Source: Stomoxys calcitrans
Taxonomy: Eukaryota > Arthropoda > Insecta > Diptera > Muscidae
NCBI RefSeq assembly: GCF_963082655.1
Contig: NC_081553.1
Coordinates: forward strand, 60,457,071 to 60,521,070
Direction: 5' to 3'
DNA length: 64,000 nt
Shown: piece after piece, positions 1 to 64,000 of the stretch
Layout: every line of letters begins with the position of its first letter
Position numbering within the stretch: position 1 is the stretch's first letter
Program-made: the position numbers and the translations under genes
Notes under the pieces: generated by a model
Databases searched by the model: none
Seen by the model: only the letters and a program-made list of their open reading frames with translations
What the model was told of the DNA's origin: nothing

Positions 1-1322
1 CGGTAAATATGTCCGGTATGTGGTTCTTTTTGGGGGTGAAATTCGTGCTTTAGTCACAAATACCGGTATGGGGTTCTTTTTGAGGGTGAAATTCGTGCTC
101 TAGTCTCAAATACCTTTAATTTGAGACCCATATTGTCATTATTGGTTAAAATTTACATTTGGAGGGCTTTGAAGATGGGGGGAGCGCCCTAGACGTCCCA
201 CTTAAAATAAGTATACCAAATTTCTGTTTTTGAGTTATTATAAAAAATCTAAATTTCGCGTCAATATGCAAGATTTGGCGTTTTTGGATATTTGGGTAAG
301 GGGGAGGGTCCGCCCAATAAAGTGTGGATGTTAGATCTACTTCATTTTCTCATGTGTTTGTTGGTTGATTAGAGTAGCCAAACCCTTTGCCCCAAAAGTC
401 GATATCAGATTCATACTTCACTTCCGAAAATCACTTTGGAGCTACATATTGCTATGGTCGGTATATGTGTGTTTCAGGGTGAAACGACGCTTGGCCATCA
501 AACAGATATCAGATTTGAGCCCCTTTTTCCCATAATCCACAAATATGTCCAGTTTGAGGGGTATGTAGGGTGGGGGCGGCCACCCAAGCACTTAGCCTCG
601 AATCCATATTGTCCCAATCGGTAAATATGTCGGCTGGGAGGGTTTGGGGGGGGGGCGTGTACATTTAGCCTTTTAGACACCAAAAATAAATTTTTATGTC
701 AGATTTCAACTCTACTTTTATACCCCTTTTATTGGATACCCATACTGTCCAAAGCGGTAAAAGTGTCCTGTTGGGTGTTGTTTTTGGTGGTGGGGAACTC
801 TCTGACATTAATGGTGACATTTTAATGCCAAGATCGTTCTCTACTCTCAAATACCTTTCATTTTATACCCATATTGACCAAAGCGGTTAAAGTGTCCTGT
901 TGGGTGTTGTGTTTGGGGTGTGGGGGACCCCCCCGACACTAAGGGTGACATTTTTATGCCAAATGCTTTCTCCACTCTTAAATAGTTTTCATTTGAAGCC
1001 CATATTGTCCCAATCGGTATACATGTCCGCCCGGGTGGGTTTTGGGATGGTGCGTCCCCCCAGGTTATTCAACCCCAAAATTTTATACCAATTTCGGATT
1101 TTTGAGGTACCATAAGGTGGCATACAAAATTTCGCTTAAGTCGGTGCACCCATCTCCGAGATGTGGCGTTTTTGAAAACTGGGGTAAGGGGGAGTATCCG
1201 CCCCCCCCTTCGGATATCAAAAATTAAGTACCCTATTTTCACCGGGGGGTCAAGCTCTACCATCTGTGAAAACTTCATGATAAATCGGTACAGCTATTTT
1301 TGAGTCTATACGGAACTCAAAA
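1..1322 (-). repeat. Helitron-like tandem-repeat element, partial
   Basis: Continues beyond the left edge. It consists of diverged units of roughly 130-170 bp built from the recurring blocks 'ATACCTTTCATTTGA', 'CCCATATTG', 'GGTAAATATGTCC' and a G-rich then C-rich stretch. It ends with the family's terminal block (GGTAAGGGGGAG, CCGCCCCCC, ATATCAAAAA, 'TTGAGTCTATACGGAAC') but lacks the usual TATATATAAGA terminus. The short reading frames here are by-products of the repeats. Strand follows the Helitron convention proposed for the complete copies at 12240 and 26962. Confidence 0.6.
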
Positions 1323-1340
1323 GTTGAGTTGTTCACGGCG

Positions 1341-1776
1341 CACAGTGGAAGAAATTTGAAAAAAAAAGATTAAAAAATATCCCGTGTGTGAAGGGGTAGA
1401 GATATCTCTTTGAAATTTGGAATGGTAAGAGATGCCAGCTTCGAGGCTGTAGGTTGTCCGGGCGCATTTTGGCAGGCTCCTAAATTAGGTCACCTCGGTA
1501 TTTCGAATATTGGTTGGGGCTGTCAAATCTTTGTTTGTGGTCCGTTTTCCAACATTTTATTTTTTGCTGGTTAGTCTACAACATCTCGTCTTGTTTCGGG
1601 GATACCCAACTTTTAATTTTATTTTTTTGAAATTTTGAGACCTGCTTCGTATTTTGCAATTTACGAAGGCGGTTTTCGGCTCGGTTTTCATTTTTATGCA
1701 TGATTTCAAAGAGATATCTCTGCCCGTTCTCACAGGAAATATTTGTGACTAGTTTTTCCAGTTCTATCGCACTATG
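1341..1776. mobile_element. Non-autonomous Transib-like element (MITE, 436 bp)
   Basis: It begins CACAGTGGAAG and ends CACTATG, so the outer heptamers are CACAGTG and CATAGTG when both are read inward. The flanking 5-mers are CGGCG (1336-1340) and AGGCG (1777-1781), one mismatch apart and fitting the GC-rich CGNCG target known for Transib. About 50 bp in from each end lies the same inverted block, AGAGATATCTCTTTGAAAT (1398-1416, and reversed at 1703-1721). There is no coding capacity. It differs from the full Transib at 46129 beyond the heptamer, so another Transib lineage probably mobilised it. Family assignment rests on heptamer, target duplication and symmetry. Confidence 0.6.
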
Positions 1777-1781
1777 AGGCG

Positions 1782-3078
1782 TTTTCGTTTGATTTTTTTT
1801 TTTATTTTCTTAAACTTTTTTTGATTCCTATTGATTAAGGAAATTCATTGGATGCTGTAAATTTCGAGTTCGATTTCTTAGAAACAGATTGAGCGCCAAA
1901 CATCCTTTTCACCAGGGATAAGGGGCTACAATTGGTCTTTCGTTAATTTCTACATTAACATACTTGGCAATATTTCTTTAAAATTAGACATCCCATCGCT
2001 GCAAATGACAATTTGTTCAAGAGCGGCTACAAACAATAAAAGCCAAAAAGAAATAAAACGATTTAAATGCGAGTTTTTCCTTAAAAAGAAAGAAACCCTT
2101 TTGTAAGGATTTCAGCGCGACAACGACAGCATTACCAAACAACCCCAAAAAGAAAATCTCTTCTACATCGCTGATAGGTGTGACGCTTCAAGTGATTGAT
2201 GAAATAAACGACTTTTTAGCAAAATACTCCAAATAACACCACACGCCAACCAAAACAAAGCTAACAAAATAGAAATAAAACGCAAATCTTAATGTTTTCA
2301 TATCAAAAAGTTGTTTAGAAGCGTTCAAGTCAAACATGCGAGCAAAGATTTCCAAACATCGTAAAATCTTCACATAAAAAAACCCATGGAAACTTACAAA
2401 GAGAAGTAGGGGCGGACGGGCGTTTGGATGGATGAAAAACAACGTCTGACAATGAAGACCAAGCAAGTAGCGAGCTAACGCCAAACTAATTTCCACATTT
2501 TTCACATTTGTTAAGACAAATTGAGGTGCAAACATAGGTCAAAATAATAAAATGTCAGAAAAAGGACTCATTCGCTCGAATACAAGGAGCAAGGACCAAC
2601 GAAATAAAATAAATAGTACTTTGAGAGGGGGGGAAATAGCAAAAGGAGTAGCGCAAGGCAAACATACACTCACACACTAGCACATCGTGGATGCACACAT
2701 ACTACAAATCTTAAGAAGTCAAAATCATCAACAAAAGGGGTGTAGCCACTGTCGTCATGGATAATTGGGTAGCAGACACAGGCACAGTGGCTATATGCAG
2801 ATCTCATGAGTCAGGACTATCTTCGTTATATTGCATTACAATTTTTGGAAAATATGATAACTGTGTGCTGGGGGGAGAGCGGGGGGTATATAGGACATAA
2901 CAATTGAACAACTTTTCATTTGCATCTTTAACCTAATTTTCATTGAGAGCGATGTAAAGCTCTTTCCATATTTGTATCTACCTCCAATTTACTTTTATTT
3001 GAGTCATATTTTTTCGATCAGCCATCATGTCCTTTCAGGATGTTCTGAAGGCGGTGGATAACCCTCTGACAAAAATGG
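1782..3078. other. AT-rich intergenic DNA, no recognised gene
   Basis: I see no repeat family or convincing gene here. A minus-strand open frame of 115 codons (2188-2535) encodes a hydrophobic, Phe/Leu-rich peptide. It has no motif I recognise and no splice or promoter context, so I do not call it a gene, although a fragment of a multi-membrane-spanning protein exon cannot be excluded. Confidence 0.5.
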
Positions 3079-3079
3079 G

Positions 3080-3164
3080 ATTTTTCCCTCGAATATTCCA
3101 TTAAGAAACAGGGGGCGAACTTTTCAATGAGTGCTGCCCCATTCGACTTTATGCTCAATATAAG
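3080..3164 (-). repeat. SINE tail fragment
   Basis: Reverse complement of the 3' half of the local tRNA-headed SINE: it carries the 'ATTCCATTAAG', 'CAGGGG', 'TTTATGCTCAAT' blocks seen in full copies. It abuts the plus-strand SINE at 3165, so two SINE pieces lie back to back in opposite orientations. Confidence 0.6.
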
Positions 3165-3449
3165 GGAGGCCACCGCAGCGCAGAGATTATCATGTCCGCC
3201 TATGACGCTGAACGCCTGGGTTCGAATCCTGGCAAGACCATCAGAAAAAATTTTCACCGGTGGTTTTCTCCTCCTAATGCTGACAACATTTGTAAGGTAC
3301 TATGCCACGTAAAACTTCTCTCCAAAGAGGTGTCGCACTGCGGCTCACCGTTCGGACTCGGAGGCCCCTTATCATTGAGCTTAAACTTGAAGTTTGCCCC
3401 TGTTCCTTAGTGGAATGTTCATGGGCAAAATTTGCAAAAAAAAAAAAAT
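3165..3449 (+). repeat. tRNA-derived SINE with poly(A) tail
   Basis: The head resembles a tRNA gene: an A-box-like block (GCGCAGAGATTATCATG) and a B box (GGTTCGAATCC) 35-40 bp further on, the internal RNA polymerase III promoter. The non-tRNA body runs through 'GTGAGGTACTATGCC'-type sequence and 'TTATCATTGAGCTTAAAC', and ends GGGCAAAATTTGC followed by a 13-A tract. Nine copies or fragments of this family lie in the window. Confidence 0.8.
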
Positions 3450-3489
3450 ACGGGACTTCCGAGCTGAGTCCAAACAGTGCCACAGTATG

Positions 3490-4985
3490 ACCTCTCTTTG
3501 GAGATTTAATCATGTTTCCTTATAACGCTCCCTAATTCCATGGAAATTTTTCGATAGTGATGGGTATACATCCAATATTGACACAAGATCAAGGCTTACA
3601 CCCGATCTCGCAAGCATGTCCGCCTTCTGATTTCCCATAATATCCTTATGTGCAGGAACCCAACATAAAGCCGAAGTCAATTTAAGAAATCTCGACAGCG
3701 ACCAAAAACCTTAGATCTTATCGTACCAATTAAACCTTTCAATACTGTTTGACTATCGCTGTACATACAGATTTTAGATTGAGCTTTACCTCTGGATAGG
3801 ACAATCTCTGCAGCCCTAGTTATCGCAAAGACCTCTGCCAGGAAAATGCTGCAGTCGTCACACATTCGCAAAGAGGCGTTGATGTCAAGAACTCCGCTAT
3901 ATATGTCACAACCGGTCCCATTCTCCATCTTAGATCCAACTGTAAATTAATTCAGATTGAAAATGCAGAGTCCTCTCTACCTTTATAAACAAATCGATCG
4001 GCTGGATTCCGTTCATAACCCCTAGGGATCTTGTCGCAGTAGTACCCATAGCCCAAGTCATGAATCTCAAGGCAACCCTTTTAACCCTGTCTAGATCGCG
4101 CATATGTGTCCCTTTATCCATCACCAGCTACCAAACATGAGAGCCGTGCCTCAGAACTGGCCTTCCCACCTCCCAATACAGCCGGTGCATGAACCTAGGT
4201 CGTGGACCCCACATCCTATAAGCTTCTGACAGGCGTAAAACGCCGCAAAGGCCTTTCCCCGGGAGGTTTTATTCAAGTTCAAGTTCCGATTTAGCCAACT
4301 TTACTACTCCCTACTCGTGGGTAGTTCGAACTCCGAAATACTCTTTTTTCCTTATGAACTAGACCAGTTCCGTCATCCTAGGATTAATCCTTTGCTCACA
4401 ATCCGATATTGTGTCTAGAAATTTACCCATAACGAGAATGAAAAGGTCATCCTCCAAACTGAACAGGATGTGAACTACAAGAATCCATACCAGCATTGAA
4501 ATGATGCCGCCCTGAGGTGCACCTGAGATGGCGTTAACACTTTCCCTCTTTCGACCAACACTGTCCATGATTTCTCAATGCGAAAGCATTCTCATTAAGT
4601 AAACTATCACGCTATCATCCACATCTGCATCCAGTAACGCTCGCTCAATTGCAGACACATAAATATTGTTAAAGGCTTCTTCAATATCGAAAAAAGCCGC
4701 CAAGGCGAATTCCTTATAATCCAGTGGCCTCTCAAGGTGATGCGCCACACTATGCAGAGCAGAGTCCACCGATCTGCCCCCTATATGCGTGCTGAAATCT
4801 AGAGAAGTTAAACTCCCCAAGTTTCAAATTTCTCTCCAATGTCTCCAATGACAGAAGGAGGAGAGACAGATCGGTCTCAAATCCTTGGCCGCCCTTAAGT
4901 GCAGCTTCCTTGCCTTCTGTATAAACATCACCTTACCCTCCTCCAAGATTGAGGTACATATTTGAACTTCTCATTTTCGTTTGAA
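3490..4985 (-). pseudogene. Decayed non-LTR retrotransposon (RT and RNase H)
   Basis: Reading the minus strand from about 4820 downward, conceptual pieces in different frames give reverse-transcriptase signatures: a 'FDIEEAFNN' palm-like stretch (4575-4820), a 'GAPQGG' block (4359-4568), a connecting region (3930-4124), and an RNase H domain with 'MYSDSQTVLKG' (3677-3928) continuing to 'WVPAHKD', 'ADMLAR' near 3560-3650. Frameshifts and stops separate the pieces and I could not find the YxDD box. Domain order and the RNase H place it in the LOA/I/R1-type LINEs. It is dead. Confidence 0.7.
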
Positions 4986-5059
4986 GTATAGGTAATGGAA
5001 AATTAACGATAGTATCGATACCATAGATATTTTTTTAAAGCTCTAGCGCCGCGCTATAT

Positions 5060-5142
5060 GCGTGGTCCCAAATATTAAGAGACTCATGTACGTGGTACCA
5101 TATATTAGGGGACCCATGTACGTGGTCCCAAATATTTTCTGA
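5060..5142. repeat. Short tandem repeat, about 40-bp unit, two to three copies
   Basis: The phrase 'ATGTACGTGGTCCCAAATAT' and close variants recurs at about 5060, 5093 and 5123, a small local tandem duplication. No function is suggested. Confidence 0.6.
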
Positions 5143-5164
5143 ATTGTACTCTTCTTCCCAAAAA

Positions 5165-7035
5165 CCCTAATTTGATTCTCTAGTGACCCAACATGTCCAC
5201 TTCGGATGGTTTAAATAGGTGGGCCGACCCTACCGACACTTGCAGATAATATTTTGTATCAGATTAGTACATTACATGTCTATTTGGGTTGATTAAGGGT
5301 GGGGCGCTGCCCTCATGTTGCTTTCAAAAATTCGAGTTTTCGGTTCACGTTGATTTGAAAAAAACTCACGCTATGAGTTTTGAAAATCTTGATAAAGCCG
5401 AGTGTTCTCCTTCACTTGGGCTGATTTTTTGTGGTTACACAGCCCCCCAAATACTTGAGACGCGAGTTTTTCATCAGATTCGCTCACTACTTCTAAATAC
5501 CTTTTTTTTGATACCAATATTGTTTCAATCAGCAAACAAAACCGTTTGGGAGGGTTTTGGGTGGGGCGTTCCCCCCAGGTTGCTTTAACAAATTTGAGTT
5601 TTTAAGTCACCATATGATTCCAAAAGAAAAATATTCGTTTCTAGTAGTGTAACCATCTACGAAATTCGGCGTTTTCAAATATGTTGGTAAGGGGGAATGC
5701 CCTCCTTCCCCAGGGGTGGTTAAATGTTGGAGGGGCAGCCCACCAGTCAATTGAGCACAAGTTCGATATCTGATTAGTACTCTACTACCAAATACGTTTT
5801 ATTTGATACCCATATTGTTTCAATCGGCCAACATGCCCGTTTGGGTGGGTTATGGGGTGGGGCCTTCCCCCATATAGCTTGACCCCAAAATTTTTTAAAA
5901 ATCTTAAGTTTTTGGTTTTACACTCAATATTAACAAACAAAATGTCGCTTAAATCGGTTTCATACATCACTGAAATCTGCCATTATTGAAAATTACAGTA
6001 AGGGGGAGCGTCCTCCCCCTTTTGGAAAATCAAAAGTCTTAATTTTTTTTGTTGAAAAAGTAGCGATCGGGCGTTCACCTCGATTTTTTCCACCAAGTGT
6101 GTATATCAGATTTGTTACTTTTGTCTTAAGACACATTGTCCCAATTGGTGCGGCTGGTTTTGGGTTAAGTTGGTCCCACAGAACCATAACTCATATTGCT
6201 ACTCTCTTTTCAAAGATCTTACATTTCAGTCTTTTATTGAACTAATCGGTATTGGGATGGGGCGGCCTTCCATTTGCTTGGTCCCAGATATTGATATCCG
6301 AATTGCACTCATTTTCCAAATATTTTTCACTAGATTCCCCTGTTGACCCGATGGTTTTTGTGCATGGGCCGACTCACCCGACATTTGCGGAGCATGTTTT
6401 ATATCAAATTCGTACTTTTTTTTTCAAATATTTTTAATTTTTTACCCATCTTGTTTTCAATCAGTAAACATGTCCGTTTGGACGGGCATTGGGTGGTGTA
6501 TTTTCCCCAGGTTGCTTTAACTAATACGAGTTTTTGTTTCACCCTTTAATTTGAAACAAACATTCGTTCAAATCCGTGCACCCTTTTATGAGATCTGATA
6601 TTTTTGAAATTGTTGATCAAGGGGAGAGTCCTCATGCACTTGGGTGGGTTTTTATGGATGAGGCGACCCACCCGACACTTAGGAAGCAAGTTTTTTATCT
6701 TATTTGTAATCTTCTTCAAAATAACTTTCATCTTAGACCGATATTGTTCCAATCGATCTGTATGTCCTTTTGGGTAAATTTTCGGGTGGGGCGTTCCCCC
6801 AGATTGTTCGACCCCATAATTCTTTAACAAAATCGTATTTTTGCGTAACCATAATATTTTCAAAGTTTTTATCTTATTAGCACTATACTTCAAAATGAAT
6901 TTCATCTTAGTCCAATATTGGCCCAATCGATCTATATGCCCTTTGGGGTAAATTTTCGGGTGGGGCGTTCCCCCAGATTGTTCGACTCTAAAATTCTTTA
7001 ACAAAATCGTATTTTTGCAATACCATAAGATTTTT
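5165..7035 (-). repeat. Diverged Helitron-like tandem-repeat arrays
   Basis: Older relatives of the 1-1322 and 12240-14375 repeats. The blocks 'CATATTGT(T)TCAATC', 'TGTCCGTTTGG', 'GGGTGGGGCGTTCCCCC' and 'TTTCGCTTAAATCGG' recur with many substitutions. Two adjacent units (about 6700-6830 and 6895-7015) are nearly identical to each other, so some homogenisation was recent. The open frame of 152 codons at 6546-7004 (minus) simply reads through that duplication and repeats its own peptide. Confidence 0.55.
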
Positions 7036-7039
7036 AAAG

Positions 7040-9165
7040 ATTTTCGATTTTCGCTTAGGTTAGATGTAAGTGGAAGTCTTTCGTCCGTTGTGATACCACA
7101 GGAACAGAAGAAGGAAGATGCCTTCTAGTTCCTACCGCTGAACCATCCAGATCGCTTTAAAATGCCCGGCAACTTGCCCGGAACGTTCACAACCGCTAAA
7201 TCAGACAGGTTCACAAAGAACTGAGAACCTTATGTTGAACTCTTTCAGACTGCCAGTGTGGGACACAAACACAGAGAAGGTTCTATAGTCTCTTAGTCTT
7301 CTTCGATGTCCTCACAGCTTCAGCAAAGTCGTTATTGGCAACCTTTAGTCTGTCAGCATGTTTTCCGAGTAGACAGTGACCTATCGGACACAATGCCTGA
7401 GACGTCTGTTCTAGCCAGTGACAGCAAAGCTGTAGACCTCTTCAAGTCTAGATAAGGGCACATAGTTTTGGAATGCTCACAGCCCGCTCTTTGTGATCAT
7501 CTATCATTCGTTGTCCTTCGGGGCCGGTATTGAAAACTTAGACAATAGTCAGTGACCTGTCATGACGGACACAATGCCTGAGACGTCTGTTCTTGCCGGC
7601 GACAGCAAAGCGGTAGACCTCTTCAAGTCCTGATTAGGTCACGTAGTTTTGGATCCCTCACAGCCTCCTCTTTGTGACCATCTATCATTCGTTGTCCTTC
7701 GGGGCCGGTATTGAAAACATAGACAATAGTCAGTGACCTGTCATGACGGACACAATGCCTGAGACGTCTGTTCTTGCCGGCGACAGCAAAGCGGTAGACC
7801 TCTTCAAGTCTTGATTAGGTCACGTAGTTTTGGATCCCTCACAGCGTCCTCTTTGTGACCATCTATCATTCGTTGTCCTTCGGGGCCGATATTGAAAACT
7901 TAGACATTAGACCGTGACCTGTCATGACGGACACAATGCCTGAGACGTCTGTTCTCGCCGTCGACAGCAAAGCGGTAGACCTCTTCAAGTCTAGAATAGG
8001 TCACACGGTTTTGGAATGCTGACAGCTCCCTCTTTTGACCATCTATCATTCGTTGTCCTTCGGGGCCGGTATTGAAAACTTAGACATTAGACAGTGACCT
8101 GTCATGGCGGACACAATGCCTGAGACGTCTGTTCTTGCCGTCGACAGCATAGCGGTAGACCTCTTCAAGTCTAGAATAGGTCACACGGTTTTGGAATGCT
8201 GACAGCCTCCTCTTCTGACCATCTATCATTCGTTGTCCTTCGGGGCCGGCACTGAGAACTTAGCTTACATGTGGCTAGGGACATACCCACTTAGCTTATA
8301 TGTCGCTAGAGGCATACCCACAGATTTTAGCTTCCCCAGAACGTCTAAGGTAGTTCCTAGTCTCGCAAGCTCGTCCGCTTTACAATTCCCTGATATACCT
8401 CTGTGGCCCAGCACCCCTAACAGGTGAATTTTGAACTGTTCAGTCATCTTTTTGAGAGATCTGCGATAGTCGTGGGAGGTTTTTGTATTCAGAAATACAT
8501 GCTCCAGGGATTTAATGGCTGCCTGGCTGTCTGAGAAGATATTTATGCCAACAGTCGTTATGACATTGTATCTTAGCCATTCCACCACTTCCTTAATTGC
8601 AAGGATCTACGCTTGATACACACTGCAGTGTTCGCGTATTCTTTTCGATATGACCAGTTCTAGATCTTTAGAGTACACCCCAAAGCCCACCTGGTCGTCT
8701 AGTTTGGAACCATTCGTCTATGTAACTTCTGTTACCAGGGATGTCGTAGTTCTAATCGGTTCTATCAGGAAAAGTGGTACGGTACTTTTTATCAAAAAGC
8801 GGCTCAGGTAGGATGTAATCCACACTGGCTGGAACATTGGACATTGTATCAAGGATGACACAGTATTCGTAGCCGCCACACGACCAAAAAGAGAGCTCTC
8901 TTATCCTTACGGCAGTGGTTGCAGCAATTTGTCTAGCCACTATGTCCGGAGGATAACACAGTGTCCGTAGCCGCCACATGACCAATGAGAAAGCTCCCTT
9001 AGCCTCACGGCAGTGGTCGCTGTAGTTTGGGTAGCCACAATGTCCAAAGGCATAAATGCAGTGCATCAGATGGTGTCGTCCTCAGTGCGGCTGTGATGCA
9101 CAAACGAGCCATTCTGTGGATCCGGTTGACTATTGAACAGTAGGTGGACTTTTGAAGTGCCGTCC
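7040..9165 (-). pseudogene. LINE fragment (RNase H and C-terminal region), partly amplified
   Basis: On the minus strand 8265-8588 encodes an RNase H core ('NIFSDSQAAIKSLE' holds a catalytic Asp). Upstream, 8590-8760 gives degraded pieces of the domain's start. Downstream lies a C-terminal region ending near 'GHCLIGKHA'-type sequence and a 3' end at about 7040. A related copy is at 35496-36560. A second small tandem duplication (unit about 98 bp) lies at 8859-9055. Stops and frameshifts show it is inactive. Likely LOA/I-type. Confidence 0.65.
7374..8270 (-). repeat. Fivefold tandem array of a LINE segment, unit about 180 bp
   Basis: Units begin at about 7374, 7550, 7731, 7912 and 8092 (spacing 176-181 bp) with CAGTGACCTGTCATGACGG or a near variant. 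Translated on the minus strand, a unit reads from the end of RNase H ('TNDRWS') to 'SVMTGHC', so a coding segment of the LINE was amplified in place. The corresponding part of the copy at 35800-35930 is single. The second to fifth units are the most similar to each other. Confidence 0.8.
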
Positions 9166-9169
9166 ACCA

Positions 9170-9300
9170 GAGCACTTACTAAATTTCGCTTATCTCGGTT
9201 TCTGCATTACTGAGATCTGGATTTTTCGAAAATTAGGTTAAGGGAGAGCCTCCTCCCCCCTAAGGAAAATCAAAAATCTTTACTTCCTTTCAACAAAATT
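9170..9300 (-). repeat. Helitron-like terminal fragment
   Basis: Short piece of the Helitron-like family's terminal block: 'AAATTTCGCTTATCTCGG', 'GAAAATTAGG(T)TAAGGG', 'CCTCCCCCC', 'AAATCAAAAATC'. It stops abruptly on both sides. Confidence 0.5.
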
Positions 9301-10369
9301 GTAACGCTGCCTTCTTTACTCCCTAAAGGATATTTCAAGACCATTTCCATATGTAACCACTGTACAGGGAGTCGTTGAAAAAAAAAATTAGTAACAAGAA
9401 CAGCAGGACAAAGACAAGCTAGCCGGCACACTTTTAAACTTTAAGCGTAAAACTGTAAAAAACACAAAAAACCCACACACACACACCAATTTTTGTGCAA
9501 ACCCCAAAGTCACATAAAAACAGAATGCCAACTGCCATACTACGCGACAATTCTTCTAGCGAGCCTGTTTCTTGTTTATAGAAACAAAAGACAAAGGATA
9601 TGAGGCTGGAGGGGGTAAGTTTAAGAAAAAGGATACTTCGCGTCTTGTAAGTATAGCGGCCTTGTTGGTCTTTGTTGGCAATAAAAAAAGTCAATATCAA
9701 TTTCAATAAATTTTGCGAAACCTCAACTTACCCCTTTTTTTCTACTCTCGTCCCCCTGACATTATCCCTTATCCTTATTTACAATTTTTTAAAAGTGAGA
9801 CTATGATGTGTGGTGACTGACATGGATACGTATCATGAAGTTGGACGTCATAAACCTAGTGATAGTTATGCCCCTGCTGCTGTTTTGGTATTAATACACC
9901 AATGAAGCATAAGCATTTCATTGTTGCTGATTTCTTTTTTGCTGTTTTAATAGATTGGACATCCATTCCAAATGAACCATCTACATTTGTAGTTTTCGAT
10001 TTCATCAGAGACAAATTTAATTTTTCTTTTAAGAAATGCGAGTAGTGAACAATTAAGGGTTACAGTGTGTGGAAACCAAAAAATATTTTTTTTATATACG
10101 AAAAGTGTTCCGTAGACGCTTAAAAAAATGGTTGAACCGATTTACCTCAAATTTCTACACAATGTAGAGTTTGACAAGAGGGCTAATCCAATCTCGGAAA
10201 GAGGTGTTCACCCATTATCTTATGTCATCTTCTCGCAATTACGGGGCAGCGACACAACAGGTGCTTGACCCTCTGCAACTCCTACTCGTCTTCGCATATT
10301 CTGCAGAAGTCTGCCTCTGCCTGCACCTAGCGCGATGTTGAAGACCAGACCTTGCAATGACCAGTCAAA
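9301..10369. other. AT-rich intergenic DNA, no recognised gene
   Basis: No repeat family or coding region is recognised. A 90-codon minus-strand open frame (9434-9706) is low-complexity and unconvincing. Confidence 0.5.
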
Positions 10370-10670
10370 AATGCAAATTTTGCCCATAAATATTCCATTA
10401 AGGACCAGGGGCAAACTTCTCAGCTATCAGTGAATGCAGTCCGATTCAATGATAAGGGGCCTCCTTTTTATAGCGGAGTCCGAACGACGTGCCGCAGTGC
10501 GACACCTCTTCGGAGAGAAGTTTTACATGGCATAGTACCTCACAAATCTTGCCAGCATTAGGAGGGGAAAGCCACCGCTGAAAATGTTTTCTGATGGTCT
10601 CGCCAGGATTCGAACCCAGGCGTTCAGCGTCATAGGCGGGCATGCTAACCTCTGCGCTACGGTGGCCTCC
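10370..10670 (-). repeat. tRNA-derived SINE, near full length
   Basis: Full head-to-tail copy in reverse: the B box appears as GGATTCGAACC (about 10607), the A box as 'CATGCTAACCTCTGCGCTA' and the end as GGTGGCCTCC. The tail 'GCAAATTTTGCCCAT' lies at its left edge. One of the better preserved copies. Confidence 0.8.
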
Positions 10671-10739
10671 ATAATGAGCAATCAGGACTCCTATTAGCAG
10701 TCCTATGTCATGCCTTTTCAGCCCTAGAATAAGCGACAT

Positions 10740-11750
10740 TTTGTTTCGAAAATACCCGGGGCCTCTTACAACCTACAACCCACAGCAACAGCTCATGCCT
10801 TATTCGCGCAGTCATCGTTTAAGGCGTTCACCCTATCAAGAACAAGAAGATCGCACAATGGAGGCCTCACTGATTTTATATGAAGATATGCGACAATCTG
10901 CGATTCATTTTTGATCAGCTCGTCTGCCGCTTCGTTCTTCGTCACACCTTGATGACCTGGGACCCAGCGGGTCCTCGAAACCTTTTCTATGGTTCGAAAA
11001 ACTTTTGCATTTTCTAACCAGTTTCGACCACAGACGGCCCATCGCCAGAGCCTTTAGCTCGGCCTGACTGTCCACGTATATCGTTACAGTCTGATCGGGC
11101 CGCCACTCCTGCATCAACATCGGCTCCAATACTTTCAGGATCGAAAAGATATTTAACTGAAAGACGCTGCACCCAACCACAGGATAGCTGTTAGCACCAC
11201 ATAGGCCGGTACATTGATCTGATTGGTATTCATTGCTGCCACGAGAAGCTTAGCTGCCAGCTACCGGGCGGATAGTGGAATGCTCCATACGGAGTAGCTG
11301 CAACGGCAGTCGCGAACAATCAGCGGTATCGAGCGGTGAGTCTCAGTGATAGGTCAATCGGCACCGGCTCTTGCACAAACACTGAGTCTCTATGATGCTC
11401 GATATGACAAGGCGAGTTAATAGAGCCTTTAAATAACTAATGACCAACCTGTTCCCGCGGCGATCGGTCCTTTGGAACGGATCGAGCTTACTCACCTTGA
11501 GCTTGGAGCTTGACGAGGAGCGCCACCTCCACCTAAAAATGTGGCTATAACATCAACAAGAAATTCAATGAAGACTCCTGTTCCAGTGCCCCCATCCAAT
11601 TTAGTCCCATTCGTCCAGAAGGTCCTCCATATACAGAAGGTCCCGGAAAAGGAGAGGTGCCCCCAACCCAGAGATCCTTTTTCGGGAAACGGATACCCTG
11701 GAATATAATCAGTCGCGCCCCCCGCAGAACAGAAGACTCCCATAGGTTAG
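10740..11750 (-). pseudogene. LINE fragment with RNase H relics
   Basis: Minus-strand 11492-11743 starts an RNase H-like segment ('WTNGTKLDGGTGTGVFIE', with Asn where the family's catalytic Asp is expected). 10905-11180 carries the later part ('IYVDSQAELKALA'). The intervening 11180-11500 is non-coding and partly shared with 41090-41210, which suggests an inserted or rearranged repeat. Inactive. Confidence 0.55.
11395..11520. repeat. Dispersed repeat shared with 41090-41210
   Basis: Shares with the later copy a run including 'GCGAGTTA', 'CCTTTAAATAAC', 'CGGCGATCGGTCCTTTGGA' and 'GAGCTTGACGAGGA', in the same orientation. Class unknown; no termini seen. Confidence 0.5.
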
Positions 11751-12086
11751 GTTAGTTTCAATGGGTAGCCCACCACAGGTGAGTTCACTCGGAGGTCAGT
11801 TTGGCCCATTGTGACATCATAGAAATAAAGAGAAGCGTGAGAAAATGTGAGTCCTCGGACTATTTCCAGAGGTTATATACGAGTAAAAAGAAAAAGGAGG
11901 AATGGATATCCAGAGTGGGGATTGAAACTCCCATCCCCACGCAAGCACGGAGTTCCTTCGCCGGAGCTTGTGGCACTCCCCGTCGGATTCATCACGTCTC
12001 GTTAACAAACCTCAGGAGACCTCCCAGAGGTACGTTCGCAATTTCACCCTGATCGCAGAAGAACAGCCTCCCTGCAGATCGGGACA
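11742..12086 (-). repeat. 3' end of a non-LTR element with CCTAA-type tail
   Basis: Read on the minus strand, the region ends in CTAACCTAACCTA, the tail type seen on the LINE copy at 35496. The body (11760-12086) contains no intact reading frame. Inferred to be the 3' terminal part of an RNase H-type LINE. Confidence 0.45.
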
Positions 12087-12239
12087 TAAAAAAAGGCATT
12101 AAGTTCGGCCGGGCCGAACTTTGGATACCCATAAACTCGGGTATATATGTAAACCCCCTTTTGTTACAATCCGGTGAAAATTGGATAGCTTAAGCACCAA
12201 AATTCGGCACGGACATTGAGTGGTCTAATAAATATGACA
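12087..12239 (+). repeat. DINE-1/INE-1-like element, hairpin end (first part)
   Basis: Starts at the hairpin end of the family: a perfect 10-bp-armed palindrome AAGTTCGGCC-G-GGCCGAACTT (12110-12130) followed by 'GGATACCCATAAACTCGGG'. It is interrupted at 12239 by the Helitron-like element at 12240, and the rest of the repeat seems to continue at 14376. Confidence 0.65.
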
Positions 12240-14375
12240 CTAGCTGGACCGGGCCCGCTCCGCTGCGCCTTCTTTTACTTTATATGGCACAAAATTTTCC
12301 CTGGAATATTTATTTTCGACAATTAAAGAGCTTTTAGTGAAATACCATGCCATGAAAATAGTATATCGCTTGACAAACAGATTAACAATATAAGTGCCTT
12401 TATCTGAATCCAGTGTGATCTTTATTGGTCTTGGATGTAAGGTGTACTCCATTCTTAAAATACTTTATTTCAGCCAGATATTCTCAAGATATCTGATTTA
12501 GGGGTGTTTTCGGGGGTGAGGTGGTCCCCCAGACATTTGGCCCTGAAAAAATATCACCATCGTGCTCTTCTCTCAAATATCATTCATTTAAACTCCATAT
12601 TGCCATTGCTTTTGAGGGCAGTTTACAGGATGAGGCTTCCCCTAAACACATGGTCCAAAATTGGTTATGAAATTCGTTTTCTAATCTCAAATACCTTTCA
12701 CTTGAGCCAAATATTGGCATGGTCGAAAAATTTTTACCCTTTGGGGGGTGTTTTGGGGAAAGGGTGATGCCTTAAATCCATGGTCCTACATATGCATATC
12801 AAACTCGTATTCTATTCCCAAATACCTTTATTTAAGCCCCATGTTGCGATGGTCAATAAAAAATAGCTGTTGGTGGGGCATTTTGGAAAAGGCGTAGACC
12901 CCCAAAAAATTGGTCCCGAAAGTGAGTATCAATTCCTGCTCTAACCCCCCTTATTTTCATTTAAGCCCCACATTGACTTGGTCGGTAAATATGTCCGAAT
13001 TAGGGGTGTTTTGGGGAGTGGGGGGGTCCCCCAATCACTAAGCCCTGAAAATATATCAGCAACGTGCTCTATTCTCACATATTTGAACCCCATATTGCCG
13101 TTGGCCTCAAAATTGAATATCAAATTCGTTTTCTAATCTCAAATACCATTCACTTAATTCCCTTGAGCCAGCAAATATGTCCGGTTTAGTGTATGGGCCC
13201 TAAAAACTGAAAATATCGAGCTCCACTGTCTTGAAGACCCAAATTGTCATGATGAGCAATACTTGGGGGTTGTTATGGTGGTGGAACGTCCCCTAGATAG
13301 TTGGTCCCGAATGTTGATGTCAGATTCATGGTCTACTCCTAAATACCCTTCATTTGAGCCCCATTTTTCCATAGTCGGCAAACATGACCGGTTTCGGGGG
13401 TGTTTTAGGGAATGGGGCGGCCACTCAGTGGTTCAGCTTTGAAAATATGTATGAGATTCGTGTTCTACTAAAATACCACTTATTTGAGCCTCATATTGCA
13501 ATGACAAATACTTCCTATTTGGGTGGTGTTATGGGGTGGCCCCATAAACACTTTTCCCGAACACTGATTTCAGTTTCGTGCTTTTCTTCCAAAGACCTTT
13601 CATTTGAGCCCCATATTGCTATGGTCGCAAATTTGTCTTCTTTACGGGATGTTCTCGGGGATTGGCGGCTCCTCAAATACGGGGTCCCACATCTGGATAT
13701 CAGATTTATATTCTGGACTCAAAAACCTTTTATTTAAGCCCCATATTGCCATGGTCAGTAAGTAAGTCCTGTTTGGGGGGTGTTTTGGGGAAGGAGTGGA
13801 CCCCCAGAAACTTTGTCCCAAATTCGGATATCAGATTCGTATTTTACCCGCGCATACCTTTCATTTGTGTCCCATATTGTCATGGTCGGTAAACATGTCC
13901 GATTTTGGGGGTTGGGGTGGTTCCCCAAACACTTGGTCCGACAATTGGAAAGCAGATACGTTTTTTAATCTTAAATAACTTTCATTTGAGACCCATATTG
14001 TCATGATTGATGGATATATATATTTGGTAGGTTTTGGGCGTTGGACTCCCACCCGGGATGGGACTCCCCCCCTAGGTACCCCATCCGAAATTTGGATGCC
14101 AAATTTTTGTTTTTAGGTTTCTATAAGGGAGCACGCAAAATTTTGCTTAAATCGCATCCCAAATCTCCGAGATCGGGCGTTTCTGAAAATTAGGGTAAGG
14201 GGGAGGGTCCGCTCCCCCTTCAGATATCAAAAAATGTAGTACTCTATTTTCACCACGGGATCATTACGGTGAGAATTTCAATAAAATCAGTTCAGCCGTT
14301 TCTGAGTCTATAAGGAACACACAAACAAATAAAAAAAACCTACAAACAAACACAATTTGATTTTTATATATAAGA
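12240..14375 (-). mobile_element. Complete non-autonomous Helitron-like element (2136 bp)
   Basis: On the plus strand it begins CTAGCTGGACCGGGCCCGC and ends TTTTTATATATAAGA, with host A before and host T after. Reversed, this is 5'-TCTTATATATA...CTAG-3' inserted between A and T with no target duplication, the Helitron pattern (5'-TC, 3'-CTRR). The interior is a tandem array of about 130-bp units ('TTTCATTTGAGCCCCATATTG', 'GGTCAGTAAGTAAGTCC' type blocks). It encodes no Rep/helicase protein, so it must use enzymes from elsewhere. It splits a DINE-1-like repeat. I could not show a strong 3' hairpin. Confidence 0.6.
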
Positions 14376-15306
14376 TATTCAATTTTGTAGATCATAATAT
14401 TGTCCTTTTTGGCAGATATATCCAATTAAACCGATCTGAAGCATATTAAGGTTGGATATCGTGAGGCTTAGAAAAACTCCATGTTTCAAATTTCTGCGAA
14501 ATCGGGTAATAAATAAAGAAAGTTTTTATGGTCAGTCCCCTTATCGGCAGATCGGTCTATATGGCAGCTATATATTAGTATAGTCCGATCAGAGCCATAT
14601 TTAGGTCGGACGTTGGGAGGCCTTAATCTACTCACTGTTCCTAATTTCAGCGAAATTGGATAAAAATTAAGTTTTTATAGCCTTCAGACCCTTTATCGGG
14701 AGATCGGTCTATATGGCAGCTATATCTAAATATAGTCCGATTTACTCCATATTTAGGTAAGATGTCGGGAGGCTTAAAATAACCCTTCGTTTTAAATTTC
14801 AGTGAAATCGGGTAATAAATAAAGCTTTTATGGGTTTCAGACCCTTTATCAAGTGATATGCCAGCTATATCTATATATGAACCGATCTAATCCATATTTA
14901 GGTCAGATGTCGGGAGGCTTAAAATAACCCACTGTTGCAAATTCCAGTGAAATCGGGTAAAAAAGTATAGCTTTTATGGTCATTAGACCCTTTCTCGTTA
15001 GATCGGTCTATATAGCAGCTATATCCAAATATTGTCAGATTTGGTCTGTTCAAAAACTTAACCAGCGTGCATCGAAAGGACGTATCTGTGCCAAATTTCA
15101 GCTCAATATCTCAATTTTTGAAGGCTGTAGTGTGATTACAACAGACGGATAGACGGACAGACACACGGACATCGTTAAATCGTCTTAGAATTTTACGACG
15201 ATGCGAAATATATATACTTTGTAGGATCGTAAATTGATATATCGATGTGCTACAAACGGAATGACTATTTGAATATAACTCCTACCCTACGGTGGTGGGT
15301 ATAAAA
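14376..15306 (+). repeat. DINE-1/INE-1-like element, body and tail (second part)
   Basis: Body of roughly 150-bp degenerate units ('GATCGGTCTATATGGCAGCTATAT' type, at about 14540, 14700 and 15000). The family tail follows: 'GACAGACACACGGACATCG', 'TTACGACGAT', 'TATATATACTTTGTAGG', 'ACAAACGGAATGAC' and finally GGTGGTGGGTATAAAAA. This tail order is characteristic of Drosophila DINE-1/INE-1 repeats (established knowledge), which are non-autonomous Helentron relatives. Confidence 0.7.
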
Positions 15307-16495
15307 AGTGCTGTGCCTTTTTTCAGAGTCTACAGGGCCTCTATTGTTTTACACCATGTAATGGTTGTATGCTCTCTTTTTTCCTCTATCGCTTTGAGTA
15401 ACAAAAGTGAAAATAGCCTACATGCGTTACTAAGCCATTCATGCTATGTCCTGTAGCAATGCTTCAAGGGGTATGGAAGTAATTTAACTTTTTTTGTTTA
15501 GCATTTTATTATTAAAATGGAAATATAACCCATTTTTGTTTAACGTAATGATTTTCCATTTTGGTATCACCAAATGGGTGAAAAACCTAACATGCCATTA
15601 CCCCCCCTTTGGTGGCATTCAATGACTAGAGTTTCCTTGTTTTAAACAATTGTTGTCTTTTTTTATCTCTCATCCTGTGGGCTACGTATAACTGCAAGTG
15701 TGTGAGTGTGCGCATAAAAAAAGTTTTAGTTTAGTTTTAGCTCTATTTCAGTATTTATGACCATTTTCGCAGTTATGTTTAAACTGATGAGGGGGTGTTG
15801 CTCTGACTCTTCGCCCTGTGCCTCACTTAAAAGCCTTTCAATTTCGCGACGATTGATGCAGGACTATTATCGTGGTGCGTAGTGTGTGCCTGTCCTATTC
15901 GTTGTTAGCCATTTAACTTGGCTGGCGTTTGGAATGGCGTAAGCTGGAGTAGGACTTTTGGTTCCTCTCTGCTCTCGTCGTTGTAAATTTTAAAATAACG
16001 GCCATTAAAGTTGAATTTTTGTTTGGTCAGGAATTTTTCGTATCATTGTAGATTTTTGGAAATGTTTTACTTTTATTACTAATATATGCGCATATTTTCG
16101 TGTCTCACAAAAATTCATTTATTTTGCCTTTGAGCAAGCGAAGGGCATCCCTTCGTGTGCCTCACTGACATTGTTGGTGATATGCTGGCTTAAGGGGAAG
16201 GGCTGGTTACTCTTCATATGTGTGTAATGTAACAAATCAATGTAAATTAAAACGACCACTTTAGGTTCTTTTTTTATTCAGCGTTTTTATTAGAAATTAT
16301 TGTGTTTTTCGCAGGATTTATTTTGATGTAGCCTTCTATGTGTGTAGAAAATCGCTAGTGTTAAGATATTTAAATCTTTGTTCTTACAGACGTTGCAAAA
16401 AAACAAAAATTTAATTTAAAGAAAGTCGTAAATTTTGTTTTTTTTTTGTTAAAACAAATCATATTTGCGCCGTTAATTTTATGTTAAAATTGAAA
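15307..16495. other. Intergenic DNA, no recognised gene or repeat
   Basis: AT-rich, with homopolymer runs and no open frame worth calling. Nothing repeats elsewhere in the window that I could see. Confidence 0.5.
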
Positions 16496-16758
16496 AATGC
16501 AAATTAGCCCATGAACATTATATTAAGGAACAGGGGTAAACTTCTCACATATCAAAGAGTGCTGTCTGATTCAAGTTTAAGTTCAATGACAAGGGTCTAC
16601 TTTTTATTGCCGTGTCTGAAACCCGTGCCGTAGAGCGACATCTCTTTGGGGAGAACTTTTTAGATGGCATAGTACCTCGTAAAGCTGGCGATTTAGTAGG
16701 AGTCGATTTCCGCCAGGATTCGAGCCTAGGTGTTCGCCGTCATAGACGGACATGCTAA
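16496..16758 (-). repeat. tRNA-derived SINE, diverged
   Basis: Reverse-orientation copy with tail 'GCAAATTAGCCCATGAACAT' at its left and a B box decayed to GGATTCGAGCC near 16722. The A-box end is cut at 16758. Clearly older than the copies at 10370 and 45787. Confidence 0.7.
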
Positions 16759-16779
16759 AGAAAGGTTTTAGCTTCTAGG

Positions 16780-16970
16780 CCATAGAAGACTAATTGTGAG
16801 TTCGGTTTCTTTGGGGGTTATATGAGGTTACAGAGCGACTTAGACCATACATACCACGGATGTTGGAAGTCTTCATGAAACATAGTGTACAAAATTGCAG
16901 CCAAATCGGAGAACAGTTGCGGCATCAAGGGGTAAAAAATTTCAATCGGGAGATTGGTCTATATAGGATA
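16780..16970 (+). repeat. DINE-1-like repeat body, first part
   Basis: Contains 'AAAATTGCAGCCAAATCGG', 'TTCAATCGGGAGATTGGTC' and 'TATATAGGATA', typical of the satellite-like body of the family. Cut at 16970 by the Helitron-like element; the tail appears to resume at 19996. Confidence 0.5.
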
Positions 16971-19900
16971 CTAGCCGAACCGGGCCCGCTCCGCTGCGCC
17001 ATCTTTTACTGTCTAATATCTTTTTAGGATGGGGACACTTCGCCCTGAATGCTGATGATGATATCGAATTTGTGCCATTGTAGCCTATGACGCTGAATTC
17101 TTTCGAATCCTGGCAAGAACATCGGACAAAGCGGTGTTTATTCCCTCTTAATGTTGGCGACATTTGCTAGGCACAATGCAATGAACAGTCATTTAAAAAG
17201 TTTTCCCCAAAAAGGTGTCGTACTGCGGCAAGCCGTTCGGACTCGGCTATCAAAAAGGTCCCTTATCATTGAGTTTAAACTTGAATCGGAAAGCACTCAA
17301 TGATGTGTGAGAATTGGCCCCTTCTCGGTTCCTGGTTGTAATGTTCTTCCTTAGGGTAATGTTCTCATTAGGGGAGGAATGACACCTCAGACATTTCGAC
17401 TCAAATATGGATGTCAAATTCGTACTGCACTTCCAAATCCCTTTAATTTGAGCCCCATATTGGCATGGTCGGTAAATATAAACTGTTTGGAGGGTATTTG
17501 GGACTTTGCACTAAAAATAGATTTAAAATTCGTTCTTTATTCCCAAATACCGTTGATTAGAGCTCCACATTGTCATAGTCGGAAATGGTGGGCTTTAGGG
17601 CGTACCTTAAAACACTTGGCTCCAATACCTAAAATACCTTTTATTTGAGTGTTATAACGGGTCAATTAACGTATTAGGGTGTGGGGGGGTGAGGGCGCTG
17701 GGTACATGGACCCAAATTTTAATCTTTCATTTGATACTCTAATTGTGCCATTCGGACCACTTTCGGATATGGGTGGCGTTTTTGGGGTAAGGGGGAGGGT
17801 CCGCCTATAAGAAAATCGATTTAGCCAAATATCATATAGTCATAACAGGTCTATATTTCGATCTAATTTTGTATGCCTGATTTGAAATCTACTTCCGAAT
17901 ACCTTTCATTTGAGCCCCATATTTAAATGAACGTATGTATGTCTGTTTGAAGAGTTTTGGGGCGGCCCGATAGATACATAGGCTCAAATGTACCATACCG
18001 AACCCCTTTCAATACCAGAAAGTTATATAGCCTATGTTTCCTTCTAGACCAACCTACACAAGATGCGAACATTTCGAGGAAATCGTTTCTGCAGTTTTTC
18101 AGTCTATACGGAACAAACAAACCAAGTCCCATATATCCGTGATTGGCTAATGTGTCCATTTTGAGCGTTTTTGGGGGGTATGGTGACCCCCTATACTTCA
18201 ACATGAATTTGTATGGCAGATTCGTTGTCTACTCCCGCATACTTTTCATTTGATACCCATATTGTCATGATCGTCAAATAAACCTATTTTGAGGGGTTAT
18301 GGGGCTGGGGCGGCCCTCAGGTACTTGGACCCGACATTTATTATGAAATTCGTACTCTACTCTTGAATACCTTTCATTTGAATCCCATGTTATCCCGATC
18401 GGTTCACTTTTATTTTTGGGTAGTACTTTTGGGGTAAGGGGAGGGTCTGCCCCTTTCGATATCAATAAATGGTGAAGCCTATTCCTAATTCCTGGCCATA
18501 TTCGTAATCTACTCCCGAATACCTTTCATTTGAGCCCCATATTGAAATGAATGTCCAATATGTCTGTTTGGGGGAGTTTTGGGGTTGGGGCGGCCCGATG
18601 GGTACTTAGACTGAAATTAATGCCATATTCGTATTCTACTTTCCAATACCTTTCATTTGATATCTATATTGTCCCGATCAGTCCACTTTTGATTTGGGTT
18701 GTGTTTTTTGCTAAGGGGAAGGGTCCGTCCCCCGTCCGATATCGAAATAGTATAAAGCCTATGTTTCCTTCCAGACCAACCTAAACAATGTGCAAAATTT
18801 CGAGAAAATTGGTTCTGTCGTTTTTCAGTTTATATGGAACAAACAAACCTAGTCCTGTATATCCATGATTGTCTAATGTGCCCATTTTGGGGCGTTTTTG
18901 TGGGGGCGGGGTGACTCTATACTTTTACATGAATTTGTATGCCAGACTCGTTATCTACTCCCGCATACTTTACCCATACCATGCCCATATTGTCCTTATC
19001 GGTCCACTTTTGTTTTTGGGTGGTGTTTTTGGGGTAACGATGTAGGGTCCGCCTCCTTCCGCTATCAATAAATTCTACAGCATATTCCTACTTCCGTGAC
19101 TATATCTGTAATCTACTCCCGAATACCTTTAATTAGAGTCCCATATTGTCATGATCGTCAAATAAACCTAGGGCCTTAGGGCTGGGGCGGCCCCCCTGGT
19201 ACGTGGACCCAATTCGTACTCTACTCTTGAATCCCTTTCATTTGAATCCCATATTGTCCCGAACGGTCCACTTTTATTCTTGCGTAGTACTTTTGGGGTA
19301 AGGGGGAGGGTCCGCCCCCCTCTGTTATCAACGAATTATAACGCCTTTTCCTACTTCCGTGACCATATTTGTAATCTACTCCCGAATACCTTTAATTTGA
19401 GTTCCATATTGTCATGATTGTCAAGTAAACCTATTTTAAGGGGTTTTAGGGCTGGGGCGGCCCCCCAGTTACTTGGGCCCAACATTTATTATGAAATTCG
19501 TACTCTACTCTTGAATTCCTTTTATTTGAACCCCATATTGTCCCTATCGGTCCACTTTTATATTTGGGAAGTTCTTTTGGGGTAAGGGGGAGGGTCCGCC
19601 CCCCTCCCGATATCAAAAAATTATAAAGCCTATTCCTACTTCATGACCATATTCGTAATCTACTCCCGAATACCTTTCATTTGAGTCCCATATTGTCATG
19701 ATTGTCAAATAAACCTATTTTAAGGGGTTTTAGGGCTGGGGCGGCCCCCCAGGTACTTGGACCCAACTTTTATTCGTACTCTACTCTTGAATACCTTTCA
19801 TTTGAGTCGCATATTGTCCCGATCGGTCCAAATTTATTTTTCGGTAGTACTTTTGGTGTAAGGGGGAGGGTCAGCCCCCTCCCGATATCAAAAAAATAAA

Positions 19901-19995
19901 TAGCCTTCCAGTCCAAAGATTGTGTATCTGTGAAAATTTCAAGGTAATCGGTTCAGCCGTTTTTGAGTCTATACGAATTTTATATATATATAAGA
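16971..19995 (-). mobile_element. Helitron-like element with expanded internal arrays (about 3.0 kb)
   Basis: Plus-strand start CTAGCCGAACCGGGCCCGC preceded by A, and end 'TTTTATATATATATAAGA'. Inside, from about 17700, long near-identical subunits recur: 'TCTACTCCCGAATACCTTT', 'GGTCCACTTTT', 'GGGGTAAGGGGGAGGGTCCG', 'CAAATAAACCTATTTT' and 'GGGGCGGCCCCCC' (units at about 19200-19320, 19440-19620 and 19690-19900). This makes it the longest copy here. It contains a SINE (17080-17345). No coding capacity. Confidence 0.55.
17080..17345 (+). repeat. tRNA-derived SINE fragment
   Basis: Diverged copy inside the Helitron-like element: 'CCTATGACGCTGAA', a damaged B box (TTTCGAATCC), 'AAAGGTGTCGTACTGCGG', 'TTATCATTGAGTTTAAAC'. 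The A-box end is missing. Confidence 0.65.
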
Positions 19996-20208
19996 ATATA
20001 AGTTTAAAGTATTTAAAGCGCATAGCTTAACTCCTTCGAAATTTATCGTGCTTTCGACAGACAGACGGTCGGACTTGGCTAGATCGACTTTAAATGCCAT
20101 GACAATCAAGAATATGTATGTTTATGGGGTCTTAGACGCATATTTCGAGGTGCTACAAACAGAATGACAAAATTGATATACCCCCATCCTATGGTACAGG
20201 GTATAAAA
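19996..20208 (+). repeat. DINE-1-like tail
   Basis: Carries 'CGACAGACAGACGG', 'GGCTAGATCGACTT', 'TCAAGAATATGTATG', 'GGGGTCTTAGACGCATATTT', 'ACAAACAGAATGAC' and ends 'ATGGTACAGGGTATAAAAA'. Best read as the continuation of the repeat cut at 16970. Confidence 0.65.
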
Positions 20209-20857
20209 ATGTTGATACAAATTTGCAAAATTTCTCACCTTGATCCCTTAGAGCTCTCCCTCACATCGCTATATGACTCTTCCTTCCTATTTAAAGAACG
20301 AATTAATAAAATTTTGCAAAGGATTTTTAAAAATCATAAATAATGCAAGAGGTATTAAAGTTACGTCTGCACCTGTTATAATTATAAGGCAAAGCATTCA
20401 AACGCAAGAACATAAGATCACACACGCATCATCATAATCATCCAAACAAAGTGTAAATATTATGAAAACGTGCTTCATAGTGTTTTTAGCAAACAAGCCA
20501 ATATAGGAGGTGAATTCTGAAAGTTGAACAAAATTCTAGTTGGCCCGGTGCGCTTTGATAGACCATAAAATAGCTTTTAGAAAATGGATTTTTCTTTAAG
20601 CATTTCTAAGTTGGCGATTAAGACATTCAGGGTAACCCAACACATTTTTGAAGATCCGCTGGTCCTTCCGGTGTCTATCCCAATTTTGGGGCAAAAAATG
20701 TACTCTAATACCAAAGACCTTTTAGTGCGGTCCCATTCTATTCTGATCGGCTTGCATACATTATTTCTAATTCCTTTTTGTTTTGGGTATGATGGGAGGG
20801 GGATCGTCCCTGACACGTCCTTTCATTAGTATACAATATGTTCTTAGTCGTCCTACA
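20209..20857. other. Intergenic DNA with weak Helitron-like unit
   Basis: 20209-20540 shows nothing recognisable. 20560-20830 keeps faint unit blocks ('ATTTTGGGGCAAAAAATG', 'CCCATTCTATTCTGATCGG', 'GGGAGGGGGATCGTCC'), so it is probably an old Helitron-like remnant. Open frames on both strands here are unconvincing. Confidence 0.4.
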
Positions 20858-21096
20858 GTGGGTTGCCCAAAAAGTAATTCCGGATTTTTCATATAGTCGG
20901 CGTTGAAAAATTTTTTTTTACAGCTTGTGACTCTGTAATTGCATTCTTTCTTCTGTCAGTTATCAGCTGTTACTTTTAGCTTGCTTTAGAAAAAAAGTGT
21001 AAAAAAAGTATATTTGATTAAAGTTCATTCTAAGTTTTATTAAAAATGCATTTATTTTCTTTTAAAAAATCCGCAATTACTTTTTGGGCAACCCAA
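20858..21096 (+). mobile_element. mariner-type MITE, copy 1
   Basis: 239-bp element with about 30-bp inverted ends 'GGGTTGCCCAAAAAGTAAT' and 'ATTACTTTTTGGGCAACCC', plus shared interior ('TTCTTCTGTCAGTTATCAGC'). The flanking dinucleotide here is CA/CA rather than TA, through mutation or an unusual target. No coding capacity. Five copies are in the window. Confidence 0.8.
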
Positions 21097-21483
21097 CAGT
21101 ACCCTATTTTCAACGGGGCCTCAAACTCTTCCATCTATATAATAGAAGTCCATCTGATATGAATTTCTGCCATTTAAATGGTTTTGCAAGACTGATGGGT
21201 CTTGTGATAGGAAACACACTGGTAAAATGATTCTCGTAAGATATTCACAATATGGTCATGATCTCAACATTCAAATTCTGATATTTCCCCTTATGTGCAA
21301 AACGCAAAATATGTGAGGGGATGCCTATTTTACATGTGCAGAAAATTGAATTGCTTTTCTCGGAACACACACACACTTTTGTCTGTGCAAATCTGAAGTT
21401 CATTAAGGGGATTTGGTACACTTGCACTATGGGCAACATGCCTGAAGTATTCGAGTATTGAAGTTTGTAGAGTTGTGAGATCA

Positions 21484-21783
21484 CTGTGGCGCAGAGTTTA
21501 GCATGCCCGCTTATGAATAGTGGTAAGAACATCAAAATTAATTGTCAGCTGTGGTTTTCACTCCTTATGCTAGCGACATTTGTGATGTAGTATGCCATGT
21601 ATTGAAGTCATGTAAAAGCTTTTACCCAAAGAGGTATTGCTCTGCTGCACGCCTTTCGGAATTGGCTATAAAAAGTAGGTCCCTTATCATTGAGCGTAAA
21701 TGTGAATCTGGCCACACTCATTCATATATGAGCATCTTGCCCCTGTTCCTTAATGGAACGTTCATGAGCAAAATTTGCATTTG
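21484..21783 (+). repeat. tRNA-derived SINE, diverged
   Basis: The head 'GTGGCGCAGAGTTTAGCATG' keeps the A box but the B box is gone, replaced by 'GAATAGTGGTAAGAACATC'. The body follows the family through 'TTATCATTGAGCGTAAA' to 'GGAACGTTCATGAGCAAAATTTGCATT'. Without the B box it is unlikely to be transcribed by Pol III. Confidence 0.7.
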
Positions 21784-22170
21784 TATTTACATATGAGAGT
21801 TGATCCATTCCAATGTTGTTTCATACTTCAATGTCTTCTTGTTATTTGCAAGCATGAAAATAAAAATTTGATTCTTTAAATCAGTAATTCGGCCCATAGT
21901 GCTATGGGGCATTTCGTTTTGCATTGGAAAAACTCTAATCTTGTACGTTTAATCCTTTGATCACACAAATAAATTCTTTATAAACACTCTAATGGTGCCA
22001 CCACCTATCATAGGCTTTTGGCTGACAAAAAACTGCGTCATTTGAGTTTAAAAATCAAAGACCCCCCTGGAGCACCTTTGAAGAGTTGCATAAACAATCA
22101 TCAGAATGTTGGGTAAATTTTTGAGCTTATATTTTCAAAACATCTCATAAACAAGTATGAAAGTCTCCTT
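21784..22170. other. Intergenic DNA, no recognised gene
   Basis: AT-rich sequence between a SINE and a LINE. Nothing recognised. Confidence 0.45.
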
Positions 22171-23890
22171 CGTTTGTTGCAGATTGACGTATGTAATAAA
22201 CAAATTTCACATTCTTATTTGGTTTTTAGGACAACATATAGAGGGTATAGGAATATGGGATATGAGGCGTATATTAAACTGGTCATTCCGTTTGAAATAC
22301 GTCGAAATATAGATCTGATAAAGAGTAGGACATTCAGCGAACTGCTCAAATACAAACAGCACGCCTATGTCAAGGGAAGGTCGGTGAAGACTGTCCTGCA
22401 CGAGGTTGTACATAAAATAGAAGAATCCTTCGATGCCAAGACTTACACATTGACATCGAGCTGGCGATTAACAATGTGCGGACCGACACATTGATCCAAT
22501 CTTGAGACCAGTACTGGATGGAACGGGTCCTTAGAGACTGCATACACCATATGCTAAGGAACAGGTTATCCAAATAAGGGAGAAAGGGTGAAAAGTGGCT
22601 CGGAGCACTGTATAGGGGGACATTTTATGGCTACTGCTTTGGGTGACCACCATAAATAAATTATTACGAATGCTGACTGAGGACTTTGATTCTGCCTGCT
22701 ATGCAGACGATGTTATAATACTTCTTAGGGGCAAGGATCTGAACCAGCTATGTAGAAGGGCCGAAAGGGTTCTGCATATGGCATATGACAGAGCTAGACC
22801 CAGGGGTCTAAATGTTATCCCAGAGAAAACTGGAATCTGCCTGTTCACGGGGAGGACAAAGGTGGGCCCACGTTTCCTTAACAAAACAATTTTGATAACT
22901 GGCAAGGTCAAATACTTAGGAGTGATCTTAGACAGGAATCTGAATTGGAAGTGACACATTCAGGAGTGTTCTGAGAAGGCTTACAGTCGTTGGGCACTAT
23001 ATAGACGGGCAGTAGGCTCGAAATGGGGCCTGAATGCGAGGACAGTCTACAGGCTCTACAGGAGCGTGAATGGACCAATACTTACCTCAGAAGTTTGGTG
23101 GACTGCTATGGAAAAAAAGTGCAACATAAGGACCAAACAACAGGTTCATACAACATGCTGTCTTGGCATAGGAGGAGTGATGAAGACCACACCCACTAGG
23201 GCACTGGAGACTATCTGACCGATAGACATACAGATTAAGTGTAAGGCAGCCATTGCTACTTTTAGACTTAAGGCGATGGGAGAATGGAAAGAGAATAGGA
23301 GAAGTTCATACCAACGCGGTATAATCGAGGCGTCGATAGGAAACCTGGAAGGAGGGAAATAGGTTCCCGATCGTATACCTGAGATGAACCTTGAGGTCGT
23401 GTGCGAGGCACTGCTGCCAGCGGCATAGTCTTGGACTGACGGAACCCTAGTATTGCCATCTGGAAGATCATGTTACACGAATGGGTCAAAGCTTGAGGAC
23501 GTAGTGGGCCTGGGGCTTTACATTGAGAACCCAGGTACTGAGATCTTTTTTAGACTAAATGACTTTAAAACGGTCCTGCAGGCGGATATCCGCGCGTTCA
23601 CGGAATGCGTGAGGTGGTGTGGTGCTAACGCGAGGAGGTCGATTGTGAACATATTTACGAACAGTAAAATTGCCATAAGGGCAATAACAACCAGGACGAT
23701 ATTAATGGCTTCTCTAATCCGCATCGTGTGGGTGCCGGCCCAAAACGGAGTAAGAGGGAATGAAAGGGCAGACGATTTGGCGGTGGAGGCCAGAGTACTG
23801 CCGTCAATAAACTTGGTTACCCCGAAACCTTTCCGGTCGATGCAGTGCGATCTTCGTCTGTCTAGACGTGGCCTTGTTTCTAAACTGCTG
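22171..23890 (+). pseudogene. RNase H-type LINE, RT to RNase H, broken
   Basis: 22174-22494 encodes part of the RT ('HAYVKGRSVKTVLHEVV'). 22643-22954 carries the RT catalytic box CYADDV (22700-22711) and 'KVKYLGVILDRNLNWK'. 23453-23899 carries an RNase H domain ending 'VWVPAQNGVRGNERADDLA'. Frameshifts and stops separate them. Both expected RNase H acidic positions are changed (YTNGSK for YTDGSK, FTNSK for YTDSK), so the domain would be inactive even if expressed. LOA/I-type LINE by domain order; 5' half absent. Confidence 0.75.
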
Positions 23891-23899
23891 CTTACTTAA

Positions 23900-25190
23900 T
23901 CCAAAGCAGAATCTGTTTTCCGGTATTATTATAAGCTTTATTTTAAAACTGGTGTCATTCGTTTCGGTTACAGCAGTGCCGAGTTAGCTAAAGTCGCTGA
24001 ATATCTCAAAGTTGTGGTTCCCAACTATCTCCATTTTCTCTATCCATTCGGTTGTACAGGGCGTTTGGAAGTTGATACCATCCATTTTGTTTTATCTCCA
24101 TTTGCAGCCAGACCCATTTCCACTGAAACTCTTTCGATTATTTCAAAGGCTGCTGTTACTACTTCCGCTGACCGACCTATGATGTCGATGTCGTCGTCAT
24201 AGGCGAGTAGCATGTGTTTTCTTGTGATTAGTGTGCCTTGACTCCCTTCTTGTGAACGGGACATAGTACCTTCTTCTTCTTCCTTCTTCTAGCCAGATTG
24301 CGCAATATCAGCGTGTCGCCTCTGATCTTAAATATTTCAGCGGGTAAACCGTCGGCTCCTGCTGCCTTGTTGTTTTTTCGTCGGGTTACTGCTACTTGGA
24401 CCTCATTCTGGCTAGGAGGTAAACATTCTATACAATCATCACGTTTTTCCTTCTCTCCTTTTCTCCCGATACCTCAAGTACGGGTTTCGCGGCATTTTCC
24501 ATGGAGTATGTAATGGTTTGCCGCTGCGCCATATATCATGGGAACATGGAGTGCTTTCATCAAGCAGTTGAGTAAGTCGAGTCGAGTCGATGTCGATGCG
24601 ATCTGTGGTGTTTGCAGCTTTTCAATGCCGAGTTTCCGTGCAGTATCAGATCGTACTTTCAGGTTAAAATCTTGTCTTAAATAATTCAGCGGGTAACCCG
24701 TCGGCTCCTGCTGCCTTGTTGTTTTTTCGTCGGGTTACTGCTACTTGGACCTCATTCTGACTAGGAGGTAAACGTTCTATGCAATCATCACGTTTTCCCT
24801 CTCTCCTTTTCTCCCGATACCTCAAGTACGGATTTCGCGGCATTTTCCATGGAGTATGGAATGGTTTGCCGCTGCGCCATATATCATTGGAACATGGAGT
24901 GCTTTCATCAAGCAGTTGAGTAAGTCGAGTCGAGTCGATGTCGATGCGATCTGTGGTGTTTGCAGCTTTTCAATGCCGAGTATGCGTGCTGTGTCAGATC
25001 GTACTTTCAGATTAAAATCTGGTCTTAAATATTTCAGCGGGTAACCCGTCGGCTCCTGCTGCCTTGTTGTTTTTTCGATGGGTTACTGATACTTGGACCT
25101 CATTCTGACTAGGAGGTAAACATTCTATACAATCATCACGTTTTTCCTCTCTCCTTTTCTCCTTTTTTCTCCTGCACCAAAATGAAAATC
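23900..25190 (-). pseudogene. Second LINE type, RT fragment, minus strand
   Basis: Minus-strand 24040-24264 encodes 'LLAYDDDIDIIGRSAEVV', the RT catalytic box with YADD decayed to YDDD. Upstream on that strand the sequence 'NKAAGADGLPAEIFK' (an RT block seen in many LINEs) is encoded near 24325-24370. This RT lineage differs from the RNase H LINE at 22171 and lies tail to tail with it. A C-terminal fragment of a similar element is at 59120-59480. Confidence 0.65.
24325..25180 (-). repeat. 349-bp tandem repeat of an RT segment, about 2.4 copies
   Basis: The block CGGGTAAACCGTCGGCTCC begins at 24341 and recurs at 24690 and 25038 (spacing 349 and 348 bp) with few differences. The third copy is cut near 25180. 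Each unit includes the 'NKAAGADGLPAE' coding block on the minus strand, so a coding segment was duplicated in tandem inside the LINE. Confidence 0.8.
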
Positions 25191-25349
25191 TGGAAAAAGT
25201 GATTGACTGTGTTTTTCGTGATTCGTAAAAAAATCATGCGTGAGTAAATTTTTTTCTTGTGAGCGTTTGTGGAAAATCACTCACGCACCACTACCCATGA
25301 CCCTTATTCGCCCATCTTCACATTTGATCTGCCTATGGACAAGAAAAGA

Positions 25350-25522
25350 ATGTTTGCAAATTTTTAGCTCTATGTCTTCAGTTTAAAGACTGTATAGTGA
25401 TTTCAGTAGACAGACAGAGAGCCGCACGGTTCATGCCTGAATTTTCATAGATTTTTACTACGAGCAAGTCGATGTGTTGCAATTAGAACGACAAAATGAA
25501 TATACCCCCATGGATATAAAAA
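25350..25522 (+). repeat. DINE-1-like tail fragment
   Basis: Contains 'AGACTGTATAGTGATTTCAG', 'TAGACAGACAGAGAG', 'TTTTTACTACGA', 'GTCGATGTGTTGCAATTAG', 'AACGACAAAATGAATATACC' and 'GGATATAAAAA', a decayed version of the family's tail. The body is missing. Confidence 0.6.
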
Positions 25523-26799
25523 TAAGTAAGAAAGGACTCCATTATCACTTGCTGCAATAGGCTAAGGCAACTTAAAATTTATACTTAAAAATGTTTCAAC
25601 TACAAACTCTTTTTCTTTTCCTATTCCCATCAATAATTCAAATATTTTCCCAAAACACTTGTGCCAAAATATTTGCATCCTTCCACTGAAAGTCGCAAAT
25701 CTTTGCAACCACATTGTCTACTAAACTAAAATCCTTGTGGTCTTTCTATGGAACTGCAACCGTAGGTTCCCGAAAAAAAAAACACAGAACTGCAGAAGCA
25801 AAACCTAAAGGAAATAACACTAAATCCAATAGATGTCTAAAACGGCTGTTTCCGGTGACAGATGACATGTGTAACCACAACCAACGATACGACGACAAAA
25901 AAAAAGAAATACACCAAAATTTTTATTCCACTCAATAGTCTTGGTCGTTGTCATCCTCATTGCCCGTAGCCGTATTGATATACTCCGATTGGTGGTTAGG
26001 GCTGATCACTAAAAGTTTTTTTCTTCTCTTTGAAGCCTTGTGCAATTGAAAGCATTGACGGTGTGTGTATTGGCTGAGTATCTATTTTGTCTTGGCCTCT
26101 TTAGTAGTTTTTCTTGGCATTGCAAGACATTTTCATTGACTTGAACACCTTAAATTTTGCACTCACTTCATGGTGGATGGAGTGAAAAAGTTGTTCTCAC
26201 CATCCTCATAAGCACCGCAGCCAATTAACACAACATTTCCCTGCGAACACACGGAAGTTTTAAATGTTCCTTGCAATTTGTGCCACCATAGTCACCATCT
26301 CCATTGCCATCAGCATACGAAACCATGGTCTTGGAGTATGAATTTGTTTGCTTTGGTTGTTGTTGCTGCTATTTTGTTTGAACACCAGCAAAGGTAAAGT
26401 GTCCGCAGCAGCTGCAATTTACATCAAAATGTTATTAATTAAGTTGTTAATTTTGCATTTATTAAAATTTCTCGGTGTTGTATGTTAGGTGTCCATGGTC
26501 GGAACATACAGCGAACACGTGTTTTGAGGTGTTGCAATGACTATCGTGCGTTCTGGCTTGCCAAATGGCATTGCAAAAAGATTTGTCAGATGCAGCGGAA
26601 AAACTCATTCGTCCACTAATTGACAGGAGAAGCAATTTGAACAGGTTGTTTACACGCTAGCATGGAAAGATTTTGGTACATTTTAAAAGGAAATTGTATT
26701 TTTAGAATGCATAGATGATAGGACCGCTTTTTGCACTGAAAAACGAAGGCGATAAAGTAATGAAGCGATTGAGAAATTAAAATTTTCCTCAGCAAAGAA
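25523..26799. other. Intergenic DNA, no recognised gene or repeat
   Basis: Mixed-composition single-copy-looking DNA. No open frame above about 75 codons and no motif recognised. Could be ordinary intergenic or intronic host sequence. Confidence 0.5.
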
Positions 26800-26898
26800 A
26801 GCCATCGGTGAAATTTTTTTCTGATATTTATGCTGGGATTCGAACCCAGGCATTCGCCTTCACAGGTCGACATGGTAACCTCTGCGCCACGGTGGCCT
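26800..26898 (-). repeat. SINE head fragment
   Basis: Only the tRNA-like head remains: B box as GGATTCGAACCC and A box as 'CATGGTAACCTCTGCGCCA', ending GGTGGCCT. The pol III boxes are intact although the body is missing. Confidence 0.7.
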
Positions 26899-26924
26899 AC
26901 AAAATGTAAAATAGATCTGCTAGA

Positions 26925-26961
26925 ATTCGGGTTCGTGTCTTGGCTAAGTTATATTTAAATA
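26925..26961. repeat. Foldback-element end, left flank of insertion
   Basis: 'GGTTCGTGTCTTGGCTAAG' followed by 'TTATATTTAAATA' matches the terminal repeat of the foldback element at 55598-56738. The match continues at 29900 ('TATCTTCATGGACATC') on the other side of the Helitron-like insertion. Confidence 0.65.
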
Positions 26962-29899
26962 CTAGCTGAACTGGGCCCGCTCTACTGCGCCCTCTTTTAC
27001 TTTATATGAAAAAAAATTTTCCTTGGAATATTTTTCGACAATTTAGTGAAATACCATGCTACGAAAATAGTATATCGCTTTAGTTTATTTATAGTTTATT
27101 CCTTTATCTGAATCCCATATGATCTTTATTGGTCTACGAATTTGGATGTAAGGTGTATTCCATTCTTAAAATACTTTATTTCAGCCCGATACTCTCATGA
27201 TATCTGATTTGGGGGTGTTTTCGAAGGTGAGCTTCCCCAGACCTTTGGCCCTAAAAAAAATATCAGCATAGTGCTCTTCTCTCAAATACCATTTATTTTA
27301 AACCCCATATTGCCATGAGTTTTGAGGGGGAGATTACAGGATGAGGCGTCCCCCAAAACACATGGTCCCAAAATTGGTGATCGAATTCATTTTCTAATTT
27401 CAAATGCCACATATTGGTATGGTCGAAAAATGTATAACCTTTGGGGGTGTTTTGGGAAAGGGTCCCAAATTTGGATATCAAATTCGTATTCTACTCCCAA
27501 ATACCTTAATTTGAGCCCCATTTTACAAAGGCCGAAAATTGGTCCCAAAAGTGGGTATCAATTCTTGCTCTATCCCCCCAATTCCTTTCATTTAAGCCCC
27601 ACATTGACATGTTCGGCAAATATGCCCGATTTAGGGGTGTTTTGGAGAGTGGGCTGGTCCCCCAATCACTAAGCCCTAAAAATATATCTGCAACATGCTC
27701 TGTTCTCATATATTTGAACCCCTTATTGCCATTGGCCTAAAAATTCGTTTTCTAATCTCATATACCATTCACTTAAACCCCTTATTGGAAAAGCCAGCAA
27801 ATATGTCCGCTTTGAGGTATGGGCCCTAAGAACTATGAATATCGAGATCCACTGTCTTGAAGACCCAAATTGTCTTGATGAGCAAATACGTCCTACTTGG
27901 GGGTTGTTATGGTGGTGCAATGTCCCCTAGACAGTTGGTGCCGAATTTTGATGTCAGATTCATGGTCTACTCCCAAATATCCTTCATTTGAGCTCCATTT
28001 TTCTATAGTCGACAAACATGAGCAGTATGGGGAGTGTTTTGGGGGATGGGGTGGCCATAGTAGACAAACATGATCGGTATGGGGAGTGTTTTGGGGGATG
28101 GGGTCGCCACTCAGTGATCTGGCTTTGAAAATATATATCAGTTTGGTGTTTTACTCTCAAAAATACCTCTTATTTGGGGCTCATATTGCAATGGTCAGCA
28201 AATACTTCCTATTTGGGTGGAATCGTGGGGGTGGGATGGCCCCATAGACACTTTACCCGAATATTGATATCGGTTTCGTGCTTTACTCCCAAAGACCTTT
28301 CATTTGAGCTCCATATTGCTATCGTCGTAAATTTGTCCCCTTTGGAGGATGTTTTTTGGGAAGAGGCGGCACCCCAACACTTGGTCTCATATTTGGATAT
28401 CAGATTCGAATTCTACACTCAAATACCTTTTATTTAAGCCCCATATTGCCATGGTCAGTACATAAGTCCTGTTTAAGGAATGTTTTGGGGAAGGGGTTGA
28501 CCCCCAGAAACTTGGTCCTATATTTGGACATTAGATTCGTATTCTACTCTCAAATACCTTTCATTTGAGTCCCATATTGCTATGGTCGGTAAATATGTCC
28601 GATTTAGGGGTGTTTTCGAGGGGACCACCCCTCTAACGCTTGGTCCGATAGTTGGATATCAGATTCGTTTTCTTATCCTAAATCCATTTTATTTGAGTCC
28701 CATATTGTCGTGATTGGGGCGGCCCCCCTAGGTACCCCATCCGAAATTTGGATACCAAATTTTTATTTTTAAGCTACTATATGAGAGCACACAAAATTTT
28801 GCTTAAATCGCCCCACTCATCTCCTAGATGTGGCGTTTCTGAATATTGTGGTAAGGGGGGTGGATCCGCCCCCCTGTTTCGGGGGGTGCTTTAGGGACGG
28901 GGTGGACCCTCAGAAACTTGGTCCTATATTTTTTAATATTAGATTCGTATTCTACGCTCAAATACCTTTCATTTGAGTCCCATATTGCCATGGTCGGTAA
29001 ATATGTCCGATTTAGGGGTGTTTTCGGGGGGACCACCCCTCTAACGCTTGGTCCGACAGTTGGATATTAGATTCGTTTCCTCATCCTAAATACCTTTCAT
29101 TTGAGTCCCATATTGTCGTGATTGGTCTAAATAATGTTTGGTAGGTTTTAGGGTGGGGCGGCCCCCCTAGGTACCCCATCCGAAATTCGGATACTAAATT
29201 CTTATTTTTAGACTACTATATGAGAACACAAAATTTCGCTTAAATCGCACCACCCATCTCCGAGATCTGGCGTTTGTGAAAATTGTGGTAAGGGGGAGGG
29301 TCCGCCCCCCTGTTTCGGGGTGTGCTTTAGGGACGGGTTGGACCCCCAGAAACTTGGTCCTATATGTGAATATTAGATTCGTATTCTACTCTCAAATACC
29401 TTTCATTTGAGTCCCATATTGCCATGGTCGGTAAATATGTCCGATTTAGGGGTGTTTTCGGGGGGACCACCCCTCTAACGCTTGGTCCGACAGTTGGATA
29501 TCTGATCCGTTTTCTTATCCGAAATACCTTTCATTTGAGTCCCATATTGTCGTGATTGGTCTAAATATATGTTTGGTAGGTTTTAGGGTGGGGCGCCCCC
29601 CCCTAGGTACCCCATCCGAAATTTGGATACCAAATTTTTATTTTTAGGCTACTATAGGAGAGCACACAAAATTTCGCTAAAATCGCACCACTCATCTCCG
29701 AGATGTGGCGTTTCTGAAAATTGCGGTGAGGGGGTGGGTCCGCCCACCCTTCAGATATCAAAAAATTTAGTACCCTTTTTTTCACCATGGGATCGTTATG
29801 CACAATCAGTAAATATTGGTTCAGCCGTTTCTAAGTCGATAATGAACACACAAACAAACGAACCTACAAACAAACACAAATTGATTTTTATATATAAGA
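26962..29899 (-). mobile_element. Complete Helitron-like element (2938 bp) with a readable empty site
   Basis: Plus-strand start CTAGCTGAACTGGGCCCGC and end 'GATTTTTATATATAAGA', flanked by A and T. Joining the flanks gives 'TTATATTTAAATA|TATCTTC'. This matches the 20-base stretch in the foldback element's arm (reverse of 55604-55623) in length, with two substitutions, so insertion was between A and T without target duplication, as for Helitrons. The interior has about 130-bp units (for example at 28402, 28533 and 28661) and a roughly 437-bp higher-order repeat (28851 and 29288). No coding capacity. Confidence 0.65.
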
Positions 29900-30085
29900 T
29901 ATCTTCATGGACATCCCTATGCTTGGATTTGTATTGCTTAACAATTTTTTTGTAATGTCTCTAATGTCAAATTTTATATATTCTTAAAATTCTAAAATTT
30001 CATAATTTTTACTTATTTTTTTTAAATATTTATGTATCTTTAAAAATAAAACCAAATTTTAAAGTAAATAAAAAAATATTCGAAA
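29900..30085. other. AT-rich upstream region of the 275-codon gene
   Basis: Starts with the distal foldback-element fragment (to about 29917), then very AT-rich DNA with A and T runs. No clear TATA box or initiator can be singled out because AT content is so high. An in-frame TAA at 30065 precedes the ATG at 30086. Confidence 0.4.
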
Positions 30086-30913
30086 ATGCCATTATGCGGT
30101 CTTACGCTGAATTCCGTATGGGACACTATTATAGCCATTTTGCAATACGATCTGATGAACATCTTCAGCACCCAGAACCCCAACCAAGATTCATCAACAA
30201 ATTGCCTACGATATGGCTATGATCCACGTCCCAGGATATATGAAGGCCAATCAACTCTGACCAACATTGATGAGATCGCCAATTGTTTAAATTCGCATAT
30301 CAGTGTCATGGAATGTGAGCAAATTGCAAATGGGCTGTTTGAGGGAAATGAGAATGACAAGGATATTGCAATGCAATCCCCTGAAGGCTATGCAGATAAT
30401 GGAATAAACTCCTCTCCGGAAAGTGCCAAAAATGCCCATAAACCACACTGCAATTTTTTAAGCAACGCCATAAATCCAAATAATTCTACAAAAAGTTCCC
30501 ATTCGAAGAATCCAAATTTGGAAACTATTGAAAAAGAAGTTCAATTGCTTTGGACCGCTGTAATGGATAACATTCCTCAATGTTCCAAAGGCTTACCTAT
30601 AAATTGGCAAAATATAAGAGCACACATTAAGTTGCCCTTCTACTGGGCTGTATTAACTAATGAGACTGTACGTGAGAGCCCCTTTGAGAATTTTAAACGT
30701 TTCTATGTGGAGAATATGTCCAGCAACGCCAATGAAAATCATAAGAAGACTAACGAAGAGGTTCTTATAACTTGGCATAGCATGACCCAAAAGCAGAAAC
30801 TTCCATTTGTTATGGAGGCCTTCATAGCTCTGGCATCGGCTGGTAAAGTGAACTTTACAAATGAATTGGAACTTAAAAATGTATGGAAAAATTTGCTAAA
30901 TAAATGTGGATAA
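30086..30913 (+). CDS. Putative host gene: 275-aa protein with HMG-like C-terminal segment
   Basis: Uninterrupted 275-codon frame in otherwise single-copy DNA, with an in-frame stop 21 bases upstream of the ATG and no repeat match in the window. Residues 1-145 are polar and low in recognisable structure (Asn/Ser-rich at 92-142). Residues 146-190 are helical-looking ('LETIEKEVQLLWTAVMDNI'). Residues 197-250 have the spacing of an HMG-type box: 'SPFENFKRFYVEN', then 'EEVLITWHSMTQKQKLPF', with Phe and Trp at positions typical of the divergent MST-HMG-box of fly sperm chromatin proteins. That assignment is inference from pattern only. It is intronless, so a testis-type single-exon gene or a retrogene is possible. 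AATAAA lies at the stop codon. Not recognised with certainty. Confidence 0.6.
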   Translation: MPLCGLTLNSVWDTIIAILQYDLMNIFSTQNPNQDSSTNCLRYGYDPRPRIYEGQSTLTNIDEIANCLNSHISVMECEQIANGLFEGNENDKDIAMQSPEGYADNGINSSPESAKNAHKPHCNFLSNAINPNNSTKSSHSKNPNLETIEKEVQLLWTAVMDNIPQCSKGLPINWQNIRAHIKLPFYWAVLTNETVRESPFENFKRFYVENMSSNANENHKKTNEEVLITWHSMTQKQKLPFVMEAFIALASAGKVNFTNELELKNVWKNLLNKCG

Positions 30914-31139
30914 GAATGAATTGTGAAGGCTAGATTAGGTTGGAAAGAGGGTGCGGATATTAATGCGCGCCTTGTGACTTTGGACAGCTAAGCTAGTAAT
31001 CGGCTTGTTGTGCGCTCTAAATACTAAAAAGTAACCTTGAAACAGAAAATCTAAGTTGGGAATTCCATGCTACTTAAAAAATCATTAATTGTTTTCCGTA
31101 CTACGCCCCTGAGTTGGTTCATGTCTAAAAATGAGTCCC
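30914..31139. other. 3' flank of the 275-codon gene
   Basis: No repeat boundary or gene recognised. This may hold the 3' UTR. Confidence 0.35.
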
Positions 31140-33243
31140 CACCTAAATGTCGGTGCCTGTCAGCCGCGAAAGTCCCAAATTTCGGCGAAATCGGACAATA
31201 ATTGCCCATTTTATGGGCCCAAAACTTTAAATCGAGAGATCGGTCTATAGCTATATTCAAATCTGGCCCAGCCAAATTGAAGGGGGTTATTGATGGGTCC
31301 CTATACAACTTACTATCCCAAATTTCCTCTAAATCGGGCGAAAAATGAGCCTTTTACATGCCCAAAACCTTAAATCGAAAGATCGGTCTATATGGCGGCT
31401 ATATCGAAATCTGGATCGATCTGAGCCAAATTGCAGAATGATGTCGAAGAGCCTTAGGCAACCCAATGTCCCAAATTTCGGCGAAACCGATCAATATACC
31501 CGCCTTTTATGGGTCCAAAACCTTAAATCGAAAGATCAAATGTCGAAGAGTCTAAAACAACCCGCTGTCCCAAATTTCGACGAAACCGGACCCAAAACCT
31601 TGAATCGCAAGATCGGTCTATATGTCGGCTATATCCAAATCTGCATCGATCTGAGCCAAATAGCAGAAAGTTGTTAAAGAACCTAAGACAATCCACTGTC
31701 ACAAATTTCGGCGACATCGGACAGTAAATGCTCCTTTTATGGGCCCTTAACCTTAAATCGAGAAATCGGTCTATATGGCGGCTATATCCAAATCTGGACT
31801 GATCTGGGCCAAATTGAAGAGGGATGACGAAGGCCCTAATACAACTCCCTGTCCCAAATATCGGCGAGAACGGACAATGAGTGCGACTTTTAGGGGCTCA
31901 AGATCTTAAATCGAGAGATCGGGCTCTATGGCAGCTATATCCAAATCTGGACTGACCTGGGCCAAATTGAAGAGGGATGTCGAGAGGCCTAACACAACTC
32001 ACTATCCCAAATTTCGGCAAAATCGGACAATAAGTGCGAATTTTAGGGGCCCAAGATCTTAAATCGAGAGATCGGTCTATATGGCAGCTATATCCATACC
32101 TGGACCGATCTGGGCCAAATTGAAGAGGGATGTCGAGAAGCCTAACACATCTCACTATCCCAAATTTCGGCGAAACGGACAATAAGTGCGAATTTTAGGG
32201 GCCCAAGATCTTATATCGAGAGATCGGTCTATATGGCAGCTATATCCATATCTGGACCGATCTGGGCCAAATTGCAGAAGGTTATCGTGGGGCAAAATAC
32301 TACTCACTGTCCCGAATTTTGGCGACATCAGACAATAAATGGGCTTTTTATGAGCTCAAAACTTTAAATTGGGAAATCGGTCTATATGGCAGCTATATCC
32401 AAATCTGGACTGATCTGGGCCAAATTGAAGAGGGATGTCGAAGAGCCTAACACAACCCATGGTCCCAAACTTCGGCGAAACCGGACAATAAATGCGCCTT
32501 TTATGGGCCCAAGATCTTAAATCGAGAGATTGGTGTGTATGGCAGCTATATCCAAATCTGAACCGATCTGGGCCAAATTGAGGAGGGATGTCGAAGAGCC
32601 TAACACAACTCATTGTCCCAAATTTCTGCGAAATCGGACAATAATAGGGCTTTTCATGTGCCCAAAACCTTAAATTGCGAGATCGGTCTATATGGCAGCT
32701 ATATCCAAATTTGAACCGATCTGGGCCAAATTGAAGAGGGATGTCGAAGAGCCTAACACAACTTACTGTCCCAAATTTCGGCGAAACCGGACAATAAATG
32801 CGCCTTTTATGGGCCCAAAATCTTAAATCGGGAGATCTGTCTATATGGCAGATATATCTATATATGGACCGATCTAGGCCAAATCGCAGAAGGATATCGA
32901 GTTACCAAACACTATTCACTGTCCCGAATTTTAGCGACATCAGACAATAAATTGGCTTTTTATGTGCCTAAAACCCTAAAATTGGGAGATCGGTCTATAT
33001 GGCAGCTATATCCAAATCTGCACCGATCTGGGCCAAATTGAAAAGGGATGTCGAAGAGCCTAACACAACTCATTGTCCCAAATTTCGGCGACATCGGACA
33101 ATAAATGCGCCTTTTATGGGCTCAAAACCTTAAATCGAGAAATCGGTCTATATGGAGGCTATATCCAAATCTGAACCGATCAGGTCCAAATTGAAAGAGG
33201 ATGTCGATTAGCCTAACACAACTCGCTATACCAAATTTGAGCC
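31140..33243 (+). repeat. Satellite-like array of DINE-type units, about 150 bp
   Basis: About fourteen tandem units. Each holds 'AAATCGAGAGATCGGTCTAT', 'ATGGCAGCTATATCCAAATC', 'GATCTGGGCCAAATTGAAG', 'GATGTCGAAGAGCCTAACAC' and 'CCCAAATTTCGGCGAAATCG', spaced roughly 150-157 bp. It lacks the DINE hairpin and tail, so only the internal array is present. The same array, reversed, fills 62200-64000. Reading frames across it are periodic artefacts. Confidence 0.8.
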
Positions 33244-33545
33244 AAGCTGTGGTCTACTGTTATGTTACTTTCGAACTGCAAAAGAAGGGATGACAGGACT
33301 TCAGTCACTTTCGGTGACATAACTGTGACTGACCCTTAGAAATGCACCTTGCTGTTCAACGGTTAATTTATTGAACATACCGGGAGTGACAGGGCTAGGA
33401 GGATAGCCTTTCGTCTTATATGTGGTCTCCGAGCCGATGGACAGTCATCATCATTTATCCTAGGCGAGGTTACGAATGGCAAGTCATCCAAGGCTGTTGG
33501 CCCAGACAGAATCTGTACACTGATGTTGAAGAATCTGGATCTATC

Positions 33546-33696
33546 AAAATCTGACAATACGTGCGCCTTTTATGGGCCTAAGATCTTAAATTGAGAGATC
33601 GGTCTATATGGCAGCTATCTTTAAATCGGGACAGTTCTGGGCCAAATTGCAGAAGGATATCGAGGAGCCAAACACAACTCACTTTCCCAAATTTCG
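33546..33696 (+). repeat. Single DINE satellite unit inside the Jockey-type LINE
   Basis: One 151-bp unit of the 31140-33243 array ('GAGATCGGTCTATATGGCAG', 'GGGCCAAATTGCAGAAGG'). It is bounded by two copies of a 41-bp LINE segment (33505-33545 and 33697-33737) that appear identical. Confidence 0.8.
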
Positions 33697-34044
33697 GACA
33701 GAATCTGTACACTGATGTTGAAGAATCTGGATCTATCTCTGTCTTTGAACACTCTTATAGTACACGATGTCTGAAAGATGGACAGAGTGATCCCGCTACT
33801 GAAGCCTGGAAAGGACCCGTGCAAGAGAGAGTTGTACAGACTCGTCTCTCTTCTCTCACCAGTAGCCAAGACGCCTCAGGCATTACTCATCCCAAACCTC
33901 TTTGGGGAATTTCCATTCACCGTGCATCTGCATGGATTTTGAAGACTCCATAGCACAACAACTGTTTTCCATATCATTACCGCTCATATTTGCTGTAGCT
34001 TCAATCAGCCCAGACCATGTGATAGGATCGTCCTCATGGCAATG

Positions 34045-34694
34045 GACCCATCGAATCGGTACAGTTGTTGAAAGTCGAAACAGAACACGGCATGCAAATT
34101 TTCAGTCAAATTGAGCAAAAATTGCGGCTTCCAAAGGCTCAAGATGTCAAATCGGAAGATCGGTTTATATGCGAGCTATATATACCCTGATATATACTTC
34201 TTGAGCCTTTGGAAGCCCCAATTTTTGCTCAATTTGGCTGAAATTTTGCATGCGGTGTTCTGTTTCGTCTTTCAACAATTGTACGGATTTGAACCGTACT
34301 CGGCAGAGTTATTGGAAGTCGTAACAGAACTCTTTATGAAAAATTTCAGCCAAATCGGTTGACAATTGTGGCTTCCAGAGATTCAAGAACTCAAATCGGG
34401 AGATCGGTTTATATGGTAGCTATATCTAAACCTGAACCGATATGGCCCATTACCAATTTCCAACGAATTACATCAATATTTAGTATGTTTGCAAAATTTC
34501 CAGCGGATAGCTATACGCGTTGGACCGCCATGGTGATTTCGACAGATGGACAGATGGATATGGCTAGATCGACACAGGATGTCGGCACGATCAATAATTT
34601 ATGTACTTTTTGAGGTCCCAGATCAATATTTCGAGGTGTTATAACTGGAATGACTAGATTAGTATACCATCATCCTATGGTGGTGGGTATAAAA
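34045..34694 (+). repeat. DINE-1-like insertion with internal inverted duplication
   Basis: Ends in the family tail ('TTCGACAGATGGACAGATGG', 'GGCTAGATCGACAC', 'GAATGACTAGATTAG', 'GGTGGTGGGTATAAAAA'). Near its start the segment 34059-34146 is repeated in reverse at 34201-34283 ('CTTGAGCCTTTGGAAGC', 'AATTTTTGCTCAATTTGGC'), a foldback about 85 bp long. It splits the RT of the Jockey-type LINE. Confidence 0.7.
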
Positions 34695-35025
34695 AGTTGA
34701 AACTCTGTAGAGTGAAACAGAGAGTTCCCCGGGGGTGCACTGTTTGAATTCTACCTATCCGCCCTTCGGCCCTTTCAGATGGTATAGAGGTGGTATCATA
34801 TGCGGACGATTGTACGATCATGACATCAGGCCCCCCACTCATTGTTGGCATCTGTGATAGGTTGAACGTCCATCTCAACGAATTTGCCGTTTATTTCGCT
34901 GTAGAAGATTGGAAGATATGTATCTGCCACCAAGTCTCAGCCATATTGTTCACTACAAGTAAGCGTAAGGTGAGTTCAGATCTGATTGTGATAGACGATG
35001 GAGAAATGATTCAGATGAAATGATC

Positions 35026-35495
35026 GGCCGATAAATGACTGTTTGGAAAGCAATTCAAAATTAGACATGCTTGAGGTTACCAACTTTCAAGCCCCATGGA
35101 TCACACCAAATATTGCATACTTATTGGCACCTCACACCTCAAAATTGGCTATTTTAAATTTCGTGTATCTATCTCTATCCTTTCAAAAGTTCCAAATTTT
35201 TGTCCAAGATTTTTCGATTTGGCAACACTGCGTGTCGGTCATAACAAAATCTTGCAAGAGATGTTCTGGCCAAAGATTCCAAATATATCTCAAATTTTTA
35301 CACTCTCCTAGTTGCTTAAAAGTCATTAGTACTCGGAGTTGTAGGCTATTGTATTGTTTACTCCGACCGTCTTTCATTATTGGTTTCGTCCACTCATTGC
35401 ACTCTCAAATAGCTCATATGGACCGTGCCAAGTACGGTCCAAATCGGTCTATTATCTGAAATTTGGTGCATAAAATACACTTATGTCTTGAACTA
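35026..35495. other. Intergenic DNA with weak DINE-like traces
   Basis: Mostly unrecognised. 35390-35460 ('ATGGACCGTGCCAAGTACGG', 'TCCAAATCGGTCTATTATC') looks like an old DINE body unit. Open frames here lack motifs. Confidence 0.4.
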
Positions 35496-36560
35496 TTTAA
35501 GGTTAGGTTAGGTTAGGTATAAATGGCAGTCTGCCATCAGGAACAGAAGAAGGAAGATGGCTTCTAGTTCCTACCGTTGAACCATTCAGATCGCTTTAAG
35601 AAGCCCTATAATTTGCGAATGTTCACATCCGCTAAATCAGGCAGGTTCTCAAAGAACTAAGAACCTTAAGTGGAACTCCTTCTGACTGCTATTGCGGGAC
35701 ACACACACAGAAAGCAATAGTCTCTTCTTTTTCGATGTTCTCACAGCTTTTGCAAAAGTCGTTGCTGGCAACCTTCAGTCTGGTAGCATGTTTTCCGATT
35801 AGACAATGACCTGTCATGACGGACACAATGACTGAGATGTCAGTTCGAGTCAATGACAGCAAAGCAGTTTTGGAATGCTCACAGCCCCCTCTTTTTGACC
35901 ATCTATCTGTCATTCGTTGTCCTTCGGGAATGGTCCTGAAAACTTAGCTCACATGTCGCTAGAGGCATACCCACAGATTCTAGTTTCCCTGGAATGTGTT
36001 AGAAAGTTCCTAGTCTTGCAAGCTCGTCCGCTTAACAATTTAATGGGATATGGCTGTGGCCCCGCACCCAGTACAGGTGCATTTTGAACTGTTCAGCCAT
36101 CTCGTTGAGAGATCTGCGACAATGTAGGGCGGTTTTTGTGTTCAGAAATACATTCTTCAGGGATTTAATGGCTACCGGGCTGTCTGAGAAGATATTTAAG
36201 CCAGTTGGCGTTATAACATCATATCTTAGCCATTCCACCACTTCCTTAATTGCGAGGATCTCTGATTGATACACACTGCAGTGGTCAGGTAACCTCTTCG
36301 ATATGACCAGTTCTAGATCTTATGAGTATGTCTAGTTTGGAACCATCTGTATAGAAATCTATGTAACTTCTATTGCCAGGGATATCGTAGTTCCAATCGG
36401 TTCTATCAGGAATGGTGGTGCATTATTTTTTTCAAAAAGCGGCACTGCCTGGAACATCGGATATTGTATAAAGGAGAACACAGTGTCCGTAGCCGCCACA
36501 TGACCAATGACAAAACTCCCTTAACCTCAATTGTGAATTGTGGGCATTTTTTGCAGAATC
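35496..36560 (-). pseudogene. LINE 3' portion with (CCTAA)n tail, related to 7040-9165
   Basis: Minus-strand 36032-36274 encodes RNase H ('VVEWLRYDVI', 'LNIFSDSPVAIKSLKNVF', 'LYWVRGH'). 35689-35913 encodes the C-terminal region with 'VMTGHCLIGKHATRL' and a Cys cluster ('NDFCKSCENIEKEE'). The 3' end is marked by GGTTAGGTTAGGTTAGGT (35502-35519), which on the element's own strand is a CCTAA repeat tail rather than poly(A). Frameshifted and inactive. It has a single copy of the segment that is amplified fivefold at 7374-8270. Confidence 0.7.
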
Positions 36561-36630
36561 TGTGCTAGTGGGTTCCCAAGATTCGGCCAGGCCGAATTTG
36601 CCACATTGTATATTATTTCTATTTTTTTTA

Positions 36631-36967
36631 CGATGTATGGTGCGATACGCAAACATTTTTTCGCTTTAAGGTGTTTGAGTGCGCCAACAATAGCCAGTTT
36701 TGATTTTCACCCCAAGATAACCAACCACACTATTATGGCTTCTGAACAATATAATGAACTGTCACTAAAAAAAGTATCATGAAGCTGTCATTTCTAGTTT
36801 CTCACGATTTATGGTGCGATACACAAACATTTTGTTCACTTTAAGGTGTTTGAGTGTGCCAACAATAGCCAGTTTTGATTTTCAGCCCAAGCCAACCACA
36901 CTATTATGGCTTCTATTCAATAAAATGAACTGTCACTAAAAAAAATATCATGAAGCTGTCATTTCTA
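36631..36967. repeat. Tandem duplication, unit about 174 bp
   Basis: Two similar copies, 36631-36804 and 36805-36967, share 'TATGGTGCGATAC', 'AAGGTGTTTGAGTG', 'CCAACAATAGCCAG', 'CACACTATTATGGCTTCT' and 'TGAAGCTGTCATTTCTA'. The second copy is cut by a mariner MITE. The first copy shows the uninterrupted junction 'CATTTCTAGTTT'. Confidence 0.8.
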
Positions 36968-37204
36968 TTGGGTTGCCCAAAAAGTAATTGCGGATTTTTT
37001 AAAAGAAAGTGAATGCATTTTTAATAAAACTTAGAATGAACTTTAATCAAATATACTTTTTTTTACACTTTTTTTCTAAAGCAAGCTAAAAGTAACAGCT
37101 GACAACTGACAGAAGAAAGAATGCAATTACAGAGTCACAAGCTGTGAAAAATTTGTCAATGCCGACTATATGAAAAATCCGCAATTACTTTTTGAGCAAC
37201 CCAA
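36968..37204 (-). mobile_element. mariner-type MITE, copy 2
   Basis: 237 bp, TTGGGTTGCCC...GCAACCCAA, flanked by TA on both sides. Deleting the element and one TA restores 'CATTTCTAGTTTC', which is found uninterrupted in the neighbouring tandem copy near 36790. This confirms the TA target duplication. Confidence 0.9.
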
Positions 37205-38084
37205 TAGTTTCATAGATATAACAGTGGGAACTTGGTAACAATTCATCTTAGCTCTTTAGATTGGAATATTTGATACGATAAAACAAGGTGAAAAGAGGTT
37301 CTTATTTAAAGGTGAATATGGAAAATCCGTACTGTTCCTAAATATGGGTGATGGGTGTATCAAAATTTCGCCACAACCTAATCTAACTCGCCTTAACTTC
37401 TTTTGACGAACATTTTCTCTGTCAAATGTGTCCCAGCATTCAGTATCAACCTGACAATTTCAATGTTGGCTTATATCAATCCCTACAAACATTTCCAATA
37501 TTTGAGTTTGAAATGCCAATTAAAATATCCTTTCTAATGTTAGTGTTCCATTGCAAAATGTTGCATTAATCTGCGCGGATCAACCCCCTTTGTGACAAAC
37601 AATTGATTTGGCAAGCGTATCAAATTATTGAAATACGATTGAATTTAATTGAATATCAATAAAAATGGGAACAATTGAAAATTGTTAATGTTTCCCAGAG
37701 CTGGTGTCGGATTTTATGGTCTAAACCCTACCAGGACCAGACCAGAGAATAGTCGTCACACCATTATTTCTAATTTATGCCAAACGAATACACATCACAG
37801 AGTGAGTAAGAGGGAAGCGGGAGATGGCAGGAAATACGAACTTTGACTAGAAAATAAATTCATTTATAGTCTCATACAAACAATTCAATTTTTGTGAGTT
37901 TTAGAAAAAATAGAAAACAAACGATTTGTTGTTTTGTTACAAATCTTGCTAAGCAGATGAGAATGATGGCGGTGTTTGAATGATAAAAGTCGTTGGATTG
38001 TGAGGCAACTTTTTTCATTTTGTAGCTAAGACAATTGAATTATATTTTTCAGAAAATAATGAATCGAAAAATTCAAAAAAAAAA
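37205..38084. other. Intergenic DNA, no recognised gene
   Basis: AT-rich, no repeat family or open frame recognised. Confidence 0.5.
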
Positions 38085-38292
38085 ATCTGCTTAGTTTGGC
38101 TGGGTCAAATCTTGGATACCCACCACCATATATTCTGCTGAAAGTGCACACACATATTAACTCAACAGGGTAGCTGACACGAAGTGTTATTAATTCAAAT
38201 CTCATTTTTGTTATACCCTCCAATTTGGGTTGGGGGTATACTAATTTCGTCATTCCGTTTGTAACAGCTCGAAATAATCGTCTAAGACCCCA
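38085..38292 (-). repeat. DINE-1-like pieces in opposite orientations
   Basis: 38085-38130 looks like a decayed hairpin end in plus orientation ('AGTTTGGCTGGGTCAAATC', 'GGATACCCACCACCATA'). 38212-38292 is a reversed tail ('TTATACCCTCCAATTTGGG', 'GGTATACTAATTTCGTC', 'GTCTAAGACCCCA'). It is cut at 38292 by the Helitron-like element. Confidence 0.6.
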
Positions 38293-40697
38293 TCTTATAC
38301 ATAAAAATCAATTTGTGTTTGTTTGTAGGTTTGTTTGTTTGTTTGTATGTTTGTGTGTTCCTTTAGACTCAGAAACGGCTGAACCGATTTTCTTGAAATG
38401 TTCACAGATGGTACATATTGACCCCGTGGTGAAAATAGGGTACTACATTATCTGATATCTGAAGGGGGGCGGACCCTCCCCCTTACCCTAATTTTCAGGA
38501 ACGCCAGATCTCGGAGATGGGTGGTGCGATTTAAGCGAAATTTTGTGTGCTCTCATATAGTATGTGCTCTCATCATATAGTGTGTGCTCTCATATAGTAC
38601 CCTAAAACTAAAAATTTGGTATCCAAATTTCGGATGGGGTACCTAGGGGGGCCGCCCCATCCTAAAACCTACCAAACATATATTTAGACCAATCTCGACA
38701 ATATGGGACTTAAATGAAAGGTATTTAGGATAAGAACACCTATCTGATATCCAATTGTCGGACCAAGTGCTAGGAGGACCACTCCAAGCGCCAAAACACC
38801 CCTAAATCGGACATAATTACCGACCATGGCAATATGGGACTCAAATGAAAGGTATTTGCGAGTATAATACGAATCTGATATCCAAATTTGGGTCCACGTT
38901 TCTGGGGGTCAACCCCTTTCCCAATACACCCCCAAACAGGACTTATTTACTGACCATGGCAATATGGGGCTTAAATAAAAGGTATTTTAGTATAGAATTC
39001 GAATCTGATATCCAAATATGAGACCAAGTGTTTGGGGGGCCGCCCCAAACTCTTGGTCTCCCCAAAAACCTCCCTCAAAGGGGGCACATTTACGACCATA
39101 GCCACATGGGGCTCAAATGAAAGGTCTTTGGGAGCAAAGCACAAATCTGATATCAATATTCGGGAAAAGTGTGTATGGGGCCACCCCCACAATACCACCC
39201 AACCCCCAAAACACCCCAAAATCGGACATATTTACCGAACATGGCAATATGGGACTCAAATTAAAGGTATTTGGGAGTAGACCACGTATCTGATATCAAC
39301 ATTAGGGACCAACTGTCTTAAAGAGAGTGATACTAAATATTTATAGTTTTTAGGACCAATTCCCCAATCCGGAGGCCACCGTAGCGCCTATGACGCTGAA
39401 CGTCTGGGTTCGAATCCTGGCGAGACCATCACCATTAGGCTTTTCCCCTCCAATTGCTGGCCACATTTGTTAGGTACTATGCGCCTATGACACTGAACGC
39501 CTGGGTTTGAATCCTGGCGAGACCATCACCATTAGGGTTTTCCCCTCCTAATGCTGGCAACATTTGTGAGGTACTATGCCATGTAAAACTTCTCTCCAAA
39601 GAGGTGTCTCACTCCTTATCATTGAGCTTAAACTTGAATCGGACTGCACTCATTGATATGTGAGAGTTTGCCCCTTTTCCTTAGTGGAATGTTCTTGGGC
39701 AAAATTGGCATTTTTACCCCAAACCGGACATATTTGCTGACTTTTGCAAAAGGAGTTTAAATGAGATTTGGAAACGAATTTGATATCCAATTTTGAGGCC
39801 AATGGCAATATGGGGTTCAAATAAATGATATATAGATATATGAGAATAGAGCACGTTGCTGATATATTTTCCGGGCTTAGTGTTTGGGGGACCACCCCAA
39901 TCCCCAAAACACCCCCAAATCGGCCATATTTACCGCCCATGTCAATGTGGAGCTTAAATGAAAGGTATTGGGTGGTAGAGCAAGAATTGATACCCATTTT
40001 CGGGACCAATTTTCTGGGGGTCTACCCCTTTCCCAAAATACCCCACAAACAGCCATTTTTTAGTGACCATCGCAATATGGGGCTCAAACAAAGGTATTTG
40101 GGAGTAAAATACGAATTTGAAATCTAAATTTACGACCATGTATTAGGAGCCTCACCCCTTCCACAAAACACCCCCTAAGCTGTAAAAATTTTTCGACCAT
40201 GCCAATATGTGGCTCAAATGAAAGGTATTTGAGATTAGAAAACGAATTAGATTAACTTTTTTGGGGCTATGTGGTTGGGGGACGCCTCATCGTGTAAACT
40301 GCCCTAAACCAATGGCAATATGGGGTTTAAATAAATGGTATTTGAAAGAAGAGCCCTATGCTGATATTTTTTCAGGGCCAAGTGTCTGGGATGAGATGGT
40401 CACCTCATCCCCGAAGACACCACTAAATCAGATATCAAGAGAATATCGGGCTGAAATAAAGTATTTTAAGAATGGAGTACACCTTACATCCAAACTTAAA
40501 TTCGTCGACCAATAAAGATCATATGGGATTCGGATAAAGGCACTTATATTGTTAAACTGTTAGTCAAGCGATATACTATTTTCGTATTATGGTATTTCAC
40601 TAAAAGATCCTTAATTGTCGAAAATAAATATTCCAAGGAAACTTTTGTTCCATATAAAGTAAAAGAAGGCGCAGCGGAGCGGGCCCCGGTCAGCTTG
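38293..40697 (+). mobile_element. Helitron-like element, plus orientation (2405 bp)
   Basis: Starts TCTTATACATAAAAATCAA after host A, and ends 'CGGAGCGGGCCCCGGTCAGCTTG' (shown in part) before host T. The 3' tetranucleotide is CTTG, a one-base decay of the CTAG seen in other copies. The body carries the family's units reversed ('CAATATGGGACTCAAATG', 'AAAGGTATTTGGGAGTA'). A SINE is inserted at 39371-39715. It sits within a reversed DINE-1-like tail. Confidence 0.6.
39371..39715 (+). repeat. SINE with duplicated tRNA-like head
   Basis: The segment from GCGCCTATGACGCTGAACG to 'TTAGGTACTAT' (from 39384) is repeated at 39481, spacing 97 bp. The copy therefore has two B-box regions (GGTTCGAATCC and GGTTTGAATCC) but no full A box ('GTAGCGCCTATG' lacks the central part). 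The body and tail are normal. Confidence 0.75.
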
Positions 40698-41089
40698 TAT
40701 ATACTAAAATCCCCAACATTGGAAATTCTGTGAAAATCATGTGAGAAAACATATGAATTAGTCTGTTTACGTTCTTGTATTGTGATGTTCCAAATCCTTT
40801 CGTCATTTTTCGACCATATTCCAGCTGAAGATCATTTAAATTCAATGGTTTCTTCTAAAAGAATAACATGAACTTATAAAAGCTAGGCAAGTGTGTGCTG
40901 TTGTGCAAACGCTGATACGCCATGTATCAACACCTTTGACGAATTAAGGTTGCTTAAGGTGCTCTACATACCCATCGACTATTGAGTACGGTGTGGAGCG
41001 CACATTTGTTATGAAACAGGAACCAATAAGTCCCTTAGATCTCCAAAGCGCAGTTAGAAGTCAGACTCGGTCATTCAGCGGTATTGCTC
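40698..41089. other. Intergenic DNA, no recognised gene
   Basis: Nothing recognised other than the start of the shared repeat near 41040. Confidence 0.4.
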
Positions 41090-41215
41090 GAAATGACAAG
41101 CCGAGTTATTGGCGCCTTAAATAACCAATGCTTTTCATATTTCCGTGGCGATCGGTCCTTTGGACTGGAACAAACTTGCTCACCTATGGAGCTTGACGAG
41201 GATTACTATCTCTAT
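41090..41215. repeat. Dispersed repeat shared with 11395-11520
   Basis: 'GCCGAGTTATTGGCGCCTTA', 'GTGGCGATCGGTCCTTTGGA' and 'GAGCTTGACGAGGA' match the earlier copy in order and spacing. Class unknown. Confidence 0.5.
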
Positions 41216-41274
41216 ATATCAACTTGGGCAAAATTTTTTATCAGATTTGTACTCCACTTCTAAATACTACCTTA

Positions 41275-41754
41275 TACTACTTTCGTTATTCCGTTTGTAA
41301 CACAACGAAATATTGATCTGAACACCAACAAAGCATATATATTCTTGATCGCCTTGACATTCTAAGTCGATTTAGCTCTGTCCGTCAGTCTGTTCGATAG
41401 TACGCTAACTTTCGACGAAATAAAGCTTTGATATAGCTGCCGTATAAACCAATAACGGATCTTGACTTCTTAAGCATCATAGGGGAAAGTTTTTATCTGA
41501 TTTATCTGAAATTTTGCATGAAGTGTTTTGTTATGACTGCCAATAATTGTACCAACAATGGTTCAAATCGGATCATAACCTGTAATAGCTTCCATATAAA
41601 CCGATATCGGTTCTTGACTTTTTGAGCCGCTAGAGGACGCAACTATTATCCCATGTTGCTAAAATTTTGCAAGAAGTGGTCTACTTTGACTTCCAACAAC
41701 TGTGCCAAGTATGGTACAAATCGGTTCATAACCTGACATAGCTCCCATATAGGA
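41275..41754 (-). repeat. DINE-1-like element, reversed tail and body
   Basis: Reversed family tail ('TTTCGTTATTCCGTTTGTAA', 'ATATATATTCTTGATCGCC', 'TTAGCTCTGTCCGTCAG') followed by two or three reversed body units ('CCATATAAACCGATATCGG', 'GAAATTTTGCATGAAG', 'TGTGCCAAGTATGGTACAAA'). The hairpin end is missing. Confidence 0.65.
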
Positions 41755-41811
41755 GAGGCGGCCCCCAAACACTTGGTCCCATGTATGGATATCAGATTCG
41801 AATTGAGCACT
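41755..41811 (-). repeat. Helitron-like unit fragment, left of LINE
   Basis: 'GAGGCGGCCCCCAAACACTT' and 'GGATATCAGATTCGAATT' are family blocks. The family resumes at 43098 after the R1-type LINE, with about 55 bp of the expected unit missing. Confidence 0.55.
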
Positions 41812-43097
41812 TGACTTATTCGTGAGTTACATGGCCGTTCTGTATAGTGTGGAAAAGGGAATTCCATTAGTGCGTGAGGATTGGCTCACTGCTTCGGAGC
41901 TTGCAGATGGGGATATTAGGCGGCTCAAGACACTCCTTTTGGAGCGTCTTGATAATAGGTGGAGGACTAGATGGACGAACAGTGACAATGGTCGGGTGAC
42001 TTACGAATTTATTCGTGACGCGACGTTCGTACGAGACCGCCCGGACTTTGGCTTCGGCCCAAGTCTGGGCTTCATACTGACGGGACATGGTTCCTTTAAT
42101 GCATTTTTGCATCAGAGGAACTTGTTCGCGACTGATTTGTGCGACTGTGGGAGACCTGAGGACTGGAGGCATGTACTGACAGAATGCCCGTACTATGCAG
42201 ACATTAGAGATTTAGGCGCGATGGGGATTAGCGAGGCGGTGTGGGATTTCAGTAGGGCCCTTGAGGACGAGACGATTGTTGCAAAGCTGGCCACCTTTTC
42301 CCGGGAAGTATTTCTTAGGAGGCGGACTAGACTTAGTGTAGGTATGAATGCACGCTAGATATCCATAACGAGGTGTTGCTGTGCTGGCGCGACTGTGTGA
42401 TTTGGTGCTGCGCATGAAATGGCCTGGCACCTGCCTTGCCCATGTTGATGCAGCGGTGTTTGCCCACTGTTGATTCCCTTAGCTGTCACCCGTGAGGGTG
42501 GCCGCGTTGATTGTAAAGTCCCATGTTGTTGCTGATTTATGTGACGTAGCCCGTGAGGGCTGCCGTGTCCTGTTTGTGTTTTGTGTATATTGTCTGTTTG
42601 TATGTTTGATTCATATTTTTGTATGCTGGCTGAGGTCGGCGTAGGGTGATTTTTTCCCATTCAGGTGACCAGTCCGGAACTGTTTGGGGTTCAACTGGTA
42701 GTAGTCTTTTAGGGCTACGAAGTCTGATCGGAGACTTTAAACTGGTACCACGGGTGTCAGGAGCTCCTGGAACTTTGGTTCCAGCCTGACAATGGTGAGG
42801 CCACAGTGGGGAGCAACATGGTGGCTGTGGTTTGTACCCAAATCGCGGGTAGAGCATAAGCTCGGCGTGGAGTTGCGTTTTCAACCGGGTGCCGTGACCC
42901 ATAGATCGGAAGGAGTTTTAGGTAGTGCTCCGCTCCTAACCAAGGAGGTGAACACGTCCAAATACGTGGGATCAAATTGGTACTCATGTGTGGGTTACCA
43001 CATGTGGGGGCGTTGGTAGACGCATTGTATTCACCCTTGGGCCTCGCAGTTTTGGGCCGTGATGGCAGGTATCTGCGTAAAACTCGACATTCGTGTC
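41812..43097 (+). pseudogene. R1-type LINE, 3' end only
   Basis: 41822-42358 encodes the C-terminal part of an R1-like ORF2: 'RWRTRWTNSDNGRVTYEFI', 'GFILTGHGSFNAFLHQR', and a zinc knuckle 'LCDCGRPEDWRHVLTECPYY' (C-x-C-x7-H-x4-C). The frame is open to a natural stop (42356-42358), so this copy is fairly young but severely 5'-truncated, as is usual for LINEs. A GC-richer 3' UTR of about 740 bp follows. It appears inserted in a Helitron-like repeat. No RT domain is present. Confidence 0.75.
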
Positions 43098-43671
43098 AGT
43101 AAATAAGTACTGTTTGGGGGGATGTTTTGGGAAGGGGTGGATCCCCAAAAAAGGAGATACGAATTCTACTCCCAAATACCTTTCATTTGAGTCCCATATT
43201 GCCATGGTCGGTAAATATGTCCGATTTATGAGTATTTTGGGGGTTGGGGTGGACCCCTAACAATTGGTTCGACAATTGGATATCAGATACGTGTTCTTAT
43301 CCTAAATACCTTTCATTTGAGTCCCATATGGTCGCGATTGGTCTAAATATATGTTTGGTAGGTTTAAGGATGGGGCGGCCTCCTAGGTACCCCATCTTAA
43401 ATTTGGTTACCAAGTTTTTATTTTTGGGGTACTATACGAGAGCACACAAAATTTCGCTTAAATCGCACCACCCATTTCCGAGATCTGGCGTTTCTGAAAA
43501 TGGGGAGGGTCCGCCCCCCCACCCCCCTTCAGATATCAAACAATGTAGCACCCTTTTTTTTACCACGGGGTCATTATGCACCATCTGTGAAATTGGTTCA
43601 GCCGTTTCTGAGTCTATAAGGAACACAAAAACAAACAAACACAAATTGATTTTTATAAATATATAAGATTA
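43098..43671 (-). repeat. Helitron-like element, distal part
   Basis: Three or so units followed by the standard terminal block ('TTTCGCTTAAATCGCACCAC', 'CCGAGATCTGGCGTTTCTG', 'GGTTCAGCCGTTTCTGAGTC') and the terminus 'GATTTTTATAAATATATAAGA'. Completes the element begun at 41755. Confidence 0.65.
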
Positions 43672-44757
43672 GTTTTATATAAATGGAATTAGCCACAACA
43701 AGTCACCTCGTAAGCACCCTGCCTAGTGTCCATCCATGCACTAATCGCTTTTCCGCTTCTGCACTGTCCCTGTATGTATGTGAAAGACTCAACCTGTCAA
43801 TTTCGATTTGAGCGATATTCAATTTTGTTTTAATATATGGCTGAAGGCCATCATGTGAACACTTCAAACTGTCGATCCATGAAAACCTTCACCCACAAGT
43901 GTTTTTTTTTCTGGTATTGCTTTCGAAGAATAGCCAACTCACGTTATGGGATACGTGTTTTTCTTGAGTTTTCAATCATTCAATCGTTTTATTGAACTTC
44001 AAGTGAAAAAAATTTTCACGTTTCGCTATTGTTTCGCGTTTTTGTTTTAAAATAATTCAATTTCTCAACATCTGTTTCATTTTACACCAGGGTTAATTAA
44101 CAGAAAATTGCAGCAGAAATTTTTTACGTTTTCCTTGATATCTTGGGGTGAAATAGCTTAAATAATGGACATTAAGATTTGTTTTTTGCTTTAAATACGT
44201 AATGTGATGTTGTTATTGAAGGTATCATCTGAATATGTATCTAAACAGTCACCTGCAGCGTATATTTGATGGTCTATGGACGAGGGCGTTTCCAACTTGG
44301 GATATCCACCTATGATGGTGGATACATTTCTTAGCCGTATGGAAGGTAGACCTTGGTGAACTCAAGAAGTTCAATCGGGAAGTCCGTTTAGGACACCTAT
44401 ATACATCCAACTTCGATCCGAGCTGAAACATATTCAACTTGGATGAAGTAAAGTCTTGGATGAAGTAAAATCTAGTTTAAGGTTCCAAATTTCTGCAAAA
44501 TTGGAAAAAATTTCAAAGTTAGATCGAGTTAAATCGAATTTGGAAAGTTAAATCGAGAGATTTGTCTAAATATGATTGGGTAAAACATACATCAAGATGA
44601 CCTTTAATCTAATGGTTGATTTATATGGCAGATATATCCAAATATGATCTTTTCTGGGCCATATCCAGCAGGATGGTCATATATAACTTTCTGTACCAAG
44701 GTTCAGCAACATTAAAATGACTACGAGTATGAAGAACTAATTCATTAACTCAATCTA
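43672..44757. other. Intergenic DNA; old DINE-like traces in second half
   Basis: 43672-44260 is unrecognised. 44270-44720 holds decayed DINE body blocks ('TTATATGGCAGATATATCC', 'TTCTGGGCCATATCC', 'AAATCGAGAGATTTGTC'). No gene seen. Confidence 0.45.
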
Positions 44758-44995
44758 TTGGTTGCCCAAAAAGTAATTGCGGATTTTTTTAAAAGAAAGT
44801 AAATGCATTTTTAATAAAACTTAGAATGAACTTTAATCAAATATACTTTTTTTACACTTTTTTTTTTAAAGCAAGCTAAAAGTAACAGCTGATAACTGAC
44901 AGAAGAAAGAATGCAATTACAGAGTCACAAGCTGTGAAAAAATTTGTCAACGCCGACTATATGAAAAATCCGCAATTACTTTTTGGGCAACCCAA
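44758..44995 (-). mobile_element. mariner-type MITE, copy 3
   Basis: 238 bp with terminal TTGGTTGCCC (one G lost) and GGGCAACCCAA, flanked by TA. Same interior as copy 2. Confidence 0.85.
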
Positions 44996-45505
44996 TAGCA
45001 TTTCGCCATTACAGCCTCTGTACCAGAAATGCCCGTCGAGCCCTCTCCGCCAAGAAGCCAAACGCATCACATGATGACTGGTTTTTTTGGTATCCTCTGT
45101 TTTGCTTTTCCATTGCAAAAACCTTCGATCATTCGAAAGAGAAATAATCACAGACTACATATTGCATATCATTGAGATTTTACAAGCGTAGCTAACTAAA
45201 ACAACACCGATATGACACAACAAACAATTTATGGCATTATAAGTACATTGAACACTATCGGATTGTGGTCCATGACAAATGCCCAAACCAAAAATGTCAC
45301 CCCTAAGTATATTCCCAGGAAAATCATCGCAAATCATTATGGTATGAATTTTGCACACTTTTCCTAAAAACCAAATCAATGGTGAAATAGGGTCACACAA
45401 TAGTGACACATTTCAACATTATCGTAAGGGAAAAAAGGAAATGTCCGTTACGAAAATTTGTTACACTATTGCCTTGAAGGAGAAAGTTTTAATTTTTCAT
45501 ATATA
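44996..45505. other. Intergenic DNA between two MITEs
   Basis: No repeat or gene recognised. It separates two MITEs of opposite orientation. Confidence 0.45.
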
Positions 45506-45742
45506 TTGGGTTGCCCAAAAAGTAATTGCGGATTTTTCATATAGTCGGCGTTGACAAATTTTTTCACAGCTTGTGACTCTGTAATTGCATTCTTTCTTCT
45601 GTCAGTTATCAGCTGTTACTCTTAGCTTGCTTTAGAAAAAAAGTGTAATAAAAGAATATTTGATAAAAGTTCATTCTAAGTTTTATTAAAAATTCATTTA
45701 CTTTCTTTTAAAAAATCCGCAATTACTTTTTGGGCAACCCAA
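45506..45742 (+). mobile_element. mariner-type MITE, copy 4
   Basis: 237 bp, TTGGGTTGCCC...GGGCAACCCAA with TA on both sides, in plus orientation relative to copy 1. Very similar to copies 1 and 5. Confidence 0.9.
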
Positions 45743-45786
45743 TATGATTTTCTATCTAATTTCATCGAAATTTATGGTAGCTATCG

Positions 45787-46103
45787 ATGACCACCGTAGT
45801 GCAGAGGATAGCATGTCGGCCTATGACGCTGAACGCCTGGGTTCGAATTCTGGCGAAACCATCAGAAAAATTTTTCCGCGGCGGTTTTCCCCTCCTAATG
45901 CTGGCAACATTTGTGAGGTACTATGCCATCTAAAACTTCTCTCGAAAGAGGTGTCGCTCTGCGGCACGCCGTTCGGACTCGGCTATAAAAAGGAGGCCCC
46001 TTATCATTGAGCTTTAACTTGAATGGGACTGCTCTCATTGATAGGTGAGAAGTTTGCCCCAGTTCCTTAGTGGAATGTTTATGGACAGAATTTGCATTTG
46101 CAA
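45787..46103 (+). repeat. tRNA-derived SINE, full length
   Basis: Best-preserved plus-strand copy: A-box region 'CCACCGTAGTGCAGAGGATA', B box GGTTCGAATTC (one change), body, and end 'GGACAGAATTTGCATTTGCA'. Ends 25 bp before the Transib element. Confidence 0.8.
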
Positions 46104-46123
46104 TATCTTCGGTACGTAGTTCA

Positions 46124-46128
46124 CGTCG
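46124..46128. other. Transib target-site duplication, left
   Basis: CGTCG directly before the element's CACAGTG. The same CGTCG follows the right end at 51478-51482. The 5-bp GC-rich CGNCG form is the known Transib target. Confidence 0.9.
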
Positions 46129-47563
46129 CACAGTGGGCCAAATGGCAAAAAAATTGGAAATAAGTCTACAACTTTTTATCTGTTGATTTTAGCCATACAA
46201 AATGTTCTAGACATTTGTAGAGGAGGACATAGGCTTTCAGAAAAGTGCTGTTGTTGGTCCATATCTTTAATACAGGGTGAGCTACAGGGTGTCAAAGTTG
46301 ACCACTTTTGACTTCTCCAAGCTTCTGGGGGCCATAACTTTTGATCTACTCAACCGATTTACATGATTTAGGACTCTAGAGAAAGAGCTTGACAAGATCT
46401 AAAAAACTTATGCATAAAGTACCATGCCATCGTGTACTGTTAAGGAGTTATGAATTGTTTAATTTTAAAATATGAAAATTTGGCCTTGGTTTTTTTCAGT
46501 GTTTTTTAAATAACTCCGTCAATTTTAAAGCTATAAACTTCATACTTCACACAAATTATGCCAGCATATGTGTGCATAAAATACAAAAGGAATCACGTGA
46601 ATATCTTTGGCGGTTTAAAAATGGCATCGTTTTCAATATGAAAAATATTTTTTTTGTCAAAAAATTGCAAAATTTTTCAAAAAAGATACTCCCATTTCCT
46701 TTAAGTTTTCGCAAACTTTGGCCGTCAAAGCATTATCATTTCTTTCCATTTTCACAAAGTCGAGGTATTAAGAAAAGTTTTAAGTGCTAATTTGGCTAAT
46801 TTCGATATCAAACAACACCGTTATCTTAAGACCAAAATGGCCAATTTTTTTACTAAACTTCAAAAGTTTCTCACTGGAAAAAAAGTTCCACGGGGATTTT
46901 TTCGCTTTTTTTTAACTTAAATGAAAGCTTAAAATGTTCCCAACATTTTAAGGTATGTCTCGCCATATCCTAGCCATAAATGAGATCGTAGCGATCAAAA
47001 TACTGAAAAAAGTCAATTTTCAAGTAGTGCTATATTCATTGCTAAAAAACAAGTATTACGTCACATTTTATTGCAAAGATGTTAAATAAACTTTTATTTG
47101 GTAACACTTCTTCTACAAAACACAAAAAGAATCATGGAAATATCTCTATTCTATTCCATTTTATGGAACCGGCAATAAAAAAGTCAATTTTTCAAAAAAG
47201 TCGAATTTCCCAAATTTTGTTTTTGTTGTCCTAATTGCACATGACACACTATAGCCATATTTACGCAACATACCTTATCGTAAAGGAAATTTTCATACCT
47301 TTCCAACGATGTATAAAACATTTCTCAACTCGGATTCTATCTACTCTAAAATTCATTTACACTTCATTAAACTCTATATAAAAATGTCTATTTGTGAAAT
47401 GGAACCTTATATGGGGCCTACACTAAAACATTGATAGATTTGCCCAGGGTTTACAATACAAATGTGTTAGAATAAAAAAAGGTCTCCTTCCAAAGTTTAA
47501 AAAAATTGGAATAAAAATATGTGTTTTAGAGCGAAAACACTTCGCATCGGCGTGCGTTTGTAT
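46129..47563. repeat. Transib terminal inverted repeat, left arm
   Basis: Starts CACAGTGGGCCAAATGGCAA and ends near 'CATCGGCGTGCGTTTGTAT'. It matches the reverse of 50044-51477 nearly base for base, including an identical 72-codon frame mirrored at 46572-46790 and 50816-51034, which is an arm by-product and not a gene. Confidence 0.9.
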
Positions 47564-47785
47564 AGTACCTACATCTATTTTTAATGTAAGCTGATGATTT
47601 TTGAATAAAAAGTAACCTAGAAATATACCTGCATATATATATATATTTGTGTTAAGATTTGATGCAGACAAATGTTACCTGTTTCGCTATGTCGAATTCC
47701 CAGGAAATCCACCGTATCAATGAATGTGAAAAAACCTACCCATAAAAAATTCATTGTCATTTTTTTTAACCAAATTCGAGTCCAG

Positions 47786-47931
47786 GTAAATAATTATAGA
47801 AGAGTAAGTAAAAAGAGGCACTTTGGACCCCTTTTTACGATTGCGTCTGATACCTGAAATGGGTCATTAATTGTGAATATATTGCATAAATATTTGAACA
47901 AAATCCAAATTTTCTTCATTATATTTTGTAG
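47786..47931 (+). other. Possible 5'-UTR intron of the transposase gene
   Basis: A donor-like CAG|GTAAAT at 47784-47791 and a pyrimidine-rich acceptor 'TTCATTATATTTTGTAG' ending at 47931 could frame a 146-bp intron just before the coding frame. The frame starts downstream of the acceptor, so the protein does not depend on splicing. Inference only. Confidence 0.3.
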
Positions 47932-47955
47932 AGGCGTAAAGGACATTTATAAGTT

Positions 47956-49998
47956 ATGGAAGTCATACTGAAGTATTCCACTCTTTCGAAAATTGTATGG
48001 GACATCAAAAATGATTCCAAATCATACACGGAGTCATTTAAGGAACTTGTTTACACTTTGGACCACATATATGGAATAAGGCTAAATAAAGACGCTTTAG
48101 ACAAACTTGAAAAATTCTACAAATCATTTGAGAGAAGGTTGCCAGAATGTTCATTCGCAAAAATCAAGTTTTTCAAAATGTATGAGAAGTGGCTGAAATC
48201 GGATCTACTTATTGAAATTAAACCGCTGATTCCCGGCCGGCCTAGCAAAGCATACGACGAAGTTACGGAGAAAACCAAAAAGAAAAAACAAGAGGAACTA
48301 TTGGCGGCACATCCGCCAAATTTAATAAAAGATACGTTCAAAACAGCATTGTTAAAAACACAACCAAAAAATGTTGGACGAATTGTCGATGTTTTACCAT
48401 TAGCATCTCCGAAAAGGGGAAAGAGAATGGTAGAAAGTATTCCAACTCCAAAATCGACTACAGAATTCACGGAGGAAGATGCACTGGCCCTGATTTTGAA
48501 CCTAGGCCTCTCAAGAAACAAATACTCAACAATGAGGAAGGCTCTTCGTGAAAAAGGATGGGGTTGTTTACCCTCAAAACATAAATTGTACAACACCAGG
48601 ACGAAAATGGTGCCATCAAATATATACGTGGACGAATTAAAAGCAAGAGTGAAACTTGCTGATCTTGTTGAAAATACAGCTGTTAGAATTATTTCTAATT
48701 TTACTGAAGAACAGTTGAACACATGTAATAATTCCGAAGTGGTTTTGATCAGCAAATGGGGTTGTGATGGATCATCTGGATTTTCCGAATATAAGCAACA
48801 AACAGAAATAGATACCAACTTCGCATCAATTTTCATGGCATCATTAGTACCATTGAGAATGAGATTGTACAAGGACCAATCTTCATCATCGAAAGAAAAT
48901 GCATTTCAAGATATATGGATAAATAGAACACCTGGGTCAAAATATTTATGTCGCCCAATTCGGTTTGAGTATACAAAGGAAGACCGGAACACAACACGAT
49001 CTTTGGTGAACGAAATAAAGGAAGAAATTGCTGCATTACCCATGATTGTTATAAACCAATTGGGAAGAAATATAAAAGTTTCGTTTCAACTACAACTCAC
49101 TATGATCGATGGAAAGGTGGCAAACGCATTAACTGGCGTTATGTCCAATTGGAGATGCAATATTTGTGGCAAGAAGAATGGGCAATTCGAGGACAAGTCT
49201 GATGAAAATTTAGTAAACGAAAATGCGCTCAATTTCGGTATTTCGCCCCTGCACTGTAGAATTCGATTCATGGAGTATTGTTTGCATTTATCGTATGACC
49301 TTAAATATCGGACTAGCCCTGGAAACCGCGATGTCTCTGCTAGAAACAACCAAGATCTTCACAAAATGAGGCAGGAAGAGAAGAATCGAATCCAGTTGGA
49401 GTTTAAACAAAAGGGACTTATAATAGATAAACCTCTTTACGGATACGGAAGCACAAATGATGGCAACTCGGCAAGGCGGTTTTTTGAGGACCCCGTATCG
49501 ACATCTAAAATAACCGGTCTTGATGAACACTTGCTAAGACGATTCAAAGTGATTTTGGCTGTAATCAATAGCAAAAAGATGATAAATTCAACCAAATTTG
49601 AAGCTTATAGTAATGACACAAAAAACATTTTATCTGATTTATATTCGTGGAAAGCTTTAACACCGACAGTACATAAAGTCTTACATCATGGCAAGGAAAT
49701 TGTGGAATACAACATACTTCCGTTAGGAGAACTTACAGAAGAAGCTCAGGAATCCCGTAATAGAGATGTTAAACAGTTCCGGCTTTTCAATACCCGAAAG
49801 AGCACCAAATTTAACCAAAATTATGATTTACTTCAATATTTATTGTTATCGTCTGATCCGGTACTATACAGCATCAGAACTAAATGGCTACCAAAAATAT
49901 GTGACGATATAGATAAGGACGATCCCGATGCCATTCAAATTAAAGAGCTTTTAAATTTTGATACCTTAGATTATTTGGTAGAGAATAAAATCAAATAA
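47956..49998 (+). CDS. Transib transposase (RAG1-like DDE recombinase), 680 aa
   Basis: Cut-and-paste transposase acting on the CACAGTG ends. An in-frame TAA at 47950 fixes the ATG. In order: basic N-terminal region with Lys-rich stretch (106-112); a helical DNA-binding-type segment 'ALALILNLGLSRNKYSTMRK' (176-195); first catalytic Asp D271 in 'GCDGSSGFSEYKQ'; second Asp D385 in 'MIDGKVANALT'; a CxxC pair C401/C404 ('CNIC'); an HxxxxH pair H573/H578 that with CxxC forms the RAG1/Transib zinc site; and the catalytic Glu at E596 (or E595) in 'LGELTEEAQESRNRD'. The length fits the family (about 650-700 aa). The RING and other N-terminal parts of RAG1 are absent and there is no RAG2-like partner. 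All hallmark residues present; no disabling change. Confidence 0.93.
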   Translation: MEVILKYSTLSKIVWDIKNDSKSYTESFKELVYTLDHIYGIRLNKDALDKLEKFYKSFERRLPECSFAKIKFFKMYEKWLKSDLLIEIKPLIPGRPSKAYDEVTEKTKKKKQEELLAAHPPNLIKDTFKTALLKTQPKNVGRIVDVLPLASPKRGKRMVESIPTPKSTTEFTEEDALALILNLGLSRNKYSTMRKALREKGWGCLPSKHKLYNTRTKMVPSNIYVDELKARVKLADLVENTAVRIISNFTEEQLNTCNNSEVVLISKWGCDGSSGFSEYKQQTEIDTNFASIFMASLVPLRMRLYKDQSSSSKENAFQDIWINRTPGSKYLCRPIRFEYTKEDRNTTRSLVNEIKEEIAALPMIVINQLGRNIKVSFQLQLTMIDGKVANALTGVMSNWRCNICGKKNGQFEDKSDENLVNENALNFGISPLHCRIRFMEYCLHLSYDLKYRTSPGNRDVSARNNQDLHKMRQEEKNRIQLEFKQKGLIIDKPLYGYGSTNDGNSARRFFEDPVSTSKITGLDEHLLRRFKVILAVINSKKMINSTKFEAYSNDTKNILSDLYSWKALTPTVHKVLHHGKEIVEYNILPLGELTEEAQESRNRDVKQFRLFNTRKSTKFNQNYDLLQYLLLSSDPVLYSIRTKWLPKICDDIDKDDPDAIQIKELLNFDTLDYLVENKIK

Positions 49999-50043
49999 TA
50001 CAAAACTAAAATGCTTTTTTATTTTGGGAGTAGCTAATATACA

Positions 50044-51477
50044 TATAAACGCACGCCGATGCGAAGTGTTTTCGCTCTAAAACACACATTTTTATTCCAA
50101 TTTTTTTAAACTTTGGCAGGAGACCTTTTTTTATTCTAACACATTTGTATTGTAAACCCTGGGCAAATCTATCAATGTTTTAGTGTAGGCCCCATATAAG
50201 GTTCCATTTCACAAATAGACATTTTTATATAGAGTTTAATGAAGTGTAAATGAATTTTAGAGTAGATAGAATCCGAGTTGAGAAATGTTTTATACATTGT
50301 TGGAAAGGTATGAAAATTTCCTTTACGATAAGGTATGTTGCGTAAATATGGCTATAGTGTGTCATGTGCAATTAGGACAACAAAAACAAAATTTGGGAAA
50401 TTCGACTTTTTTGAAAAATTGACTTTTTTATTGCCGGTTCCATAAAATGGAATAGAATAGAGATATTTCCATGATTCTTTTTGTGTTTTGTAGAAGAAGT
50501 GTTACCAAATAAAAGTTTATTTAACATCTTTGCAATAAAATGTGACGTAATACTTGTTTTTTAGCAATGAATATAGCACTACTTGAAAATTGACTTTTTT
50601 CAGTATTTTGATCGCTACGATCTCATTTATGGCTAGGATATGGCGAGACATACCTTAAAATGTTGGGAACATTTTAAGCTTTCATTTAAGTTCAAAAAAA
50701 GCGAAAAAATCCCCGTGGAACTTTTTTTCCAGTGAGAAACTTTTGAAGTTTAGTAAAAAAATTGGCCATTTTGGTCTTAAGATAACGGTGTTGTTTGATA
50801 TCGAAATTAGCCAAATTAGCACTTAAAACTTTTCTTAATACCTCGACTTTGTGAAAATGGAAAGAAATGATAATGCTTTGACGGCCAAAGTTTGCGAAAA
50901 CTTAAAGGAAATGGGAGTATCTTTTTTGAAAAATTTTGCAATTTTTTGACAAAAAAAATATTTTTCATATTGAAAACGATGCCATTTTTAAACCGCCAAA
51001 GATATTCACGTGATTCCTTTTGTATTTTATGCACACATATGCTGGCATAATTTGTGTGAAGTATGAAGTTTATAGCTTTAAAATTGACGGAGTTATTTAA
51101 AAAACACTGAAAAAAACCAAGGCCAAATTTTCATATTTTAAAATTAAACAATTCATAACTCCTTAACAGTACACGATGGCATGGTACTTTATGCATAAGT
51201 TTTTTAGATCTTGTCAAGCTCTTTCTCTAGAGTCCTAAATCATGTAAATCGGTTGAGTAGATCAAAAGTTATGGCCCCCAGAAGCTTGGAGAAGTCAAAA
51301 GTGGTCAACTTTGACACCCTGTAGCTCACCCTGTATTAAAGATATGGACCAACAACAGCACTTTTCTGAAAGCCTATGTCCTCCTCTACAAATGTCTAGA
51401 ACATTTTGTATGGCTAAAATCAACAGATAAAAAGTTGTAGACTTATTTCCAATTTTTTTGCCATTTGGCCCACTGTG
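50044..51477. repeat. Transib terminal inverted repeat, right arm
   Basis: Reverse of 46129-47563. Differences noticed include A/G near 50298, T/G near 50120 and a T/C change near 50692. It ends 'GCCATTTGGCCCACTGTG'. Confidence 0.9.
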
Positions 51478-51482
51478 CGTCG
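51478..51482. other. Transib target-site duplication, right
   Basis: CGTCG, identical to 46124-46128. Confidence 0.9.
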
Positions 51483-52849
51483 TTCATGAATTCCCATAAC
51501 TGGTGCCTGAGCATTAGCATCTCTCTTCACAATGAGGTTCTTCTTTAGGTTGGAAGGCGGCATATCTGGGGCATGGTTTCAACTTTGTCTTCAGCGCCCA
51601 AGAGATAAAAACGGATAAGCACAGTGACTTACTAAAGTGACCCAAATAATTAAGCCTCTTACCAAAGGCATTTGTCAAAGGTACCTTCTGTTGGATAAAC
51701 AAATGGCCACAAAACTATTACCGAAATCTATTACCAAAGACATTTCAATTATTTTTCATCAAAAAAAAAAAAAAAAAGAAAATAAAAGAGCTAGGTGGAG
51801 GACCCCTTTTCATCCGGATGACAGAAATGCGTACCTTGAACTAACAAAATGACAAATTCACTGCGTAAAATAATAAAATGGCCAAAACCAAGTGACAGTT
51901 TCCGGTAGCATTTAAAAGCCAACATAGATGAACATACACCCCATATAAATGGGGTCCATAGTGACGATGATGATGCTGAGGATGATGATGATGATGCTGA
52001 GGATGATGATGATGATGCTGAGGATGATGATGGTGATGATGATGATGATGATGGTAAGGATGATGATGGTGATGCCGAGGATGATGATGATGATGGACAT
52101 GATGCTTGAAGAAATAAGTGAAGTAAAGTCTCAGGCCTATGTATGTATGACAGTAGGTGGCTGCGTGTGGCTATGTTCCGGCCATGTCATTGAACCCCAA
52201 CTTACCGGTCTCTGACTTTTTGATGTATAACAGTCACCGTGAGCCAGAGACCAAGAAAAATTACCAAATGTCCATTTGATAAATGATGCTAACCAAAAAG
52301 GACATAAGTTGGTAATTTTCTACAACATTTATTTTCGTTTTCTTTTGCAATTTTCCGGCCTACGACGTGAGCAATGCAGGTTTTCATTATTGGCATGAGA
52401 GGACTAAGACCTTCATTCAAACGGACAAAGTAATTTCCTACTCGTTGAAGAGGAGTCATTTTGTCATTTTGTTTTTTTGCTTTTTTGGAAATTGTTAATA
52501 TCCGAAAAGCTGGCCTGCTGCTCAGAACACGGATACAATGTTGACATCCTTACGACGTGTGCTATGCAAAAGTATGCCCTACCAATCAAGATTAGGTGGT
52601 TGCTCATATGTGAGAGTATGTGTGCGAAGGACATGCGGGCATCAAATTGCCTTTAAGTTTTTGGTGGGATTCTATTTTCATTTATCAATCATTGAAAAGG
52701 TTACCCAAGATTTATTTTAGGATTTATCGAACATACAACTAATAGATGTTGAAGTATGTGATGACATGTTGCTGTTGTTGTGGCTAACAGTGATGCTTTG
52801 CTTTCATTGACTGGCAATGTAGAATTTTGAGTAGGGAATCGTTTTTGTA
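51483..52849. other. Intergenic DNA with minisatellite, no recognised gene
   Basis: Host-like sequence continuing from the left flank of the Transib insertion. It contains a 15-A run at about 51762-51777 and the GAT-rich array at 51961. Short frames have no motifs. Confidence 0.45.
51961..52100. repeat. GAT-rich microsatellite/minisatellite
   Basis: (GAT)n with a higher-order 27-bp period at its left part ('GATGATGCTGAGGATGATGA', peaks at about 51968, 51995 and 52016). Translated it gives Met/Ile or Asp runs, which explains the low-complexity frames on both strands. Confidence 0.85.
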
Positions 52850-53000
52850 TATAAAAATCAATTTGTGTTTGTTTATTTTCTAGAAATTTTCACAGAAGGT
52901 GCAAAAAGGTCCCGTGGTGAAAAAAAGGGTGCTTAATTCTTTGGTATCGGAAGGGGGGCGGACCCTATCCTCCTAAACTCCAGATCCCGGACAGAGAAAT
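52850..53000 (+). repeat. Helitron-like terminal fragment
   Basis: 'TATATAAAAATCAATTTGTG' then 'TTTTCACAGAAGGTGC', 'GGTCCCGTGGTGAAAAAAAG' and 'GAAGGGGGGCGGACC', the family's TC end in plus orientation, truncated after about 150 bp. Confidence 0.6.
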
Positions 53001-53035
53001 TTTGTTGGCATACATTTTAAAATAGCCTTAAAATA

Positions 53036-53275
53036 TTAGGTTGCCCAAAAAGTAAATGCGGATTTTTCATATAGTCGGCGTTGACAAATTTTTTCACAGC
53101 TTGTGACTCTGTAATTGCATTCTTTCTTCTGTCAGTTATCAGCTGTTATTTTTAGCTTGCTTTAGAAAAAAACTGTAAAAAAAGTATATTTGATTAAAGT
53201 TCATTCAAAGTTTTATTAAAAATGCATTTACTTTCTTTTTTTAAAAAAACCGCAATTACTTTTTGGGCAACCCAA
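53036..53275 (+). mobile_element. mariner-type MITE, copy 5
   Basis: 240 bp, TTAGGTTGCCC...GGGCAACCCAA, flanked by TA. Plus orientation; nearly identical interior to copy 4. Confidence 0.9.
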
Positions 53276-53337
53276 TAATTGGATATTGTCCGGCTGCAGG
53301 CCATAGGGATATCTGTTTCTCTTACAAATAGAAATAC

Positions 53338-53497
53338 AACAAGTAAAAGTGTGCTAAGTTTGGCCGGGCCGAATCTTCGGAACCCAAACTTCTCTCAAAC
53401 CAGCAAAAATTAAAGATTCTAGGAACCCAACAGCCATAATCGAGAGCTGGTACATAGGGGAGCTATACCAGGTTATAGACCGATTTGGATTGCAAAT
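53338..53497 (+). repeat. DINE-1-like hairpin end and first body
   Basis: Begins 'CAACAAGTAAAAGTGTGC', then the hairpin block 'TTTGGCCGGGCCGAATC' and 'GGAACCCAAACTTCTC'. A SINE interrupts it at 53498. The body resumes at 53810. Confidence 0.7.
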
Positions 53498-53809
53498 TTT
53501 GCAAATTTTGTCCATGAACATTCCACTAAGGAACAGGGGCAAACTTCTCACATATTAATGAGTGTAGTCCGATTAAAGTTTTAACTCAATGATAAGGGGC
53601 CATCCCTTTCATAGCCGTGTCCTAACGGCGTGCCACAGTGCGACAACTCTTTGGAGAGAAGTTTTACATGGCATAATACCTCATAAATGTTGGCAGCATT
53701 AGGAGGGGAAAACCACCGCTAAAAATGTTTTCTAATGGTCTCGCCAGGATTCGAACCCAGGTGTTCAGTATCATAGGCGGACATGCTTACCTCTGCGTTA
53801 CGGTGGCCC
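53498..53809 (-). repeat. tRNA-derived SINE, near full length
   Basis: Reverse copy with tail 'GTCCATGAACATTCCACTAA' at left, B box GGATTCGAACCC and head ending GGTGGCCCCC. Nested in a DINE-1-like repeat. Confidence 0.8.
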
Positions 53810-54094
53810 CCGACCGTATTGCCACAGTTGTTGGAAGTCATAACACAACATCACATGCAAAATTTCAGCCAACTTGGACAAAAATTGCGTCTTCCAGGGA
53901 TTCATTAAGTCATATCGGAAGATCGGTTTATATGAGAGCTATATCAGGTTATAAACCGATTTGAACCGAACTAGGTACAGTTGTTGCAGGCAATAACAGA
54001 ACACTACATACAAAATTTCAGTCAAATTGGACAAAAATTGCGACTTGTAAGGGCTCAAGAAGTCAAATCGGGAGATCGGTTTATATGGGAGCTA
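53810..54094 (+). repeat. DINE-1-like body, continued
   Basis: Two units with 'AAAATTTCAGCCAACTTGG', 'GGAAGATCGGTTTATATG', 'GAGCTATATCAGGTTATAA'. Cut within 'ATATGGGAGCTA' by the Helitron-like element at 54095. Confidence 0.65.
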
Positions 54095-55594
54095 CTAGCC
54101 GAACCGGGCCCGCTCCGCTGCGCCTTCTTTTACTTTATATGGAACAAAAGATTCCGTGGAATATTTAATTTTTTCCGACAATTAAAAAGCTTTTAGTGAA
54201 ATACCGTGCTATAGTATATCGCTTGACAAACAAATTGTCTTGGTGACCAAATACGTCTACGTTATGGTGGTGGGACGTCCTCTAGACAGTTGATCCCGAA
54301 TGTTGATGTCAGATTCAAGGTCTTCTCCTAAATACCCTTCATTTGAGCTTCATTTTTCCATAGTCAGCAAACATAATCGGTTTGATGTATGGGGCGGCCA
54401 TTCAGTGACTTTGCTTTGAAAATATATTTGAGCCTCATATTGCAATGGTCAGCAAATACATCCTATTTGGGTGGTGTTGTGGGGATGGGTTGGCCCCATA
54501 GACATTTTTCCCGAATATTGATATCATTCGTGCTTTACTCCCAAAGACCTTTTATTTGCGCCCCATATTGCTATGGTCGTAAATTTATCCCCTTTGAACA
54601 CACAAACATACAAACAAACATACCAGATGACAAACATGTCAGATTCATAGTCTACTCCCAAGTACCCTTCATTTGAGCTCCATTTTTCCATAGTCGACAA
54701 ACATGACCGGTATGGGTTGTGTTTTGGGGGATGGGGTGCCCACTCAGCGACTTGGATTTTAAAATATATATAAGTTTGGTGTTTAACTCTCAAAAATACC
54801 TCTTATTTGGGGCTCCTATTGCAATGGTCAGCCAATACTTCCTATTTGGGTGGTGTTGTGGGGGTGGGATGGCCCCATAGACATTTTATCAGATTCATGC
54901 TTTACTCCCAAAGACCTTTCATTTGAGCCCCATATTGCTATCGTCGTAAATTTGGGGGATGTTTTTGGGAAGAGGCGGCCCCCCAAAAAATTGGTTCTAT
55001 ATTTGGATATCAGATTCGAATTCTACACTCAAATACCTTTTATTTAAGTCCCATATTCCCATGGTCAGTTTATAAGTCCTGTTTCGGGGGGTGCTTTGGG
55101 GACGGGGTTGACCCCCAGAAACTTGGTCCTACATTTGGACATTAGATTCGTATTCTACTCTCAAATACCTTTCATTTCAGTCCCATATTGCCATGGTCGG
55201 TAAATATGTCGATTTCGTGGTGTTTTCGGGGGGACCACCCCCCTAACACTTGGTCCAACAATTGGATATCAGATACTTTTTCTAATCTTAAATACCTTTC
55301 ATTTGAGTCCCATATTGTCGTGATTGGTGTATATATATATATTTGGTAGGTTTTGGGGTGGGGCGGCGCCCCCCTATAAGAGAGCACACAAAATTTCGCT
55401 TAAATCGCACCACCCATCTCCGAGATCTGGTGTTTCCGAAAATTAGGGCAAGGGGAAGGGTCCGCTCCCCCTTCAGATATCAAAAAATGTAGTTCCCTAT
55501 TTTCACCACGGGATCATTATGCACCATCAGTGAAAATTTCAAAAGTATCGGTTCAGCCGTTTCTGAGTCTATAAGGAAAACACAAACAAACATT
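54095..55594 (-). mobile_element. Helitron-like element, terminus lost (about 1.5 kb)
   Basis: Plus-strand start CTAGCCGAACCGGGCCCGC preceded by A inside a DINE body unit. About 130-bp units follow, then the terminal block and 'TCTGAGTCTATAAGGAAAAC'. The TATATATAAGA end is missing where the foldback element begins. Confidence 0.6.
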
Positions 55595-55597
55595 AGA

Positions 55598-56738
55598 TGT
55601 TCGTGAAGATAAATTTGAATATAACTTAGCCAAGACACAAACGTAACATTTTAACAGAGCTATGTTAACTGATTAACAGAGCACTGTTAACTAATTTTCT
55701 TTAATATTTAAAATAAAAAAAAAAAAAATAATTTTAAGGATTTTCTCATCTAATATTGTCTAAAATCACCTGCCAACGATTTTATCTACAACAATAAAAT
55801 ACCCTATGCCAAAAATATATTTTGAAGACCTATATGACCCATTTTTAAAACGGAATTGCAGTGAACTCGTCATAGAAAGTTGATAAAAACTCAAAAAAAA
55901 AGAGCTTTTAGAATCAGAAGTCCCCATATTCAAATTATATTTCATATCGGAGAAATTTCAACCGAAAAGTTATTTGAATTTAAAATAATGGACCACTGTG
56001 CTGGACTAGTCATAGATAGGTGATACAAACTAATACCAGAATTAGCCCCTACCAAGAGCTTTTTGAATCAGAAGTCCCCATATTCATATTATTCTTGGTA
56101 GGGGCTAATTCTTGTATTAGCTTATATCACCTATCTATGACCAGTCCAGCACAGTGGGCCATTATGTTAAATTCAAATACAACTTTTGGGGCGAAATTTC
56201 TCCGATCTGAAATATAATTTGAATATAGGGACTTCTGATTAGAAAAGCTCTTGATAGGGGCTAATTCTGGTATTAGTTTGTATCACTTATCTATGACCAG
56301 TCCAGCACAGTGGGCCATAATGTTAAATTCAAATATAACTTTTGGGGCGAAATTTCTCCGATCTGAAATATTATTTGAATATGGGGATTTCTGATTCTTA
56401 AAGCTCTTGTAATGTGCTAATTCTGTGTTTGTATCACCTATCTATGATGAGTTCGCTGCAATGCCGCTTTATAAATGGGTTATATAGGTCTTCAAAAAAA
56501 ATTTTTGTCATAGAGGTTTGAGGGTTTGGTTATTATTTAGCTTTTTATAGTTTTAGATAAATTCTTTAGCAAGTGATTTTTGAAAATATTAGGTGAGAAA
56601 ATGCTAAAAATTATTTTTTGATTTAAAATATAAAAGAAAATTAGTTAACAGTGTTCTGTTAATCACTTAACATAGCTCTGTTAAAATGTCAGGTTTGTGT
56701 CTTGGCTAAATTATATTAAAGTTTATCTTCACGGACAT
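55598..56738. mobile_element. Foldback / long-TIR element (about 1.14 kb), unclassified
   Basis: Ends 'ATGTTCGTGAAGATAAA' and its reverse near 56721-56738. The arms pair over at least 150 bp ('TTTAACAGAGCTATGTTAA', 'GTTAACTAATTTTCTTT'). The centre holds further inverted and tandem copies of a 156-bp unit ('TGACCAGTCCAGCACAGTG' at about 56138 and 56294, reversed near 55994-56010). No coding capacity. The same family was the target of the Helitron-like insertion at 26962. Target duplication not clear, so superfamily is open. Confidence 0.6.
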
Positions 56739-56971
56739 TTATATTAATTACCCATTGCCTTGCCTCTTTCGTTGTAGCTGTATCTATAAGGTATCCCTGC
56801 TGTTCTTTAATTGATGGGTAAGTTAGCAAAAAAATCATATTAACAAGTTCTAAAAAAAGGAGTTCAGAAGTCTTAACGAAAGATTTCTTGTAACAAAAGT
56901 GGTTCAGCATACAGTTTAAAGGCGAGTTCTGACTTTCAGAACCATTTTTTTCTGTCCTAAATAAAAGTTAA
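56739..56971. other. Short intergenic stretch
   Basis: No gene or repeat recognised. A 64-codon minus frame has no motif. Confidence 0.4.
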
Positions 56972-58535
56972 TTATACCCTCCACCATAAGATGGGGGGTA
57001 TACTAATTTCGTCATTCTGTTTGTAACTACTCGAAATATTCGTCTGAGACCCCATAAAGTATATATATTCTAGATCCTCGTGAAATTTTTTGTCGATCTA
57101 GCCATGTCCGTCCGTCCGTCCGTCTGTCTGTAAAGAGTAAAGCTAGCCGCTTGAAATTTTGAACAAATACTTCTTATTAGTGTAGGTCGGTTAGTATTGT
57201 AAATGGGCCATATCCGTCCATGTTTTGATATAGTTGCCATATAAACCGATCTTGGGTCTTGACTTCTTGAGCCTCTAGAGTGCGCAATTCTTATCCGATT
57301 GGAATGAAATTTTGCACGACGTGTTTTGTTATGATATCCAACAACTGTGCCAAGTATGGTTCAAATCGGTCCATAATCTGATATAGCTGCCATATAAACC
57401 GATCTTGGGTCCTGACTTCTTGAGCCTCTAGAGGGCGCAATTCTTATCCGATTGAAATGAAATTTTGCACGACGTGTTTTGTTATGATATCCAACAACTG
57501 TGCCAAGTATGGTTCAAATCGGTCCCCAACCTGATATAGCTGCCATATAAACCGATCTTGGGTCTTGACTTCTTGAGCCTGTAGCGTGCGCAATTCTTAT
57601 CCGATTGTAATGAAATTTTGCACGACGTGTTTTGTTATGATATCCAACAACTGTGCCAAGTATGGTTCAAATCGGTCCATAATCTGATATAGCTGCCATA
57701 TAAACCGATCTTGGGTCCTGACTTCTTGAGCCTCTAGAGGGCGCAATTCTTATCCGATTGAAATGAAATTTTGCACGACGTGTTTTGTTATGATATCCAA
57801 CAACTGTGCCAAGTATGGTTCAAATCGGTCCATAACCTGATATAGCTGCCATATAAACCGATCTTGGGTCTTGACTTCTTGAGCCTCTAGAGGGCGCAAT
57901 TCTTATCCGATTTGAATGAATTTTTGCACCAAGTATTTCGTTATGATATCCAACAACTGTGCCAAGTATGGTTGAAATCGGTCCATAACCTGATATAGCT
58001 GTCATATAAACAGATCTGGGGATTTGACTTCTTGAGCTTCTAAAGGGCGCAATTCCTATCCGATTTGGCTGAAATTTTGCATGACGTATTTTATTTTCAC
58101 TTTCAACAACTGTGTCAAATAAGGTTCAAATCGGTTCATAACCTGATATAGCTGCCATATAAACCGATCTGGGATCTTGATTCTTGAGCCTCTAGAGGTC
58201 GCAATTATTATCCGATTTGGCTGAAATTTTGTACGACGGATCTTCCGTGTTTATTATGGTCTGAATCGGTCTATAGCCCGATACAGCTCCCATATTAATC
58301 GATCTCTCTATTTTACTTCTTGAGCCCCCAAAGGGCGCAATTCTTATTCGAATTGGCTGACATTTTACACAGGTCTCCAACATACAATTTATTTGTGGTC
58401 CAAACCGGACCCTACCTTTATATCGCACTAATTGCAGACCTAAGAAGAGATGTTGGGAAAAGAACTCGACAAATGCGACCCATAGTGGAGGATATATAAG
58501 ATTCGGCCCGGCCGAACTTAGCACGCTTTTACTTG
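56972..58535 (-). mobile_element. Complete DINE-1/INE-1-like element with 153-bp array
   Basis: Reversed tail at left ('TTATACCCTCCACCATAAG', 'GGTATACTAATTTCGTCATT', 'AGTATATATATTCTAGATCC', 'GTCCGTCCGTCCGTCCGTC' type) and hairpin end at right ('GATTCGGCCCGGCCGAAC', 'GCACGCTTTTACTTG'). Between them lie several tandem units, four at exact 153-bp spacing (57378, 57531, 57684 and 57837) and almost identical, then three or four more diverged ones. The layout (hairpin end, central tandem repeats, conserved tail) is that of the non-autonomous Helentron group. No coding capacity. Confidence 0.75.
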
Positions 58536-58616
58536 TTTTTACAACTTTCGACGTGGATTAACTCAACAGCAGCGCTTTGATGAACTTTTCAATTCATTTT
58601 TTGGTGAATTTAATCG
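58536..58616 (+). other. Probable 5' part of mariner relic
   Basis: Sequence between the DINE-1-like element and the mariner reading frame. It may be degraded transposon 5' sequence but no terminal repeat is recognised. Confidence 0.3.
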
Positions 58617-59057
58617 ATGTCATCAGTTGTTGTTCCAAAAATCATTCATGCTGTGCACCAACTGATATTGCAAGATCGTCATGAACATTTGACCGTCAAA
58701 AAAATTTGTTTGCGTTGGATCCCACACAATTTGTCAATTGCTCAAAAAAGGGCTCGTATCGATCAGTGGAAAGAAATGCTCTGCTGCATTTTTGAGCACA
58801 TCGATGTGATGAGTCATCTGCCGTATAGTCTTGACTTGTCACCGAATGACTTCTTTTTATTCCCGTATGTAAAAAATAATACCAGAGGTCAACATGTTTC
58901 GACACCTGAAGAAGCGGGTGATGCATTCAGAATGCATGTTTTGGAGATACATCAATCAGAGAGGCAAAGGTGCTTCGAAAATTGGTTCAAGCACATGCAA
59001 AAGTGTAGAGATTTTAATGGGGAATATTTTAAAAACCAAAAAAGCGATTTTCGATGA
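58617..59057 (+). pseudogene. Internally deleted mariner transposase
   Basis: 146-codon frame joining two separate parts of a mariner transposase. Residues about 14-55 match the DNA-binding/linker part ('HEHLTVKKICLRWIPHNLS', 'AQKRARIDQWKEML'). From residue about 60 it jumps to the C-terminal catalytic part ('MSHLPYSLDLSPNDFFLFPY' holds the third Asp of the D,D34D triad, then 'FRMHVLEIHQSE', 'NWFKHMQKC'). The region with the first two Asp residues is deleted in frame, so it cannot transpose. The C-terminus is natural-looking. Confidence 0.8.
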
Positions 59058-59119
59058 TTAATATTTATTTTTATGTTCTCTAATCCCGAAATATAAAAGG
59101 CAACCTTCGTAGAATAGAT

Positions 59120-59480
59120 TTCCAAGCGCCTCAATCTTCTGCGCTCCTTCTTCAATCTCTGACACCTAGTTTTGAGATGTTCACCAAATAATTTTCCCAT
59201 GGGAGTTTCAGTCGTCCTGTTTGCGTATACCACAACGCTTACCTTCAAAAGTCTTCTTCGTTGGACCTTTTCGATTCTTTCTGGCAGCATGACCTAACTA
59301 ACGCATCGGTTGATACGATTGACTATGCTAGCGGTGTCAAACAGCATATACAGTTCGTAGTTCATATGATGCCAATATTCTCTATCAGTGTAAAGCAGTC
59401 TATAAATTTTACGAAGAATCTTTCTCTTCAACACTCCAAGAACTGTCTCGTCTGCTTTCACAAGTACCAATCACTTTCTG
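59120..59480 (-). pseudogene. LINE C-terminal fragment
   Basis: Minus-strand translation gives 'ETVLGVLKRKILRKIYRLLY' and 'NYELYMLFDTASIVNRI', then basic sequence ('KVQRRRLL'). This resembles the region after the RT domain in LINEs of the type at 23900-25190. Stops are present; no other domain. Confidence 0.5.
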
Positions 59481-59489
59481 CTTCGATTT

Positions 59490-60470
59490 AGCTATTTCCG
59501 CTTGTCTGTCTGTCCATGTTAATTTGTGTTCAAAGTACAGGTCGCAGTTTTCATCCGATCATCTTAAAATTTGGTACAGGCATGTGTTTCGGTCTAGAAA
59601 CGAAGCCTATTGAAATTGGAAGAAATCAGTTAAGATTTGGATATGGCTCCCATTATATATGTTCGTCCGATTTGGAGTAACAATGCAATAAAATTGTCAT
59701 TTGTACACCGATTCTCATGAATTTTGGCAAGAAGGATGAACTTCTGACTCTCGATATTTCTGGTGGATTTCATGGAAATCAGTTAAGATTGAGATATAGC
59801 TGCTATATATGTATATCGCCCGATTTTCAGAGCCACTGCAATCGCATTTACTGACCTATCTTGGCAAAAATTTGTACAACGCTTTCCTCGACGACTACCA
59901 CAATATCTGAGAAGTTTGCTCGAAACCGGATTAGAATAAGATATAGCTCCCATATATATGTTCGTCCGATTTTGAGAATTATTGCAATAAAGTGCCCATT
60001 TGTTAACCGATTCTCTCGAAATTTGGCAGGAAGGATTTTCTTATGACTCTCGACTTTTCTAGTGAATATCATAGAAATCGGCCCAAAATTTTAATATAGC
60101 TGTCGTATATGCATATCCCCCGATTTTCATTCCAAGAGCCACTGCAAGCGCATTTAATGTCCACTCTTGCCAAAACTTTGTACAATACTTTCCTCGACGA
60201 CTACCGCTAAATCTGAGAAGTTTGCTCGAAATCGGTTCAGAATTAGATATAACTCCCATATATAGGTTCAGGTCAGACATTGGGTAATTTGCGATCATTT
60301 GTCATTTGTCAACCGTAGTTATTACAGTTTGGATATATTTGCTCGAATTTTGATACGAGTTGTTTAATAAATCATCTCAAAACATCCGCCGTGGTCCATC
60401 AAAATTGGAGCAAAATTGGATATAACTCTCACATTGTACTTAAAGGGTAGGTGTAGGGACTGACTTTTGT
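59490..60470 (-). repeat. Diverged DINE-like tandem units
   Basis: Units of about 250-300 bp with 'GATATAGCTCCCATATATA', 'GTTCGTCCGATTTTGAG', 'ACTTTCCTCGACGACTACC' and 'GAGAAGTTTGCTCGAAA' at about 59880-59970 and 60180-60260. The left end 'TGTCTGTCTGTCCATG' is a reversed DINE tail trace. Sub-family distinct from 56972-58535. Confidence 0.55.
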
Positions 60471-61784
60471 CCTTCCTTGCTGGTTTTTATTATTTTTTCC
60501 TGACCCAAAAAAAGTTAATTTTTTTCTCACATATTTTTTATTGCCTTAAAAATTATGGTTACTTCCTTAAATGACTCCAATAAATTATTAGCTTTTTCCC
60601 ACCAACTCCTAAGGTTTCCATAAATTTGCAGACCCAAAGCAAAAAAAAAACAATTTCTCCATAAGTGTGACACTGCATAATCAGTTAATCCCTACACAAT
60701 GGAAATATTTCACAAAGTTTTTACAAATTGCCTGTAGTTTTTAATTTTCTTAAAAAAAAAACACACACACATAGGAGAAAGGAAAAACGGATAGGAAAAC
60801 ATAAGCAATTACCCGCTGGTAAAACCTCCAATTTTCCCCCCGAATATTCATTCTCAAGGCTTTGTGAACCTAAAAAAAATTTTTTTTTTTTGTTAAAATA
60901 AATTTCATGCATTTAAGTAAATTAGTAATCGTGCAAAAACTAAACAATTGTACAAAGCCCCAACAATCTGATATAATGGTCTTAAGACCATCCCCCCCCC
61001 CACACACACACACCCATCGTGGCTTACAAAGTGATTTCATTACAAGCAAATAAGCCTTGGGCCCAAAACGAAAGTAATTCAGTGGCAATGGCTATTAATT
61101 TAATTCTTTATTCCACATGTGTGTGCATTTTTCGGGAATGGCTTACTAACCGGGGGCAGAATATCTGGGTGTTTGTCTCACCATACCCATGGACATATGG
61201 ACTGTGTATGGACTGTGTTTTGTGTTCATATGTTAAAGTACATATGATGGTTTGGTGGCAGGATATTTGTCGCATATTCACTTGGTCCTTGCTGCCACTG
61301 CTGCTGCCGCCGCTTGCTACTCGAGTTGAGATAAACATGTTTTCAGATATGTTAACGACTGCAATAAATAAACGGATAATATCTGTTAGGCCTCTAAAAT
61401 AAATGCGAATTTCTTAAGTTTTTCATTGTTCTTGCCATCATGTTAGCCTTCGTTTTTCTTTTTTGAAATGAATGTTGGTGGGTCCTCGGCTTTGGTGGTT
61501 TGAGGAGGCAAATCTAAGTATCTCTCGCAGAGATTAAGTCATACGTACACGTTTTTCTATTAAATTGTTCTCGATGCGTGTTGGTGCGTTTGTCCATACG
61601 CAATGGGTGACAAATAAGTAACGTCTTCCTCCTGCCATCAGAACAGAAACTAGCGATTGAGGTATTTGGGGCCAAATGGGGGGGGGGGGCCTTCTTGCAA
61701 ACGCCGAAAAAAAAACAAATTTCAAGATGTTTCCACGCTTCATAATTTGATGAAAGGTATTTTTCTAGCAGAATACCAATCTGA
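60471..61784. other. Intergenic DNA with simple repeats, no recognised gene
   Basis: Contains (C)n(CA)n at about 60992-61012, a (CA)n at 60762-60771, and a G-run at about 61677-61689. A 127-codon plus frame (61019-61402) has no motif and lies across low-complexity DNA. Confidence 0.45.
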
Positions 61785-62036
61785 TACAAAAACAAGTAAA
61801 AGCATGCCAATTACGGCCGGGCCGAATTTTGGGAACCCATCACCATGGATTCCGCTAAATTACGGGAGCTATATATAGACCGCATTGGACCGTACTTGTC
61901 GCAAAACTTCAGTTCAATATCTCAATTTTTGAAGACTGTAGCGTGATTACAAAAGACAGACGGCCAGACGGAGAGACACATGGACATCGTTAACTCGTCT
62001 TTGAGTTTTACGACGATCAAGAATATATTCCGACCC
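61785..62036 (+). repeat. DINE-1-like element, short copy
   Basis: Hairpin end ('AACAAGTAAAAGCATGCC', 'TACGGCCGGGCCGAATT', 'GGGAACCCATCACCATGG') followed almost directly by tail sequence ('AAGACAGACGGCCAGACGG', 'TTTTACGACGATCAAGAAT'), with nearly no internal array. Its end is the centre of an inverted duplication with the next feature. Confidence 0.7.
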
Positions 62037-64000
62037 TATATAGAATATATATTCTTGATCAGCGTAAAAATCTAAGACGATCTAGACATGTCCGTCCGTG
62101 TGTCCGTCTGTCTGTTAAAATCACGCTACAGTCTTCAAAAATTGAGATATTGAGCTGAAACTTTGCATAAGCAGGTTAAGTTCGAAGATGGGCTATATCG
62201 GACTATATCTTGATATAGCCATCATACAGACCGATCCGCCAAGTTAGGGTCTTAGGCCCATAAAAGTCACATATATTATCCGATTTTGCTGAAATTTGGA
62301 ACAGTGAGTTGTGTTAGGGCCTTCAACATCCTTCGTTAATTTGGCCTAGATCGGTCCAGATTTGGATATAGCTGCCATACCGATCCTCCGATTAAGGGTC
62401 TAAGGCTAAAAAAATCCACATTTATTATCCGATTTTGCTGAAATTTGGGACAGTGAGTTGTGTTAGGGCCTTCAACATCCTTTGTTAATTTGGCCTAGAT
62501 CGGTCCAGATTTGGATATAGCTGCCATATAGACCGATCCTCCGATTTAGGTTCTTAGGCCCATTAAAGCCACATTTATTATCCGATTTTGATGAAATTTA
62601 GGACATTGAGTTGTGTTAGGGCCTTCAACATCCTTCGATAATTTGGCCCAGATCGGTCCAGATTTGGATATAGCTGCCATATATACCGATCCTCCGATTT
62701 AGGGTCTTAGGCCCATTAAAGCCACATTTATTATCCGATTTTACTGAAATTTGGGACAATAAGTTGTGTTGGGCCCTTCGACATCCTTCTTCAATTTGGA
62801 TCAGATCGGTTCAGATTTGGATATAGCTGCCATATAGGCCGATCCTCCGATTTAGGGTCGTACGCCCACAAAAGCCACATTTATTATCCGATGTGGGTCT
62901 TAGGCCCACAAAAGCCACACTAATTATTCGATTTAGCTGAAATTAAGTACAGTGAGTTGTGTTACGCCCTTCGACATCCTTTGTCAATTTGGCCCAGATC
63001 GGTCCGGATTTTGATATAGCTGCCATATAGACCAATCCTCCGATTTAGGGTCTTAGGCCCATAAAAGCCACATTTATTATCCGATTTTGCTGAAATTTGG
63101 GACAATAAGTCGTGCTACGCCCTTCGAAATCCTTCTTCAATTTGGCCCAGATCGGTTCAGATTTGGATATAGCTGCCATATAGACCGATTCTCCGATTTA
63201 GGGTCTTAGGTCCATAAAAGCCACATTTATTATCCGATTTTGCTGAAGTTTGGGACAGTGAGTTGCGTTAGGGCCTTCAACATCCTTCGATAATTTGGCC
63301 TAGATCGGTCCAGATTTGGATATAGCTGCCCTATAGACCGATCCTCCGATTAAAGGTCTTAGGCCCATAAAAGCCACATTTATCATCCGATTTTGCTGAA
63401 ATTTGGGACAGTGAGTTGTCTTAGGCCCTTTGGCATCCTTCGTCAATTTGGTTCAGATCGGTCCAGGTTTGGATATAGCGGCCAGATAGACCGATCCTCC
63501 GATTTAGGGTCTTAGGCCCATTAAAGCCACATTTATAATCCGATTGTGCTGAAATTTAGGATAGTGAGTTGTCTTAGACCCTTTGACATCCTTCGTCAAT
63601 TTGGCTCAGATCGGTCCAGATTCGGATATAGCTGCCATATATACCGATCCTCCGATTTAGGGTCTTAGGTCGAATAAAGCCACATTTATTATCCGATTTT
63701 AATGAAATTTGAGACAGTGAGTTATGTTAGACCCTTCCACATCCTCCGATAATTTGGCCCAGATCGGTCTAGATTTGGATATAGCTGCCATATAGACCGA
63801 TCCCCCGATTTAGGGTCTTAGGCCCATAAAAGCCACATTTATTATCCGATTTTTCTGAAATTTGGGATGGTGAGTTGTCTTAGACCCTTTGTCATCCTTC
63901 GTCCATTTGGCCCAGATCGGTCCAGATTTGGATATAGCTGCCATATAGACCGATCCCCCGATTTAGGGTCTTAGGCCCAAAAAAGCCGCATTTATAATCC
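62037..64000 (-). repeat. DINE-type satellite array, reversed, running off the window
   Basis: Starts with a reversed tail ('ATATATATTCTTGATCAGCG', 'GACATGTCCGTCCGTGTGTC') and continues as about twelve units of about 150-155 bp ('GATATAGCTGCCATATAGAC', 'CGATCCTCCGATTTAGGGTC', 'CCACATTTATTATCCGATTT', 'GCTGAAATTTGGGACAGTGA'). Reverse-strand relative of the array at 31140-33243. Continues past the right edge. Confidence 0.8.

Follow-up and report, generated by a model that had tools for sequence, protein, structure and literature searches.

The window analysed here is a 64,000-nucleotide stretch of the Stomoxys calcitrans genome. At positions 46129-51477 it contains a complete transposable element of 5349 bp, which on its sequence is assigned to the Transib superfamily (see below) and whose coordinates had been given exactly in a sequence-only reading of the same DNA. 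The target site duplication CGTCG, also claimed there, is present on both sides of the element (46124-46128 and 51478-51482; read from the sequence, with no strand assigned). The left inverted arm (46129-47563, + strand) and the right inverted arm (50043-51477, - strand) are 1435 bp long each, so the length of 1434 bp first reported was nearly right, and the "about five" differences between them proved on alignment to be exactly five, at arm positions 785, 1180, 1361, 1391 and 1432. A repeat finder returned 1441 nt for the arms of this copy because the flanks, including CGTCG, also nearly mirror each other. Both ends of the element carry the heptamer CACAGTG (46129-46135, + strand; 51471-51477, - strand), whose letters we take to be identical to the consensus RSS heptamer; about 11-12 bp inward of it there is an A-rich stretch, in which the best nonamer match is only 6/9.

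The unique middle of the element (47564-50042, + strand, 2479 bp) contains the transposase gene as its single long sense frame (47956-49998, + strand). This frame encodes 680 amino acids of the Transib/RAG1 type and, as had been stated, is intact, being open throughout. The other ORFs of at least 80 aa are three antisense frames inside the transposase gene (251 aa, at 48117-48872 on the minus strand, 87 aa and 80 aa) and an 82-aa frame across the left arm border. Neither the 251-aa nor the 82-aa frame had a Pfam match, and no gene for a RAG2-like partner was found among the unspliced ORFs of at least 80 aa.

Among proteins of solved structure the best relative of the transposase was HzTransib of Helicoverpa zea (PDB 6pqn/6pqx; E 6.9e-84), which could be aligned over residues 165-643 and shares the catalytic and zinc residues. 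Matches to RAG1 and amphioxus RAG1L were far weaker. The Pfam search returned RAG1 (24.1 bits, slightly under the cut-off of 25) and three weak unrelated models. The protein search suggested at the outset thus led to HzTransib and then to RAG1, with nothing outside Transib/RAG1 preferred. The AlphaFold2 model of the transposase (mean pLDDT 86) gave a similar picture: the first hit of the fold search was HzTransib in the hairpin-forming complex (6pqx; TM by target 0.91, rmsd 3.1), followed by many RAG structures, RAG1 and BbRAGL among them, and all 49 matches at E <= 0.001 were HzTransib or RAG. Identity to HzTransib in the structure alignments was about 33-36%. When 60 of the 120 listed proteins were placed in a tree, the database entry of the window transposase itself (P0001) adjoined P0003 within a supported clade of ten members, which includes P0024 from Eumeta japonica; the contigs that carry the closest listed relatives (P0002-P0022) are shorter than 4 kb.

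The catalytic triad of HzTransib is given as D126, D225 and E436 (PMC6941560). In the alignment these residues (chain numbering 17 lower) correspond to D271 (codon 48766-48768), D385 (49108-49110) and E599 (49750-49752), all on the + strand; the three assignments rest on this alignment and on conservation. Conservation was assessed in 42 proteins, the window transposase plus a choice of 41 of the 120 listed relatives. D271, C401, C404, H573, H578 and E599 were invariant, and D385 and E596 were conserved in at least 90%. The triad proposed earlier was D271, D385 and E596. Its two aspartates align with HzTransib residues, but the catalytic glutamate is predicted to be E599, three residues from E596, because HzTransib E436 aligns there and E599 is invariant whereas E596 is only nearly so. 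The proposed zinc set fared better: C401 and C404 (49156-49167, + strand) and H573 and H578 (49672-49689, + strand) all align with residues of HzTransib. Their role in zinc binding is presumed by comparison with RAG1.

By every testable feature the element belongs to the Transib superfamily. It encodes a DDE transposase homologous to Transib transposases, its two ends start with CAC as part of an RSS-like heptamer, as described for Transib ends (PMC7204232), and the copies are flanked by 5-bp target site duplications that are GC-rich in the 20 whose composition was counted. A P-type transposase, as expected for Galileo and the P superfamily, was not indicated by the solved-structure matches, which comprised only HzTransib and RAG1, and the convergent RAG1L and RAG2L gene pair that characterizes RAGL transposons was not found among the unspliced ORFs of the element.

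To estimate the size of the family, the genome was searched with short patterns. The first 44 bp of the element, allowing up to three mismatches, were found 785 times in forward and 783 times in reverse orientation, and chance matching can be excluded because the reversed pattern, used as control, gave 0 matches against these 1568 ends. Three arm segments yielded 763 + 772, 773 + 773 and 754 + 760 matches, and a 44-base segment of the ORF, also with up to three mismatches, 380 + 365 = 745. Among the 100 listed places, all of which were exact end matches, there were 48 end pairs: 41 were spaced between 5271 and 5431 bp (25 of them exactly 5349 bp), five between 3372 and 4425 bp, and two farther apart (7024 and 14584 bp), the latter probably containing other insertions. 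The ORF segment was present in at least 44 of the 48 paired copies, among the matches listed. Since the counts of ends, arms and ORF segment agree, the other copies whose mapping had been proposed amount to a family of about 780, in which full-length copies and not miniature derivatives predominate. By arithmetic the family totals about 4.2 Mb, or about 0.4% of the 1.07-Gb assembly. Viral contigs scanned for the family gave three pattern stretches and no relative.

Altogether 29 copies were examined (the window copy, 20 others and a later set of eight), and 28 of them were read at both ends; L024, whose left end lies beyond its stretch, was left out of this count. Besides the window copy the 28 sequenced copies comprise 19 that headed a list ranked by protein score and the eight later ones, which were taken from the end-pattern matches and are absent from that list. 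Except for the window copy, every copy sequenced or typed comes from the initial 71 Mb of a single contig (C1). The frame was open over all 680 residues in each of the 65 scored copies (the best 65 of 1493 first-look candidates). Compared with the majority of 20 copies, individual copies carried 0-7 substitutions (3-7 in the eight later ones), and copies differ by about 0.1%. These low numbers of substitutions point to a very recent burst of the family. With an intact transposase, intact ends and recent, near-identical copies, the element looks like a full-length autonomous transposon and, judging from the burst, is possibly active, which strengthens the previous suggestion of a possibly active RAG1 relative.

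Some features of single copies were also recorded. The window copy has Gly at residue 155 (codon 48418-48420), where the majority has Val; this is unique among the 28 copies, and L041 carries a different change at the same base. In L024 (C1:65467200-65476700) the left arm is split by about 1.7 kb of foreign sequence, a nested insertion. An excess of private changes in the arms over the ORF (30 vs 1) was discarded as an ascertainment artefact of the protein-ranked list, because the eight copies from outside that list carry ORF variants freely.

Each of the 28 copies with both ends read had a perfect 5-bp duplication, whose composition in 20 of them was C (18), G (16), any base, C (17), G (19). 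A GC bias of targets has been noted for Transib, ProtoRAG and RAG (PMC8289069). Empty sites were sought by comparing 20 joined junctions with the window and the fetched stretches, and for 5 of the 20 relatives spanning the junction were found. The expectation of empty sites with a single target was borne out for two of these (L012 and L027), in which the pentamer was kept once, but not for the remaining three (L011, L019 and L026), whose spanning relatives do not have the pentamer. The insertion site of L012 belongs to a satellite of about 150 bp, that of L027 to a different repeat; uninterrupted relatives of these sites with a single target are found, for example, at 33029-33147 and 40008-40124 of the window. 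The empty sites are thus paralogous repeats, not orthologous alleles. Arrays of the approximately 150-bp satellite occupy 31700-33200 and 62200-64000 of the window and also occur around L012, L013 and L019.

The arms had been described as far longer than is usual for Transib. This is true in comparison with two further Transib families in this genome, represented by the loci L049 and L050, which likewise have CAC heptamer ends and GC-rich 5-bp duplications (one copy of each was read). The L049 element (1411-4647) is 3237 bp long and its ends match over only 14 bp; the L050 element (1569-4469) is 2901 bp long and its ends match over only 12 bp. The protein of the L049 family (P0054) is 35% identical to the window transposase, and that of the L050 family is 40% identical to P0054. 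These families, too, have near-identical copies (a 576-aa frame at 100% in 20 rows, a 657-aa frame in 29 rows); several recent Transib families seem to coexist in the fly. L051 was recognized as another copy of the long-armed family. The 13-bp ends of TransibSU-1_PM, described as analogous to known Transibs (PMC4411706), are similarly short. The statement does not hold in general, however, as HzTransib, which has the same 5-bp type of duplication, is reported to have "long TIRs", their length being given only in a figure (PMC1852546). Long arms in Transib are therefore, on that description, not wholly new. HzTransib is 3518 bp long with a deduced protein of 489 aa (PMC1852546), as opposed to 5349 bp and 680 aa in the Stomoxys family.

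Very long inverted repeats are also known in Galileo (P superfamily) and foldback-like elements, in Galileo of about 0.3-1.26 kb, and recombination and conversion between the inverted repeats have been proposed there (PMC3573991). Galileo is the nearest parallel found, albeit in an unrelated superfamily with an unrelated transposase. A further difference is that in D. mojavensis the Galileo copies with the longest arms are described as never nearly complete (PMC3573991), whereas the Stomoxys copies with 1.4-kb arms are full length. In the openly licensed literature we found no description of the long-armed family or of arm conversion in Transib, and no report linking Transib with Stomoxys; the stable fly genome paper places its repeat analysis in a supplement (PMC7944917).

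Comparison of the 28 sequenced copies suggested that the two arms evolve together. Variants shared between copies were found at arm positions 165, 380, 596 and 1180. The paired sites are 3-5 kb apart in the DNA, yet the letters in the left and the right arm agree (r2 0.72, 0.70, 1.00 and 0.33, respectively), and when the right arms were shuffled among copies, the observed sum was reached in none of 20000 permutations. Sites 380, 596 and 1180 were typed in addition by genome pattern searches, without selection by ORF (site 165 was typed in the 28 sequenced copies only). The copies typed in this way are those at the first 100 listed places, none of which lies beyond the first 66 Mb of C1. The following arm states were obtained (left and right letter, number of copies): at site 380 AA 34, TT 12 and mixed 3 (same letter in 46 of 49 copies, Fisher p 1e-8); at site 596 GG 36, AA 11 and mixed 1 (47 of 48, p 5e-10); at site 1180 GG 23, AA 19 and mixed 7 (42 of 49, p 4e-7). 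One of four haplotypes was present in both arms in 36 of the 46 copies typed at all three sites.

Since a new mutation hits one arm, each mirrored variant requires transfer from arm to arm. Mirrored variants were found at seven arm positions (three shared variants, three private ones and site 1180), from which we infer that the two arms of one copy exchange sequence. Independent parallel mutation was rejected as their source, as it would be needed at all seven positions. The many mirrored copies go back to few independent conversion events, because each conversion is later inherited. Mirroring of the shared variants is incomplete (3 of 4 copies at site 165, 7 of 9 at 380 and 5 of 5 at 596), and at site 1180 all four arm states were observed. 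At site 1432, four bases from the inner border, the arms are mismatched in 27 of the 28 copies. Homogenization is thus strong at the outer-half sites 165, 380 and 596, less pronounced at 1180 and almost lacking at 1432. A Hudson-Kaplan test on nine sites indicated at least six exchanges, under the assumption of no repeat mutation, which conversion itself breaks. Low r2 within arms was not accepted as proof of free recombination, for the derived letters mostly exclude each other.

In our judgement it is highly probable that this is a full-length, autonomous-looking Transib with 1435-bp arms, present in about 780 recent copies, whose arms exchange sequence, likeliest by gene conversion. The transposase would most likely recognize the CACAGTG termini and nick there, after which hairpins would be made on the flanking DNA and the element excised; this chemistry is modelled on HzTransib and RAG, nick-hairpin cleavage with hairpins on flanking DNA having been described for HzTransib (PMC6941560). 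The excised element would then be joined to CGNCG-like targets with a 5-bp stagger. Of this scheme the ends, the target preference and the paralogous empty sites were seen directly. Copy number probably rises when, after excision, a sister or homologous copy serves as template for repair of the gap. Gene conversion between the arms, acting more strongly in the outer arm than at the border with the middle, would keep the arms near-identical and thereby preserve the giant palindrome.

A possible but rather doubtful variant of this scheme is that homogenization takes place during transposition and not as slow background conversion. Both broken ends might copy the same template arm in gap repair, or the excised strand might fold on itself and mismatch repair even out the arms. 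This would fit the distribution of variants in the 28 sequenced copies, where the three clear shared variants are all mirrored (none was never mirrored), as opposed to 3 mirrored and 27 one-armed among the 30 private variants (Fisher 0.0037). The gradient from the most homogenized outer half to the nearly unaffected site 1432 is also as expected if exchange starts from the cut ends. However, ordinary conversion may simply have had longer to act on the older variants, three of the private variants already occur in both arms, and a sample of three shared variants is small. It is conceivable, at similarly modest odds, that homogenization is part of replication, one arm being rewritten from the other, inward from the cut ends, whenever the element transposes and the gap is repaired. 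If so, kilobase inverted arms would be inherited as a single unit, an arm mutation could spread only when mirrored in the other arm, and the giant palindrome would maintain itself; the element would be a RAG-type cut-and-paste transposon with an arm-templated copying step.

Reshuffling of arm states by inversion, with crossing over between the arms flipping the middle, is an unlikely substitute for gene conversion. At site 1180 two of the nine mismatched copies (C1:4278610 and C1:5107766) are in reverse phase relative to the ORF and site 1432, as a single crossover between 1180 and 1432 would give, although repeated conversion could also produce them. In bacterial insertion sequences the inverted ends of an element are known to recombine with each other, which is reported to lead to inversion and not to homogenization of kilobase arms (PMC3004938). 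Inversion merely swaps the arms; it cannot put a new variant in both and leaves the GG and AA copies unexplained. Gene conversion between the arms accounts for these copies and remains the preferred explanation.

An assembly artefact of palindromic DNA is a very improbable source of the arms or of their identity. Long palindromes are indeed hard for assemblers, and base errors could account for some of the private one-armed variants, but in 28 of 28 copies these arms are found again, each time at a different site with its own flanks and a perfect duplication, and are not an accident of one assembly spot, the counts of ends, arms and ORF agree, and arms still mismatched at 1432 in 27 of 28 copies have not simply been merged. 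It is hardly credible that the element is not a Transib but a RAG-like transposon (RAG1L-RAG2L) or a RAG1 relative that has been domesticated, for in spite of the model's similarity to RAG1 and BbRAGL and the weak Pfam RAG1 score below cut-off, HzTransib matches far better, no second gene is apparent among the unspliced ORFs of at least 80 aa, and hundreds of copies speak against domestication.

RAG1 is thought to share its origin with the Transib group. The approximately 780 near-identical copies (745 with the ORF segment by pattern count) can be regarded as a natural experiment on how a RAG-type transposase deals with hairpin-prone ends. The same applies to the rise in copy number and to the response of the host to arms from which long double-stranded RNA might arise. 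Through the mirrored variants, exchange between arms becomes measurable from one genome, and the short-ended Transib families of the same genome are possible internal controls.

Other sequences of the window include a short element with perfect 35-nt inverted ends (45503-45745), which resembles a mariner-type MITE, and a GATGAT-type microsatellite near the long-armed element (51962-52100). A 146-aa ORF at 58617-59057 had no Pfam match at 0.01; we take it to resemble a fragment of a mariner transposase. An ORF at 23453-23899 contains an RNase H domain (E 4e-7) and is perhaps the remnant of a retrotransposon.
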